50,743 nucleotides of DNA, taken from the NCBI GenBank assembly GCA_947631845.1, contig CANRMY010000010.1:1-50743 (forward strand), in the 5' to 3' direction. Of this stretch, positions 1-50,743 are shown piece by piece (positions within the stretch are counted from its first letter, which is position 1; each line of letters begins with the position of its first letter). Made by a program: the position numbers and the translations under genes. Below the pieces are notes generated by a model, which ran no database searches, was not told the origin of the DNA, and saw only the letters and a program-made list of their open reading frames with translations. Source of the stretch: an uncultured Oscillospiraceae bacterium. Its GTDB lineage: Bacteria > Bacillota > Clostridia > Oscillospirales > Oscillospiraceae.

Positions 1-12
1 CCATTCCTCCAT
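1..12 (-). CDS. possible start of a gene running off the left edge
   Basis: On the minus strand an ATG at 12-10 is preceded by GAGGTG with a six-base spacer, and a TAAAAT-like -10 lies about 20 bases further upstream. Only four codons (M-E-E-W) fall inside the window, so no product can be named. The gene would be divergent from recG. The call rests only on start and ribosome-site signals and may be wrong. Confidence 0.3.
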
Positions 13-80
13 GTTTCTCACCTCATGGACTATTTTACCATGTTTGAGGGGAAAAGGGAAGGTTTTTTGACAGACTGCCG

Positions 81-106
81 CAGGGGCCGCCGAAAGGCGG
101 CCCCTG
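81..106 (+). repeat. perfect GC hairpin of the B palindrome type
   Basis: Arms 81-91 and 96-106 are perfectly complementary (11 bp) around a GAAA loop. The ends are GGGGCCGCC/GGCGGCCCC, as in the B repeats elsewhere. A short CCTTTTG follows on the plus strand, so a weak terminator is possible, but family membership is the better explanation. Confidence 0.6.
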
Positions 107-120
107 CCTTTTGAATCCCC

Positions 121-415
121 GGAAATCCACCGCACAACGCACCCGTAGGGGCCGGACACCTGGCCGGCCCGACGCACCGTCGAATTTCTGAACGGCCACC
201 CCACAACACTGTACGGGCCGCCGGCGTCGTCGCGGAACCGGCTTAACCTCGGGCTCCAAGTATTCGCCCTCAGGCGCATGGTTCGCTCCTCCTTTCCCCA
301 TCGGGCAACGGCCCGATGGGGGCCCCAATGCGGCCCGTACGGCGTTTAACGGGAGATTTGTGTGAAGTCGAAGGACGGGCCGGCCGGGTGTCCGGCCCGT
401 ACGATCGGTACGCCA
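121..415. repeat. intergenic palindromic repeat cluster 1
   Basis: The gap left of recG contains an A unit on plus (149-170), a decayed B unit (about 215-235), a separate perfect 10-bp hairpin (297-306 with 311-320, loop AACG), part of a B unit on minus (about 330-350) and an A unit on minus (377-398). A long open frame crosses the region on the minus strand but looks like a GC-rich shadow. The only gene-related signal is the recG promoter at its right edge. Confidence 0.7.
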
Positions 416-438
416 TCTTTCCCCTCCCCATTTTCTCC

Positions 439-467
439 TTCCCATTCGGTAAAAATTGTGCTACAAT
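439..467 (+). promoter_or_regulatory. sigma-A-type promoter for recG
   Basis: TTCCCA (439-444, 4/6 match) and TACAAT (462-467, 5/6 match) are 17 bases apart. Transcription would begin near 474, about 27 bases before the recG start. Confidence 0.5.
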
Positions 468-500
468 GGGAGAAACAAGAGGAAAGGGGGGGGCGGCGCC

Positions 501-2558
501 GTGGGCGTGCTGGATACGGAGGTCCAATTCATCAAGGGCGTGGGGGAGCAGAGGGCCAAGGCCTTCGCCAAGCTGGGCGTGGAGACGCTCAGGGATCTGG
601 TGATGGCCTTTCCGCGCGCCTATGATGACCGGACGGCGGTCAAGACCATCGCGGAGCTTCAATTCGGGGAGATGTGCTGTGTCAGTGCCACGGTGGCCGC
701 GCCGGCCAGGCTCAGCCGGGTGCGGAAGGGCCTGGACATCACCAAATGCCCGGTGGTGGACGAGACGGCCCGGATGACCGTCACCTTCTTCAACCAGAGC
801 TACGTGGGGAAGAATCTGATTCCCGGCGAGAGCTATATCTTCTACGGTCGGGTGGGGGGCCGCATCGGCGCGCCGGAGATGCAAAACCCGGTGATGGAGC
901 GGGAAGCCCTGCCGCCGGCCTTCACACGCCGCATCGTGCCCGTCTACCGGATGACCGCCGGCCTGTCCCAGCGGGTCTTCGCCAACGCCGTCCGCCAGGG
1001 CCTGGAGAAATGCGGCGAGGAGCTGCCCGAACAGCTGCCGGAGAGCGTCCGCAAGCGCTATCAGCTGGCCCAGACCCGGTTCTCTTATGAAAATATCCAC
1101 TTCCCCCGGGACGCGGAGAGCCTGGAGCTGGCCCGCCGGAGGCTCATCTTTGAGGAATTTTTCGTTCTCAGCTGTACCCTGGCCTTTATGCGCTCCCGCC
1201 AGCGGGAGAAGTCCGGCAAGCGGGTGCGCGTGCCGGATATGGCTCCCTTCTATAAGGCCCTGCCCTACGCGCTGACGGGGGCCCAACAGCGGGCCGTGGA
1301 CGATATTTTGCGGGACCTGGCGGGGGAGCGCCCCATGTCGAGGCTGGTGCAGGGGGATGTGGGCTCCGGCAAGACGGCGGTGGCCGCCGCCGCGGCCTAC
1401 GCGGTGGTTCAGGACGGCCGTCAGGCGGCTTTTATGGCCCCTACGGAGATTTTGGCGGAACAGCACTACCATACCCTCACAGAGCTCCTGACGCCCCTGG
1501 GCGTCCGTGTGGGCCTTCTCACCGGGGGCCTGACGGCCAAGCGGAAGCGGGAGGAGCAGGGGAGGCTTAAATCCGGCGAGACCCAGCTCGTCATCGGAAC
1601 CCACGCCCTCCTGTCCGAAAGCGTGGAATTTGCCGACCTGGGCCTGATCATCGCCGACGAACAGCACCGCTTCGGCGTCCAACAGCGGGCGGCCCTCTCC
1701 GACAAGGGCGACGCGCCCCACGTGCTGGTCATGTCCGCCACACCCATCCCGCGCACCCTGGCGCTCATCGTCTACGGGGACCTGGACGTGTCCGTTATCA
1801 ACGAGCTGCCCCCCGGCCGCCGGACCGTGGAGACGTATCTGGTGGGGGAGGACAAGCGCCAGCGGCTCTATGCCTTTGTCCGTAAGCACGTGGCCCAGGG
1901 CCGTCAGGTGTTCATGGTCTGTCCGGCGGTGGAGGAGTCGGAGGAGAACCCGGACGGGCTCAAATCCGTCAAGGAGTATGCCAAAGAGCTGTCCGAGAAG
2001 GTCTTCCCCGATCTGCGGGTGGCCCTGGTCCACGGGAAGCTGAAGCCCAAGGAGAAAAACGAGGTGATGGCCTCCTTCGCGGCGGGGGACATCGACATCT
2101 TAGTGGCTACCACGGTCATCGAGGTGGGCGTGGATGTGCCCAACGCCACGCTGATGGTGGTGGAGAACGCCGACCGGTTCGGCCTCTCCCAGCTCCACCA
2201 GCTCCGGGGGCGCGTGGGGCGCGGGCCGTATCAGTCCACCTGCGTGCTGATCCGCGCCGGTGGGGGCGAGGCCGCCACAGAGCGCCTCCGGGCCTTCTGC
2301 CGGACAAACGACGGCTTCAAGATCGCCGAGGAGGACCTGGCGATCCGCGGCCCCGGCGACTTCTTCGGCTCCCGCCAGAGCGGCCTGCCCGATATGAATA
2401 TCGCCAGCTTCGCCACGGACCTGGACATGCTCCGATCCGCTCAGGCCGCCGCCAAGGAGCTGCTGGAGGACGATCCCGGCCTTGCAAAGCCCGAGAACGC
2501 CCCCCTCCGGGAGAGCGTATCCCGGATGCTGGAAAAAAACAGGGGGACATTGAATTGA
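501..2558 (+). CDS. recG: ATP-dependent DNA helicase RecG
   Basis: RecG is a double-strand translocase that remodels stalled replication forks and branched recombination intermediates. The 685-residue product is the normal family length. An N-terminal wedge/OB region is followed by helicase domains with Walker A (GDVGSGKT), the RecG-type DEQH box followed by RFGVQQR, SATPIPRTLAL and the motif VI segment LHQLRGRVGRG. The GTG at 501 is chosen because a purine-rich GGAAAGGGGGG lies just upstream and the protein then starts at the conserved GVLDTEVQFIKGVG. An ATG at 456 in the same frame would sit upstream of the predicted transcription start. The stop overlaps the TTG of the next gene, so the two are translationally coupled. 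Confidence 0.95.
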   Translation: MGVLDTEVQFIKGVGEQRAKAFAKLGVETLRDLVMAFPRAYDDRTAVKTIAELQFGEMCCVSATVAAPARLSRVRKGLDITKCPVVDETARMTVTFFNQSYVGKNLIPGESYIFYGRVGGRIGAPEMQNPVMEREALPPAFTRRIVPVYRMTAGLSQRVFANAVRQGLEKCGEELPEQLPESVRKRYQLAQTRFSYENIHFPRDAESLELARRRLIFEEFFVLSCTLAFMRSRQREKSGKRVRVPDMAPFYKALPYALTGAQQRAVDDILRDLAGERPMSRLVQGDVGSGKTAVAAAAAYAVVQDGRQAAFMAPTEILAEQHYHTLTELLTPLGVRVGLLTGGLTAKRKREEQGRLKSGETQLVIGTHALLSESVEFADLGLIIADEQHRFGVQQRAALSDKGDAPHVLVMSATPIPRTLALIVYGDLDVSVINELPPGRRTVETYLVGEDKRQRLYAFVRKHVAQGRQVFMVCPAVEESEENPDGLKSVKEYAKELSEKVFPDLRVALVHGKLKPKEKNEVMASFAAGDIDILVATTVIEVGVDVPNATLMVVENADRFGLSQLHQLRGRVGRGPYQSTCVLIRAGGGEAATERLRAFCRTNDGFKIAEEDLAIRGPGDFFGSRQSGLPDMNIASFATDLDMLRSAQAAAKELLEDDPGLAKPENAPLRESVSRMLEKNRGTLN

Positions 2559-3337
2559 GGTTACCGGAAAAGCTTGAAAAGCTCCTGGGCGGCGCGGAGG
2601 GCCTTATGGACGCGGTGGGTCTGTCCGGCGCGTCCGTGTGGCTCTACCCGGAGGCCGTGCTGAAGATCTCCCGCGACGACGATGCCGCCCGCCGGGAGGC
2701 CGAAATTATGACGTGGCTGCGGGGGAAGCTCCCCGTGCCGGAGGTGCTGGCCTGTGAGCGGGAGGGGGGCTGTCAATACCTGCTGATGACCCGTCTGCCC
2801 GGAAGGATGCTGTGCGACGCGGACATTCTGGCCGACCCGCGCCTTGTCACCGGCCTTCTGGCCGATGCGCTGGAGGCGGTGGGAGCGGTGGACATCGCGG
2901 GGTGCCCGTACCTGGCGGATCTGGACACGGAGCTGGCCATTGCCAGGGAGCATGTGGAGAGGGGAGAGGTGGACGTCGCCAACACCGACCCCGCCACCTT
3001 CGGCCCCGGCGGCTTTAAGGATCCGGAGCACCTGCTTTCCTGGCTGGAGGACAACCGCCCGGAGGAGGAGCGGCGCTTCACCCACGGGGATATGTGCCTG
3101 CCCAACATCTTCACCGAAAACGGCAAGCTCTCCGGCCTTCTTGACCTGGGCGGCGCGGGAGTCGGCGACCCCTACCGGGACTACGCCATCGCCCGCCGGA
3201 GCCTTCACGACAACCTGGACGGCCATTACGGCCATTCCGCCCCCGGCTTTGACGCAGATGTACTTTTTGACATTCTTGGCCTGTCCCCAAACCCGGACAA
3301 GCTGCGCTATTACGCGCTCCTGGACGAGCTGTTTTAA
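2555..3337 (+). CDS. APH(3')-like aminoglycoside phosphotransferase family protein
   Basis: This 260-residue small-molecule kinase matches APH(3') enzymes in length and throughout its sequence. It has the ATP lysine in VLKIS (Lys37) with the glutamate of RREAE, then LPVPEVL, the Brenner motif HGDMCLPNIF (catalytic Asp179, Asn184), a metal Asp in LLDLGGAGVGD (Asp197) and the typical C-terminus YYALLDELF. APH(3') enzymes phosphorylate the 3'-hydroxyl of kanamycin-type aminoglycosides; resistance by this protein is inferred, not shown. The TTG start overlaps the recG stop (TTGA). Base composition matches its neighbours, so it looks like a resident chromosomal gene. Its stop codon runs directly into a structured repeat element. 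A fructosamine or other sugar kinase is the main alternative. Confidence 0.8.
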   Translation: MRLPEKLEKLLGGAEGLMDAVGLSGASVWLYPEAVLKISRDDDAARREAEIMTWLRGKLPVPEVLACEREGGCQYLLMTRLPGRMLCDADILADPRLVTGLLADALEAVGAVDIAGCPYLADLDTELAIAREHVERGEVDVANTDPATFGPGGFKDPEHLLSWLEDNRPEEERRFTHGDMCLPNIFTENGKLSGLLDLGGAGVGDPYRDYAIARRSLHDNLDGHYGHSAPGFDADVLFDILGLSPNPDKLRYYALLDELF

Positions 3338-3560
3338 GGTTGTCCGCCTTATAGGCGGATGGGGATTTGCTTTCTCCTCTTTTGTGTTGACAAAAGAGGA
3401 GAAAGCAACAAAGAGGAGAAAAACAACGGGGCGGGGATCGTTACCCCGCCCCATTCATATCCGCGCATCCTTGTGACGAATGGCCTCTGCGCCTAACCCG
3501 TTTAGCCGCTCACAGCTCATTTAACGAACCTATCACTTCTATTTAACCCGCGCTGCTACG
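3336..3560 (+). repeat. structured 3'-UTR element, copy 1
   Basis: The copy begins AAGGTT, overlapping the stop of the APH-like gene. It contains hairpin P1 (TCCGCC/GGCGGA, loop TTATA), hairpin P2 with a perfect 16-bp stem (3369-3384 with 3391-3406), hairpin P3 (GGGGCGGGG 3428-3436 with CCCCGCCCC 3444-3452) and a tail with CATTCATATCCGCGC, TAACCCG, AGCCGCTCAC and ACCCGCGCTGCTACG. CCATTC and GAATGG in the tail can form a further stem. No open frame is shared between copies, so this looks like RNA or a repeat, not a gene. Confidence 0.75.
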
Positions 3561-3583
3561 GCTGTGATAATGGGGTACTGTAG

Positions 3584-3605
3584 GGGCCGATGACCACATC
3601 GGCCC
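3584..3605 (+). repeat. C-type palindrome between two inverted element copies
   Basis: GGGCCGATG and CATCGGCCC pair over 9 bp around loop ACCA. It sits at the centre of the converging element copies 1 and 3. Nothing else is recognisable between 3561 and 3668. Confidence 0.8.
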
Positions 3606-3668
3606 ACACACCCGGGGAGCGCACGCTCAAAACAGGAGCAACGCTAACGTTCACCACACGATTAGAGT

Positions 3669-3950
3669 CGTAGCAGCGCGGGTGAAAGAGGACATCACGC
3701 CTTAGAGACAGAGCGGTGAGCGGCTAAGCGGGTTAAACGATCTTCCATTCGTCTACGTACCGCGCGGATATGAATGGGACCATGGGTATCGATCACCTCC
3801 GCGGCAGCCGTTCCGCCGAAATAAAGCTTGGGCCCGGTTTACCACCGGGCCCAAAATAAATCTTTTCTCTTTTTGCAAGCTTTTTCTCTTTTCCATTTCG
3901 GGAAAAGAGAAAAAGCTGATTTTCCCTGCCCTTTTAAGGGCGGAAACCTT
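3669..3950 (-). repeat. structured 3'-UTR element, copy 3 (inverted)
   Basis: Read on minus it starts AAGGTTTCCGCCC 51 bases after the uraA stop. P1 is GCCCTT/AAGGGC (3928-3941) and P2 is a perfect 17-bp pyrimidine/purine stem (3878-3894 with 3901-3917). P3 has a new sequence, TTGGGCCCGGT/ACCGGGCCCAA (3828-3838 with 3844-3854). The same tail (CATTCATATCCGCGC, TTAACCCGC, AGCCGCTCAC, CACCCGCGCTGCTACG) follows after about 45 extra bases. A further GC hairpin (GCCCTT/AAGGGC, 3980-3993) lies between it and the uraA stop. Confidence 0.75.
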
Positions 3951-4001
3951 ATAATCCCCTGCCGGGGCTAGGCGCCCCGCCCTTGTAAGGGCAAATATTA
4001 A

Positions 4002-5345
4002 TTATTTAGCCTCTTTCTTGGAGAGCAGGAGGTTGGTGAGGATGCCCAGGATCAGGGCGCAGGCCACCTCGGTGATGGTGACCTTGCCGAAGGAGACGGC
4101 CATGCCGCCCACACCGGCGATGAGGATCACGGACACCACGAAGAGGTTGTGGTTGTCGCCCAGATCCACGTGCTGAATCATCTTAAGGCCGGAGACGGCG
4201 ATGAAGCCGTAGAGGGCGATGCAGACGCCGCCCATGACACAGCTGGGGATGGTGGCCAGGAAGGTGGCGAAGGGGCCGAAGAAGCTGATGACCATGGCCA
4301 GGATGGCGGTGTAGAGGATGGTGATCACAGAGGCGTTTCCGGAGATAGCCACACAGCCCACGCTCTCGCCGTAGGTGGTGTTGGGGCAGCCGCCGAAGAT
4401 GGCGCCGGCGAAGGAGCCCACGCCGTCGCCCAGGAGTGTGTTGGCCAGGCCGGGGTCCTTCAGGAGGTCCTGACCGATGATGGAGGACAGGTTCTTATGG
4501 TCGGCGATGTGCTCGGCGAAGACCACGAAGGCCACGGGCACATAGGCCACAGCCAGGGTCGCCAGATACGTACCGTTCAATTCCTTGAAACCCTTGAAGG
4601 CGGTGAGGAAGGTGAAGTCGGGCACCCAGGTCATCTGGGAGAAGAGGTCAAGGTTGACGATGAGGAGCGCGTCGTTGCTGGTGGCGCGGCCGATGAGGGT
4701 GAACACCAGAGCCAGAACATAGCCGGCCAGGATGCCGATGATGAAGGGGATCATCTTTACCATCTTCTTGCCGTAGACGGAGCAGATCATGGTGACAGCC
4801 AGGGTCACAAGTCCGCAGAGCATCGCCAGATACGGGGAGCACAGCATCACGCTGCCGCCGTCCTCCAGGATCTTCGTGACGTTGCCGGTGGAGAGGTCGC
4901 CGATGGCGTTGCCGGCCAGGGAGAGGCCGATGATGGCCACGGTGGGCCCGATGATCACGGGAGGCATGAGCTTGTCCACCCACTTGACGCCGACGGCCTT
5001 GATGACAATGGCGATGACTACATAAACAAGGCCGGCCATCAGCGCGCCGATGATCAGTCCGGCGTACCCCAGCTGGGCGGAGACCCCGCCGGCGAAGGCG
5101 GCGGCCATGGAGCCCAGGAAAGCGAAGGAGCTGCCCAGGAACACGGGGCTTTTGAACTTAGTGAAGGCGAGATAAACAAGCGTCCCCACGCCCGCGCCGA
5201 AGAGAGCGGCGGTCTGGCTCATGCCGTTGCCGACGATCCGCGGCACCGCGATGGTGGCCGCCATGATGGCCAACAGCTGCTGGATGGCGAAGACCAGGGT
5301 CTTGGCGAAGCCGGGCTTGTCCTTGATGTTGTAAGTAAGATTCAT
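4002..5345 (-). CDS. uraA: uracil permease, NCS2 family (UraA-like)
   Basis: A 447-residue polytopic inner-membrane symporter that imports uracil or a related nucleobase with protons. Hydrophobic segments run through the whole protein, as in the 14-helix NCS2 fold. Family signatures are visible: QQLLAIMAATIAVP near the N-terminus, VFAEHIADH carrying the substrate-binding glutamate of helix 8, and GCPNTTYGESVG carrying the glutamate of helix 10. The ATG at 5345 has GGGGAGG nine bases upstream and a strong promoter close by. No PyrR-type attenuator fits in the roughly 50-base leader. Xanthine is a possible alternative substrate, but NTTYGE favours uracil. Confidence 0.9.
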   Translation of the reverse strand: MNLTYNIKDKPGFAKTLVFAIQQLLAIMAATIAVPRIVGNGMSQTAALFGAGVGTLVYLAFTKFKSPVFLGSSFAFLGSMAAAFAGGVSAQLGYAGLIIGALMAGLVYVVIAIVIKAVGVKWVDKLMPPVIIGPTVAIIGLSLAGNAIGDLSTGNVTKILEDGGSVMLCSPYLAMLCGLVTLAVTMICSVYGKKMVKMIPFIIGILAGYVLALVFTLIGRATSNDALLIVNLDLFSQMTWVPDFTFLTAFKGFKELNGTYLATLAVAYVPVAFVVFAEHIADHKNLSSIIGQDLLKDPGLANTLLGDGVGSFAGAIFGGCPNTTYGESVGCVAISGNASVITILYTAILAMVISFFGPFATFLATIPSCVMGGVCIALYGFIAVSGLKMIQHVDLGDNHNLFVVSVILIAGVGGMAVSFGKVTITEVACALILGILTNLLLSKKEAK

Positions 5346-5403
5346 GCTGTTTTTCCTCCCCTTTGAACGTAAAGTTGATAAGATTTGGAATCACGCTGTT
5401 GAA

Positions 5404-5433
5404 AATATAGCACCGTATCCGCGCCCGTGTCAA
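5404..5433 (-). promoter_or_regulatory. promoter of uraA
   Basis: On minus, TTGACA (5433-5428) and TATATT (5409-5404) are 18 bases apart. The start would be near 5396, leaving a short leader before the ribosome site. Confidence 0.7.
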
Positions 5434-5527
5434 GGGAATCGCCGTAACGGATCTATTTTTGTCGAAAAAGATAAAAAAACTGCTGAATACGCGCGAAAAT
5501 CGGTATAAAATTCTTTGCCGGAAACAG

Positions 5528-5556
5528 TTGCAATGGACCGGTAAAAGGTTTAAAAT
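5528..5556 (+). promoter_or_regulatory. promoter of lysA
   Basis: TTGCAA (5528-5533) and TAAAAT (5551-5556) have a 17-base spacer. Transcription would begin near 5563, only 27 bases before the ATG, which rules out a lysine riboswitch in this leader. Confidence 0.65.
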
Positions 5557-5589
5557 AAATATGTATTTTCACTCTGGAGGGATAAATCA

Positions 5590-6828
5590 ATGAAGACCCC
5601 TTTCGCGACTAAGGAGAAGTTCCAGGAAATCGCGGCGGAATACGGCACGCCCATCCACATCTACGACGAGCGCGGCATCCGTGAGAACGCCCGCCGCCTG
5701 AACCGGGCGTTTTCCTGGAATCCCGGCTACAGGGAGTATTTCGCCGTCAAGGCGACGCCCACACCGAAGATCCTGAAGATCCTGAAGGAAGAGGGCTGTG
5801 GGGTGGACTGCTCCAGCCTCACCGAGCTGATGATGAGCGAAAGATGCGGTTTTTCCGGCCATGATATCATGTTCTCCTCCAACGAAACGCCCGTGGCCGA
5901 CATGAAAAAGGCCCGGGAGCTGGGGGCGTACATAAACCTGGACGACTACACCCACGTCAAGTTCTTAAACGACATCTGCGGCATCCCCGAGACTATCTGC
6001 TGCCGCTTCAACCCCGGCGGCGTGTTCTCCGTGGCCAACCAGATCATGGACAATCCCCGGGACGCCAAGTACGGCATGACGAGAGGGCAGATGAAGAGCG
6101 CCTACCGGGATCTGCTGGCCCTGGGCGCCAAGGATTTCGGCATCCACGCCTTTTTGGTGTCCAACGCCACCTTCAACGAGTACTATCCCATGATGGCCCG
6201 CCAGCTCTTCCAGCTGGCCGTGGAGCTCCATCAGGCCACCGGCGCGCACATTGAGTTCGTGAATCTGTCCGGCGGCATCGGCATCCCGTACTATCCCGAT
6301 CAAACCGCCCCCAACATCGAGCTTATCGCCGCCGGCGTCCGGGAGGCGTACAACGAGATCCTTGTGCCCGCCGGGATGGGGGATGTGAAGATTTTCACCG
6401 AGCTGGGCCGGTACATGCTGGGCCCCTACGGGTGCCTGCTGACCCGCGCCATCCACGAGAAGCACATCTACAAGGAGTACATCGGCGTGGACGCCTGCGC
6501 CTGCAACCTGATGCGCCCGGCCATGTACGGCGCGTACCACCACATCACCGTCCTGGGGAAGGAGGACGCGCCCCACGACCACCTGTACGACGTGGTGGGG
6601 AGCCTGTGCGAGAACAACGACAAGTTCGCTATCGACCGGGAGCTGCCCGAGATCGACACCGGGGATCTACTTGTTATTCACGACACCGGCGCCCACGGCC
6701 ACGCCATGGGCTATAACTACAACGGCAAGCTTCGATCCGCCGAGGTGCTCCTGCGTGAGGACGGCACCACCGAGCTCATCCGCCGCGCCGAGACCCCGGA
6801 TGATTATTTCGCTACGATGATCTTCTGA
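5590..6828 (+). CDS. lysA: diaminopimelate decarboxylase
   Basis: A PLP enzyme of fold type III that decarboxylates meso-diaminopimelate to L-lysine, the last step of the DAP pathway. At 412 residues it is of family length. The PLP lysine lies in YFAVKATP (Lys54) at the start of the alanine-racemase-like barrel. The phosphate-binding glycine loop is NLSGGIGIPY, and FTELGRYMLGPYG follows. The C-terminal domain has DACACNLMRPAMYGAYH, GSLCENNDKFA and the substrate-side tyrosine region GYNYNGKLRSAEVLL. GGAGG nine bases upstream supports the ATG. The gene is monocistronic and ends directly before copy 2 of the structured element. A related basic amino-acid decarboxylase is less likely. Confidence 0.87.
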   Translation: MKTPFATKEKFQEIAAEYGTPIHIYDERGIRENARRLNRAFSWNPGYREYFAVKATPTPKILKILKEEGCGVDCSSLTELMMSERCGFSGHDIMFSSNETPVADMKKARELGAYINLDDYTHVKFLNDICGIPETICCRFNPGGVFSVANQIMDNPRDAKYGMTRGQMKSAYRDLLALGAKDFGIHAFLVSNATFNEYYPMMARQLFQLAVELHQATGAHIEFVNLSGGIGIPYYPDQTAPNIELIAAGVREAYNEILVPAGMGDVKIFTELGRYMLGPYGCLLTRAIHEKHIYKEYIGVDACACNLMRPAMYGAYHHITVLGKEDAPHDHLYDVVGSLCENNDKFAIDRELPEIDTGDLLVIHDTGAHGHAMGYNYNGKLRSAEVLLREDGTTELIRRAETPDDYFATMIF

Positions 6829-6830
6829 AA

Positions 6831-7056
6831 AAGGTTTCCGCCCTTATAGGGCGGAGGGGGTACGCTTTCTTCTCTTTTGTGTTGACAAAAGAGAAGAAAG
6901 CTTCAAAGAAGAGAAAAGCAAATGGGGCGGGGGATCGTTACCCCGTCCCATTCATATCCGCGCGGTACGTCGTCGCATTGTCTCTGCGTCTAACCCGCTA
7001 ATCGCTCACAGTTCTATCAACAGAGTCATCGTTTCTCTTTCACCCGCGCTGGCGCG
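6831..7056 (+). repeat. structured 3'-UTR element, copy 2
   Basis: The copy starts two bases after the lysA stop. P1 is TCCGCCC/GGGCGGA, one C:G pair longer than in copy 1. P2 is a perfect 16-bp stem (6864-6879 with 6886-6901). It differs from copy 1 by one C-to-T change on the left arm and the matching G-to-A on the right arm. P3 is GGGGCGGGG with CCCCGTCCC, including a G:U pair. The tail again carries CATTCATATCCGCGCGGTACG, TAACCCGC, CGCTCACAG and CACCCGCGCTG. Confidence 0.75.
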
Positions 7057-7080
7057 GCGGGTAACGTGCGGTTTCTGTAG

Positions 7081-7204
7081 GGGCCGATGACCCGCTCGGC
7101 CCACACGCCGCACTTCCGTACGGGCCGGACACTGGCCGGCCCGTGTATCGAATTTCTAAACAGCCACCCCTCAACGCCGTACGGGCCGCCGCCCACGGCG
7201 GCCC
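7081..7204 (+). repeat. palindromic repeat cluster C-A-B
   Basis: A C-type unit (7081-7102, decayed loop), an A unit (7122-7142) and a B unit (7183-7204) follow element copy 2. A-to-B spacing is 61 bases, as in the other clusters. The usual B tail (AATTCCCGGCGCATTACGT) follows. There is no gene between 6829 and 7292. Confidence 0.8.
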
Positions 7205-7244
7205 ACAAATTCCCGGCGCATTACGTTAAACATGCCCGCACAAC

Positions 7245-7276
7245 AATACCGGACCTCCCTCGAGAGGTCCGGTATT
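7245..7276 (-). terminator. terminator of the gdpP-ftsH operon
   Basis: Arms 7245-7257 and 7264-7276 form a perfect 13-bp stem with loop CCTCGA, 16 bases beyond the ftsH stop. The T-run on minus is weak (ATTGTTG), while the plus strand has ATTTCTT, so it may work in both directions. Confidence 0.6.
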
Positions 7277-7292
7277 TCTTATCCTTATTCGC

Positions 7293-9308
7293 TTATTGAT
7301 CCTCGTGGTTCTGCCAGGATTCCGGCTGGGTGAGGTTCTTCTCCTCCAGCTCCACGCGGCGGGCGTCTTCCAGGGCCTGGGCCCGAATCTCCTGCATAAT
7401 GGCGGGCTCCTCCGGCTGGGGCTCCTTCGTCTCCAGCTCCTCGGGGGTGGGGACGCGGCCATGCTCGATGAGGTATTTGAACTGCTCGCCGGACATGGAC
7501 TCGTGCTCCAGCAGATATTCGGCGCTGATGCGGACGATATCGGCGTGCTGGGTCAGGATCTCCTCGCACTTTTTGGAGGCCTCGTCAAAGATGCGCTTGA
7601 CCTCCTCGTCGATCATGGCCGCCGTCTCCTCGGAGTAGGACTTGGTGGTGCCGAAGTCCCGGCCGATGAAGATGGAATGGTCGGAGCTGTCATAGCTGAT
7701 GGGGCCCAGCCGGTCGCTCATGCCGTAGCGGGTGACCATGGAGCGGGCTATGTTGGTGGCGGACTGGATATCGCCGGACGCGCCGGTGGAGATATCGTCC
7801 AAAAACAGCTTCTCGGCGATGCGTCCGCCCAGGCTCATGACGATGTCCTCAAACATCTCGGACCGGGACTGGTAATTTTCCAGATCCTCCTCGGGCCTGA
7901 ACAGGGTATAGCCGCCGGCCTGGCCGCGGGGGATGATGGTGATATAGTGGACCGGGTCGGTGTGCTCCAAGAACATGCCGGTGACGGCGTGGCCGGACTC
8001 GTGGTAGGCGGTGAGCTTCCGGGCCTTGTCGGACATCTTCCGGGATCTCTTCTCCGGGCCCATCTGCACCTTCAAAATGGCCTCGTCCACGTCGGCCATG
8101 GTGATAAAGGGACGGCAGTTCCGGGCGGCCAGCAGGGCGGCCTCGTTCATCACGTTCTCCAGATCCGCGCCGGTGAAGCCGGGGGTGCCCCGGGCGATGC
8201 TGGCAAGATCCACGTCGTCCCCCAGGGATTTGCCCCGGGAGTGGATCTTCAAAATGGCCTCGCGGCCCTTCACGTCGGGCACGCCCACAAAGATCTGCCG
8301 GTCGAAGCGGCCGGGGCGCAGCAGGGCGGAATCCAGGATATCGGCCCGGTTGGTGGCCGCCATGACGATGACGCCCTCGTTGGTGTTGAAGCCGTCCATC
8401 TCCACTAAGAGCTGGTTCAAAGTCTGCTCGCGCTCGTCGTGTCCGCCGCCAAGGCCCGAGCCGCGCTGACGGCCCACGGCGTCGATCTCGTCGATGAAGA
8501 CGATGGCGGGGGAGAGCTTCTTGGCCTGGTCGAAGAGGTCGCGGACGCGGGACGCGCCCACGCCTACGTACAGCTCCACGAAGTCGGAGCCGGAGATGGA
8601 CAAAAACTGGACGTTGGCCTCGCCGGCCACGGCCTTGGCCAGGAGTGTTTTACCGGTGCCCGGAGGGCCCACCAGCAGCACGCCCTTGGGGATACGGGCG
8701 CCCAGGGCCGTGTATTTCTGGGGATCCTTCAGGAAATCCACGATCTCCTCCAGCTCCGCCTTCTCTTCGTCGGCGCCGGCCACATCGGCAAAGGTGACCT
8801 TTTTCTTGTCCTCGGAGGCCAGCCGCGTCCGGGCGTGTCCGAACCGGCCCGCGCCGTTGGCGCCGCCGCCGCCCGCGCCCATGCGGTTCATCATCACGTA
8901 CCAGACGATGACCATCACCACCATGATGATCACATAGGGGATGATGGTGACCCACCAGGGCGTCTCATAGACGGGCTCCAGGTTGAATTTCAGGATCCCC
9001 CGGGCCTCCTGATCGGCGATCTCGTCGCCCAGGTCGTCCCAGAAGATGGAGATGCTCATGAGCTGGTGGTAGACGCTCTTGCCGGACGTCTCGTCCAGGG
9101 GCGTTTTCAGTTCCATGTAGACGACGCCGTCCTCGATGGAGAAGTATTGCACGTTCTCCTGGAGGAACTGGTCGCGCATCTGCCAGTATTCGATCCCGGC
9201 GGCCTTGTCCTCGGGGGTGCTGAGAAGGTAGATGGCCGCCACCAATATGATGATAATGAATATATAAAATCCAATATCGGGCCGGCGTGATTTTCTGTTC
9301 AGATGGAT
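7293..9308 (-). CDS. ftsH: ATP-dependent zinc metalloprotease FtsH
   Basis: A membrane-anchored hexameric AAA+ protease that degrades misfolded membrane proteins and some regulators. A second transmembrane helix is followed by Walker A GPPGTGKT, Walker B IVFIDEID, the SRH with LLRPGRFDR and the zinc site HESGH. The first in-frame standard start is TTG at 9245, but starting there cuts the first transmembrane helix: the codons upstream read [19 protein letters not shown]. The frame is open back to a stop near 9340 with no ATG, GTG or TTG. A CTG at 9308 has AAAGGA six bases upstream, so I extend to it; a second CTG is at 9302. The gene lies last in the operon, about 70 bases after hpt. Confidence 0.93.
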
Positions 9309-9377
9309 CAGCTTCTTTCCTTTGGGATTGACGGGGAAATCTCACGCGGCCGCAAGGGGCGCGTGAAAAGCGCTTTT

Positions 9378-9917
9378 TCAGGCGTAGATCTCCGGTTTCA
9401 GTACGCCTATGTAGGGCAGGTTGCGGTAACGCTCGGCGTAGTCCAGGCCGTAGCCCACGATGAAGGCGTCGGGGCACTCAAAGCCCACGTAGTCGGCGCT
9501 GATGTCCGCCTTGCGGCGGGCGGGCTTGTCGAGGAGCGTGCAGATCCCGACGGAGGCGGGCTTCCGGGCCTCGATGTACTTTTTCAGGTAGCTGAGGGTG
9601 ACGCCGGAGTCCAGGATGTCCTCGATGAGGATGATATGCCGGCCCTCCACGTTGTAGGTCAGGTCCTTGTTGATCTTCACCGCCCCGGTGGTGGTGGTGC
9701 CGGACCCGTAGGAGGAGACGGCCATAAAGTCGATGTCGCAGTAGAGATCCACCGCCCGCATGAGATCGGCCATGAAGACGAAGGAGCCCTTCAAAACGCC
9801 CACGAACAGCGGATCTCTCCCCTTGTAGTCGTGGGTGATCTGGGCGCCCAGCGCCTTCACCCGCTCCTGAAGCTCCCCGGCGGAGAAAAAGATCCTGTCA
9901 ATATCCTTTTCCAGCAT
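9378..9917 (-). CDS. hpt: hypoxanthine phosphoribosyltransferase
   Basis: A purine-salvage enzyme that joins hypoxanthine or guanine to PRPP, giving IMP or GMP. The 179-residue protein has the type I PRTase fold: VLKGSFVFMADL near residue 41, the flexible-loop SSYGSGTTTTG and the PRPP loop IEDILDSGVTL (98-108), then LLDKPARR and the base-binding DYVGFECPDAFIVGYG. The ATG at 9917 is one base from the tilS stop, so translation is probably coupled. tilS-hpt-ftsH is a conserved order in Firmicutes. Confidence 0.95.
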   Translation of the reverse strand: MLEKDIDRIFFSAGELQERVKALGAQITHDYKGRDPLFVGVLKGSFVFMADLMRAVDLYCDIDFMAVSSYGSGTTTTGAVKINKDLTYNVEGRHIILIEDILDSGVTLSYLKKYIEARKPASVGICTLLDKPARRKADISADYVGFECPDAFIVGYGLDYAERYRNLPYIGVLKPEIYA

Positions 9918-9918
9918 G

Positions 9919-11268
9919 TTATCGGTCCTCCCATTTTTCTATTGTGATGACTACAGCCGGCTCTCCCATGGCCGGCAGGGTGTCTGTGCTCTGTCCCAAC
10001 CCGTAGACCGCCAGAACGCGGTCCCCGCTGACCAGCACGGGCAGGGCGTCCCGGCTTCCGGCCGGGATCTTCCGGTCGATCATCAGCCGCTTGACGCTTT
10101 TCGACCCGCCCGGCAGACGCAGTACGTCCCCGGCCCGGCGGGGCCGTGCGATGATTCCGTTTTTGATTGTATCCCTTTTTATCGTAAATTTCGTTAAGGA
10201 ATTGTAAATCTCAGCCTTTTCCTGAGCGGCAGCCGTGATTTTCAGGCGGATATTTTCTATTATAACAGGTTTGTCAAGAGGGATCTCCACCGGCTCGAAG
10301 GTTTTCGGCCCCTGGGAGGCGGAGGTCAGGACATTGTACTCCCGCCGCAGGGCGATCCCGGGGAGCATCGTCACCCCGGAGGGATCCGGAGAGGCGGCCA
10401 GCCGCAGTACCGCGTCCACGTGGACCGTGGAGAGCTTTTCCCCCCAGAGGAGCCGCACGGCCCGGGAGGCCACGGGGTAGGGGAGGGCCGCCAGAGCGTC
10501 CGCGTCCACGTAGCCTTGGAAGGCGTGTTCCCGGAGGAAGCTTTCCGCAAGGGCGGTCAGGTATTCCTCGTCCCGCCGGAGAAGCGCCGTCATGTTGGAA
10601 AGGTCCAGCGCCGGATTCAGCTCCTTCAGGACCGGGACCACCGCGTGGCGGAGCCTGTTGCGGGTACAGCCGTCCTGGGCGTTGGTGGCGTCCTCCCGGT
10701 GGGGGACGCCGTTTTCCAGGCACCAGTCCTCGACCTGACGCCGGGGGATCCCCAAAAGGGGCCGGACGAGTTTTCCGGACACGGGCGGGATGCCGCCCAG
10801 ACCCTTGAGGCCCGTCCCCCGGACAAGGCGCATCAGCACCGTCTCCAGGTTGTCGTCGGCGTTGTGGGCGGTGGCGATCCAGGCGTTTTGAAGCCGCCGG
10901 GAGAGCTCAAAAAAGAAGCGGTAGCGCATCTCCCGGGCCGTCTCCTCGATGCCCCGGCCCGTCCGTTGAGCCTCCCAGGCCACGTCGCCGGAGGCCGTGT
11001 AAAGGGGGATGCCGCGACCTTCGCACCAGGCCCGGACAAAGGCCTCGTCGCCGTCGGAATCGTCCCCCCGGAGGCGGTGGTTGTAGTGGGCGGCGTAAAG
11101 GGGGAAGCCCCTTTCCACGGAGAGCCGCCGCAGCAGCTCCAGAAGGCACATGGAATCCACGCCCCCGGAGACGCAGGCGATGAGAGGGGCGTCCTCCGGG
11201 ATCCCGGCCTCCCGGAAAAACCGGCCGACAGCCTCCGTCGTCAGGGCCTCGGGCAGGTCATTCGTCAT
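9919..11268 (-). CDS. tilS: tRNA(Ile)-lysidine synthase
   Basis: TilS uses ATP and lysine to convert C34 of the minor tRNA-Ile to lysidine, so that AUA is read as isoleucine. The N-type ATP-pyrophosphatase domain has the PP-loop SGGVDS (residues 34-39), followed by YAAHYNHRLRG and TAHNADDNLETVLMRL. A C-terminal substrate-binding region extends to 449 residues. The ATG at 11268 lies inside the last codons of dnaB and overlaps its stop. A longer frame reaches 11460, but its extra N-terminus is a dnaB shadow rich in Arg, Pro and Thr. Confidence 0.93.
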   Translation of the reverse strand: MTNDLPEALTTEAVGRFFREAGIPEDAPLIACVSGGVDSMCLLELLRRLSVERGFPLYAAHYNHRLRGDDSDGDEAFVRAWCEGRGIPLYTASGDVAWEAQRTGRGIEETAREMRYRFFFELSRRLQNAWIATAHNADDNLETVLMRLVRGTGLKGLGGIPPVSGKLVRPLLGIPRRQVEDWCLENGVPHREDATNAQDGCTRNRLRHAVVPVLKELNPALDLSNMTALLRRDEEYLTALAESFLREHAFQGYVDADALAALPYPVASRAVRLLWGEKLSTVHVDAVLRLAASPDPSGVTMLPGIALRREYNVLTSASQGPKTFEPVEIPLDKPVIIENIRLKITAAAQEKAEIYNSLTKFTIKRDTIKNGIIARPRRAGDVLRLPGGSKSVKRLMIDRKIPAGSRDALPVLVSGDRVLAVYGLGQSTDTLPAMGEPAVVITIEKWEDR

Positions 11269-12598
11269 AGCGCGTTTCCAGGGAAGTGAAGGTGGTATAC
11301 TCCGGCGTCCAGCGCAGCTCCACGGTGCCCGTCTCGCCCCGGCGGTTCTTGAGGACGATGCACTCGGCCACGTTGGGCCGCTCGGATTCCTTGTTGTAGT
11401 AGTCCTCCCGGTACAGGGCCAGCACGATGTCCGCGTCCTGCTCGATGGCGCCGGATTCACGCAGATCCGACAGCATGGGCCGCTTGTCCTGCCGCCCCTC
11501 GTTGGCGCGGGACAACTGGGAGGCGCAGATCACCGGCACGTTCAGATCCTTGGCCATGATCTTCATCATACGGCTGATCTCGGAGACCACGGTCTGCCGG
11601 TTCTCGTTGGCCCGGTTCTTCCCGCCGGCGGAGGTCATCAGCTGCAAATAGTCCACGATCACCAGGCCCAGGTTATCCACCCGCCGGCAGGCGGCGGAGA
11701 TATCCGCCACGGTGAGCATGGGGTTTTCGTCGATGAGGATATTCATATCGCTGATGGACACGCAGCTGGCTACCACCCGCTCCCAGTCGGTGGGGGTGAG
11801 CTGTCCCGTCTGGAGCTTTTTCAGATCCACCTGGGATTCCATCGCCAGCAGGTTCCGGCACAGCTGCGCCCGGCTCATCTCCAAAGAGAAGATGGCGATG
11901 GACACCGGGGAGGCGTGGGCCACGTTCAGGGCGATGTTCAGGGCGATGCTGGTCTTGCCCATACCGGGCCGGGCCGCCACTAAGATCAGGTCGGATTTAT
12001 TGAGCCCCATGATGGCCCTGTCCAGGTTGGGCAGGCCCGTGGAGAGGCCGGGGATCTTCTGCCCGCTCTTGCTGGCCTCGGCCAGGGCGGAATAGACGGT
12101 GGTCATCACCTCGGAGACCTTCTTGAGGCCCCCGTTCTCGCGGCCCTGGCGGATGTCGTAGATCTTCTGCTCCGCCAGCTCCAAAATCTTGTCCGCCTCG
12201 CCCTGGCCCTCCATGGCGGTGGCGTTGATGTCGCTGCCCGCCTCGGCCAGACGGCGCAGCAGCGCCTGGTCCCGGACGATGTTGGCGTACTGCATCACGT
12301 TCAGGGAGGTGGGGGTCACCTGGACGATGTTGAAGATGTAATCCCTTGTCTCGTCGGAGTACGCGCCGTCCTGCTTCAGCTGGTCCGACAGGGTCACGGG
12401 GTCGATCTTCTTGGAGTAGATGAACATGGAGTAGATTGTCTCGAAGAGCGACCGGTTCACATCGGAGTAGAAGTCCTCGGCCTTGAGAACGCGCACCACC
12501 TCCGCGATACAGCGGGGGTCAAAGAGCATGGAGCCGATGACGGCCTGCTCGGCGATATTGTCGTGAGGCGGCTGGGGCATACTCATCAAATCGGGCAT
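11258..12598 (-). CDS. dnaB: replicative DNA helicase DnaB
   Basis: A hexameric 5'-3' helicase (DnaC in Bacillus nomenclature) that unwinds the replication fork. The N-terminal all-alpha domain has the start HDNIAEQAVIGSML. The RecA-like domain carries Walker A ARPGMGKT (about 209-216), IFSLEMSRAQL, Walker B GLVIVDYLQLM and the C-terminal DADIVLALYRED and LKNRRGETGTVEL. The ATG at 12598 is preferred because GGGGGG lies eight bases upstream; an in-frame ATG at 12619 would add seven residues. It sits between rplI and tilS and overlaps tilS. Confidence 0.95.
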   Translation of the reverse strand: MPDLMSMPQPPHDNIAEQAVIGSMLFDPRCIAEVVRVLKAEDFYSDVNRSLFETIYSMFIYSKKIDPVTLSDQLKQDGAYSDETRDYIFNIVQVTPTSLNVMQYANIVRDQALLRRLAEAGSDINATAMEGQGEADKILELAEQKIYDIRQGRENGGLKKVSEVMTTVYSALAEASKSGQKIPGLSTGLPNLDRAIMGLNKSDLILVAARPGMGKTSIALNIALNVAHASPVSIAIFSLEMSRAQLCRNLLAMESQVDLKKLQTGQLTPTDWERVVASCVSISDMNILIDENPMLTVADISAACRRVDNLGLVIVDYLQLMTSAGGKNRANENRQTVVSEISRMMKIMAKDLNVPVICASQLSRANEGRQDKRPMLSDLRESGAIEQDADIVLALYREDYYNKESERPNVAECIVLKNRRGETGTVELRWTPEYTTFTSLETRYDE

Positions 12599-12637
12599 CC
12601 GCGTTTCCCCCCTTTCCATGCGCGGCTTTCGCGGAAA

Positions 12638-13087
12638 TCATTTGCTCTCGGTGATGAGCAGGTGGATGGTGCCGGAGATCTCGTAGCCGAACTTGCATTT
12701 GACCTCGTAGCTGCCATAGGCTTTGATGGGGTCGGCGATGATGATGCGGCTCTTCTCGATGTCGATGTTGTACTGTTCTTTAAGGGCGTCGGAGATGTCC
12801 TTGTTGGTGACGGAGCCGAAGAGCCTGCCGCCCTCGCCGGCCTTGGCGGCGATCTTCACCACCACGGATTCCAGCTTCCCGGCGTTCTCCCGGGCGCGGG
12901 CCTTCTCCTCCTCTATCTTGCGCTGGCGGGCCTTCTCCTGGAGCTTCATGGTGTTCATGGCGTCCGCCGTGGCGGGGACGGCCAGCTTCCGGGGGAGGAG
13001 GTAGTTGCGGGCGTAGCCGTCGGAGACCTCCACCATCTGACCCTTCTTGCCGTGATCGCGCACATCCTGCTGTAAAATGACCTTCAT
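12638..13087 (-). CDS. rplI: 50S ribosomal protein L9 (bL9)
   Basis: A two-domain ribosomal protein at the L1 stalk base that helps maintain frame. The 149-residue product has the N-terminal signature MKVILQQDVRDHGKKG, then EVSDGYARNYLLPRKLA, a long connecting helix (about 41-75) and the C-terminal domain with SVTNKDISDAL. The length is normal. It is 37 bases downstream of gdpP and 39 bases before dnaB. The gdpP-rplI-dnaB order is typical of Firmicutes. Confidence 0.97.
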   Translation of the reverse strand: MKVILQQDVRDHGKKGQMVEVSDGYARNYLLPRKLAVPATADAMNTMKLQEKARQRKIEEEKARARENAGKLESVVVKIAAKAGEGGRLFGSVTNKDISDALKEQYNIDIEKSRIIIADPIKAYGSYEVKCKFGYEISGTIHLLITESK

Positions 13088-13124
13088 AATTGATTTCTTA
13101 TCCTTTCTGTGTGATTGTGGAAAC

Positions 13125-15140
13125 TTATTTTTCGGAGATGGAATAGTCCTCCAGGTACCGGTCGATGCCGGTGAGCAGCTCCTCCACGACCTCCTTCATG
13201 GTGCGGCCCGGGATCTGCGCCCCGGCGGTGGACTTGTTGCCGCCGCCGCCCAGGCGCTCCACGATGACCTGCACGTTGATGTCCCCCAGGCTCCTGGCGG
13301 AGATGTTGATCTTCTCGTCCAGGGGGAACAGCACGAAGGACGCCTGGATGCCGGAGATATTCAGCAGCTCGTCCGCCGCCTGGGCCGCCACCACCTTGTT
13401 GGGGGTGTTCTCGGCCACGGCCACGGCGATGCCGGCCTTGTAGATCCTGGCCCGCTGGACGATGGCGTACTTGGCCACGGCGGAGGCGAAATCGGACTGG
13501 AGCAGGTGCTTCACATCCGAGGTGTCCGCCCCGGCCCGCCGCAGGAAGGCCGCCGCGTCGAAGGTGCGCCCGCCGGTGCGCAGGGTGAAATTCTTGGTGT
13601 CCAGCACGATGCCGGCCAGCAGGGATTCCGCCTCGATGCGCAGGATGTCCGACTGCTCCACCATGTACTGCAAAAGCTCCGTCACCAGCTCCGAGGCGGA
13701 GGAGGCGTAGGGCTCGTGGAAGCTGAGGGCCACGTTTTGGATGTAATCCGCCGCCCGGCGGTGGTGGTCGATGACCGCCACCCGGTTGCAGGACTGGAGC
13801 AGGGATTCCGACTCCACCTGGTCGGGCCGGTTGGTGTCCACGATGATCAGCAGGGTGGAGCCGTCCATGGCTAAAAGCGCGTCCTGGGGGTCGATGAAGA
13901 CGTTTGTATATTCCGGCTGCTTCAGCACCCGGTCAATGAGCTGCTGGGAGACCTGCGTCTCCATATTGATGACGATCCGCGCCCGCTTGCCCAGACTGCG
14001 GGCGGCGCAGCACAGGCCCACGGCGGAGCCTACGGAATCGAGATCGGCGTATTTGTGGCCCATGATGAAGATCATGGAGGCGGAGCGCATGAGCTCGGAA
14101 AGGGAGCTTGCCATGACGCGGGACTTGACCTTGGTGCGCTTCTCCGCCTGGCTGGTCTTGCCGCCGTAGAACTCGAAGTTGTAGCGGTTTTTGATCACCG
14201 CCTGGTCGCCGCCCCGGGAGAGGGCCATCTCCAGCGCCAGCGCGGCGTACTGGCAGGACTCCTCCAGATGCCGGCCGTCCACGCCCACGCCGATGCTGAT
14301 GGTGGGGTGCATCCCCTTGGGGGTGGACAGCTCCCGGACGGAATCGAGAATGGAGAATTTGGCCTCCACGAAGCTTTGCAAATACCGCTCCTCACAGATG
14401 AAGATGTATTTGTCCCGGTCGGAGCGGGTGATGTAGCCGCCCTTGTCCTTGACCCAGCCGGTGAGCCGGTCGTCGATGGAGGAGATGAGGAGCGATTTGT
14501 CCTTTTCGCTCATGCCGGAGGTGAACTCGTCGTAGTTGTCCAGCATGATGATGCAGAACACCGGGCGGGAGGAGATAAATTCCTCCCGGATCTGGGCGTA
14601 CTCCGTCTCGTCCACCCAGTAGGTGGTGGCGATGAAATTCTTGACCCCCGGCGCGTCGCTCCCCCGGACCAGGTTCCCGAAGACCCGGAAGCGCCTGCCG
14701 TTCATGGTCACAAGCTCCGGGTACTCGTTCTTGCCCTCCATCAGCCACCGGGCGGTAAAGCCGGGGACGATGGAGGACATGGTCAGGGCCAGAAGCCGCT
14801 CCTTCTCGCCGGCCGCGTCCAGAAAATGCTGGTTGGCGTAGAGGATCTCGTTCTCCTCCAGGGTGAAGGTGACCATGGGGAAGGGGAAATTCTGGAGGGT
14901 GTTTTTGTTGGCGGTGTCGATGTTGGCGGTGACCGATTCGATGTATTTGAGCATCTCGCGGCTCTTGCGCCGGGAATTGATGCGGGTGTAGACCAGCAAA
15001 ATGGCGATCACCGCCGCTTCCGCCAGAGTCAGCCACAGGGAATATTGGCCGAAGAAGAAGGTGGCGGCGGCGAACAGCACCAGCGTCGCCACATAGAGGT
15101 GGGTATTGGAGCTCAACAGGCTCTTGATCTTTCTGTTCAT
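13125..15140 (-). CDS. gdpP: cyclic-di-AMP phosphodiesterase GdpP
   Basis: A membrane enzyme that hydrolyses c-di-AMP and so affects turgor, wall stress and beta-lactam tolerance in Firmicutes. The 671 residues comprise two N-terminal transmembrane helices (about 12-50), a PAS-like region (about 85-145) and a degenerate GGDEF domain (about 165-300, ending SRGGDQAVIKN). A DHH/DHHA1 phosphodiesterase unit follows, with GHKYADLDSVGSAVG, VDTNRP, VIDHHRR and a glycine-rich RLGGGGNKSTAG. The ATG has GGGGAGG upstream. It is the first gene of the six-gene run, behind a good promoter. Confidence 0.95.
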   Translation of the reverse strand: MNRKIKSLLSSNTHLYVATLVLFAAATFFFGQYSLWLTLAEAAVIAILLVYTRINSRRKSREMLKYIESVTANIDTANKNTLQNFPFPMVTFTLEENEILYANQHFLDAAGEKERLLALTMSSIVPGFTARWLMEGKNEYPELVTMNGRRFRVFGNLVRGSDAPGVKNFIATTYWVDETEYAQIREEFISSRPVFCIIMLDNYDEFTSGMSEKDKSLLISSIDDRLTGWVKDKGGYITRSDRDKYIFICEERYLQSFVEAKFSILDSVRELSTPKGMHPTISIGVGVDGRHLEESCQYAALALEMALSRGGDQAVIKNRYNFEFYGGKTSQAEKRTKVKSRVMASSLSELMRSASMIFIMGHKYADLDSVGSAVGLCCAARSLGKRARIVINMETQVSQQLIDRVLKQPEYTNVFIDPQDALLAMDGSTLLIIVDTNRPDQVESESLLQSCNRVAVIDHHRRAADYIQNVALSFHEPYASSASELVTELLQYMVEQSDILRIEAESLLAGIVLDTKNFTLRTGGRTFDAAAFLRRAGADTSDVKHLLQSDFASAVAKYAIVQRARIYKAGIAVAVAENTPNKVVAAQAADELLNISGIQASFVLFPLDEKINISARSLGDINVQVIVERLGGGGNKSTAGAQIPGRTMKEVVEELLTGIDRYLEDYSISEK

Positions 15141-15183
15141 GGTTCGCCTCCCCGCTCACGGAATTTTTTGCATAGACACGTTC

Positions 15184-15212
15184 ATTATACCAAACTTCTC
15201 TTGTATTAACAA
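15184..15212 (-). promoter_or_regulatory. promoter of the gdpP-rplI-dnaB-tilS-hpt-ftsH run
   Basis: On minus, TTGTTA (15212-15207) and a perfect TATAAT (15189-15184) are separated by 17 bases. No other strong promoter is visible in the short gaps within the run. Confidence 0.75.
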
Positions 15213-15234
15213 TAGTAAAAACGCAAATTATTTT
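15206..15234 (+). promoter_or_regulatory. possible divergent promoter for the nucleotidyltransferase fusion
   Basis: TTAACA (15206-15211) and TATTTT (15229-15234) with a 17-base spacer overlap the -35 of the gdpP promoter in opposite orientation. If real, the two promoters would compete for the same site. Confidence 0.35.
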
Positions 15235-15287
15235 TATTCCCCGGAAAAGATAATCGAACCTGATAAAAAGAAACGGGGGAGAAAGAT

Positions 15288-17615
15288 ATGAAAGCGATCG
15301 TAATGGCCGGCGGCGAGGGGACCAGGCTCAGGCCTCTGACGGAGGGGCGGCCCAAGCCTATGGTGGAGCTGTTGGGGCGGCCCGTGCTGGAGCGGACGGT
15401 GGACCTTCTGAAGGCCAACGGCGTCCGGGACATCTGCTTTACCCTGCGGTACCTGCCCGGCCAGATCCGGGACTGGTTCGGCGACGGGGAGAAATTCGGC
15501 GTGAACATCACCCACCGGGTGGAGACGGAGCCCCTGGGCACCGCCGGAGGCGTCCGGGCCTGCCGGGACTTCATCGGCGACGATGAGGTGCTGATCCTCT
15601 CCGGGGACGCGGTGTGCAACTTCGATCTGAGGGCGCTGCTGGAATTTTATGAAAAGCGCCGGGCCGAGGCGGTCCTGGCCCTCTTCGAGCACCCGGAGCC
15701 CACCCGCTTCGGCCTGGTGATCACGGAGCCGGACGGGCGCGTCACCGCCTTTTCGGAGAAGCCCTCCTGGGACAGGGTCCTCACCGGCACGGTGAACACC
15801 GGCATCTATCTCCTCTCCCCGGAGGTGGTGGACCTTATACCGGAGGGGAAGCCCTACGACTTCGGCAAGGAGCTGTTCCCCCGGCTCTTACAGGAGGGGA
15901 GGCGGCTCTACGCCATGCCGGCCCAGAGCTACTGGTGCGATATCGGCTCCCCGGAGGCGTACCGCCGGTGCTGTGTGGACGCGGCGGCGGGCCGGATCGG
16001 CCTCGACCTGAAGGCCCCAGAGATACGCCCCGGCGTCCACGCCCATGTGCCGCTGGAGGGCGTGAAAGTGACGCCGCCGGTGTATGTGGGGGAGGGGTGT
16101 ACGGTGGAGACCGGGGCGGAGCTGGGCCCCAACGCCGTGCTCTCCCGGGGCTCCCACGTGGGCAAGGGCTCCCGGATCCGGGACAGCGTTATAAACGGCG
16201 CCTGGGTGGACCGGGGCTGTGTGCTGGACGGGGCCATCGTGGGCCGGGACGCCAGGATCGGCGCCGGCGCGGGCCTGGGCCGGGAGTGCGTGGTGGGGGA
16301 CGGCGCCCACATCGGCGATAACTGTGTCCTGGCCCCCGGCGTGCGGATCTGGACGGACCGGCAGGTGGCGGCGGGCCGCCGGGTGTCCCGGAGCGTCACC
16401 GGGGAGACGCCGGCGGAGCCGGCCCGCTTCACCGACCAGAGCACCCTCCGGGGCGTCCTGGGCGTCTCCCTGACGCCGGAGATCGCCCTGGCCCTGGGCG
16501 CGGAGCTGGGGCGGGACGCCCGGGTGGGCGTGGCCTTTAGCGGAGGCAACGGGGCCAGGCTTGTGGCCGACGCCCTTCTGTGCGGCGTCTCCGCCTCCGG
16601 AGGCGAGGCCGTCCGGCTGGACGCGGGCTTTGAGGCCCAGCTGGCGGGCGTGGCGGGTCTCTTTGCCCTCGCCTCCGCCGTCTTTGTGCGGCAGGCGGGG
16701 GAGGAGATCACAGCCGTCTTTATGACCGGGGCGGGGACGCCTTTGAGCACGGAGAGGCGGCGCAAGCTGGAGGCCGCCGTCGGCGGCGACCACCCCCGTC
16801 CGGCCCCAGAGACTGGCGGGGCCTCCACCGTCTCCGGCGCGGCCAGGGCGTATATCTCCGGCGCGGTGGACATGCTCCGAAGGGCCGTGGGGCCTCGCCC
16901 CGCCATCTCCCTGGCGGTGACGGGCCGGAACGCGGAGAACAGGACGCTCCGGTGTGTTTTGGCGGGCCTGGGTTTTACGGTGGGCAAGGTGAGGCCCGGT
17001 ACGGCCTCCTTCTCTCTGCTGCCCGGCGGCTTCGCCTTTGAGGCCAGGGACGAGCGGGGCCGGGAGCTGGATCCCCGCCACGCCCTGGCGGCGGCGGCCC
17101 TGGCGGCCATGCGCCTGAAGCTGTCGCCCCTGGCCGCGCCCCGGGAGCTGCCCGCCGCCGCGGAGCGCCTGGCCGTCCGGTACGGCTGTACGCTGATCCC
17201 TGCCGGCGGCCCCGGCTGGGAGGAGCTGTGGGAAAAACAGCGCTGGCTCCGGGACGGGACAATGGGTGTCGCCCTGATCGCCTCGGTGATGGCAGGGGAG
17301 AGGACGGAGCTGGCCTCCCTCTACGATGACCTGCCGCCCTTTGAGACGGCGGAACGGCGGGTGGAGCTGGGCCTTTCCAGGGCCAGGGCCATGGAGCTTC
17401 TGCGGGCGGAGAGCGCGGAGATGGCCGCGGAGCTTTCCGGCGGCCTCGCCCTCACTACCGGCCGGGGGCGCGTCCGCTTCGCCCCCACCTTCGACGGCGC
17501 GGCCCTTCATGTGCAGGCGGAGGCCGTCAACCGTGAGACCGCCGACGAGCTGGCCTGCGGCGCCGAGTCCCTTCTGCGCTCTATAGAAAAGCGGGAACAG
17601 CAGGGGAGACCCTGA
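15288..17615 (+). CDS. sugar-1-phosphate nucleotidyltransferase fused to a degenerate phosphomannomutase domain
   Basis: The 775-residue protein matches the layout of proteins annotated mannose-1-phosphate guanylyltransferase/phosphomannomutase. Residues 1-235 form a nucleotidyltransferase domain with AGGEGTRLRPLT, the lysine in GRPKPMVEL, LSGDAVCNF and GTVNTGIYLL. About 250-370 is a left-handed beta-helix of hexapeptide repeats. The rest resembles the phosphohexomutase fold but lacks its active-site motifs: the phosphoserine loop TASHNP is replaced around EEITAVFMTGAG, and no DGDxDR metal loop is present where FEARDERGREL aligns. So I expect an active nucleotidyltransferase and an inactive or regulatory mutase domain. 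The nucleotide and sugar cannot be read from sequence. The ATG at 15288 has a GGGGGAG site upstream. Confidence 0.8.
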   Translation: MKAIVMAGGEGTRLRPLTEGRPKPMVELLGRPVLERTVDLLKANGVRDICFTLRYLPGQIRDWFGDGEKFGVNITHRVETEPLGTAGGVRACRDFIGDDEVLILSGDAVCNFDLRALLEFYEKRRAEAVLALFEHPEPTRFGLVITEPDGRVTAFSEKPSWDRVLTGTVNTGIYLLSPEVVDLIPEGKPYDFGKELFPRLLQEGRRLYAMPAQSYWCDIGSPEAYRRCCVDAAAGRIGLDLKAPEIRPGVHAHVPLEGVKVTPPVYVGEGCTVETGAELGPNAVLSRGSHVGKGSRIRDSVINGAWVDRGCVLDGAIVGRDARIGAGAGLGRECVVGDGAHIGDNCVLAPGVRIWTDRQVAAGRRVSRSVTGETPAEPARFTDQSTLRGVLGVSLTPEIALALGAELGRDARVGVAFSGGNGARLVADALLCGVSASGGEAVRLDAGFEAQLAGVAGLFALASAVFVRQAGEEITAVFMTGAGTPLSTERRRKLEAAVGGDHPRPAPETGGASTVSGAARAYISGAVDMLRRAVGPRPAISLAVTGRNAENRTLRCVLAGLGFTVGKVRPGTASFSLLPGGFAFEARDERGRELDPRHALAAAALAAMRLKLSPLAAPRELPAAAERLAVRYGCTLIPAGGPGWEELWEKQRWLRDGTMGVALIASVMAGERTELASLYDDLPPFETAERRVELGLSRARAMELLRAESAEMAAELSGGLALTTGRGRVRFAPTFDGAALHVQAEAVNRETADELACGAESLLRSIEKREQQGRP

Positions 17616-18050
17616 TCCGCCCTCCGGCGGCCCGACGCACCATCGAATTCCCCGGTAATCCACCCCCCAACGCCGTACGGGCCGCCGCCCTCGGCGGCCC
17701 ACGAATTCCAGGCGCATTTCGTTCACCGCACCCGTACGGGCCGGACACCCGGCCGGCCCGACGCACTGTCGAATTTCCTTACGCGCCGTCGTCAAAAAGG
17801 TTGCGGCTCCGCCGCATATTTGAAAATCGGGCCGCCTGGAGAGGCGGCCCCTACAAGGTTGTACGATAATCCGGTAGTTAACCGGGACGGGCCGCCGCCC
17901 TCGGCGGCCCCTACGGGTGCGTTGTTCGATAAAATACGGAAATTCGATACACGGGCCGGCCGGGTGTCCGGCCCGTACGGATGCGTTTTGCCCCGGTAAT
18001 TCAACGGTGCGTCGCGTGGTCTGATGACCACATCGATCCCTACATACTCT
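17616..18050. repeat. palindromic repeat cluster 4
   Basis: Units in order: a partial unit (about 17617-17634), B plus (17679-17700), A plus (17738-17759), hairpin D (about 17792-17826), B minus (17829-17850), B minus (17889-17910), A minus (17953-17974) and a decayed C (about 18018-18040). B-to-A spacing is 59 bases. The gap has no gene; the promoter of the next gene follows it. Confidence 0.85.
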
Positions 18051-18087
18051 CGCCGGCGTCTTTAAAAAAATATTTTCATTTTACCTG

Positions 18088-18116
18088 TTGCAGAAGCCGC
18101 TGAAATCACCTATAAT
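18088..18116 (+). promoter_or_regulatory. promoter of the lipoprotein-asnS unit
   Basis: TTGCAG (18088-18093) and TATAAT (18111-18116) are 17 bases apart. The whole block resembles the promoter at 39708-39736, including the spacer CCGCTGAAAT. Confidence 0.75.
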
Positions 18117-18162
18117 AGTACCTTAGAGCTTAAACGCAGCGCATGGGAAATGTGGGAATACG

Positions 18163-18918
18163 ATGAAAAAGATACTTTCCGCCGCTCTGGCGGTTTTCAT
18201 GATATGCGCCCTGGCCGCCTGTCACCGGGGCCCCGCCAATCAGGTACACTCCGCCGCCGATCTGGCGGGCAAGACAGTGGGCGTGCTGGATGGGAGCCTC
18301 TCCGAGGCGTACATGACGGCCTACGGCAAGGCGGAGATCAGGACATACCCCGATCCGCGCTCGCTGGCCGCCGATCTGCGCTCCGGCGCTGTGGACTGCG
18401 CCCTGGTCAGCTCCGAGGACGCCGGCAGCGTGGCCCGGTCGGGCCTTACCACTCTGTCCGAGCCCTACGCCGACGACGACTACGCCATCCCCGTCTCCAT
18501 TGAGAACAGGCTGATGATTGAAAACCTGGAAAACGCCATGATCTTCCTGCGGGCCTCCGGCCAGCTGGGGGCCATCATCGACCGCTGGGAGAGCGGGCGC
18601 GGCACGGGGGACTATACGGCGGACAACGACTACGAGCAGATCACCGTGGCTATCAGCGCCGACGTCTACCCCTACGCCTTCTACGACGAGAACGGGAACC
18701 TGGCGGGCATCGAGGTGGACGTGGTGCGCGCCCTGGCCCACCGGCTGGAGCTGGAGCCCGTCTTCAACGTGGTGGCCCCGGATATCCTGCTGTATATGGC
18801 CGAGAGCGGCAAGACCGTGTTCGCCATCGGCCGCATCGCCGCCGATCCCAACAACCGGGCGGTGGCCTTCACGTCGTCCTATCTGCATTCCACACAACTC
18901 ATCGTTGTGAGAAAATAA
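18163..18918 (+). CDS. substrate-binding lipoprotein with permuted SBP_bac_3 lobes
   Basis: A 251-residue predicted lipoprotein with signal peptide and lipobox LAAC (Cys20). It resembles amino-acid ABC-transporter binding proteins, but with the order exchanged. Residues about 30-145 match the usual second lobe plus C-terminal helices ([32 protein letters not shown]). Residues about 156-251 match the usual N-terminal lobe ([32 protein letters not shown], ending LIVVRK). No permease or ATPase gene is adjacent, so its partner is unknown; it could also act as a sensor. It is separated from asnS by 11 bases and probably co-transcribed. The ribosome site is weak (GGGAA). Confidence 0.75.
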
Positions 18919-18929
18919 GAGGTAACCTT

Positions 18930-20354
<1,425 letters not shown>

Positions 20355-20380
20355 TCGCACCGCGAATTCCCCACACGCCC

Positions 20381-20568
20381 CATTCAAAAAGGTTGCGGCT
20401 TCGCCGCCATTTGAATGGACGGGCCGCCAAGAGAGGCGGCCCCTACAACATCGCCGGAAGACCCTCAGTCAACGCTGTAGGGGCCGCCTCTCCAGGCGGC
20501 CCGACGCACTATCGCTTTTCCCGCAAATCTCCCCTTAAACGCCGTACGGGCCGGACACTGGCCGGCCC
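20381..20568. repeat. palindromic repeat cluster 5 (D-B-B-A)
   Basis: Hairpin D (20380-20418, outer stem CCATTCAAA/TTTGAATGG, inner GCGGC/GCCGC), B minus (20421-20442), B plus (20481-20502) and A plus (20548-20568) fill the gap between asnS and the AAA+ gene. Confidence 0.85.
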
Positions 20569-20598
20569 CTTCCCACACCCGCATTGAGGTGACGCATC

Positions 20599-21771
20599 AT
20601 GTCAGATAAAAAGAAATCCAAGACCTACGGCACCAATATCGATTTCAACGCCTTCAATCTCCGCCCCGCGGCCTCGTATCTGGACGATATCAAGCGCCTC
20701 AAGGACGAGCTGACGGTATCTCTGACGGGCTTCGGCTCCACAGTGAAGCCGGAGGAGAAAAAGCCCGCCGCGCCCAAGGTCTCCACCCCCGACAGGCCCG
20801 GCGTGGAGCCTGTCAGCTTTGAGCCTCTGCAAAGCTCCATGGACGAGGCCAAAAAGGCGGCGGACGAGCTTTTGAAGGAGATGGAGAAGGGCGCCGGCGC
20901 GCTGGGCCCGGACGCCCCCAAGACCGAAGCGGAGAAAAGCCCTGAGAAGCCCGACCTTGACAAGCTTTTGGCGGAGCTTGACGAGCTTGTGGGCCTGGAG
21001 GATATCAAGAAGAACGTCCGCAGTCTCATCAACCTGGCCAAGGTGCGCAAGCTGCGGGAGGAGCACGACCTGCCCACCCCGGCCATGAGCCTGCACCTGG
21101 TGTTCATGGGCAACCCCGGCACCGGCAAGACCACGGTGGCGCGGCTCATCGCCCAGCTCTACTACGCCATCGGCGTGCTCTCCAAGGGCCAGCTCATCGA
21201 GGTGGACCGCTCCGGCCTGGTGGCGGGCTTCGTGGGCCAGACGGCTATCAAGACCGACGAGGCCATCAAGAAGGCCATCGGCGGCGTGCTCTTCATCGAC
21301 GAGGCCTACTCCCTGGCTGCCAACACCGGGGAGAACGACTTCGGCCGGGAGGCCATCGAGACGGTCCTGAAGGGCATGGAGGACAACCGCCGGGATCTGG
21401 TGGTCATCGTGGCGGGGTACGAGGAGCTGATGGAGCGGTTTATCAGCTCCAATCCGGGCCTTGCCTCCCGTTTCAACCGGTATTTCGTCTTTGACGACTA
21501 CACAGGCGCGGAGCTTTACCAAATCTTCCTCTCCATGTGCCTAAAAAACAGCTACAAGCTGACCGTTGAGGCCCAGGAGTACGCCAAAAAGCTCTTTGCC
21601 GACCTCTATGAAAACCGCGGCCCCAACTTCGGCAACGCCCGGGACGTGCGCAATATTTTTGAGAACGTCATCGGCGTCCACGCCGACCGGATCGCCGCCG
21701 ACCCGGACATCGACGAGCGCGACCTGACCGTTGTCTTCCGCGAGGACATTGAAAACGCGGCGGAGCTGTAA
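20599..21771 (+). CDS. AAA+ ATPase of the CbxX/CfqX (SpoVK-like) family
   Basis: A 390-residue protein with a charged, low-complexity N-terminal third (about 45-115, rich in Lys, Glu, Pro), then one AAA+ module. Walker A is GNPGTGKT (171-178), Walker B LFIDEAYSL (Asp234, Glu235), and an arginine-finger region SNPGLASRFNR follows. The closest families are SpoVK of spore formers and CbbX, the Rubisco activase. No Rubisco gene is near, so the target is unknown. GAGGTG before the ATG supports the start. It is flanked by repeat clusters on both sides and so likely forms its own transcription unit. Confidence 0.8.
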   Translation: MSDKKKSKTYGTNIDFNAFNLRPAASYLDDIKRLKDELTVSLTGFGSTVKPEEKKPAAPKVSTPDRPGVEPVSFEPLQSSMDEAKKAADELLKEMEKGAGALGPDAPKTEAEKSPEKPDLDKLLAELDELVGLEDIKKNVRSLINLAKVRKLREEHDLPTPAMSLHLVFMGNPGTGKTTVARLIAQLYYAIGVLSKGQLIEVDRSGLVAGFVGQTAIKTDEAIKKAIGGVLFIDEAYSLAANTGENDFGREAIETVLKGMEDNRRDLVVIVAGYEELMERFISSNPGLASRFNRYFVFDDYTGAELYQIFLSMCLKNSYKLTVEAQEYAKKLFADLYENRGPNFGNARDVRNIFENVIGVHADRIAADPDIDERDLTVVFREDIENAAEL

Positions 21772-22221
21772 CGTTTGCCCGAATCCCCGGCGCATTTCGT
21801 ATAACGCGCCCGTACGGGCCGGACACCGGCCGGCCCGTGGCACCGTCGAATTTCCCGGAACGCCCCCGTTCAAAAAGGTTGCGGCTCCGCCGCCATTGAA
21901 ATGAACGGGCCGCCGTGGGCGGCGGCCCGTACGGTGCATAACGAAAAATTTCCGGGAATTCGATACACGGGCCGATCAGGTGATCGGCCCCTACAGAGAC
22001 ATTGTGCGTATAAAATAATGCACATAATTTTGGAAGGATTTCCCTCCTGTAGGGGCCGATGACCACATCGGCCCACACGCCGAGCTCCGAATTTCTCGCG
22101 CGCCCCGGCCGAATTCCCGGAAATCTTCCCCCGGCCCATGTAGGGGCCGCCTCTCCGGCCGGCCCGACGCACCATCGAATTTCCCTTAACCCCCCCATCC
22201 CACGCCAAGGAAGGTGAAGCC
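21772..22221. repeat. palindromic repeat cluster 6
   Basis: Units: A plus (21816-21836), hairpin D (21865-21909, outer stem CCCGTTCA/TGAACGGG), B minus (21907-21928), C minus (21969-21990, perfect 10-bp stem), C plus (22053-22074) and a hybrid unit (22144-22165) whose left half is B and right half is A. No gene or clear promoter is seen in these 450 bases. Confidence 0.85.
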
Positions 22222-23175
22222 GTGATCGTTCTGGATTTGGAATTTAACAGCGGATTGTACGAGCCGGAGAATCTGGACGAGATCCTGCAGATCGGCGCGG
22301 TCCGGGTGGACAGGCTGGGCGGGCCTGTGCGGGATGTCTTCAACGCCTACATCAAGCCCCGCGTCCACAAGCGCCTTTCCCCCGGGGCCAGGGTGCTCCC
22401 GGAGTTGGAGGAGAGCCTGAAGCGGGGCCGCCCCTTTGAGGAGGTCTACCGGGCGTGGCTCACTTTTATCGCCGGGGAGACGGACTTTGCCGAGTGGGGG
22501 AGGGACGATTTCAAGATCCTCTGCCGCAACGCCCTCCACTACGGCCTGGAGCCGGTGTTCCCGGAAAAATATACCGATATCCAATCCGCCTTCTCCAGGG
22601 CCCTGGGCGGCGTGAACACCGCCCAGCTCTACCAGGCGGCGGAGTATTGCCGTGTCCCCGACACCTTCGTTTTTCACAACGCCCTGCACGACGCACTGTA
22701 TACCGGCCTCATCGGCGGCTTCCTGCCGGAGGACGCCCTGGCGGCCTGCACCTTCCCCCTGACACGGGAGAACGTGCTCTCCCAGCCCCACCCGCTGCGC
22801 AAGCGGAAGGGCACGGTGCGGATGGGCCCGTTCCTCACCCGTGAGCTGGCGCTGAACAACATGGGCTGCCGCCGGGCGGTCTGCCCGGAGTGCCGCCGGG
22901 CGGAGCATGTGGCCAGCTGGCATACCAGGGACGGCGCCACCTACCTGGGCGCGGTGGACTGTCCCGACCACGGGCCGGTGCTCCGGCGGCTGAAGCTCAT
23001 GAGCGACGACACCGGCGCGTTCTGGACATATAACGAGACGCTCCCTGCCACGGACAAAAATTTGCGGGCCCTGGCCAAAGCCTCCGCCGGGGAGACCTTC
23101 GCCTGCTCCCGCCGCAAGGGCTCCCGCGCCCGCCGCCGGGACCGGCACGGCAAGAGGAAGGGGAAAAATACATAA
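22222..23175 (+). CDS. DnaQ-like 3'-5' exonuclease with C-terminal zinc-binding and basic tail
   Basis: The 317-residue protein has the DEDDh exonuclease motifs: DLEFNSG (Asp5, Glu7), Asp95/Asp96 in WGRDDFKIL, and HNALHDA (His152, Asp157). After the nuclease fold comes a probable zinc site with CPEC (Cys221, Cys224) and CPDH (Cys247, His250). The last 30 residues are strongly basic (RRKGSRARRRDRHGKRKGKN), suggesting nucleic-acid binding. The substrate is unknown; RNA trimming as in KapD/ERI-1-like enzymes is as likely as DNA. The GTG start follows AAGGAAGG. A good terminator lies at its end. Confidence 0.75.
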   Translation: MIVLDLEFNSGLYEPENLDEILQIGAVRVDRLGGPVRDVFNAYIKPRVHKRLSPGARVLPELEESLKRGRPFEEVYRAWLTFIAGETDFAEWGRDDFKILCRNALHYGLEPVFPEKYTDIQSAFSRALGGVNTAQLYQAAEYCRVPDTFVFHNALHDALYTGLIGGFLPEDALAACTFPLTRENVLSQPHPLRKRKGTVRMGPFLTRELALNNMGCRRAVCPECRRAEHVASWHTRDGATYLGAVDCPDHGPVLRRLKLMSDDTGAFWTYNETLPATDKNLRALAKASAGETFACSRRKGSRARRRDRHGKRKGKNT

Positions 23176-23210
23176 GCGGCATTCCGATCCAATGGAAATG
23201 CCGCTTTTTT
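23175..23210 (+). terminator. terminator after the exonuclease gene
   Basis: AGCGGCATT pairs with AATGCCGCT across a short interior region, followed by six T residues (23205-23210). It overlaps the stop region of the exonuclease gene. Confidence 0.75.
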
Positions 23211-23256
23211 AATGGATTCTCGAAATCCGAGAGAGATTTACGGTCTCATGGGTGGA

Positions 23257-23281
23257 ATTCTAACCGACGTAACCTTAGAAT
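23257..23281. promoter_or_regulatory. dyad, candidate operator/promoter of the XRE regulator
   Basis: ATTCTAA (23257-23263) and its perfect complement TTAGAAT (23275-23281) are 11 bases apart, 35 bases before the XRE gene. The right half contains a TAGAAT -10-like hexamer. Its position suggests autoregulation by the adjacent HTH protein (inference). Confidence 0.45.
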
Positions 23282-23315
23282 GGGATCATAAAAACCACCG
23301 AAAGGGGAGATCCAC

Positions 23316-24629
23316 ATGGAGAAAAAAACAATCGGCGGCTTCATCGCCGCCCTGAGACGGGCCAACGGCATGACCCAGAAGGAGCTGGCCGACCGGCTCA
23401 ACGTATCCGATAAGACCGTCAGCCGCTGGGAGCGTGACGAGGGCGCGCCGGATCTGAGCCTGATCCCGGTGATCGCGGAGGTCTTCGGCGTCACCTGCGA
23501 TGAGCTTCTGCGGGGCCAGCGCCGGTCCCCGGCGGAGCGAACGGAGGGGGAGGCCGCGCCGGAAGCCACGGAAAAAGGGGAGCGGGAGCGCCGGCGGATT
23601 TTGAAGTCCACCCTGGCGGACTTTAAAAACCGCTCCCTGATCGCCGTGTCCCTGGCGGCGGCGGGGCTGATCGCGGCCCTGATCTGCAACTTCGCCTTTC
23701 TGCGGGCGTCGCTGGGGGTCTACGCGGGAGCGCTGTTCTTCGTGGCCGCCGCCGTCTGCCAGATCATCTTCACCAACCGCGCCCTCTTCGCCGTGGACGA
23801 CGAGGAACCGGACACCCCGGAGAAGGCGGATTTCCGCCGCCGGGTGGTGATCTTGACTCGCAATGTCCTGGCAATCGCGGCGGGCCTTCTGGGCTTCACC
23901 GCCCCCATGGCGGCCGTGGATGCCTATCTGGGCCTGTCAGTGGCAACCGTATTCCTCTTCGGCGTTCCCTTCGCAGCTGCCTTCCTGGCGGCGTTCGCGG
24001 TCATATGGTATTTCGTCTACGCCCGCCTTGTGAAAAAGGGCGTGGTCGTCCTGGGGGAGCGGGAAGGGGAGATCTACCGCCGCAACCACCGGCTCAAGGG
24101 GCGCTGCGCCGGGATATTGCTGGCTGTGTCGCTGATGACGGCAATCGCCCAGGCCACCCTGAACCAGACGGAGCTGTGGATAAAAGGCACGGTGTTTGAC
24201 GACTACGAGAGCTTCGGGGCCTTTATGAAACAGGACGTCCCCGATACCTTCTACGGGGCGGAGCCGCCCTCCGACGTCTATGAGATCGAGTCCCCCGATG
24301 GGGGCTGGCAGTATGTCGATGTATACGGCAACGAGATCACCAAGGAGGAATATGACCGGCGACAGGAGGAATACTACCGGCGGGAGATCAAGGATGAGGA
24401 CGGGAAGGTGCTGTTTACGTACCAGGACCGGAACGGCGACGTGGTGCGGGTGAATTACAGCGTGAAAGACGGCTCCGCCCTGCCCATCACCGTCTATACC
24501 CGCCAGGATGTCTGGGCCGCCCAGGAGAAGGTGGATTACATCAACGCCGCCTTCATCGCCCTCTACATCCTGGACGCCCTCATCGCCCTGGCCGTGTATT
24601 GGTTCAAAAGAAGCCGGCAGGACGCGTAA
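23316..24629 (+). CDS. membrane-bound XRE-family transcriptional regulator
   Basis: Residues 1-65 are a Cro/C1-type helix-turn-helix (GMTQKELADRLNVSDKTVSRWERDE as the core, given here in overlapping parts: TQKELADRLNV and DKTVSRWE). A charged linker (66-104) leads to four hydrophobic segments (about 106-129, 133-153, 180-205, 208-238), another helix near 262-281, an extracytoplasmic domain (about 285-400) rich in acidic and aromatic residues, and a final helix (about 408-430). The layout suggests a one-component sensor that ties DNA binding to an envelope signal; no ligand can be named. GGGGAG lies before the ATG. It stands alone, followed by a long repeat array. Confidence 0.75.
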   Translation: MEKKTIGGFIAALRRANGMTQKELADRLNVSDKTVSRWERDEGAPDLSLIPVIAEVFGVTCDELLRGQRRSPAERTEGEAAPEATEKGERERRRILKSTLADFKNRSLIAVSLAAAGLIAALICNFAFLRASLGVYAGALFFVAAAVCQIIFTNRALFAVDDEEPDTPEKADFRRRVVILTRNVLAIAAGLLGFTAPMAAVDAYLGLSVATVFLFGVPFAAAFLAAFAVIWYFVYARLVKKGVVVLGEREGEIYRRNHRLKGRCAGILLAVSLMTAIAQATLNQTELWIKGTVFDDYESFGAFMKQDVPDTFYGAEPPSDVYEIESPDGGWQYVDVYGNEITKEEYDRRQEEYYRREIKDEDGKVLFTYQDRNGDVVRVNYSVKDGSALPITVYTRQDVWAAQEKVDYINAAFIALYILDALIALAVYWFKRSRQDA

Positions 24630-25117
24630 GGGCATTATGTAAAACGCACCCGTACGGGCCGGACACCCGGCCGGCCCGTGTATCGAATTCCCGCAAATCC
24701 ATCCTACAACCATGTAGGGGCCGCCCCTACGGCGTTTTAGGGGGATTTTGTGGGAAATGCGGCGGTGCGTCGGGCCGGCCGGTGTCCGGCCCGTACGGCG
24801 TCTGATTGAGCGGTTTCGTTAACGGATGTGTGGGCCGATGACCACATCGGCCCACACGCCGCACCACCGGATTTCCGAAAGCCTATCCTATAACCATGTA
24901 GGGGCCGCCCCTCCGGCGTTTTAGGGGGAATTTGTGGGAAATGCGGCGGTGCGTCGGGCCGGCCAGGTGTCCGGCCCGTACGGTGTCTGATCGAGTTGTT
25001 TCGTTAACGGATGTAGGGGCCGATGACCACATCGGCCCACACGCCGCACCACCGGATTTCCGAAAGCCTATCCTATAACCATGTAGGGGCCGCCCCTCCG
25101 GGCGGCCCGATCTTTAC
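24630..25117. repeat. palindromic repeat cluster 7 with 184-bp tandem array
   Basis: After an A unit (24656-24677), a segment of 184-185 bases starting at 24711 repeats at 24895 and begins again at 25080. Each period contains a B unit lacking its right arm, an A minus (24772-24792; 24956-24977), a C plus (24832-24853; 25017-25038) and a unique link (CACCGGATTTCCGAAAGCC). The array ends in a complete B unit (25087-25108). It lies between two convergent genes and has no ORF of its own. Confidence 0.85.
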
Positions 25118-26866
25118 CTACATATGCAAATTCTGCGTATTATACAGGTTCGCGTAATCGCCGCCCAGGGCCAGCAGGTCCCGGTGGGCGCCCTGCTCGG
25201 TGATGACACCGTCCCGGATGACCAGGATCCGGTCGGCGGCCCGGACGGTGGAGAGCCGGTGGGCGATGATGAGGGTAGTGCGGCCCCGGGAGAGCTCGTC
25301 GAAGGCGTGCTGGATCCTGGCCTCCGTCACGGAGTCCAGGGCCGAGGTGGCCTCGTCCAGGATCAGCACCGGGGGATCCTTCAAAAAGATCCGGGCGATG
25401 GAGATCCGCTGCTTCTGCCCGCCGGACAGGAGGACGCCCCGCTCGCCCACAAAGGTGTCGAACCCCTGGGGCATAGCCATGATGTCGTCGTAGATCTCCG
25501 CCTGCCGCGCGGCCCGGGCCACCTCGTCATCCGTGGCGTCCGGCCGGCCGTAGCGGATGTTGTTCATGATGGAGTCGGCGAACAGGAACACGTCCTGCTG
25601 GACCACGCCGATGTTCCGGCGCAGGCTTTTCTGGGTCACGTCCCGCACGTCCAGCCCGTCCACTAAGATGGAGCCCTCCGTCACGTCGTAGAACCGGGGG
25701 ATCAGGGAACAGAGGGTGGTCTTGCCGCCGCCGGAGGGCCCCACCACCGCCACCGTCTCGCCGGGGGAGACGTGGAGCTCCACATGCCGCAAAACCGGCG
25801 TCTCGTCCCGCTCGTAGGAGAAGCTGACGTCGTTTACGTCGATCCGCCCGCGCACATCCCGCAGCTCCACGGCGTCCGGCTTATCGGCAAGCTCCGGCTC
25901 CACCCGCATAAGATCGGTGAACCGGGACAGGCCCGCCATGCCGTTGACCAGCATCTCGGAGAGGTTGGCCAGCTTGCGGATGGGGGCCACGAAGGTGGAG
26001 GTGTAGAGGGTGAAGGTGATCAGATCCCGGTAGTCCATCAACCCCTTCATAATGAGATAGCCGCCGTAGGCGATGACCGCCACGGGCATGATGGAGGTGA
26101 AAAACTCCAGGGAGCTTTGGAACACGCCCATAGCCTTATACTGGGCCTTTTTGGAGCCGCGAAACCGGTCGTTGGCCGCGTCGAAGCGGCTGTGCTCCGC
26201 CGTCTCATTGGCGAAGGCCTTGGCGGTGCGCATCCCCGAGAGGCTCGACTCGATGTCCGCGTTGATGGAGGCGGTGACGCGCTTCACGGCCCGGGAGGTG
26301 TCGCGCATACGCTTGCGGTTCAGGGTGGCCACCGCCAGGAAGATGGGGATCAGCACCAGCATCAGCAGGGCCAGACGCCACTGGATGGTGAACAGAATGG
26401 CGATGGCGCCCACCACGGTGACGGTGGAGATGAACACGTCCTCCGGCCCATGATGGGCAAGCTCGGTGATGTCGAAAAGCTCGCTGGTGAGCTGGCTCAT
26501 CAGGTGCCCGGTGCGGTTCTTGTCGAAAAAGCTGACGGGGAGCGTCTGGAGATGGGTAAAGAGGTCCTCCCGGATGTCCGCCTCCACCAGAATGCCGAAG
26601 GCGTGCCCCCAGTAGACCACCACATATTGGAGCAGCGCCCGGAGGAGGTAGGCCGCCACGATGACGCCGACAACGGCGAAAAACGCCCCGTAGAGATTAC
26701 CGGGGATCAGCTCGTAGAGGCACAGCCGCGAGGCGTAGGGGAAGAGCAGATCCACCAGGGCGATCAGCAGGGCGCAGACCATATCCAGGGCGAAAAGACC
26801 CATATGGGGCCTGAAATAGCTGATAAAAATACGGAAAAGCCCCCAGTTTTTAAAATCCTTCTTCAT
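25118..26866 (-). CDS. ABC transporter, fused permease/ATPase (MsbA/LmrA type exporter)
   Basis: A 582-residue half-transporter that would dimerise and export a lipid, peptide or drug. The N-terminal 320 residues form a six-helix type-IV transmembrane domain. The nucleotide-binding domain has Walker A GPSGGGKTT, Q-loop VVQQDVFLF, signature LLSGGQKQRISIARI, Walker B VLILDEATSALD and the H-loop IIAHRLSTVR. All catalytic residues are intact. There is no neighbouring second half-transporter, so a homodimer is likely. It is isolated by repeat clusters on both sides. Confidence 0.9.
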   Translation of the reverse strand: MKKDFKNWGLFRIFISYFRPHMGLFALDMVCALLIALVDLLFPYASRLCLYELIPGNLYGAFFAVVGVIVAAYLLRALLQYVVVYWGHAFGILVEADIREDLFTHLQTLPVSFFDKNRTGHLMSQLTSELFDITELAHHGPEDVFISTVTVVGAIAILFTIQWRLALLMLVLIPIFLAVATLNRKRMRDTSRAVKRVTASINADIESSLSGMRTAKAFANETAEHSRFDAANDRFRGSKKAQYKAMGVFQSSLEFFTSIMPVAVIAYGGYLIMKGLMDYRDLITFTLYTSTFVAPIRKLANLSEMLVNGMAGLSRFTDLMRVEPELADKPDAVELRDVRGRIDVNDVSFSYERDETPVLRHVELHVSPGETVAVVGPSGGGKTTLCSLIPRFYDVTEGSILVDGLDVRDVTQKSLRRNIGVVQQDVFLFADSIMNNIRYGRPDATDDEVARAARQAEIYDDIMAMPQGFDTFVGERGVLLSGGQKQRISIARIFLKDPPVLILDEATSALDSVTEARIQHAFDELSRGRTTLIIAHRLSTVRAADRILVIRDGVITEQGAHRDLLALGGDYANLYNTQNLHM

Positions 26867-26961
26867 AAAACCGCCCCCGGCTCAAAAATCGGGCATAAGT
26901 ATACCACCCCCGCCGCCGATTTGCAAGGGCTTGAATTGCGGAGTTGCCGGCGTTTTCCTTC

Positions 26962-27204
26962 CGTACGGGCCGCCGCCCACGGCGGCCCATGAATTTCCGT
27001 CGCATTTCGTACAACGCGCCCGTACGGGCCGGACACCCGGCCGGCCCGTGTATCGAATTCCCGAAAACCCATCGTACAACCTTGTAGGGGCCGCCGCCCA
27101 CGGCGGCCCACGAATTCCCGGCGCATTTCGTACAACGCGCCCGTACGGGCCGGACACCCGGCCGGCCCGTGTATCGAATTCCCGAATATCCAACCCCCAA
27201 CGTC
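26962..27204 (+). repeat. 121-bp tandem B-A repeat, two copies (cluster 8)
   Basis: B units at 26967-26988 and 27088-27109 alternate with A units at 27026-27047 and 27147-27168. B-to-A is 59 bases and A-to-B 62, giving an exact 121-base period. The gap 26867-27260 contains no gene. Confidence 0.9.
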
Positions 27205-27229
27205 GTACGGCCCGCCCCTGAAACGACAT

Positions 27230-27257
27230 AAAAAATCGCGGGCCGCTCGCGGCCCGC
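27230..27257 (-). terminator. terminator of the DUF3810-SLOG operon
   Basis: On minus, GCGGGCCG/CGGCCCGC (27257-27238, loop CGAG) is followed by GATTTTTTAT, directly after the stop of the SLOG gene. Confidence 0.8.
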
Positions 27258-27260
27258 CGT

Positions 27261-27782
27261 TTATTCCTCTTCTACGATTAGCTCGATGACCCGGACGCCG
27301 ATGCTCCTGGCGTACCGGACGGTCTGCTCCGTGCCCCCCGGCGCGCCGGTGCGGACGGCGATCAGCACCTGGCTGGAATCCACCATGTATTTATTCCGCC
27401 TCTGCATACAGCCGGGGGTGTACATCCGTGAGATCAGGGTTACGTGGTCGCACTGGTGGAGGATATAGTTATACCGCCGCCGCTCCTCCTGGCTCCAACC
27501 GCGTGTCTGCGTCTCGCAGGGGACGGCGGCCTCCAGGGTGACGCCCTGGTACTCGTCCCGCAGTGTGAGGACGGTCTCGGCAAAATAGAGGTCGCACCCC
27601 TTGGCCATCCCACAGATGAACCGCCTGGCTCCGGCCCGGTAGACGCGCCGGACGGCGTCCTCCAGGCGCTGCTTCAGCTCCACACAGCGCCCGTCCCGCT
27701 CGTCGTCCCCCCAGGGCAGCTTCTCCGGGCGGTTCCCGGTGAAGGAGCAGACCTCGATATTCTCCAAAAACAGCTGATCCAC
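27261..27782 (-). CDS. SLOG-family protein (DUF1273, YpsA-like)
   Basis: A 173-residue protein of the SMF/DprA-LOG superfamily, which binds nucleotides or their derivatives. Visible signatures are CSFTGNRPEKLPWG at the N-terminus, FICGMAKGCDLYFAE and the C-terminal VDSSQVLIAVRTGAPGGTEQTVRYA. B. subtilis YpsA affects cell division; the ligand is unknown. The GTG at 27782 is preferred because GGGAGG lies eight bases upstream; a TTG at 27800 in frame is possible. It follows the ROK kinase gene by 24 bases and ends at a strong terminator. Confidence 0.8.
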   Translation of the reverse strand: MDQLFLENIEVCSFTGNRPEKLPWGDDERDGRCVELKQRLEDAVRRVYRAGARRFICGMAKGCDLYFAETVLTLRDEYQGVTLEAAVPCETQTRGWSQEERRRYNYILHQCDHVTLISRMYTPGCMQRRNKYMVDSSQVLIAVRTGAPGGTEQTVRYARSIGVRVIELIVEEE

Positions 27783-27806
27783 CGCGTCCGCCTCCCGCAA
27801 ATGCGT

Positions 27807-28736
27807 TTACAGAAGATTCGCCATACACCCGTACATGCCGGCGTCGTTTCCCAGGGCCGCCAGGACGATGGGCGTATCCTTGCAGGCGTTGAAGGCGTAC
27901 CGGCGGTAGCGCTCGGCGGTCATGTCCAGCAGCGGCTGGCCCGCCCGGGACACGCCCCCGCCGATGACCACCACCTCCGGGTCCACGGTGGCGGTGACGG
28001 CGGCCAGACCCCTGGCCAGGATGTCGCAGAATTTCCCGGCCACCCGCAGCGCCAGGGCGTCCCCGGTCTTGACCGCGTCCCAGACGGCCCGGGCGTCCAC
28101 CTTCCGGGCGGAGCGCAGGGTGGAGGGCTCGTCGGAGCCGGCCAGCGCGTCCATAGCCAGACGGGCGCAGCCGGTGGCGGAGGCGTACTGCTCCAGGCAC
28201 CCCCGGTTGCCGCAGCCGCACAGGCGCGTCTCCGTGGGATCCATGGGGATGTGGCCGATCTCGCCGCCGGCCCTGTGGGCCCCCCGGAGGCACTTGCCGT
28301 CCAGGATGATGCCCCCGCCCACGCCGGTGCCCAGGGTGACAAAGACAAGGCTGTGATACCCCTTGCCGCCGCCCTGCCAGTATTCGCCCATGGCGGCAGT
28401 GTTGGCGTCGTTGTCGCCCACCCAGCGCAGACCCGTTATCTCCTGAAGTGGCCCCAGGAGCGGGAAGCGCTTCCAGCCCAGATTCACCGCGTCGGCGGAG
28501 CCGTCGGGCCAGAGCTGGCCGGGCACGCCGATGCCGGCGCCCAGATAGTCCTCCTTGGCAAAGCTGTGCTTGTTCATGTCCGCCAAAACGGCCCTTCCGA
28601 TGTCCGTGGGGATGTTCACGCCGCCGTTTGTGGTGTCGGTATCGATCTCCCACTTGTCCAGAAGCGCCCCGTCCTCCGCGAAAAGGCCCATTTTGACGGT
28701 GGTGCCGCCCAGATCCACGCCGTAACCGTATTTCAT
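27807..28736 (-). CDS. ROK-family sugar kinase, probably glucokinase
   Basis: The 309-residue protein phosphorylates a hexose, most likely glucose, with ATP. It has the phosphate loop GVDLGGTTVK, the catalytic aspartate in VGDNDANTA (Asp110), the GTGVGGG loop and the ROK zinc site made by GGEIGH (His162) and CGCGNRGCLEQ (Cys173, Cys175, Cys180). The normal length and lack of an N-terminal HTH exclude the ROK repressor class. It is third in the DUF3810-DUF6873-ROK-SLOG operon. Confidence 0.88.
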   Translation of the reverse strand: MKYGYGVDLGGTTVKMGLFAEDGALLDKWEIDTDTTNGGVNIPTDIGRAVLADMNKHSFAKEDYLGAGIGVPGQLWPDGSADAVNLGWKRFPLLGPLQEITGLRWVGDNDANTAAMGEYWQGGGKGYHSLVFVTLGTGVGGGIILDGKCLRGAHRAGGEIGHIPMDPTETRLCGCGNRGCLEQYASATGCARLAMDALAGSDEPSTLRSARKVDARAVWDAVKTGDALALRVAGKFCDILARGLAAVTATVDPEVVVIGGGVSRAGQPLLDMTAERYRRYAFNACKDTPIVLAALGNDAGMYGCMANLL

Positions 28737-28760
28737 AGATAATTCTCCCTTTTCTGTAGA

Positions 28761-29408
28761 TTATGCTTCTTCTATGACGGAGCCGATGTCCGTCAGGGGA
28801 AAGCCCGGAAAATACCGTACCTCCAGCCCCCTGGAGGCGATGAACGCCCGAATGGCCGGCGCGTCCGGGTGAGCGGACAGGTCGCCGTTGAAGACGACGG
28901 TATCGCCCACGCGCCCCGCCGCGCCGCCGAAAAAGCCCGTATCAAAGCCGGGCAGGCGGACGCCGCCCTCCCGGATCTTCAGCACGGAGAGGGCCGGGAG
29001 CTCCTTCAGCGCCGCGTAAAGGCCGGGGTCGGCGGTGATGAGGCTCCCCTCGTCCACGGGCAGGCAGGAACACCGGGTATAGCCCTGGCGGACGTTGACC
29101 GCCCGGAAGCCGCGCTCACGGCAGTATTGCAGGATCACGGGGGCGGTGACGTCAAGACGGTGGATCAAAAAACCGTCCAGAACAACGGCGCAGAAGGCGG
29201 CGTTGTCCGGGTAAGCGGGGGAGCGGGGAGGCTCGTTTCTAAAAAGCACCGGCCCGCGAAGCCCCATTTGGCACATCCGAAGATCTGTATGCGCCTCCAC
29301 ACCGGGGCCGTACCGGGGATCGTCCCGGGTCAGCACCACCGTGTGACGCCGGGACAGGAACTCGATCAGCGGCTCTCCCGCCGCCCGGGAGAGATAGACG
29401 CGGCTCAT
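28761..29408 (-). CDS. DUF6873-like protein of unknown function
   Basis: A 215-residue soluble protein. It resembles the DUF6873 GME-fold proteins of clostridia, which share a fold with arginine-modifying enzymes; this match is from memory of the motif VNVRQGYTRCSC. Other visible stretches are VLTRDDPRYGPGVEAH and FFGGAAGRVGDTVVFNGDLSAHPD. Cysteines in RCSCLPVDE and an Asp/His cluster near the C-terminus could be functional, but no reaction can be assigned. The ATG overlaps the DUF3810 stop (ATGA), so the two are translationally coupled. Confidence 0.65.
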   Translation of the reverse strand: MSRVYLSRAAGEPLIEFLSRRHTVVLTRDDPRYGPGVEAHTDLRMCQMGLRGPVLFRNEPPRSPAYPDNAAFCAVVLDGFLIHRLDVTAPVILQYCRERGFRAVNVRQGYTRCSCLPVDEGSLITADPGLYAALKELPALSVLKIREGGVRLPGFDTGFFGGAAGRVGDTVVFNGDLSAHPDAPAIRAFIASRGLEVRYFPGFPLTDIGSVIEEA

Positions 29409-30529
29409 TCCGCCGTCCCGCCGGCGTGGGCCATATCGGCGTAATATTCCACCAGTAGATCCACGCAGGCCCCGTAGGAGCGGATGCCCAACTCCTGGCC
29501 CTGGGCCTTCAGGTAGCCGTCGTAGACCTTGGAGCTGACCTCCTCCACCTTGCCCTCGAACTGCTGCCAGTAGGCGTGGTTGTCGTTCCAGTCCGTGCGC
29601 ATCTCGTCGCTCATCAGCGGGACAAGCTCCCGCCAGAGCTTGGCGTCCGCGGCGGCCAGGGCGTTGGCCAGATGGACAGAGCCGGCCAGAAGCCCGGAGT
29701 AGACGTACACCGGGTCGCCGGAGGCGATGGCGGCGGCGATGCCCACAAAATTGGCCTCCTGCTCGGCGTAGACGCCCTTCTGGTGGGCCAGCTCATGGCA
29801 GATGGTCTGGGGAATGAACGGGCCGGGGGATTCGATGTTGATGTTGGACTCCCCGGAGAAGGGGAAGTAGACCCCGGTGAAGCCCATCCAGGAGGAGATA
29901 CGGCTCGTCAGATACATCTTCTTGGGCACACGGGACCTGGCGGACAGGAAGGGAAATTCGGAATTCAGGTTTTCATATATGTATTTGGAACTCCCCAGAT
30001 ACCCGTCCAGCTCCTCCGCCCAGTGGAGATCGCCGTCCCGCTTGACCTCCTTGGCGTATTGGGCGGCGCTTTGGACGAAATATTTCGTTACGACGTACAG
30101 ATCCTCCGTCTCCACCGGCCCCGCCTCCAGGCCGCTCCGCTCGGAGAAGGAGTCGGAGCGGTAGTCGATGGCGAAGCACCAGAGGAAGAAGACGAGGAGG
30201 TAGGCGATCACCAGCAGAAAGACGCCGGTGCGGCGCAGGGCCAGCCGCAGGCCGTCCTCCCGGCGGACAGCCAGCGCCACCGTGCGGATGTTCCAGATCA
30301 GGATAAAGAGGAAGGCGGCTATGTACTCCAGCTCCATGACGGAGAGAGGGATGACGCCAAAGACCGTCCCCAGCAGCGCCTTCACCGGCCGGGAGAACCA
30401 GACGGTGACAAAATTGGCAAAGCCCCGCAAAGGGGAGAGCAGGAGAAAGAGGAGCGCCAGCGCAACGGGCGCCGCCACGGCGGCGATCACGCCAAGACGG
30501 GACTTTTTCTTTGTCTTTACGGTTTCCAT
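29405..30529 (-). CDS. DUF3810 membrane protein with HExxH metalloprotease motif
   Basis: The 374 residues comprise three hydrophobic helices (about 12-32, 62-85, 103-121) and a large domain carrying HELAH (245-249), then GVYAEQEANF, where a glutamate may be the third metal ligand. This is the DUF3810 arrangement and looks like a membrane-anchored zinc peptidase. No substrate is known. It is the first gene of a four-gene operon on minus and has a candidate promoter. Confidence 0.75.
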   Translation of the reverse strand: METVKTKKKSRLGVIAAVAAPVALALLFLLLSPLRGFANFVTVWFSRPVKALLGTVFGVIPLSVMELEYIAAFLFILIWNIRTVALAVRREDGLRLALRRTGVFLLVIAYLLVFFLWCFAIDYRSDSFSERSGLEAGPVETEDLYVVTKYFVQSAAQYAKEVKRDGDLHWAEELDGYLGSSKYIYENLNSEFPFLSARSRVPKKMYLTSRISSWMGFTGVYFPFSGESNINIESPGPFIPQTICHELAHQKGVYAEQEANFVGIAAAIASGDPVYVYSGLLAGSVHLANALAAADAKLWRELVPLMSDEMRTDWNDNHAYWQQFEGKVEEVSSKVYDGYLKAQGQELGIRSYGACVDLLVEYYADMAHAGGTAE

Positions 30530-30555
30530 GGGCGCGCCTCCTTAGCCTTTTCTCC

Positions 30556-30584
30556 ATTCTATCACAGTTGGGCAAAATTTTAAA
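30556..30584 (-). promoter_or_regulatory. promoter of the DUF3810 operon
   Basis: On minus, TTTAAA (30584-30579) and TAGAAT (30561-30556) are 17 bases apart, shortly before the GGAGG of the DUF3810 gene. Confidence 0.5.
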
Positions 30585-30628
30585 CAGGTTTTTTTATCAC
30601 AAAAGGACTTTCATCTTTTTCCTGAATG

Positions 30629-30637
30629 TGCTATAAT
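30629..30637 (+). promoter_or_regulatory. extended -10 promoter of the deacetylase gene
   Basis: TGCTATAAT (30629-30637) is an extended -10 (TGn plus perfect TATAAT). No good -35 is seen. Transcription would begin near 30644 and run 55 bases to the ATG. Confidence 0.6.
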
Positions 30638-30698
30638 CTTTTCCAGACCGTTCGACATTTTTCGACCGTTACTACTGTTACTGAGCGGGGGACTGGAA

Positions 30699-32831
30699 AT
30701 GAAAAAATGCGTATCTTTGATAGCGGCTATACTGGCGGCGGCTCTGCTTTCGGGGGCCGCCCTGCTGGCGGGGTGGAAGCCGCGCGCGGACGCGGCGGGG
30801 GAGCTTCTCCCACCCGAGACCGCCGGCGAGTCCCTCCCGACAGCTCCGGGAGACGTGGATACGGCGGACGCGTCCATGCCCGTCCCGGGCGAGGAGCCTC
30901 CGGCGGACACGACCGAGCCCGCCCCCGGTGAGGAGCCCCCGGCGGACAGCGACGGCATGACCGAGGAGGCCGCCAAACGCCTGCATATCCTGGGCGTCAT
31001 GAGCGGCGTGGGGAGGAACCCCGACGGGACCGTGGATTTCGCCCTGGACAAGCCCATTACCCGGCAGGAGGCCGTGACCCTGATCGCCCGGGCCGCCGGC
31101 TACGATCAGGCCGGAGCCGATATGGATTTCCCGCACCCCTTTACCGACGTCAGCGATTTTGCCCAAGGGAGCGTGGGCTTCGCCTACCGGAAGGGCATCA
31201 CCAACGGCGTGTCCAAGACCTCCTTCAACGCCGCGGCCCCCATGACCGGCCGGGAGCTGGTCACCTTTATGCTCCGGGCCCTGGGGTACGGGGACGACTT
31301 CGTATGGAGCGACGCCTGCGCCTTCTCCGACAGCGTGGGCCTTACGGACGGGGAGCTGGGCCAGGGCCTCGAGACGGTGACCCGGGGCGACGCGGCCGCG
31401 ATCGTTTGGAAGCTCCTGACCACCGCGCCCAAGGGCCTTGAAAAAAATTACCTGTCGCGCCTGGTGGAGACGGGCGCGTTGACGCGGGAGACGGTGGCGG
31501 AGGCGGGCCTGGAAAGCGCCCTGTATCCGAACCTCCCCGCCTCCGCTGACGCCGGAACGCTGTCGGAGTCGTATAAAAACAGCCTCGTCACCCTCACGGC
31601 CAGGGATATCCTGCTGAAAATCACCGGCACCGCCCACGGCACGGTGCTGGTCCCCGGCGTGGCGGCCGCCCCCCTGGACGCGGTGAAGGGGAGTATGTAC
31701 ATGACTCTGACGGACAGCGCCGGAAGCCCCCTGACGTTCACCGGGATCCTGGGCCGGGACGAGGCGCGGGGCCTCGTCTATCTGGGCTATGCCGTCCCGT
31801 CGGAGGGCGCAGTCCCCGCGCCCCTCTACGCCTCCGTGGCCCCCGGAGCGGGGGAGGAGAACGGCGGCGAGCCCACGGAGGACGCCGCCTCCGGATCGCC
31901 GGAGGACACCGCCGGGGATACGTCCGCCACCACGACCGTGGATACGTCCACGGAAGACGCTCCCGCCCCCGGGGACAGCGTCGACGAGCTTCTTTACGCC
32001 GTGTCCGATACGGCGGTGGCCTTCGCCCGTGGGGAGGCGCTGTGCGCCCGCGACGCGGCCATCATCACCGACCACGAGGGGACGCTTTTGGGTATTTGCA
32101 CAAAGGCCGGGGTCTGGAGGCCGGAGGTGGAATTGGGCGCGGCCCTGGGCCTCTACGAATATACGGCCGCCAACTGGCCGGAGCTTCTGCCGCCGGTGTC
32201 CCCCCGGGGCGTGGACCCCACCAAGCCCATGACGGCTGTCACCTACGACGACGGCCCCAACGCCACATATACGCCCATGCTGCTGGATATCCTGGAGCAG
32301 CACGGCGCGGTCGCCACCTTCTTTGAGGTGGGATACCGGGTGGAGAGATGGCCCCAGTTCATCCCCCGGATGGAGGCCATGCACTGCGAGGTGGCCAACC
32401 ACACCTGGGATCACGCCGCCCTGAGACGGCTCAGCCGCGAGGGTGTGATGAGCCAGGTCCAGCGCACAGATGCGGTCATCGAGGCGGTCACCGGCCACAA
32501 GGTCAACCTGATGCGCTGTCCCGGCGGCAACTCCAACGCCACAGTGGCGGGAGCCGTGGGACACCCCATCATCTATTGGACCATCGACACCCGCGATTGG
32601 GAGGTCCGGGTCGCCTCCAACGTCATCGCCCATGTGAAAAACGACGCCGATCTGGACGGCGATATCATCCTGATGCACTCCAATTACGCCTCCACCGTGG
32701 AGGCGTCCAGGACCATCATCCCGTACATCCTGAATAAGGGCTATCAGACGGTCACCGTCACCGAGCTTGCCTTCTTCCGCGGCGTGGAGCTCCAAAACGG
32801 CGTGACCTACAAGAAATTCCCCCCGAAATGA
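30699..32831 (+). CDS. secreted S-layer-homology polysaccharide deacetylase
   Basis: The 710-residue exported protein has a signal peptide (about 1-32), a Pro/Glu/Ala-rich linker with an imperfect PGEEPPAD repeat (about 62-83), two or three SLH-like modules (about 88-245) for wall attachment, a spacer domain with a Thr/Ser/Asp-rich stretch, and a C-terminal NodB/CE4 deacetylase. Deacetylase motifs are complete: TYDDGPN (Asp517, Asp518), NHTWDH (His568, His572), RCPGGNSN, DTRDW and ILMHS. It probably removes acetyl groups from peptidoglycan or another wall glycan. GGGGGA precedes the ATG. Confidence 0.88.
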   Translation: MKKCVSLIAAILAAALLSGAALLAGWKPRADAAGELLPPETAGESLPTAPGDVDTADASMPVPGEEPPADTTEPAPGEEPPADSDGMTEEAAKRLHILGVMSGVGRNPDGTVDFALDKPITRQEAVTLIARAAGYDQAGADMDFPHPFTDVSDFAQGSVGFAYRKGITNGVSKTSFNAAAPMTGRELVTFMLRALGYGDDFVWSDACAFSDSVGLTDGELGQGLETVTRGDAAAIVWKLLTTAPKGLEKNYLSRLVETGALTRETVAEAGLESALYPNLPASADAGTLSESYKNSLVTLTARDILLKITGTAHGTVLVPGVAAAPLDAVKGSMYMTLTDSAGSPLTFTGILGRDEARGLVYLGYAVPSEGAVPAPLYASVAPGAGEENGGEPTEDAASGSPEDTAGDTSATTTVDTSTEDAPAPGDSVDELLYAVSDTAVAFARGEALCARDAAIITDHEGTLLGICTKAGVWRPEVELGAALGLYEYTAANWPELLPPVSPRGVDPTKPMTAVTYDDGPNATYTPMLLDILEQHGAVATFFEVGYRVERWPQFIPRMEAMHCEVANHTWDHAALRRLSREGVMSQVQRTDAVIEAVTGHKVNLMRCPGGNSNATVAGAVGHPIIYWTIDTRDWEVRVASNVIAHVKNDADLDGDIILMHSNYASTVEASRTIIPYILNKGYQTVTVTELAFFRGVELQNGVTYKKFPPK

Positions 32832-33160
32832 CCCGATAAATATTTGTTGTTTTTCCCGTACGGGCCGGACACCGGCCGGCCCGTCAGTCGAATTCCCGAA
32901 AAATTTCGTTCTTCGCCGTACGGGCTGCCTCTTTTGGCGGCCCGTTTTTTTCAATGGCGGCGGAGCCGCAACCTTTTTTAACGTCGGTGCGTGTGAAATT
33001 CGATAGTGCGTCGGGCCGGCCGGGTGTCCGGCCCCTACGGATTCGTTATACGAAATGCGCCAGAAATTCGTGGGCCGCCGAGGGTGGCGGCCCGTACGGT
33101 ATTGATTAAAAATCCGGCGGTTGACTAAGACGGGCGGCCGGGGACGGCCGCCCCGACGGC
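32832..33160. repeat. palindromic repeat cluster 9
   Basis: Units: A plus (32862-32882), B plus (32922-32943), hairpin D minus (about 32940-32990), A minus (33013-33034), B minus (33072-33093) and a related hairpin GGGCGGCCG/CGGCCGCCC (33132-33153). A-minus to B-minus spacing is again 59 bases. No gene is present between 32832 and 33217. Confidence 0.85.
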
Positions 33161-33165
33161 CCCAT

Positions 33166-33199
33166 AAAAAATGACCACCCGGGCGGGTGGTCATTTTTT
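33166..33199. terminator. bidirectional terminator
   Basis: AAAAAATGACCACCC and GGGTGGTCATTTTTT form a perfect 15-bp stem with loop GGGC and T-runs on both strands. It lies 18 bases beyond the stop of the GGGtGRT gene. Confidence 0.9.
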
Positions 33200-33217
33200 A
33201 ACACTTTGAAAGGGGAT

Positions 33218-34219
33218 TTACTTATTCAGCGCCTCGTTGACGGCAACGGCGACGGCCACGGTAGCGCCGACCATGGGGTTGTTGCCCATGCCCAGGAAGC
33301 CCATCATCTCCACGTGAGCGGGGACGGAGCTGGAGCCGGCGAACTGGGCGTCGGAGTGCATACGGCCCATGGTGTCGGTCATGCCGTAGCTGGCGGGGCC
33401 GGCGGCCATGTTGTCCGGGTGCAGCGTGCGGCCCGTGCCGCCGCCGGAGGCCACGGAGAAATACTTCTTGCCCTGCTCCACGCACTCCTTCTTGTAGGTG
33501 CCGGCCACAGGATGCTGGAAGCGGGTGGGGTTGGTGGAGTTGCCGGTGATGGAAACGTCCACGCCCTCCTTGTGCATGATGGCCACGCCCTCGCGCACGT
33601 CGTCGGCGCCGTAGCAGCGCACGGCGGCCCGCTCGCCCTTGGAGTAAGGGATCTCCCTGACGATCTTCAGCTCGCCGGTGAAATAGTCGAACTGTGTCTG
33701 CACATAGGTAAAGCCGTTGATGCGGCTGATGATCTGGGCGGCGTCCTTGCCCAGACCGTTGAGGATGACGCGCAGGGGGGTCTTGCGGGCCTTGTTGGCG
33801 TTGCGGGCGATACCGATGGCGCCCTCGGCGGCGGCGAAGGACTCGTGGCCGGCCAGGAAGGCGAAGCACTTGGTGTCGTCCCGGAGGAGCATGGCGCCCA
33901 GGTTGCCGTGGCCCAGGCCCACCTTGCGGTCGTCGGCCACGGAGCCCTTGATGCAGAAGGACTGCAGGCCGATGCCGATGACCTCGGCGGCCTCGGCGGC
34001 GGACTTGACGCCGCGCTTTAAGGCGATGGCCGCGCCCACGGTGTAGGCCCAGCAGGCGTTCTCAAAGCAGATGGGCTGGATGCCGCGCACGATGCCGTAG
34101 GCGTCCACGCCGGCGTCGTCGCAGATCTTCTTAGCTTCCTCTAAGGAAGCGATGCCGTTTTCGTTCAGGACGGCATTGACGTTGTCTATTCTTCTCTCGT
34201 AGCTTTCAAAAAGAGCCAT
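33218..34219 (-). CDS. GGGtGRT protein (uncharacterised, Fe-S scaffold partner)
   Basis: The 333-residue protein carries the namesake segment GGGTGRTLHPDN in its C-terminal third. Other visible segments are GHGNLGAMLLRDDTKCFAFLA and NSTNPTRFQHPVAG. Its function is unknown; in clostridia it is found with an iron-sulphur scaffold-like gene, as here. The ATG at 34219 follows GAAGGAGG by eight bases; the frame extends upstream to 34270 but without a ribosome site. It is 16 bases behind the scaffold gene and shares its promoter. Confidence 0.85.
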   Translation of the reverse strand: MALFESYERRIDNVNAVLNENGIASLEEAKKICDDAGVDAYGIVRGIQPICFENACWAYTVGAAIALKRGVKSAAEAAEVIGIGLQSFCIKGSVADDRKVGLGHGNLGAMLLRDDTKCFAFLAGHESFAAAEGAIGIARNANKARKTPLRVILNGLGKDAAQIISRINGFTYVQTQFDYFTGELKIVREIPYSKGERAAVRCYGADDVREGVAIMHKEGVDVSITGNSTNPTRFQHPVAGTYKKECVEQGKKYFSVASGGGTGRTLHPDNMAAGPASYGMTDTMGRMHSDAQFAGSSSVPAHVEMMGFLGMGNNPMVGATVAVAVAVNEALNK

Positions 34220-34235
34220 TATTCCGTCCTCCTTC

Positions 34236-34928
34236 TTATTCGTGGCGCGGGTCGATGTACTTGGCGGCATCAGCGAAGCGGCCGTAGGTGCCGGTGGCGG
34301 CCTTCATGGCCTCGTTGGCGTCGGTGCCCTTCTTGATGGCCTCCATCATCTTGCCGATATGTACGAACTCATAGCCGATGATCTGGTTATCCTCGTCGAG
34401 AGCTAGGCGGGTGATGTAGCCCTCGGTGAGCTCCAGATAGCGGGGGCCCTTGGCTTTGGTGGCGAAGATGGTGCCCACCTGGCCACGGAGGCCCTTGCCC
34501 AGATCCTCCAGGGACGCGCCGATGGCAAGGCCGCCCTCGGAGAAAGCGGACTGGCTGCGGCCGTAGACGATCTGGAGGAACAGCTCCCGCATGGCGGTGT
34601 TGATGGCGTCGCACACAAGGTCGGTGTTCAGCGCCTCCAGGATGGTCTTGCCGATGAGGATCTCGCCCGCCATAGCGGCGGAGTGGGTCATGCCGGTGCA
34701 GCCGATGGTCTCCACCAGGGCCTCCTCGATGACGCCCTCCTTGATGTTCAGGGTCAGCTTGCAGGCGCCCTGCTGGGGGGCGCACCAGCCGATGCCGTGG
34801 GTGAACCCGGAGATATCCTTGATCTCCTTGGCCTGGACCCACTTGCCCTCCTCGGGGATGGGGGCCGGGCCGTGATACGCGCCCTTGGCGACGGGACACA
34901 TTTTTTCAACTTCTGCGGAATAAATCAT
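34236..34928 (-). CDS. iron-sulphur cluster assembly scaffold-like protein
   Basis: A 230-residue protein resembling the IscU/NifU N-terminal fold, with cysteines Cys49 and Cys56 (GWCAPQQGAC), Cys77 (TIGCTGMTHS) and Cys106 (VCDAIN). It is longer than classical IscU (about 130 residues), so its exact chemistry is uncertain. The ATG at 34928 is chosen because AGAAGGGAG lies six bases upstream; the longer frame to 34997 lies in the leader RNA. It is transcribed from a consensus promoter through a structured leader, together with the GGGtGRT gene. Confidence 0.8.
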   Translation of the reverse strand: MIYSAEVEKMCPVAKGAYHGPAPIPEEGKWVQAKEIKDISGFTHGIGWCAPQQGACKLTLNIKEGVIEEALVETIGCTGMTHSAAMAGEILIGKTILEALNTDLVCDAINTAMRELFLQIVYGRSQSAFSEGGLAIGASLEDLGKGLRGQVGTIFATKAKGPRYLELTEGYITRLALDEDNQIIGYEFVHIGKMMEAIKKGTDANEAMKAATGTYGRFADAAKYIDPRHE

Positions 34929-35043
34929 GTGAAACTCCCTTCTTTGTATGTTGATTTGGCGGCGCTTCCACCGTGGAGGCGGCGGGAGGACCGTCACCTT
35001 AAGGCGACGGGGATCACCGCGTGAGCCCCTCGCCTTATGAGCT
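34929..35043 (-). promoter_or_regulatory. structured 5' leader, possible RNA switch
   Basis: The 115-base leader holds a hairpin at 35035-35000 on minus: AAGGCGA/TCGCCTT, GGGG/CCCC and TCAC/GTGA with loop GCG. The 3' side of that stem also belongs to an alternative pairing GTCGCCTT/AAGGTGAC just downstream. A further small hairpin TCCAC/GTGGA follows. Two mutually exclusive pairings suggest a switch, but no known riboswitch class is recognised. Confidence 0.4.
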
Positions 35044-35049
35044 TATAAA

Positions 35050-35078
35050 ATTATATCAGTTGCGGGCGGGTATGTCAA
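35050..35078 (-). promoter_or_regulatory. consensus promoter of the scaffold/GGGtGRT operon
   Basis: On minus, perfect TTGACA (35078-35073) and perfect TATAAT (35055-35050) are separated by 17 bases. Very strong expression is expected. Confidence 0.9.
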
Positions 35079-35111
35079 TAAAATAACAGGCCCGGTTCCG
35101 GCTTTTTTCCG

Positions 35112-35131
35112 AAAAAACATGGGCGCGGCCC
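35112..35131 (-). terminator. terminator after the DHHW gene
   Basis: On minus, a short GGGC/GCCC hairpin is followed by ATGTTTTTT, directly after the stop of the DHHW gene. The stem is only 4 bp, so strength is doubtful. Confidence 0.45.
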
Positions 35132-35133
35132 GG

Positions 35134-36312
35134 TCACGCCGGGAGCTTGAAGAAGTCGAAGACCTCGGCGGACTTACAGCCGTTGGCGCCGTACAGCACC
35201 AGCACCAGGTCGGGGGAGAGGGCGCGAAGCTCCTCCGTGAGGCCGCCGGGATAGGCCCGCAGATCAATCGTGATGAGCCGGCCCGCCTGACAGGCCAAAA
35301 AGGGCGTCAGGGCGCAACTGAGGGAGTCGCGGATCAGCACCACCGTGGGGCCGTCCGGCTTCAGAAGATTCACGATCTCCGATCTGCCCCAGTCCCCGCC
35401 GGAGTAATAGACGTAGCAGTTGCCGTTGAAATAGTCGTCATTCAGCCACTGGGGGAAGCAGAGGGCCTCGTCGAAGGTGCCAACGCGGGGCGTCTCCAGA
35501 TTGTCGTAGGTGTAGGTGAAGCTGGTCTCAAATTGGGGGCTGAGCACGTCAAAATCGTCCCTCCCGGCGTAGTAGAGCCCCACACGCTTCCCCTGACTGC
35601 CCAAAAAGAGGCCGGGGTAGGTGGTGACGGCGTAGGAGGCCGGGTCCAGGGCCTGCCGGTCCACAGGGAAGCCGTATTTTTCCCCCAGCGCGTCCATCAG
35701 AACGCCGCAGCCCAAAAGCGCGCCCTGGGCCGTCCAGTGGTGATCGGTCCTGAAAAAGAGCCCGTTTTCAGGGCCGCAGTCCGTAAACGCGGGGCGCAGA
35801 TCCAGGGTATCCACCTTCCCCGAGAGCTTCTCCAAGAGGGAATCGGCCATAACATTGGCGTAGTCCGGCACGCCGGAGGGCATGGCCGCCGCCGGATTTG
35901 TCAGCTTCGTGGGCGCGACGGCGAATAAAAGGGGGATGCCGCTTTGGCCCAGCTCCCGGCTGAGCCGCTCCAGGGCGGCGGCGTTGTCCGACTGCTCCAC
36001 CGGGACATCGTTGCCGGCGAAGGTCAGCTGCCCGTTGGACAGCTTCGCCACGGGGTAGCCCGCCGGATCCTCCACCAGCCGTTTCCCCAGGAGCCGCTGG
36101 ACGGCCCCGAAGACATTAATAAAGACGTGGTTTTTGTCCAAAGTATTGTTGACGCCCGTCTCCCAGGCGGTGATATCCGGGTCGCGCAGTCCCTTCGCCA
36201 CGGTGCTGGCCGTCCCCTTGAGGCCGGGGCCGGTGAGGGCGTTGATTCCCAAAAGAAGGCTCATCAGGAGGACAAAGGCGATCATCAGACAGGGAAAGAC
36301 GGTTTTTCTCAC
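35134..36312 (-). CDS. DHHW-family SGNH-like protein, partner of the MBOAT acyltransferase
   Basis: The 392-residue protein has one N-terminal membrane helix (about 5-25) and an extracytoplasmic AlgJ/AlgX-like domain with the signature FFRTDHHWTAQGA. It also has VAPTKLTNPAA near the N-terminal side and VVLIRDSLSCAL, with a serine in SGNH-like position, toward the C-terminus. In characterised systems such proteins accept or transfer the acetyl group that an MBOAT protein carries across the membrane to a surface polysaccharide. It is 16 bases downstream of the MBOAT gene. The polymer target is unknown. Confidence 0.82.
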   Translation of the reverse strand: MRKTVFPCLMIAFVLLMSLLLGINALTGPGLKGTASTVAKGLRDPDITAWETGVNNTLDKNHVFINVFGAVQRLLGKRLVEDPAGYPVAKLSNGQLTFAGNDVPVEQSDNAAALERLSRELGQSGIPLLFAVAPTKLTNPAAAMPSGVPDYANVMADSLLEKLSGKVDTLDLRPAFTDCGPENGLFFRTDHHWTAQGALLGCGVLMDALGEKYGFPVDRQALDPASYAVTTYPGLFLGSQGKRVGLYYAGRDDFDVLSPQFETSFTYTYDNLETPRVGTFDEALCFPQWLNDDYFNGNCYVYYSGGDWGRSEIVNLLKPDGPTVVLIRDSLSCALTPFLACQAGRLITIDLRAYPGGLTEELRALSPDLVLVLYGANGCKSAEVFDFFKLPA

Positions 36313-36328
36313 GGCGCGCGCCCTCCTT

Positions 36329-37777
36329 TCAGAAGTTGAAGTAGATAAAGGGGTTGTACGTCCCCTTGATGATGTACGTCACCGAACAGGCGAACAGCAC
36401 AAAGAGCAAAACCGGCTTCAGCCCGTCCAGCAAAAACGCCTTCACGGGCCGGGACTTGATACGCTTTTCTAGGATCTCCTCCACGGGCGCGCAGAACACC
36501 GTGCCCAGCAGGAGATAGAGCCAGTTGTCCCGGAGGAAGAACCCGGCGGAGGCGTCCCAAAAGCCGTGGGCCCCCGCCATGGACAGGTAGTACCGTCCGG
36601 CGTTCGCCACGGAGTCGGAGCGGAAAAGCACCATCGCCAGGAGCACCACGACCATGGTGTAGAGCCACCGCAGGGGCTTATTGCGGCGTTTGTTGATGTT
36701 GATCAGCTTTTCAATGGCGATGAACACGTAGTGGAAAAGGCCGAAGAGCACGAACGTCCAGTTGGCCCCGTGCCACAGGCCCGTCAGGAACCAGACGATG
36801 AAGAGGGCCGCGTAGGAGGGGAGCTTCTGGGCCCTCCGGCCCCATCTGGCCTTCAGCTTTTTCCCGGCGGTCATAAAGAGCCGGGACCGGGAGATGGGGT
36901 AGAGCACATAGTCCCGGAACCACTCGCCCAGGGTGATATGCCACCGGGCCCAGTATTCGGTGATGCTGGCGGACAGGTAGGGGTGGGTGAAGTTTTCCGG
37001 AAATTCAAAGCCGAACATCAGCGCAAGGCCGATGGCCATATCCGAGTAGCCTGAAAAGTCGTAATAGAGCTGGAGGGCGTAGGAGAAGAGCCCCAAAAGC
37101 GCCAGCGACGCCCCCGGCGCGGCGGCGGCAAAGGCCCCGTCGGCCACGTAGGCCAGGGTGTTGGCCAGCAGGACCTTTTTGCACAGGCCCTGGACGAACC
37201 GCTCCGTGCCCCGGGAGAACTTGTCCCAGGAGTGGACGCGGTCCCGGATTTGAGGGGCGTAGGTGGAGTATTTGATGATGGGCCCCGCGATCAGTTGGGG
37301 AAAGAAGGAGATATAGAGTCCCACGTTCAGGGGGTTCCGCTCCGGCTCCACCTCGCCGGAGGCCACGTCGAACACATAGCTCATGGCCTGGAAGGTGTAG
37401 AAGGAGATGCCGATGGGCAGGGCGATGTCCACCACCGGCAGGGCAGGGGCCAGGAGGTTCAGCTGCCGGGTGAGGAAGCTCAAATATTTGAACACGAACA
37501 GTACGCCCACGTTGACCAGCACCGCCGGGACCACGGCCGGCTTCACGCTCCGTCCCCGGGCGCGCAGCGCCCCCGCCCACAGGCCGAACAGCCAGTTGGC
37601 CACGATGGAAAAGAGCATCAGCACCACAAGCCGCGGCTCGCCGCACCAGTAAAAGACCACGGACACCAGGAAAAGCAGGAGATTCCTGACCGCCCACCAC
37701 TTCTTGGGCAGGGCGAAATAGAGCAGCGTCACCGCCGGAAAAAAGATAAAGAGGAACAAAGAGCTCGAAAACAGCAC
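36329..37777 (-). CDS. MBOAT O-acyltransferase (AlgI/DltB-like)
   Basis: A 482-residue polytopic membrane protein of the membrane-bound O-acyltransferase family. Conserved segments include PIGISFYTFQAMSYVFD, QLIAGPIIKY, YDFSGYSDMAIGLALMFGF, ITEYWARWHITLGEWFRDY and the catalytic histidine in GLWHGANWTFV. It probably moves acetyl groups through the membrane for O-acetylation of a wall or capsular glycan, with the DHHW protein encoded next. The GTG at 37777 is chosen because AAGGAGG lies seven bases upstream; the longer frame runs into the promoter and repeats. Confidence 0.9.
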   Translation of the reverse strand: MLFSSSLFLFIFFPAVTLLYFALPKKWWAVRNLLLFLVSVVFYWCGEPRLVVLMLFSIVANWLFGLWAGALRARGRSVKPAVVPAVLVNVGVLFVFKYLSFLTRQLNLLAPALPVVDIALPIGISFYTFQAMSYVFDVASGEVEPERNPLNVGLYISFFPQLIAGPIIKYSTYAPQIRDRVHSWDKFSRGTERFVQGLCKKVLLANTLAYVADGAFAAAAPGASLALLGLFSYALQLYYDFSGYSDMAIGLALMFGFEFPENFTHPYLSASITEYWARWHITLGEWFRDYVLYPISRSRLFMTAGKKLKARWGRRAQKLPSYAALFIVWFLTGLWHGANWTFVLFGLFHYVFIAIEKLININKRRNKPLRWLYTMVVVLLAMVLFRSDSVANAGRYYLSMAGAHGFWDASAGFFLRDNWLYLLLGTVFCAPVEEILEKRIKSRPVKAFLLDGLKPVLLFVLFACSVTYIIKGTYNPFIYFNF

Positions 37778-37807
37778 CCCTATCCCTCCTTTTTCATAAT
37801 CGGCTAA

Positions 37808-37836
37808 ATTATAGACCTTCTTCCCCGATTTGTCAA
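37808..37836 (-). promoter_or_regulatory. consensus promoter of the MBOAT-DHHW operon
   Basis: On minus, TTGACA (37836-37831) and TATAAT (37813-37808) with a 17-base spacer, both perfect, lie just before the ribosome site. Confidence 0.9.
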
Positions 37837-37849
37837 CGCCGCATGTGTC

Positions 37850-38020
37850 CGGGCCGGCCCTACAGCATGTTTCCGGCCCGGCCCGACGCACCGTCGAATT
37901 TCCCGCAAATCCATCCCTCAACGCCGTACGGGCCGCCCTCGGCGGCCCACGAATTCCTGTCGCATCACGTACAACGCACCCCGTACGGGCCGGACACCCG
38001 GCCGGCCCGTGTGTCGAATT
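37850..38020 (+). repeat. palindromic repeat cluster 10 (last cluster)
   Basis: A decayed A unit (about 37850-37883, with the loop replaced), a short B unit (37930-37948) and a complete A unit (37987-38008). This is the last such cluster; none is found from here to the right end of the window. Confidence 0.8.
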
Positions 38021-38084
38021 TCGCAATGTCTGATTTTAACGCACCCGAACGAATTTCCCCGCGCGCCTGTGCTCCAAATCAATG

Positions 38085-38113
38085 GTATAGGGCTTGGCCC
38101 TCCCGCATATATT
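38085..38113 (+). promoter_or_regulatory. possible sigma-E-like promoter of the M23-M50 pair
   Basis: GGTATAG (38084-38090) and CATATATT (38106-38113), 15 bases apart, resemble the sporulation sigma-E pattern (xATAxx and CATACAAT). The match is loose. Confidence 0.3.
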
Positions 38114-38155
38114 TCTATCGCGAGTTTGTACACGCACGAAAAGGGAGGCTTTGCC

Positions 38156-39067
38156 ATGGTCTATGAGGGGAGAAGAAGCGCCGGGGGCACCGTCCGGCGG
38201 AGAAGCAGTCAAAAAAGCCGGAGGGAATCCACCGGCGGCACGCTGTTTAAGGTGTGCCTCTGGATCTTTTTGCTGGCCGTGGCCATACGGCTGGCGTGGC
38301 CGGAGGCGGCGGACGAGATCGGGGCCAGGGCCGCCGCCCTGCTGGGGAACCCGGATCTAAGCGGCGCGGTGGAGGTCTTTTCCGACCGGGTGAGCGGCGG
38401 CGAAGGGGTCATCAAGTCCCTCCGGGAGGCCGTGAAGTACGCCTTTCACCCGGACGAGGGGGACGCCGTGCAGACCTCCGGGGACGTGACGGACGACCCC
38501 GCCGCCTCCGACGGGGAGGGGGCGGACACCGCCCAAACGCATCAGGACACCGCCCAAACGCATCAGGACACCGCCTCCCGGGCGGAAGACGACCCGGTAG
38601 CCGCCTTCAAGGAGAGCCAGGCGGAATTTGCCTCCTACGGGATCCCCCAGAACGTGACCTATGAAAAACCGGAGATAGCCGAGACGCTGACCCTGCCCGT
38701 CAGCGGCCCCGTCACCTCCGGCTTCGGCTACCGGGAACACCCCTCCGACGGCAAGGTGCGCTTCCATTACGGCTTGGATATCGGCGCGAAAGAGGGGAGC
38801 GAGGCCGTTGCCGCTTTGGACGGTACCGTGGCGGCCGTGGGGGACAGCACCACCTACGGGCTCTACGTGATATTAGAGCATGAGGACGGCCTGAAATCCC
38901 TGTATGCCCACCTTCAGGAGATCAGCGTCTCCGACGGCGACACGGTCACCGCCGGTCAGGCCGTGGGCCTGGTGGGCTCCACCGGAAACGCCACCGGCCC
39001 CTGCCTCCATCTGGAGCTGATCGTCGGCGGAAGTTATGTTAACCCGTCCTATTACCTGCCTGTATGA
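38156..39067 (+). CDS. M23-domain membrane protein, SpoIVFA-like
   Basis: A 303-residue protein: basic N-terminus, one membrane helix (about 31-48), an acidic linker with a 7-residue tandem repeat (DTAQTHQ, 125-138) and a C-terminal LytM/M23 domain with HYGLD (His204, Asp208) and LYAHL. In the HxH motif the first, catalytic histidine is cysteine (GPCLHLEL, Cys283, His285), so hydrolysis is probably lost. It overlaps the M50 gene (ATGA). In Bacillus, SpoIVFA, also with a degenerate M23 domain, holds the protease SpoIVFB inactive during sporulation, and the order before TIGR03960 fits. The ATG at 38156 follows AAGGGAGG. The SpoIVFA role is inferred. Confidence 0.8.
   Translation: MVYEGRRSAGGTVRRRSSQKSRRESTGGTLFKVCLWIFLLAVAIRLAWPEAADEIGARAAALLGNPDLSGAVEVFSDRVSGGEGVIKSLREAVKYAFHPDEGDAVQTSGDVTDDPAASDGEGADTAQTHQDTAQTHQDTASRAEDDPVAAFKESQAEFASYGIPQNVTYEKPEIAETLTLPVSGPVTSGFGYREHPSDGKVRFHYGLDIGAKEGSEAVAALDGTVAAVGDSTTYGLYVILEHEDGLKSLYAHLQEISVSDGDTVTAGQAVGLVGSTGNATGPCLHLELIVGGSYVNPSYYLPV
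38525..38575 (+). repeat. 21-base in-frame tandem repeat
   Basis: A 21-base unit (38525-38545) is repeated exactly at 38546-38566 and begins again at 38567. It encodes DTAQTHQ twice within the linker of the M23 protein and is a possible site of length variation. Confidence 0.85.
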
Positions 39068-39169
39068 GGACACTTTACATAACACAGAACGATGAAGTTA
39101 ACATAACTTATGATTTGAGCGATAAAGTTAACATAACATTTGCTCGAAGTCATGGAGTTAACATAACTT
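39031..39169. repeat. 13-mer GTTAACATAACTT: one inverted and three direct copies
   Basis: AAGTTATGTTAAC lies at 39031-39043, and direct copies lie at 39097-39109, 39127-39139 (one mismatch) and 39157-39169, exactly 30 bases apart. The 17-base spacers differ much more than the 13-mers. The copies span the end of the M23 gene and the start of the M50 gene and encode VNIT(Y/F) three times. Confidence 0.85.
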
Positions 39170-39723
39170 TTGGCTTTATCCTGCTGCTGGCGGCGGTGAC
39201 GCTCCTCTCCGGGTTCCGGTTGACCCTGGTGATCCTCGCCGCCGCGGGGGTACATGAGCTGGGACATTTGGCGGCCATTTGGCTGTGCGGGGGGAAGGTG
39301 GAGGGCGTCCGCCTGGGGGCCTGCGGGGCGGAGATCGTCCTCTCCGGGCGGTTTTCCTATCTCCGGGACGCGCTGATCGCCCTGTCCGGGCCCCTGGCCG
39401 GGGGACTTTGCGTCTTTTTCGCCGCCGCCCTGGGCTCCCTTTGGCCCTGTGCCTTTCTCCGGGAGCTTTGCGCCGTCAGCGCCCTCTATACGGTATTCAA
39501 CCTCTTTCCCCTGGGCTCCATGGACGGGGGCAGGGCCCTTTACGCCCTCTCCGCCCACGCCTTCGGGCCCGACGCCGCCGGGCGTATTTGTCTCATTTCC
39601 AACATTCTCTCCGCCCTCGCGCTGCTGGCCGCCGGAACCGCCGTTCTTTTCGTGACACGGGGGAATTTTTCCGCCCTTATTTGCGCCGTTTTTGTTATAA
39701 TCATGTGTTGCAAAAACCGCTGA
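39064..39723 (+). CDS. M50 site-2 protease, SpoIVFB-like
   Basis: The 219-residue membrane metalloprotease has the zinc motif HELGH (64-68) in its second hydrophobic segment and the second-site aspartate in NLFPLGSMDGGRAL. In sporulating Firmicutes SpoIVFB cleaves pro-sigma-K; that function is inferred from gene order with the M23 partner and TIGR03960. The N-terminus is odd: three VNIT repeats with a 10-residue period precede the first helix, where related proteins have one such strand. The start overlaps the M23 stop (ATGA). An internal TTG (about residue 18) is an alternative start that would remove one repeat. Confidence 0.82.
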   Translation: MRTLYITQNDEVNITYDLSDKVNITFARSHGVNITFGFILLLAAVTLLSGFRLTLVILAAAGVHELGHLAAIWLCGGKVEGVRLGACGAEIVLSGRFSYLRDALIALSGPLAGGLCVFFAAALGSLWPCAFLRELCAVSALYTVFNLFPLGSMDGGRALYALSAHAFGPDAAGRICLISNILSALALLAAGTAVLFVTRGNFSALICAVFVIIMCCKNR

Positions 39724-39736
39724 AATAGTGTATGAT
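39708..39736 (+). promoter_or_regulatory. promoter of the TIGR03960 gene
   Basis: TTGCAA (39708-39713) and TATGAT (39731-39736) with a 17-base spacer overlap the end of the M50 gene. The block is about three-quarters identical to the promoter at 18088-18116. Confidence 0.6.
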
Positions 39737-39774
39737 TGTCCTGTCGATCATCTTGATTTCAGGCGGTTTGAACT

Positions 39775-41610
39775 ATGGATGCTGAGCTTGAGCGGATCCT
39801 GCTGAAAGTGCAGAAGCCCGCCCGGTATACCGGCGGGGAATATAACCAGATCATCAAGGACAAGGCGGAGGTGGATCTCCGCATGGCCTTCTGCTTCCCC
39901 GACACCTACGAGATCGGGATGTCCAACTTAGGATTACAGATCCTGTACGGGGCCATCAACGCCCGACCCGGCATGTGGTGCGAGCGGTGCTTCGCCCCCT
40001 GGGGGGACATGGAGGAGGAGATGCGCCGGGCCCATATCCCCCTGTACGCCCTGGAGAGCGGCGACCCGCTGACGGAATTTGACGCCCTGGGCTTCTCCCT
40101 GGGCTATGAGATGGCCTATACCAGCGTCCTCAACATGCTGGACCTGGCCGGCATCCCGGTGCGGAGCGCCGACCGGAAGTCCCTGACGCCCCTTATTTTT
40201 GCCGGCGGCACCTCCTGCGTCAACCCGGAGCCCATGGCGGATTTTCTGGACCTGTGCGCCATCGGCGAGGGGGAGGAGCTGGACGTCGAGATCCTGGAGC
40301 TTCTGCGGAGGGCCAAGCGGGAGGACTGGGACAAGCCGCGTTTTCTGCGGGCGGCCGCCCGGATCCCCGGCGTCTACGTACCAAGCCTCTACGAGCCGGC
40401 ATATAACGGCGACGGAACGCTGAAATGTGTCGCCCGCCGGGAGGACGCGCCGGAGCGGGTGACCAAGCGCATCATTGAGGATATGGACAGCGCCTTTTAC
40501 CCCACAAAGGCCATCGTCCCCTCCACCGAGATCGTCCACGACCGGGTGGTGCTGGAGCTGTTTCGGGGCTGTGTCCGGGGGTGCCGGTTCTGTCAGGCGG
40601 GCTTTGTGTACCGTCCGGTGCGGCGGCACAGCGTGGATTTTCTCCTGGAGAAGGCCAGGGCGGCGCTGGAGAGCTCCGGCTATGAGGAGATCACCCTGTC
40701 CAGCCTCTCCACCAGCGATTTCAAGGGCCTGCCGGAGCTGACGGACGGGCTTTTGGAGTGGTGCGAGCCGCGAAAGATCAGCCTCTCTCTGCCCTCTCTG
40801 CGGGCCGATAACTTCTCCATGTCCCTGATGGAGCGGGTGCAGAAGGTGCGCAAATCGGGCCTGACCTTCGCCCCGGAGGCGGGCAGTCAGCGCCTGCGGG
40901 ACGTGATCAACAAGAACGTCACCGAGGAGGCGCTGTTGAACTCCTGCCGCATCGCCTTTGAGGGCGGCTGGAACACCCTGAAGCTCTACTTTATGCTGGG
41001 CCTGCCCACGGAGACGGACGAGGACGTACTCGCCATCGCGCGGCTGGCCGAGCAGGTCCTGCACACCTGGCGGGAGCACGCCGCCAACAAGTCCCGGGGC
41101 GTGAAGATCACCGTCAGCACCTCCATGTTCGTGCCCAAGCCCCATACGCCCTTCCAGTGGGAGGCCCAGGTGGGGGTGGAGGAGTATTTGCGGCGCGTCC
41201 GGCTCCTGCGGGACGCCATCAACTCCCGCTCCATCGTCTACAACTGGCACGAGCCCCACGTGAGCCTCATCGAGGCGGCACTGTCCCGGGGCGACCGCCG
41301 GATGGGCGCGGTGATAGAGGAGGTCTGGAAAAACGGCGGCAGGCTGGATTCCTGGACGGACTATTTCAGTATGGAGCGCTGGCTGGACGCCTTTAGGGCC
41401 TCCGGGCTGGACCCGGACTTTTACGCCGCCCGGGAGCGGGGAGCGGACGAGCTCTTTCCCTGGGACCTCATTGACGTGGGCGTGAGCAGGCGGTATCTGG
41501 CCCGGGAGCGGGCGGAGGCCTACGCCGGGCGCGTCACGCCGGACTGCCGGGTGAAGTGCATGGGCTGTGGGGCCAACTGCCTTTTGAAAAGAGGTGGGTG
41601 CGATGAATAG
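39775..41610 (+). CDS. TIGR03960 family B12-binding radical SAM protein
   Basis: The 611-residue protein has an N-terminal B12-binding-like region (about 35-180, with GFSLGYEMAYTSVLNML and FAGGTSCVNPEP), then a radical SAM core with the cluster motif CVRGCRFC (Cys266, Cys270, Cys273), a PEAGSQRLRDVINK segment and a C-terminal extension with a second cysteine group (CRVKCMGCGANC). The exact reaction is unknown. It is nearly always followed by a TIGR03936/DUF2344 gene, as here, and in many genomes then by RNase G and rplU, which are absent here. Confidence 0.9.
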   Translation: MDAELERILLKVQKPARYTGGEYNQIIKDKAEVDLRMAFCFPDTYEIGMSNLGLQILYGAINARPGMWCERCFAPWGDMEEEMRRAHIPLYALESGDPLTEFDALGFSLGYEMAYTSVLNMLDLAGIPVRSADRKSLTPLIFAGGTSCVNPEPMADFLDLCAIGEGEELDVEILELLRRAKREDWDKPRFLRAAARIPGVYVPSLYEPAYNGDGTLKCVARREDAPERVTKRIIEDMDSAFYPTKAIVPSTEIVHDRVVLELFRGCVRGCRFCQAGFVYRPVRRHSVDFLLEKARAALESSGYEEITLSSLSTSDFKGLPELTDGLLEWCEPRKISLSLPSLRADNFSMSLMERVQKVRKSGLTFAPEAGSQRLRDVINKNVTEEALLNSCRIAFEGGWNTLKLYFMLGLPTETDEDVLAIARLAEQVLHTWREHAANKSRGVKITVSTSMFVPKPHTPFQWEAQVGVEEYLRRVRLLRDAINSRSIVYNWHEPHVSLIEAALSRGDRRMGAVIEEVWKNGGRLDSWTDYFSMERWLDAFRASGLDPDFYAARERGADELFPWDLIDVGVSRRYLARERAEAYAGRVTPDCRVKCMGCGANCLLKRGGCDE

Positions 41611-42253
41611 GATCCTGTTTACCAAGACCGGCCGCGCCGTCTTCATCTCCCACCTGGACCTGATGCGCACCATGCAGCGCGCCTTTATCCGGGCCGGGGT
41701 GAGGATCGGGCACACCGAGGGGTTCAACCCCCACCCCTATATGAATTTCGCCCTGCCCCTCTCCCTGGGCGTGGAGAGCCGGTGCGAGCTGATGGAGTTC
41801 AAGCTGGAGGAGGAGACGGCGCTTTCCGCGCTTCCGGCGCGGCTCAACGGCGTTTTGCCCGAGGGGATCGAGGTACTGGAGGCCTACGCGTCGAATACGA
41901 AATTTAAATATATCAAATGGCTTGACATAGAGGCGCATTTGTTTTACTATAATGAAGTTCAGCCAGCGGCGGAGCTGGCGGCGTTTTTCGCACGCCCGGA
42001 GCTGGTGATGGAGAAACGCACCAAGCGCCAGACCGCCAGCGTGGATATAAAGCCCCTGATCGCGTCCCTGACGGTGGAGGATGTCTCCCCGGGGGAAGCG
42101 CTGCTCACGGCGCGCCTGTCCGCCCAGGAGCCGTCTCTGTCCCCGGCCCAGCTTCTGGAGGCCGTCCGGCAGCTGGCCCCGGCCCTTGCGCCCGGTCACG
42201 TCCGGACGAGGCGGCTGGAGGTTTTCGACAAGGATATGAACATTTTCAGATAA
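41603..42253 (+). CDS. TIGR03936 / DUF2344 family protein
   Basis: A 216-residue protein with the family start RILFTKTGRAVFISHLDLMRTMQRA and GHTEGFNPHPYMNFALPLSLG, given here as two segments. It is the usual partner of TIGR03960, and some genomes fuse the two. Its role is unknown. The ATG at 41603 overlaps the TIGR03960 stop and has AGAGGTG six bases upstream; a GTG at 41594 is less likely. The middle of the gene (41900-41960) is unusually AT-rich and contains a promoter-like sequence. Confidence 0.88.
   Translation: MNRILFTKTGRAVFISHLDLMRTMQRAFIRAGVRIGHTEGFNPHPYMNFALPLSLGVESRCELMEFKLEEETALSALPARLNGVLPEGIEVLEAYASNTKFKYIKWLDIEAHLFYYNEVQPAAELAAFFARPELVMEKRTKRQTASVDIKPLIASLTVEDVSPGEALLTARLSAQEPSLSPAQLLEAVRQLAPALAPGHVRTRRLEVFDKDMNIFR
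41922..41950 (+). promoter_or_regulatory. possible internal promoter upstream of pfkA
   Basis: Perfect TTGACA (41922-41927) and TACTAT (41945-41950) with a 17-base spacer lie inside the TIGR03936 gene, 340 bases before pfkA. It could uncouple pfkA from the upstream genes. Confidence 0.4.
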
Positions 42254-42289
42254 AAATACGATCCCCAGAGAGAAAATGGAGGAATGAAC

Positions 42290-43279
42290 ATGGCAGAACA
42301 AGATCCCAAGGTCAGGAGAATTGGCGTCCTCACCTCCGGCGGCGACGCGCCTGGCATGAACTCCGCCATCCGCGCCGTTGTCCGCACCGCCCACAGCCTG
42401 GGCATCGAGTGCATCGGCGTCCGGCGCGGCTATCACGGCCTGATCACAGGCGATATGGAGCCGCTGACCCCCCAGGACGTCTCCGGCATCACCAGCCTTG
42501 GCGGCACCATGCTGTACACCGCCAGGAGCGCCGAATTCCGCACCCCGGAGGGGGTGCAGAGGGCCGCGGACATCTGCCGGTTCCGGGGCATCGACGGCCT
42601 TGTGTGCGTGGGCGGCGACGGCACCTTCCGGGGCGCGCTGGAGCTGTCCAAATACGGCATCAGCGTGTGCGGCATCCCCGCCACCATCGACAACGACATC
42701 GCCTGCACCAGCTACACCATCGGCTTCGACACCGCCTGCAACACCGCCATCGAGTGCATCGACAAGCTCAACGACACCATGAAGTCCCATGAGCGCTGTT
42801 CCGTGGTGGAGGTCATGGGCAACCGCGCCGGGTACCTGGCCCTCTATGTGGGCCTGGCCGTGGGTGCCTCCGCCGTCCTGGTGCCGGAGAAGCCCATCGA
42901 CTATAAGCGCGACGTGATCCGGCCCATCCGCGAGGGCCAGCTCCACGGCCGCACCAATTACGCCGTGATCGTGGCCGAGGGCGCCGCCCACGCCACCGAG
43001 GTGGCCAAGATCGTGGCGGAGGAGACGGGCATGGACACCCGCGCCACCATCATCGGCCACGTCCAGCGCGGCGGCCGTCCCACCGTCCGCGACCGGGTCC
43101 TGGCGGCGGATTTCGGCTACAACGCCGTGAAGGTGCTGGCCGAGGGCATGACCAACAAGGTCATCTGCTACGACGGGCAGAAGATGTTCCCCATGGACAT
43201 CGTGGAGGCCCTGAAGATGAAGAAGGATCTGGGCGAGCACAACTACAGCATGATGGAGACGCTGCGCTCCGGCATGTGA
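42290..43279 (+). CDS. pfkA: ATP-dependent 6-phosphofructokinase
   Basis: A glycolytic enzyme converting fructose 6-phosphate to the 1,6-bisphosphate. The 329-residue length and motifs fit bacterial PfkA: LTSGGDAPGMN, the ATP-type GGDGT (108-112), the catalytic PATIDNDI (Asp134, Asp136), HERCSVVEVMG and HVQRGGRPTVRDR. The segment MGNRAG has an insertion-like change relative to the usual MGRxAG, which may alter substrate contacts. The ATG at 42290 is chosen because GGAGG then stands seven bases upstream; the ATG at 42284 is too close. Confidence 0.93.
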   Translation: MAEQDPKVRRIGVLTSGGDAPGMNSAIRAVVRTAHSLGIECIGVRRGYHGLITGDMEPLTPQDVSGITSLGGTMLYTARSAEFRTPEGVQRAADICRFRGIDGLVCVGGDGTFRGALELSKYGISVCGIPATIDNDIACTSYTIGFDTACNTAIECIDKLNDTMKSHERCSVVEVMGNRAGYLALYVGLAVGASAVLVPEKPIDYKRDVIRPIREGQLHGRTNYAVIVAEGAAHATEVAKIVAEETGMDTRATIIGHVQRGGRPTVRDRVLAADFGYNAVKVLAEGMTNKVICYDGQKMFPMDIVEALKMKKDLGEHNYSMMETLRSGM

Positions 43280-43323
43280 TATGTGAGGGTTTTACAAAAA
43301 TTCAAAAAAACGCAAAAAAATTC

Positions 43324-43352
43324 TTGCATTTTTCAAAGCATTGTGTTATTAT
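43324..43352 (+). promoter_or_regulatory. promoter of rplS
   Basis: TTGCAT (43324-43329) and TATTAT (43347-43352) with a 17-base spacer, in an AT-rich patch after pfkA. Confidence 0.7.
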
Positions 43353-43464
43353 ATCAAGGCCTTTGCGGGTATGCTCCTTTTGGGAGGATAAATCCCGCGT
43401 ATCGGGGCGGTCCTATGCCGTGTGACGCGGTACGAACGCCTATCAAGAGGGGAGGAAAAACACA
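43353..43464 (+). promoter_or_regulatory. rplS 5' leader, candidate L19 autoregulatory element
   Basis: About 105 transcribed bases precede rplS. GCGGG and CCCGC enclose an inner hairpin CTCC-TTTT-GGAG, followed by GTGTGACGCGGTACGAACGCC and the GGGGAGG ribosome site. Firmicute rplS genes often have an L19-binding leader; the match here is by position and shape only. Confidence 0.45.
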
Positions 43465-43806
43465 ATGAATTTAGTCGAGACACTGAATCAGCAGTACATG
43501 AAGCCTGAACTTCCCGAGATGAACGTGGGCGACACCGTCCGTGTCACCGTCCGTGTCAAGGAGGGCAACCGCGAGCGCACCCAGGCTTTTGAGGGTACGA
43601 TCATCGCCAAGAAGCACGGCGGCATCAACGAGACCATCACCGTCCGCCGTATCTCCTACAACGTGGGCTGTGAGAAGGTCTTCCCGGTCCATTCTCCCAG
43701 CATCGTCTCCGTAGAGACTGTCCGGCGCGGCAAGGTCCGCAGGGCAAAGCTCTACTACCTGAGAGACCGCGTGGGCAAGAATGCCAAGGTCAAGGAGAGA
43801 ATCTAA
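43465..43806 (+). CDS. rplS: 50S ribosomal protein L19 (bL19)
   Basis: The 113-residue protein has the family pattern [18 protein letters not shown] near residue 18, then [35 protein letters not shown] and [17 protein letters not shown]. It lies at the subunit interface. It follows its own promoter and leader and ends at a strong terminator. Its usual partner trmD is absent; lepB, ylqF and rnhB follow as in B. subtilis and relatives. Confidence 0.97.
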
Positions 43807-43809
43807 GTC

Positions 43810-43840
43810 AAAAAAAGGGGGATACGATCCCCCTTTTTTT
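43810..43840 (+). terminator. terminator of rplS
   Basis: Seven A plus GGGGGAT pairs perfectly with ATCCCCC plus seven T, loop ACG. It is a symmetric, strong intrinsic terminator three bases after the stop. Confidence 0.95.
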
Positions 43841-43895
43841 GGTATTCTATCCGGTTTTCTCCGCCGGGAAAATCCGTGAGAAAGGTTGTGAGACT

Positions 43896-44504
43896 GTGGC
43901 GGAGGACAAGAGAGTCAAACCGGCGGCACCGGCGAAAAAGCAAAAGCCCGCGGACGAGGCGAAAATGGAGCTCTACGACTGGCTGCAGTGCATCGTCAGC
44001 GCCATCGTCGTGGGCATCCTCCTTTTCATGTTCGGCCTGCGCGTGGTCAACGTCAAGGGCCACTCCATGGAGCCCACGCTCCTGGACACCGATATGATCG
44101 TGACCTCGAACCTTTTCTATACGCCCAAAAACGGCGACGTGGTGGTTTTGCAGACCGATTCCTACGGCCCCGACCCGCTGGTGAAGCGCGTCATCGCCAC
44201 CGGCGGCCAGACCGTGGATATCGACTTTGAGGCCGGCATCGTCTATGTGGACGGCGTGGCCCTGGACGAGCCGTATATCGCCGAGCCCACCGCCGTGCGG
44301 GAGGACTTCGAGGGCCCCGTGGAGGTGCCGGAGGGGTGCCTTTTCCTCATGGGCGACAACCGCAACCGCTCCACCGACAGCCGCACCAGCTCCATCGGCA
44401 TGGTGGACACCCGGTGCGTCATCGGGAAGGTGCTTTGCGTGATCTATCCCGCCGCCTCCCCCTACGAGGGACGGGATCTGGGCCGGATCGGGAGTATCTA
44501 CTGA
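43896..44504 (+). CDS. lepB: signal peptidase I
   Basis: A membrane serine/lysine protease that removes signal peptides from exported proteins. The 202 residues comprise a Lys/Ala-rich cytoplasmic tail, one membrane helix (about 29-50), the catalytic serine in GHSMEPTL (Ser57), the general-base lysine in PLVKRVIA (Lys97) and GDNRNRSTDSR near the C-terminus. The GTG at 43896 is chosen because AAAGG lies about ten bases upstream; longer frames extend back into the rplS terminator. The stop overlaps the ylqF start. Confidence 0.92.
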   Translation: MAEDKRVKPAAPAKKQKPADEAKMELYDWLQCIVSAIVVGILLFMFGLRVVNVKGHSMEPTLLDTDMIVTSNLFYTPKNGDVVVLQTDSYGPDPLVKRVIATGGQTVDIDFEAGIVYVDGVALDEPYIAEPTAVREDFEGPVEVPEGCLFLMGDNRNRSTDSRTSSIGMVDTRCVIGKVLCVIYPAASPYEGRDLGRIGSIY

Positions 44505-45391
44505 TGGAGACGGAGATGAACATCCAGTGGTTCCCCGGCCATATGGCCAAGGCCCGCAGGATGGTGACGGACAATTTAAAGCTGGTGGACGCCGTCTGCG
44601 AGGTGGTGGACGCCCGCGTGCCCCGCTCCTCCCGCAACCCGGAGATCGACCGGCTCTGTGCCGGGAAGCCCCGGCTCATTATCCTGAACCGGGTGGATCA
44701 GGCCGACCCCGAAAAGACAAGGCTGTGGCGCGCTTATTTCCGCGCCCAGGGCTCCGGCGCGCTGGAGACGGACTGCAAGTCCGGCCGGGGCGTGGCCGCC
44801 TTCACCGGGGCCGTGCGGGAGCTGTTGAAGGACAAGCTGGCGGCCTGGGCCGCCAGGGGACAGGCGGGGAAGCCTCTGCGCGTCATGGTGCTGGGCATCC
44901 CCAATGTGGGCAAAAGCTCCTTTATCAACCGCGTCGCCAAACGGAAGGCCGCCGAGGCCTCCGACCGGCCCGGCGTCACCCGGGGCAAGCAGTGGATCGC
45001 CGCCGGGAACGGCGTGGAGTTGCTGGACACCCCGGGCCTTCTCTGGCCCCGCTTTGAGGATAAGCTGACCGGGGAGAACCTGGCCTTTACCGGCGCTGTC
45101 CGGGACGATATCCTGGACACGGAGACCCTGGGCGCGCGCCTGTGCGAGCGGCTGCGGGACCTCTATCCCCAGGCGCTGACCGGCCGCTTCGGCATCGAGC
45201 CGCCGGAGGGAAGGACCGGCTTTGAGCTGCTGGAGGCCTGCGCCCGCCGGCGCGGCTTCCTCCTGTCCGGCGGAGAGCTGGACACGGAGCGCATGGCCAA
45301 GGTGCTCTTGGACGAATTTCGCGGCGGCAAGCTGGGCCGCCTGACCCTGGACGGGACCCCGGAGGTGTACGATGGATCTTTGGGAACATGA
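44504..45391 (+). CDS. ylqF: ribosome biogenesis GTPase YlqF (RbgA)
   Basis: A circularly permuted GTPase needed for late 50S assembly. The G motifs run G4 (LNRVD, 61-65), G5-like SGRG (93), G1 (GIPNVGKSS, 131-139) and G3 (DTPG, 175-178), after the family start NIQWFPGHMAKARR. The 295-residue length is normal and a C-terminal RNA-binding helix bundle follows. The ATG at 44504 overlaps the lepB stop (TGATG); an ATG at 44516 is also possible. The end overlaps rnhB by 20 bases. Confidence 0.94.
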   Translation: METEMNIQWFPGHMAKARRMVTDNLKLVDAVCEVVDARVPRSSRNPEIDRLCAGKPRLIILNRVDQADPEKTRLWRAYFRAQGSGALETDCKSGRGVAAFTGAVRELLKDKLAAWAARGQAGKPLRVMVLGIPNVGKSSFINRVAKRKAAEASDRPGVTRGKQWIAAGNGVELLDTPGLLWPRFEDKLTGENLAFTGAVRDDILDTETLGARLCERLRDLYPQALTGRFGIEPPEGRTGFELLEACARRRGFLLSGGELDTERMAKVLLDEFRGGKLGRLTLDGTPEVYDGSLGT

Positions 45392-45968
45392 ACGGGCGCT
45401 CTACGAGCGCGGCTATACCGTCCTGGCCGGGGTGGACGAGGCCGGGCGCGGCCCCCTGGCCGGGCCCGTGTGCGCCGCCGCCGTGATCCTGCCCCGGGAG
45501 CTTCAAATAGACGGTCTCAACGACTCCAAGAAGCTCTCGGAGAAAAAGCGGGAGGCGCTTTTTGACATCATCCGTGAGAAGGCCCTGGCGTACAGCGTGG
45601 CCTTCGCCTCCCACCGGGAGATCGACGAGCTGAACATTTTAAACGCCACCTATCTTGCCATGAACCGGGCCGTCGCCGGCCTTTCGCTGACGCCCGATAT
45701 GACTGTCATCGACGGCAACCGGGCCAAGGGGATCGAGTTTCCCAACATCACCCTGGTGGGCGGGGACGGCAAGAGCGCCAACGTGGCCGCCGCGTCCGTT
45801 TTAGCCAAGGTCACCCGTGACCGGCTCATGTGCGAGCTGGCGGAGAAGTACCCCGGCTACGGCTTTGAAAAGCACAAGGGCTACCCGACGCGGGCGCACT
45901 ACGAGGCCCTGCGTAGGCTGGGGCCCTCGGAGATCCACCGGGTCACCTTTTTGAGGAAAAAACATTGA
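45372..45968 (+). CDS. rnhB: ribonuclease HII
   Basis: Removes ribonucleotides misinserted in DNA and RNA in RNA-DNA hybrids. The 198-residue protein has AGVDEAGRGPLAGPV with the catalytic Asp-Glu pair, LNDSKKLSEKKRE, IDGNRA and VAAASVLAKVTRDR. The ATG lies inside ylqF and the stop overlaps yraN (TTGA), so ylqF-rnhB-yraN are translationally coupled. Confidence 0.95.
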   Translation: MDLWEHERALYERGYTVLAGVDEAGRGPLAGPVCAAAVILPRELQIDGLNDSKKLSEKKREALFDIIREKALAYSVAFASHREIDELNILNATYLAMNRAVAGLSLTPDMTVIDGNRAKGIEFPNITLVGGDGKSANVAAASVLAKVTRDRLMCELAEKYPGYGFEKHKGYPTRAHYEALRRLGPSEIHRVTFLRKKH

Positions 45969-46336
45969 ATACAAAACTGCTGGGCCGCTGGGGCGAGGCC
46001 GCCGCGGCGGACTATCTGCGGAAAAAGGGATATAAGATCGTGGCCTCCGGGTACCGCACCAGGCTGGGGGAGATCGACCTGATCGCCGAGGACCGCAGGA
46101 CCCTGGCCTTTGTGGAGGTCAAAACACGCCGCGGCGACAGCTTTGCCGAGGCGAAGGAAGCCGTCACCTGGCGCAAGCAGGGCCGGATCCTCCAGGCGGC
46201 CAGACAGTATCTGGCCGGTCACGGGACGGACAAGGAGGTACGTCTGGACGTGATCGAGATCTACGCCCCGGAGGGGACCGATACGAAAAAACCCGTCATT
46301 AACCACATTGAAAACGCTTTTACCGAGGATCGGTAA
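45965..46336 (+). CDS. yraN: YraN family endonuclease-like protein (UPF0102)
   Basis: The 123-residue protein has a PD-(D/E)xK nuclease-like core: the start LGRWGEAAAADYLRKKGYKI, GEIDLIAEDRRTLAFVEVKTR with the Asp, Glu and Lys expected for metal catalysis, and a C-terminal RLDVIEIY. The function is not established; the gene is often beside rnhB. It starts with TTG overlapping the rnhB stop. A dense run of hairpins follows it. Confidence 0.88.
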   Translation: MNTKLLGRWGEAAAADYLRKKGYKIVASGYRTRLGEIDLIAEDRRTLAFVEVKTRRGDSFAEAKEAVTWRKQGRILQAARQYLAGHGTDKEVRLDVIEIYAPEGTDTKKPVINHIENAFTEDR

Positions 46337-46354
46337 GGCTGGAGGAACCGAGAC

Positions 46355-46439
46355 TGTCGGAAAAAGCCCTGACAGGCTTTTTCCGACAAGGGGAACGTGC
46401 GGGAAAAATTTCTGAATTTTGCGAAATTCAGAAATTTCC
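46355..46439 (+). other. two perfect hairpins after yraN
   Basis: Hairpin 1: TGTCGGAAAAAGCC (46355-46368) with GGCTTTTTCCGACA (46375-46388), 14 bp. Hairpin 2: AATTTCTGAATTT (46407-46419) with AAATTCAGAAATT (46424-46436), 13 bp, extended by GGGA/TCCC. Neither is followed by a T-run. Confidence 0.7.
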
Positions 46440-46498
46440 CCCTTTTGTCACGCTGTGCGCACGCAGAGCGCACGCTTGCGTGACAAAAGGGATTTTTT
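46440..46498 (+). terminator. long two-part hairpin with T-run, terminator of the rplS-yraN region
   Basis: CCCTTTTGTCACGC (46440-46453) pairs with GCGTGACAAAAGGG (46478-46491), 14 bp, and the loop holds a second stem GTGCGC/GCGCAC. ATTTTTT follows. A further hairpin TTTTTTCCG/CGGAAAAAA (46493-46522) overlaps the T-run. The remaining bases to thrC include TTGACA at 46541, but no matching -10. Confidence 0.7.
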
Positions 46499-46568
46499 CC
46501 GACGCGCATGTCGCCGGAAAAAAGTTCTAATTTGAGTTTTTTGACAAGCTGTGGAGGAACTATCAATT

Positions 46569-48056
46569 ATGCGCTATATCAGCACACGCGACAATAAAAC
46601 ATCCGTCTCCCCGGCTCGGGCCATCGAGCAGGGCCTCAGCGCGGAGGGGGGACTTTTTGTGCCCGCCTCCGTCCCGCGGCTCCCCGACGGGGCCCTGGAG
46701 GAGCTCTGCGCCATGAATTACCGCCAGAGAGCCGTCTACGTCATGAAGCTCTTTCTGGAGGATTACCAGGTGGCGGAGCTGACGGACTTTGTGACCCGCG
46801 CCTACGGCCCCGGCGGCTTCGACACGCCCTGGGTGGCGCCGGTCCGGAGACTTGACAAAAACACCTGTTTTCTGGAGCTTTGGCACGGCCCCACCTGCGC
46901 CTTCAAGGATATGGCTTTGCAGATGCTGCCGTACCTGCTCACCGCCGCCGTCCGCAAAAACGGCGAGGAGCGCCGGGTCTGCATCCTGGTGGCCACCTCC
47001 GGCGACACCGGCAAGGCGGCCCTGGAGGGCTTCGCCGACGTGGAGGGGACGAAGATCTGCGTCTTTTACCCCCGGGACGGCGTGTCCGACATCCAGAAGC
47101 TCCAGATGACCAGCCAATCCGGCGGCAACGTCCTGGTCTGCGCCGTCAACGGCAATTTTGACGACGCCCAGACCACGGTGAAGGAGATCTTTTCCGACCC
47201 GGCCCTGCGGGAGGAGCTGTCGGAGGCCGGCTGGATGCTCTCCTCGGCCAACTCCATCAACTGGGGCCGGCTCCTGCCCCAGATCGTCTATTATATCTCC
47301 GCCTACTGCGACCTGGTGAACGGGCAGGAGATTGCCCTGGGCGATCCCGTCAATTTCTGTGTCCCCACCGGCAACTTCGGGGATATCCTGGCCGGCTTCT
47401 ACGCCAAATGTATGGGCCTGCCGGTGGGCAAGCTCATCTGCGCCTCCAACCGCAACGACGTGCTCACCGACTTCTTCAAAACCGGCGTCTACGATAGAAG
47501 GCGGGACTTCCACACCACCATTTCCCCCTCCATGGACATTCTGGTGTCCAGCAACCTGGAGCGGCTTCTGTATCACCTGTCCGGCGGGAACGACCGGGAG
47601 ACGGCGGGATATATGGAGGCGCTGAAAACAGCGGGGAAGTACGCCGTCTCCAAAAAGATCAGGTCCGCCATGGACGCGCTCTTTGCCGCCGGGACCTGCT
47701 CGGATGAGGAGACGAAGGACGCCATCCGCGGGGTCTTTACGGAGCACAAGTACCTGATGGACACCCACACCGCCGTGGCCTACGGGGTGCTGGAGAAGTA
47801 CCGGCGGGAGACGGGGGACGATACCTCCACGGTGATCGTTTCCACCGCCAGCCCCTTCAAATTCTGCGCCGCCGTGCTGGAGGCCCTGAATGAGACGCCT
47901 GAGGGCGCCGGGCCGGAGCTCATCGGCCAGCTGGAGACCGTAACCGGCGTCCGCGCCCCGGAGCCGCTGAAGGCCCTGGCCGGCAAAACCGCCCGGTTCA
48001 CCGACAGCTTTGACAAGGCGGAGCTGCCCGATGTGGTCCGCCGGTTCCTGAAATAA
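46569..48056 (+). CDS. thrC: threonine synthase
   Basis: A PLP enzyme converting O-phosphohomoserine to threonine. The 495-residue protein is of the longer (ThrC1/yeast-like) class. It has the N-terminal YISTRDN and SAEGGLFVP, the PLP lysine in PTCAFKDMALQ (Lys113), ATSGDTGKAALEGF, and the phosphate loop in PTGNFGDILAGFYA. The ATG at 46569 has GGAGG 11 bases upstream; a GTG at 46551 is in frame but overlaps that ribosome site. It is a single gene after a strong terminator region. Confidence 0.95.
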   Translation: MRYISTRDNKTSVSPARAIEQGLSAEGGLFVPASVPRLPDGALEELCAMNYRQRAVYVMKLFLEDYQVAELTDFVTRAYGPGGFDTPWVAPVRRLDKNTCFLELWHGPTCAFKDMALQMLPYLLTAAVRKNGEERRVCILVATSGDTGKAALEGFADVEGTKICVFYPRDGVSDIQKLQMTSQSGGNVLVCAVNGNFDDAQTTVKEIFSDPALREELSEAGWMLSSANSINWGRLLPQIVYYISAYCDLVNGQEIALGDPVNFCVPTGNFGDILAGFYAKCMGLPVGKLICASNRNDVLTDFFKTGVYDRRRDFHTTISPSMDILVSSNLERLLYHLSGGNDRETAGYMEALKTAGKYAVSKKIRSAMDALFAAGTCSDEETKDAIRGVFTEHKYLMDTHTAVAYGVLEKYRRETGDDTSTVIVSTASPFKFCAAVLEALNETPEGAGPELIGQLETVTGVRAPEPLKALAGKTARFTDSFDKAELPDVVRRFLK

Positions 48057-48063
48057 CCTATGT

Positions 48064-48081
48064 ACCCGGCGGGATGCCGGG
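48064..48081. terminator. short hairpin between convergent thrC and DUF1540 genes
   Basis: CCCGGC (48065-48070) and GCCGGG (48076-48081) pair over 6 bp. There is no clear T-run on either strand, so termination is uncertain. Confidence 0.3.
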
Positions 48082-48093
48082 GTTGCGCCAAGC

Positions 48094-48276
48094 TTACAGG
48101 GAGGCTTTCGCCTCGAAGGTGCCGCAGAAGGTCTCGGCCTTGCGGATGGCGGAGTGGTTTTCCACAACGATGGCGTCCGCGTGGCAGTGGCCGTCGGTGC
48201 CGTGATACTTGCAGTTGATCACGTCGCAGCCCACACAGCCCAGCTTGTCGCCGTGGGAATTTATGTTTTCGCTCAT
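48094..48276 (-). CDS. small cysteine-rich DUF1540 protein
   Basis: A 60-residue protein with the DUF1540 pattern GCVGCDVINCKYH, then HCHADAIVVEN and ETFCGTF. The four or five cysteines and histidines suggest zinc binding. Its role is unknown; such proteins are common in spore-forming Firmicutes. AAGGGG lies eight bases before the ATG. It is the only minus-strand gene in the last 12 kb. Confidence 0.85.
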   Translation of the reverse strand: MSENINSHGDKLGCVGCDVINCKYHGTDGHCHADAIVVENHSAIRKAETFCGTFEAKASL

Positions 48277-48349
48277 ATGCTCTGCCCCTTTCTGAAAGTG
48301 TCCCTTTTATTATGCGCGCCGCGGTTGAAACTATGCGTGGGAGGTCATT

Positions 48350-49036
48350 ATGCTCTGGACGATCGGCGATCTGCACCTGTCCTTTGAGACGGACAAGCCC
48401 ATGGATATCTTCGGCCCGGAGTGGGCCGGACATACGGAGAAGCTTCTGGAGGGCTTTTCCGATGTGGGCCCGGAGGACACCGCCGTTCTCTGCGGGGATC
48501 TGACCTGGGGCATGGACATGAAAAGCTGTCTTGCGGATTTCCGGTTCATCGACGCCCTGCCGGGCCGGAAGATCATCCTCAAGGGGAACCACGACTACTG
48601 GTGGAGCACCGCCAGCGCCGCCAAACGGTTTTTCGCGGAAAACGGCATCGGCACCGTGGAGATCCTCCACAACAACTGCTTTTTCTACGGGGACGCGGCC
48701 CTGTGCGGCACCCGGGGGTGGATGTGCCCCAACGAGAACCCCGCGCCCCACGACCGGAAGATCATGCTCCGGGAGATCGGGCGGCTGGAGGCCAGCCTCA
48801 AGGCGGCGGGGGAGCGGGAGCGGAAGCTCGTCTTTCTCCACTACCCGCCCATCTTCGGGAAATTCTACGCCGAGGGCCTCATCGACGTCATGGAGCGGTA
48901 CGGCGTCCGGGAGTGCTATTACGGCCATATCCACGGCGCGGGCCGGCCCCTGGCCTTCGAGGGAGTGGACCGGGGGATCCGCTATAAGCTCGTATCCGCC
49001 GACCATTTGAGGTTCAGGCCAATAAAAATCATGTGA
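48350..49036 (+). CDS. calcineurin-like metallophosphoesterase
   Basis: The 228-residue cytoplasmic protein has all phosphoesterase blocks: GDLHLS (Asp7, His9), CGDLTWG, GNHDYWW, FLHYPP and GHIHGAG. The substrate is unknown. GGAGGT stands before the ATG at 48350. It is encoded alone and is followed by the tig promoter. Confidence 0.9.
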   Translation: MLWTIGDLHLSFETDKPMDIFGPEWAGHTEKLLEGFSDVGPEDTAVLCGDLTWGMDMKSCLADFRFIDALPGRKIILKGNHDYWWSTASAAKRFFAENGIGTVEILHNNCFFYGDAALCGTRGWMCPNENPAPHDRKIMLREIGRLEASLKAAGERERKLVFLHYPPIFGKFYAEGLIDVMERYGVRECYYGHIHGAGRPLAFEGVDRGIRYKLVSADHLRFRPIKIM

Positions 49037-49051
49037 TTTCGCGAAAAATGT

Positions 49052-49079
49052 TTGCAAATCCGCCAATCTCTGCTATAAT
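49052..49079 (+). promoter_or_regulatory. promoter of tig
   Basis: TTGCAA (49052-49057) and TATAAT (49074-49079) with a 16-base spacer. The -10 is extended (TGCTATAAT), as at the deacetylase gene. Confidence 0.8.
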
Positions 49080-49124
49080 GATAAAGTTGCCCGAAAAAGA
49101 GGCATGAAGACAGGAGGAAACCAA

Positions 49125-50540
49125 ATGAACGTCAAGGAATTTGAGAGAAAAGAGAAGAACACAGCCGAGCTCACCGTGCATGTCACGCCCGAGGAGTTTG
49201 AGGCCGCCGTGCAGAAGGCCTACCTCAAGGGCCGCGGCCGGATCCAGATCCCCGGCTTCCGCAAGGGCAAGGCCCCCCGGAAGATGATCGAGGCCATGTA
49301 CGGCCAGGGCGCCTTCTACGAGGACGCCGTGGAGGCGCTGGCGCCCGAGGCTCTGGACGCCGGCATCCGCGAGAAGGAGCTCTCCACCGTGGGCCGCCCC
49401 TCCATCCTGGATTTCAACATCGGCGAGGACAAGTCTCTCTCTGTCAAGTTCCTCGTGTCCCTGTACCCCGAGGTGAAGCTGGAGGGCTACAAGGGAATAG
49501 AGGCGCCCCGTCCCGAGGTGAACGTCACCGACGGGGACGTGGAGCGGGAGCTGGAGTCCGTCCGCCGGCAGAACGCCCGGATCGAGACGGCCGAGCGCCC
49601 CGCCCAGAACGGCGATGTGGTCACCATCGACTTCGAGGGCTTTATGGACGGCAAGCCCTTTGACGGCGGCAAGGGCGAGAACCACGACCTGGAGCTGGGC
49701 TCCGGCCAGTTCATCCCCGGCTTTGAGGAACAGCTGGTGGGGAAGTCCGCCGGCGAGGACACGGACGTGAACGTGACCTTCCCCGAGGCCTACGCCCCCG
49801 AGCTTGCCGGCAAGGACGCCACCTTCAAGGTGCACGTCAGCGAGGTGAAGTCCAAGGAGCTGCCCGCCCTGGACGATGAGTTTGCCAAGGACGTCTCCGA
49901 GTACGACACCCTGGAGGAGTACAAGGCCAGTGTCAAAAACGAGCTTCTGGAGCAGCGGCGCGGCCAGGCCCAGTCGGCCTTTGAGGAGGCCGTCATGAGC
50001 CGCCTTTCCGAGAAGGTGGAGGGCGACATCCCCGAGGCCATGATCGACGACCAGGTGGACCAGATGATGAGCAATTTCCGCTACAATCTGGCCTCCCAGG
50101 GCTGGGACATGGAGCAGTATTTCTCCATGATGGGCATGAACGTGGAGGACTTCCGCAAGGACGCCCGCCCCACCGCCGAGAAGCAGATCCGGTTGGATCT
50201 GGCCTTTGAGTATATCGCCAAGACCGAGGACTTCCCCGTGTCCGACGAGGACGTGGAGGCGGAGTATCAGAGGCTGGCCGACCAGTACAAGATGGGCCTT
50301 GACGAGGTCAAGCGCACCGTCACCGCCGATTCCGTCAAGACCGGCCTGAAGCTGGAGCGCGCCCGCCAGCTGGTGCTGGATACCGCCGCCGAGGAGAAGA
50401 AGACGGCGAAGAAGGCCGCCAAGAAGGCCGCCGGCGAGGAGAGCGGTGAGGAGGCCCCGGCGGAGGAGAAGCCCGCCAAAAAGGCGCCCAGAAAGTCCGC
50501 CAAAAAATCCGAGGAGAAGCCGGAGGAAAAGGCTGAATAA
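49125..50540 (+). CDS. tig: trigger factor, ribosome-associated chaperone/PPIase
   Basis: Binds the ribosome exit and folds nascent chains. The 471 residues contain the N-terminal ribosome-binding domain with FRKGKAPRKMIEAMYG (the signature loop), an FKBP-type prolyl isomerase domain (about 150-245; VTIDFEGFMDGKPFDGG and GSGQFIPGFEEQLVG) and the helical C-terminal arms. A low-complexity Lys/Ala/Glu/Pro tail of about 50 residues is added after the usual end. The ATG at 49125 follows AGGAGG; a frame extension to 49104 lacks a ribosome site. clpP lies 95 bases downstream, the classic tig-clpP-clpX order. Confidence 0.96.
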   Translation: MNVKEFERKEKNTAELTVHVTPEEFEAAVQKAYLKGRGRIQIPGFRKGKAPRKMIEAMYGQGAFYEDAVEALAPEALDAGIREKELSTVGRPSILDFNIGEDKSLSVKFLVSLYPEVKLEGYKGIEAPRPEVNVTDGDVERELESVRRQNARIETAERPAQNGDVVTIDFEGFMDGKPFDGGKGENHDLELGSGQFIPGFEEQLVGKSAGEDTDVNVTFPEAYAPELAGKDATFKVHVSEVKSKELPALDDEFAKDVSEYDTLEEYKASVKNELLEQRRGQAQSAFEEAVMSRLSEKVEGDIPEAMIDDQVDQMMSNFRYNLASQGWDMEQYFSMMGMNVEDFRKDARPTAEKQIRLDLAFEYIAKTEDFPVSDEDVEAEYQRLADQYKMGLDEVKRTVTADSVKTGLKLERARQLVLDTAAEEKKTAKKAAKKAAGEESGEEAPAEEKPAKKAPRKSAKKSEEKPEEKAE

Positions 50541-50578
50541 TCCGGCCCTGTCCTGGCTATCCTTTATCAGTACATTTG

Positions 50579-50601
50579 CCCCTCCGGCTTTCGGCCGGGG
50601 G
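50579..50601 (+). other. hairpin between tig and clpP
   Basis: CCTCCGGC (50581-50588) pairs with GCCGGGGG (50594-50601), including one G:U, about 35 bases before the clpP start. There is no T-run; it may adjust readthrough or mRNA stability. Confidence 0.35.
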
Positions 50602-50635
50602 AGCGGCAGTGATCATCGTGTGAGGAGGTCATTTT

Positions 50636-50743
50636 ATGAGCTTGGTACCCTATGTAGTTGAACAGACATCCCGGGGCGAGAGGAGCTACGATATTTTCTC
50701 CCGTCTTCTCAACGACCGCATCGTTTTTTTGGGCGAGGAGGTC
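50636..50743 (+). CDS. clpP: ATP-dependent Clp protease proteolytic subunit, 5' part
   Basis: The first 36 codons of ClpP are present and the gene runs off the window. The protein starts [20 protein letters not shown] and continues [15 protein letters not shown], the family N-terminus including the axial-loop region. GAGGAGG lies upstream of the ATG. The catalytic Ser-His-Asp residues lie beyond the window. Position after tig supports the call. Confidence 0.93.

Follow-up and report, generated by a model that had tools for sequence, protein, structure and literature searches.

A dispersed intergenic repeat of a gut Oscillospiraceae bacterium whose ends may fold as loop-locked DNA triplexes

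Results

Three window copies of a dispersed repeat

We analyzed a window of 50,743 nucleotides (positions 1-50,743 of contig CANRMY010000010.1, assembly GCA_947631845.1) from an uncultured Oscillospiraceae bacterium of the gut. Three copies of a structured repeat lie at 3336-3560 (+), 3669-3950 (-) and 6831-7056 (+), with a common AAGGTT, hairpins P1, P2 and P3 in that order and a common tail, all as originally predicted. In the window each copy comes after a gene's stop codon, in sense with that gene: its edge overlaps the stop codon of an APH-like gene (copy 1), or lies 51 nt after uraA (copy 2) or 2 nt after lysA (copy 3). The paired C:G to T:A change in P2 that had been assigned to copies 1 and 2 exists, but it separates copies 1 and 3; copy 2 has a P2 of different sequence (AGCTTTTTCTCTTTTCC, loop CGAAAT). 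Similarly, P3 has indeed been rebuilt in one copy, but this is copy 2 (GGGCCCGGTGGTAAACCGGGCCC) and not copy 3, the GGGGCGGGG type being common to copies 1 and 3. Absent from the original prediction are the purine tract 3' of P2, the fact that this tract mirrors the stem, and the loop complement behind it (Table 1).

Table 1. Features of the three copies (positions in the window)
Feature	Positions	Strand	Evidence
Composite element: copy 1 (+) and copy 2 (-) as ends facing inward, short middle between them	3336..3950	.	Inverted tails I3, I6; converging neighbours; long-hairpin fold
Outer edge AAGGTT(G), copy 1; overlaps APH-like stop codon TAA (TGA in relatives G013, G023)	3336..3342	+	Sequence and relatives
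P1 hairpin, copy 1	3343..3359	+	Fold, sequence
P2 5' arm (pyrimidine), copy 1	3367..3385	+	Repeat listing, fold, sequence
P2 loop GTTG, copy 1	3386..3389	+	Fold, sequence
P2 3' arm (purine), copy 1	3390..3408	+	Repeat listing, fold, sequence
Candidate third strand AAAGAGGAGAAAA, copy 1: mirror of 3' arm (class II)	3410..3422	+	Mirror tests, sequence
Putative lock CAAC, copy 1: complement of loop GTTG	3424..3427	+	Loop-complement test, sequence
P3 hairpin type A, copy 1	3428..3452	+	Fold, sequence
Conserved tail, copy 1; pairs with inverted tail of copy 2	3453..3560	+	Repeat listing, fold
REP-like unit GTAGGGGCC..GGCCCAC, in middle of composite	3580..3609	+	Repeat family D2
P3 hairpin type B, copy 2	3827..3855	-	Sequence
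Putative lock ATTT, copy 2: complement of AAAT in loop CGAAAT	3858..3861	-	Loop-complement test row L106 (same element)
Candidate third strand AAAAAGAGAAAA, copy 2 (mirror)	3863..3874	-	Mirror test row L106
P2 hairpin, copy 2: 17 bp, loop CGAAAT	3878..3917	-	Inverted repeat I17
P1 hairpin, copy 2	3928..3941	-	Sequence
Outer edge AAGGTT, copy 2	3945..3950	-	Sequence
Stretch with copy 3, missing in relative G023	6829..7243	+	Locus comparison; right edge approximate, junction not clean
P1 hairpin, copy 3	6837..6855	+	Sequence
P2 hairpin, copy 3: 17 bp, loop GTTG 6881-6884	6864..6901	+	Inverted repeat I14
Candidate third strand AAAGAAGAGAAAA, copy 3: mirror; changed relative to copy 1 along with stem pair	6905..6917	+	Mirror tests
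Putative lock CAA, copy 3: complement of TTG in loop	6919..6921	+	Sequence; same rule as loop-complement test
P3 hairpin type A, copy 3; one mismatch	6924..6949	+	Repeat D8
Conserved tail, copy 3	6950..7056	+	Repeats D6, D8

Since the single-strand fold of 3336-3455 has a z score of -9.3 and about 112 places in the bacterium's own genome (2.59 Mb) hold the repeat family, the window copies are not a product of chance. They are members of a dispersed family of at least about 100 repeats between genes. Taken whole, 3336-3950 gives a single long hairpin (z -19 against 20 shuffles). Family matches occur in 24 of the 34 genomes of the genus, the own genome counted; the further copies about which the original prediction had asked are present both there and at home.

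A purine tract mirrors most stems and is mostly followed by a complement of the loop

P2 is a pyrimidine/purine hairpin, and the purine tract 3' of it mirrors the 3' arm rather than repeating it directly, A facing T:A pairs and G facing C:G pairs. Across 41 stem classes, which are related to each other so that permutations are not fully independent, and which include two spurious-looking rows (L054 + and one L144 +) kept in the counts, mirror fit was 11.45 with the own stem and 8.13 +/- 0.23 with swapped stems (0 of 5000 permutations); the loop complement right after the tract was 3.46 nt long compared with 1.57 +/- 0.23 after swapping (again 0 of 5000). This complement reached at least 3 nt in 38 classes, the other three being without it. 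Many stems are asymmetric, so that mirror and direct repeats can be told apart: the mirror alignment was better in 35 of the 41 classes, equal in 3 and worse in 3. Ordinary template switching yields inverted or direct repeats, not mirror repeats.

The correspondence extends to single triplets. In alignments chosen to maximise matches, A stood over T:A in 352 of 356 cases and G over C:G in 136 of 142. At one position, the 68 distinct copies of the own genome were T:A*A (37), C:G*G (27) or other (4). Inverted G:C pairs occur mainly at the top of the stem; facing them, the tract had C 20 times, G 6 times and A once in the alignment. Below the triplex register the stem continues for about 4 bp, and the linker measures about 1 nt. 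These two features count against the triplex. With pyrimidine arm, purine arm and mirror purine tract, the copies have the Y-R-R sequence of the purine motif, and their sequence geometry is that of a class II purine-motif intrastrand triplex, here predicted to be tied off by loop pairing. That related copies change all three strands together suggests that a triple-stranded fold is of importance for the cell or for the repeat itself.

The candidate third strands are A-rich and span 12-14 positions. Purine-motif stability is said, in the available text of PMC4666352, to be driven by G-G-C triplets, and by that standard A-rich third strands count against a DNA triplex. P3 was considered as a second triplex (class III); inspection of relatives gave a hint of this (CCAGAGGGGGGA.. 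followed by ACTCCCCC), but permutation of 34 mixed classes did not bear it out, 1661 of 3000 permutations reaching the observed value.

A triplex finder run on 783 kb gave 33 hits, compared with 1 in the reversed sequence and 0 in dinucleotide shuffles, which were approximate; three of the G026 rows are another repeat (CGCCTCCCCTC). The stretches of G026, G015, G019, G025, G003, G004, G027 and part of G186 and G257 were picked around known hits, so this is not a genome rate. Mirror tracts are also found in another genus and in other families of the order; in those families a loop complement was not evident by eye. The stem count of 11 was made after removal of an unrelated hairpin (L321), with each stem counted once in its best parse. 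The scans of family and order used stricter filters and one sequence-biased model, so that absence there carries little weight. A related A/T pattern has 5 matches in viral contigs and none in 398 genomes of the phylum, and exact P2-tip matches in viral contigs numbered zero.

Copies pair as ends of composites that vary between relatives

Close neighbour copies face inward in 34 of 36 pairs; these converging neighbours and their inverted tails provide terminal inverted repeats of the kind that define MITEs. REP-like GTAG units lie within the composites, and copies 1 and 2 show that a single composite can have unlike end types. Among the 100 copies with readable context (of 112), the upstream gene is in sense orientation for 68, antisense for 31 and replaced by a contig end for 1, so the sense placement after stop codons does not hold genome-wide. 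Of the sense copies, 58 lie within 60 nt past the stop codon; where genes are present on both sides, 48 of 88 copies stand between tandem genes. The 68 sense placements are also compatible with a 3'-end role.

The finder was run over 30 lysA and 30 uraA loci, several of which end at contig ends. A triplex-type hairpin was present near lysA in 2 of 29 genomes, with unlike stems, and near uraA in 1 of 28, the uraA loci of the other genomes having none by this finder. At the own lysA, copy 3 is situated between the stop codon and a terminator hairpin; in relative G023 the ATACCGGAC terminator hairpin directly follows lysA, without the copy-3 stretch. Sites without the element were found in relatives; the junctions are not clean, and no target duplication was established. 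At two cross-genome sites (3 and 4) different composites occupy the same place in two relatives; sites 1 and 2, not being repeat sites, were left out.

No mobilising protein was found, Y1 being the one transposase family searched. Presence of a Y1 transposase does not track the repeat (G015 has 65 matches and no Y1), so that a role as the partner is not supported. The own Y1 gene sits among other repeats, and its 8 kb contain no triplex-type hairpin by the finder; a RAYT-kind Y1 with the same repeat at its gene, as for RAYT-moved REPs, is not seen.

Discussion

The sequences themselves show the mirror rule and the loop complement, ends that occur in pairs, copies present or absent among relatives, and spread in the genus. 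The paired and three-way changes bear out the selection on structure proposed in the original prediction, and the covariation reaches beyond the pairs named there. Its reading as a mobile structured element is supported by presence/absence between close relatives and by the inward-facing pairs, and no known transposon end, among transposases searched for the Y1 family alone, explains the copies.

We consider it fairly probable that the copies form the ends of a mobile intergenic element of mosaic build, probably a non-autonomous one, and we infer that these ends form a locked triplex, acting as DNA, with a role in movement. Folded back on the purine arm, the tract would supply the third strand through reverse-Hoogsteen pairing (A*A:T, G*G:C), and the bases past the tract would pair with the hairpin loop, tying the third strand as an H-type pseudoknot. 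The fold would form in single-stranded DNA wherever replication, transcription or supercoiling lays a strand open; such a compact triplex could stop polymerases and nucleases and might mark the end of the element for whatever moves or copies it. The broader claim has, in our estimate, an even chance of being right: that evolution keeps, triplet by triplet, a triple helix of single-stranded DNA in a widespread class of bacterial repeats, locked by its loop in this genus; that the same logic extends to further genera and families of the order as well as to some viral contigs; and that the fold is the end structure of mobile intergenic DNA.

The strongest competitor is an RNA element at the 3' ends of mRNAs: a pseudoknot, its purine loop lying along the stem, that would protect 3' ends or terminate transcripts. 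The sense copies close behind stop codons, the strong hairpins with H-type topology and the position of the lysA copy before a terminator hairpin all suit such an element; nevertheless we regard it as unlikely. A DNA fold is favoured because 31 of 100 copies run opposite to their outer gene and the stems show no preference for G.T over A.C mismatches (21 and 23, respectively, in 1740 stem cells). The inward-paired ends and the copies between tandem genes also speak against an RNA. G over C:G with A over T:A is not an A-minor pattern. The code is that of the DNA purine triplex (A*A:T / G*G:C), reported in the available text of PMC4666352 to be unable to form in RNA. On these four grounds (antisense copies, tandem-gene sites, lack of a G.T preference and a DNA-type triplet code) the 3'-UTR RNA was the weaker half of the original reading.

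It is less probable still that the family is a plain REP- or MITE-like repeat, whose hairpin ends serve an unknown transposase and whose purine tract is a protein-binding site without a triplex. Such a repeat would be dispersed, paired and polymorphic, with REP-like GTAG units inside, as observed, but neither the mirror register of the tract to each stem, nor the match of the next bases to the loop, nor the mirror tracts in other families would be predicted. An alternative-hairpin switch, in which the 5' arm could pair with either the 3' arm or the purine tract, is contradicted by the mirror test and very improbable: the tract of the commonest stem (CTCCTC) resembles a direct repeat because that stem is mirror-symmetric, but asymmetric stems have mirror and not direct tracts (35 versus 3 of 41). 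Equally hard to credit is a divergent cow-rumen-3 RNA (Rfam RF03083): copy 2 matches the whole model with 32.5 bits (E 9e-5 in 3951 bases), in the same P1, P2, P3 order and with a UUUGGGC-type P3, but this falls below the gathering score of 86.7, as do all three own-genome hits, the consensus P2 is bulged and not pyrimidine/purine, and copies 1 and 3 have no listed match. At the gathering score the window has no Rfam match, and cow-rumen-3 is absent among 3 matches at E <= 0.1 in 18 loci.

Bacterial intrastrand triplexes are known as sequence motifs and as folds in vitro, and evidence of a cellular need for the third strand is scarce. Many unlike stems, each with a fitting mirror tract and a fitting loop complement, are evolutionary evidence for the folded form. 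They point to exact mutants, and the old question of what BoxC/PIT-type repeats do would become testable. The locked triplex would also add what may be a novel type of terminus for mobile DNA.

Among known systems, cow-rumen-3 has three hairpins in the same order and a weak full-length match to copy 2, unlike which its consensus lacks a pyrimidine/purine P2. The BoxC/PIT/TM_ECO repeats of E. coli are class II intrastrand triplex repeats with 9 G-rich positions; BoxC folds as a triplex in vitro, with no protection in an in vivo DMS footprint, and its dispersed intergenic copies form five inverted pairs of unlike types in E. coli K-12 and are missing from some close relatives (PMC4666352, available text). 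Neither pseudoknot nor the strings covari and compensatory appear in the main text of that paper as available. Like BoxC, our repeat has pyrimidine arm, purine arm and purine third strand on one strand and dispersed intergenic copies; unlike BoxC, it has an A-rich tract of 12-14, asymmetric stems, a loop complement and P1, P3 and tail modules, and most close neighbours pair as composite ends. Membership of BoxC/TM_ECO is rejected, as the window copies do not fit the consensus CCCTCNCCC..GGGNGAGGG N3 GGGNGAGGG (PMC4666352, available text). Eight E. coli BoxC copies, three of them adjoining tusA, have no loop complement evident by eye, and we claim no lock there; their stems are too short for the finder, which detects none of the eight.

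REP/BIME elements are intergenic mosaics of palindromes with inverted units and GTAG-led hairpins in the middle. Our composites share this mosaic plan, but have predicted triplex-type pseudoknot ends and no RAYT link was found. MITEs are short, lack coding sequence, have inverted ends and are polymorphic in their presence; all of this is shared by the composites described here, but their two ends may be of different type, as copies 1 and 2 are.

Copies in the window and size of the family

The source assembly comprises 2.59 Mb in 119 contigs, of which the window is contig 10. On re-reading of the sequence, all three copies named in the original prediction are present (table), and each has the same module order: an outer AAGGTT edge, hairpin P1, the long hairpin P2, a purine tract, hairpin P3 and a tail. 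Two details claimed for them belong elsewhere: the C:G to T:A change in P2 exists but separates copies 1 and 3 rather than 1 and 2, and the rebuilt P3 is found in copy 2, which also has another P2, rather than in copy 3. By Pfam, the neighboring genes encode an APH-family phosphotransferase, a xanthine/uracil permease, a PLP-dependent decarboxylase (named lysA in the original prediction) and an FtsH-like AAA/M41 peptidase. No Rfam family reached its cut-off in the window; cow-rumen-3 (RF03083) scored 32.5 bits against copy 2 (cut-off 86.7), and none of the 3 places it matched genome-wide exceeded the cut-off.

Repeat copies and associated features
Feature	Location	Strand	Description
Copy 1	3336-3560	+	
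Copy 2	3669-3950	-	
Copy 3	6831-7056	+	
Composite	3336-3950		bounded by copies 1 and 2
REP-like units	3580-3609, 7077-7106, 7118-7143, 7179-7205		GTAG or GTAC, then GGGCC..GGCC hairpin; between or beside predicted triplex ends
Viral A/T version	L274-L278 (IMG/VR contigs)		CTACTTTTTTG..CAAAAAAGTAGCAAAAAA hairpin, mirror A-tract, loop complement
Y1-transposase frame	L212 (G000:C21), 2268-3107		RAYT-like

The covariance-model search proposed in the original prediction recovered further copies. The model, R1, covers the 93-nt core and was built from 35 copies. In the genome of origin it gave 149 rows from the best 150 of 1403 candidates; after removal of 35 antisense palindrome self-matches, one partial row and one overlapping row, at least 112 places remained (2 of them partial), down to an E value of 1.6e-8. 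Matches at E ≤ 0.001 were found in 24 of the 34 genus genomes, this one counted. The exact P2 tip occurred in 59 stretches of one-genome-per-species assemblies, a set from which records of this genome are possibly left out. All 59 carry titles of rabbit MAGs ('Lapin'); the label is Oscillospiraceae for 58 and Lachnospiraceae for one. The tip had no exact match in viral contigs.

The purine tract mirrors the P2 stem

The purine tract that follows P2 is the mirror of its 3' arm and hence complements the pyrimidine arm in parallel orientation. In copy 1 this relation is hidden because the stem (CTCCTC) is itself mirror-symmetric; one or two copies read per genome showed that the tract does not repeat the arm directly. 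We scored 147 distinct entries in 41 stem classes, swapping stems between classes in 5000 permutations. In the mirror register the mean score with the own stem was 11.45, against 8.13 ± 0.23 for swapped stems (0/5000); in the direct register it was 8.50 against 7.97 ± 0.19 (28/5000). Mirror won over direct in 35 classes, tied in 3 and lost in 3, and two prior passes on overlapping data gave wins, ties and losses of 38:4:4 (46 classes) and 41:5:5 (51 classes).

The tract carries A over T:A pairs in 352 of 356 cells and G over C:G pairs in 136 of 142. Inverted A:T pairs are faced by C once, G once, T three times and a gap four times. The G:C pairs sit mostly at the top of the stem and are faced by C 20 times, G 6 times and A once. 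At one variable position in 68 copies of this genome, T:A*A was found in 37, C:G*G in 27 and other combinations in 4. This third-strand code is that of the reverse-Hoogsteen purine triplex, and P2 with its tract follows the Y-R-R order given for class II intrastrand triplexes in PMC4666352. A stem variant (TTTCATCTC) at four loci (L037, L055, L084 and L148) has A:T replacing T:A and C at the mirrored third-strand position, a three-way change departing from the A*A:T / G*G:C code.

The bases after the tract complement the P2 loop

Directly after the tract, the sequence reads as the reverse complement of a segment of the P2 loop, as in the pairs GTTG/CAAC, GTCG/CGAC, CGTCT/AGAC, CCCGC/GCGG and CGAAAT/ATTT, the last being that of copy 2. 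The longest loop complement averaged 3.46 nt, compared with 1.57 ± 0.23 for swapped tails (0/5000), and reached at least 3 nt in 38 of the 41 classes. The whole end would be an H-type pseudoknot with the third strand as its crossing loop; we coin the term "lock" for these few base pairs, which would tie the third strand in place.

Placement, composites and turnover

Copies lying within 1.5 kb of their neighbor form 36 pairs; the two copies point toward each other in 34 of these (266-1074 bp), with one pair divergent and one tandem. Gene context, called with a codon-usage gene finder that was trained on the window, could be read for 100 of the 112 copies. The upstream gene is in sense for 68, of which 58 begin within 60 nt of the stop codon, and antisense for 31, the remaining copy having a contig end there; where genes flank both sides, they are convergent for 32 copies, tandem for 48 and divergent for 8, and the other 12 copies border a contig end. 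Many copies therefore form the inward-facing ends of composites occupying the space between genes. Folding of the composite bounded by copies 1 and 2 gives a single long hairpin (z -19 over 20 shuffles). Its middle, as in other composites examined, contains GTAG/GTAC-led REP-like hairpins. In another genome (G026; L153, L160 and L166), short hairpins (GCCGTGACCACGGCA, GGGGG spacers), sometimes several, lie outside the predicted triplex end and resemble multiplied P1 units.

Loci were compared between relatives, up to 1.5 kb past the gene, with the mirror-tract finder described in the next section, several loci being cut by contig ends. A triplex-type hairpin was found near lysA in 2 of 29 genus genomes (this one and G017); near uraA, out of 28 genomes, this one alone had such a hairpin. 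The LysA of G017 is 99% identical to ours and the P2 stems at lysA differ; G023 (LysA 97%) has a bare terminator after lysA. The APH-like gene stops here with a TAA that overlaps the element's AAGG edge, and with TGA in G013 and G023. At two further sites, two relatives carry different composites at the same place.

Stems under selection as RNA are expected to prefer G.U mismatches. In 116 distinct P2 entries with at most 3 mismatches in 15 bp (1740 cells), we counted 21 G.T and 23 A.C cells, small numbers that include some unrelated hairpins or stem ends and in which young mutations may still await selection. Taken together with copy orientation and the triplet code, the lack of a G.T excess favors a DNA fold over an RNA fold.

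Related hairpins in other genomes

The finder looks for pyrimidine stems with mirror tracts. In 783 kb from 10 genomes it made 33 matches, 18 with a loop complement of at least 3 nt; this is not a genome rate because much of the DNA was chosen around known matches. Reversed sequence gave one match and approximate dinucleotide shuffles none. Six matches with several different stems came from G186 (genus g82), and none from 160 kb of G033 or 80 kb of G257. R1 also yielded 11 distinct stems from three further families of the order; these scored higher as mirror than as direct in 7 cases, equal in 3 and lower in one, and no loop complement was evident by eye. An A/T version is present in five viral contigs, and its loop complements, judged by eye, span 3 to 5 nt. 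The G186 hairpins at L279-L286 differ in layout: they have a GC-rich linker between purine arm and third strand, and some of them have CCAC ahead of the stem, matching a GTGG ahead of the third strand.

Possible mechanism and comparison with known repeats

In the mechanism we favor, each end whose strand has become single would fold into a triplex anchored to its own loop. The fold would help a mobile intergenic element to survive or move, perhaps through arrest of polymerases or as a mark of its ends. The sequence rules, the end pairing and the polymorphism are observed; the triplex fold is predicted, and strand exposure and the enzyme are putative. Y1 transposases, found in 17 of the 34 genus genomes, do not track the repeat across these genomes and are not supported as its partner. 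The Y1 gene of this genome stands among other repeats, and the finder gave no triplex-type hairpin in the 8 kb around it. The RAYT-like frame of L212 contains, and is surrounded by, a different repeat (GGGACGGTTCTTT with its complement); frame and repeat are perhaps a REP/RAYT pair with no link to the triplex element.

The general kind is already known: BoxC/PIT/TM_ECO are class II intrastrand triplex repeats. According to PMC4666352, these form triplexes and block polymerase in vitro, showed no regulatory role, are tied to genome instability and, like the present repeats, also occur as inverted pairs. Of five E. coli BoxC loci retrieved (L332-L336), four have the copy in sense 3' of yhfS, recA, yraQ and zntA, respectively; at the fifth, only tusA is visible, on the far side. 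A literature search, with subscription papers mostly outside its coverage, returned no report of a pseudoknot-tied triplex repeat in bacteria. Compared with BoxC/PIT/TM_ECO, what is new in the present repeats are unlike, asymmetric stems whose predicted third strand changes with them, the complement to the loop, the P1-P3-tail modules and the arrangement in composites.
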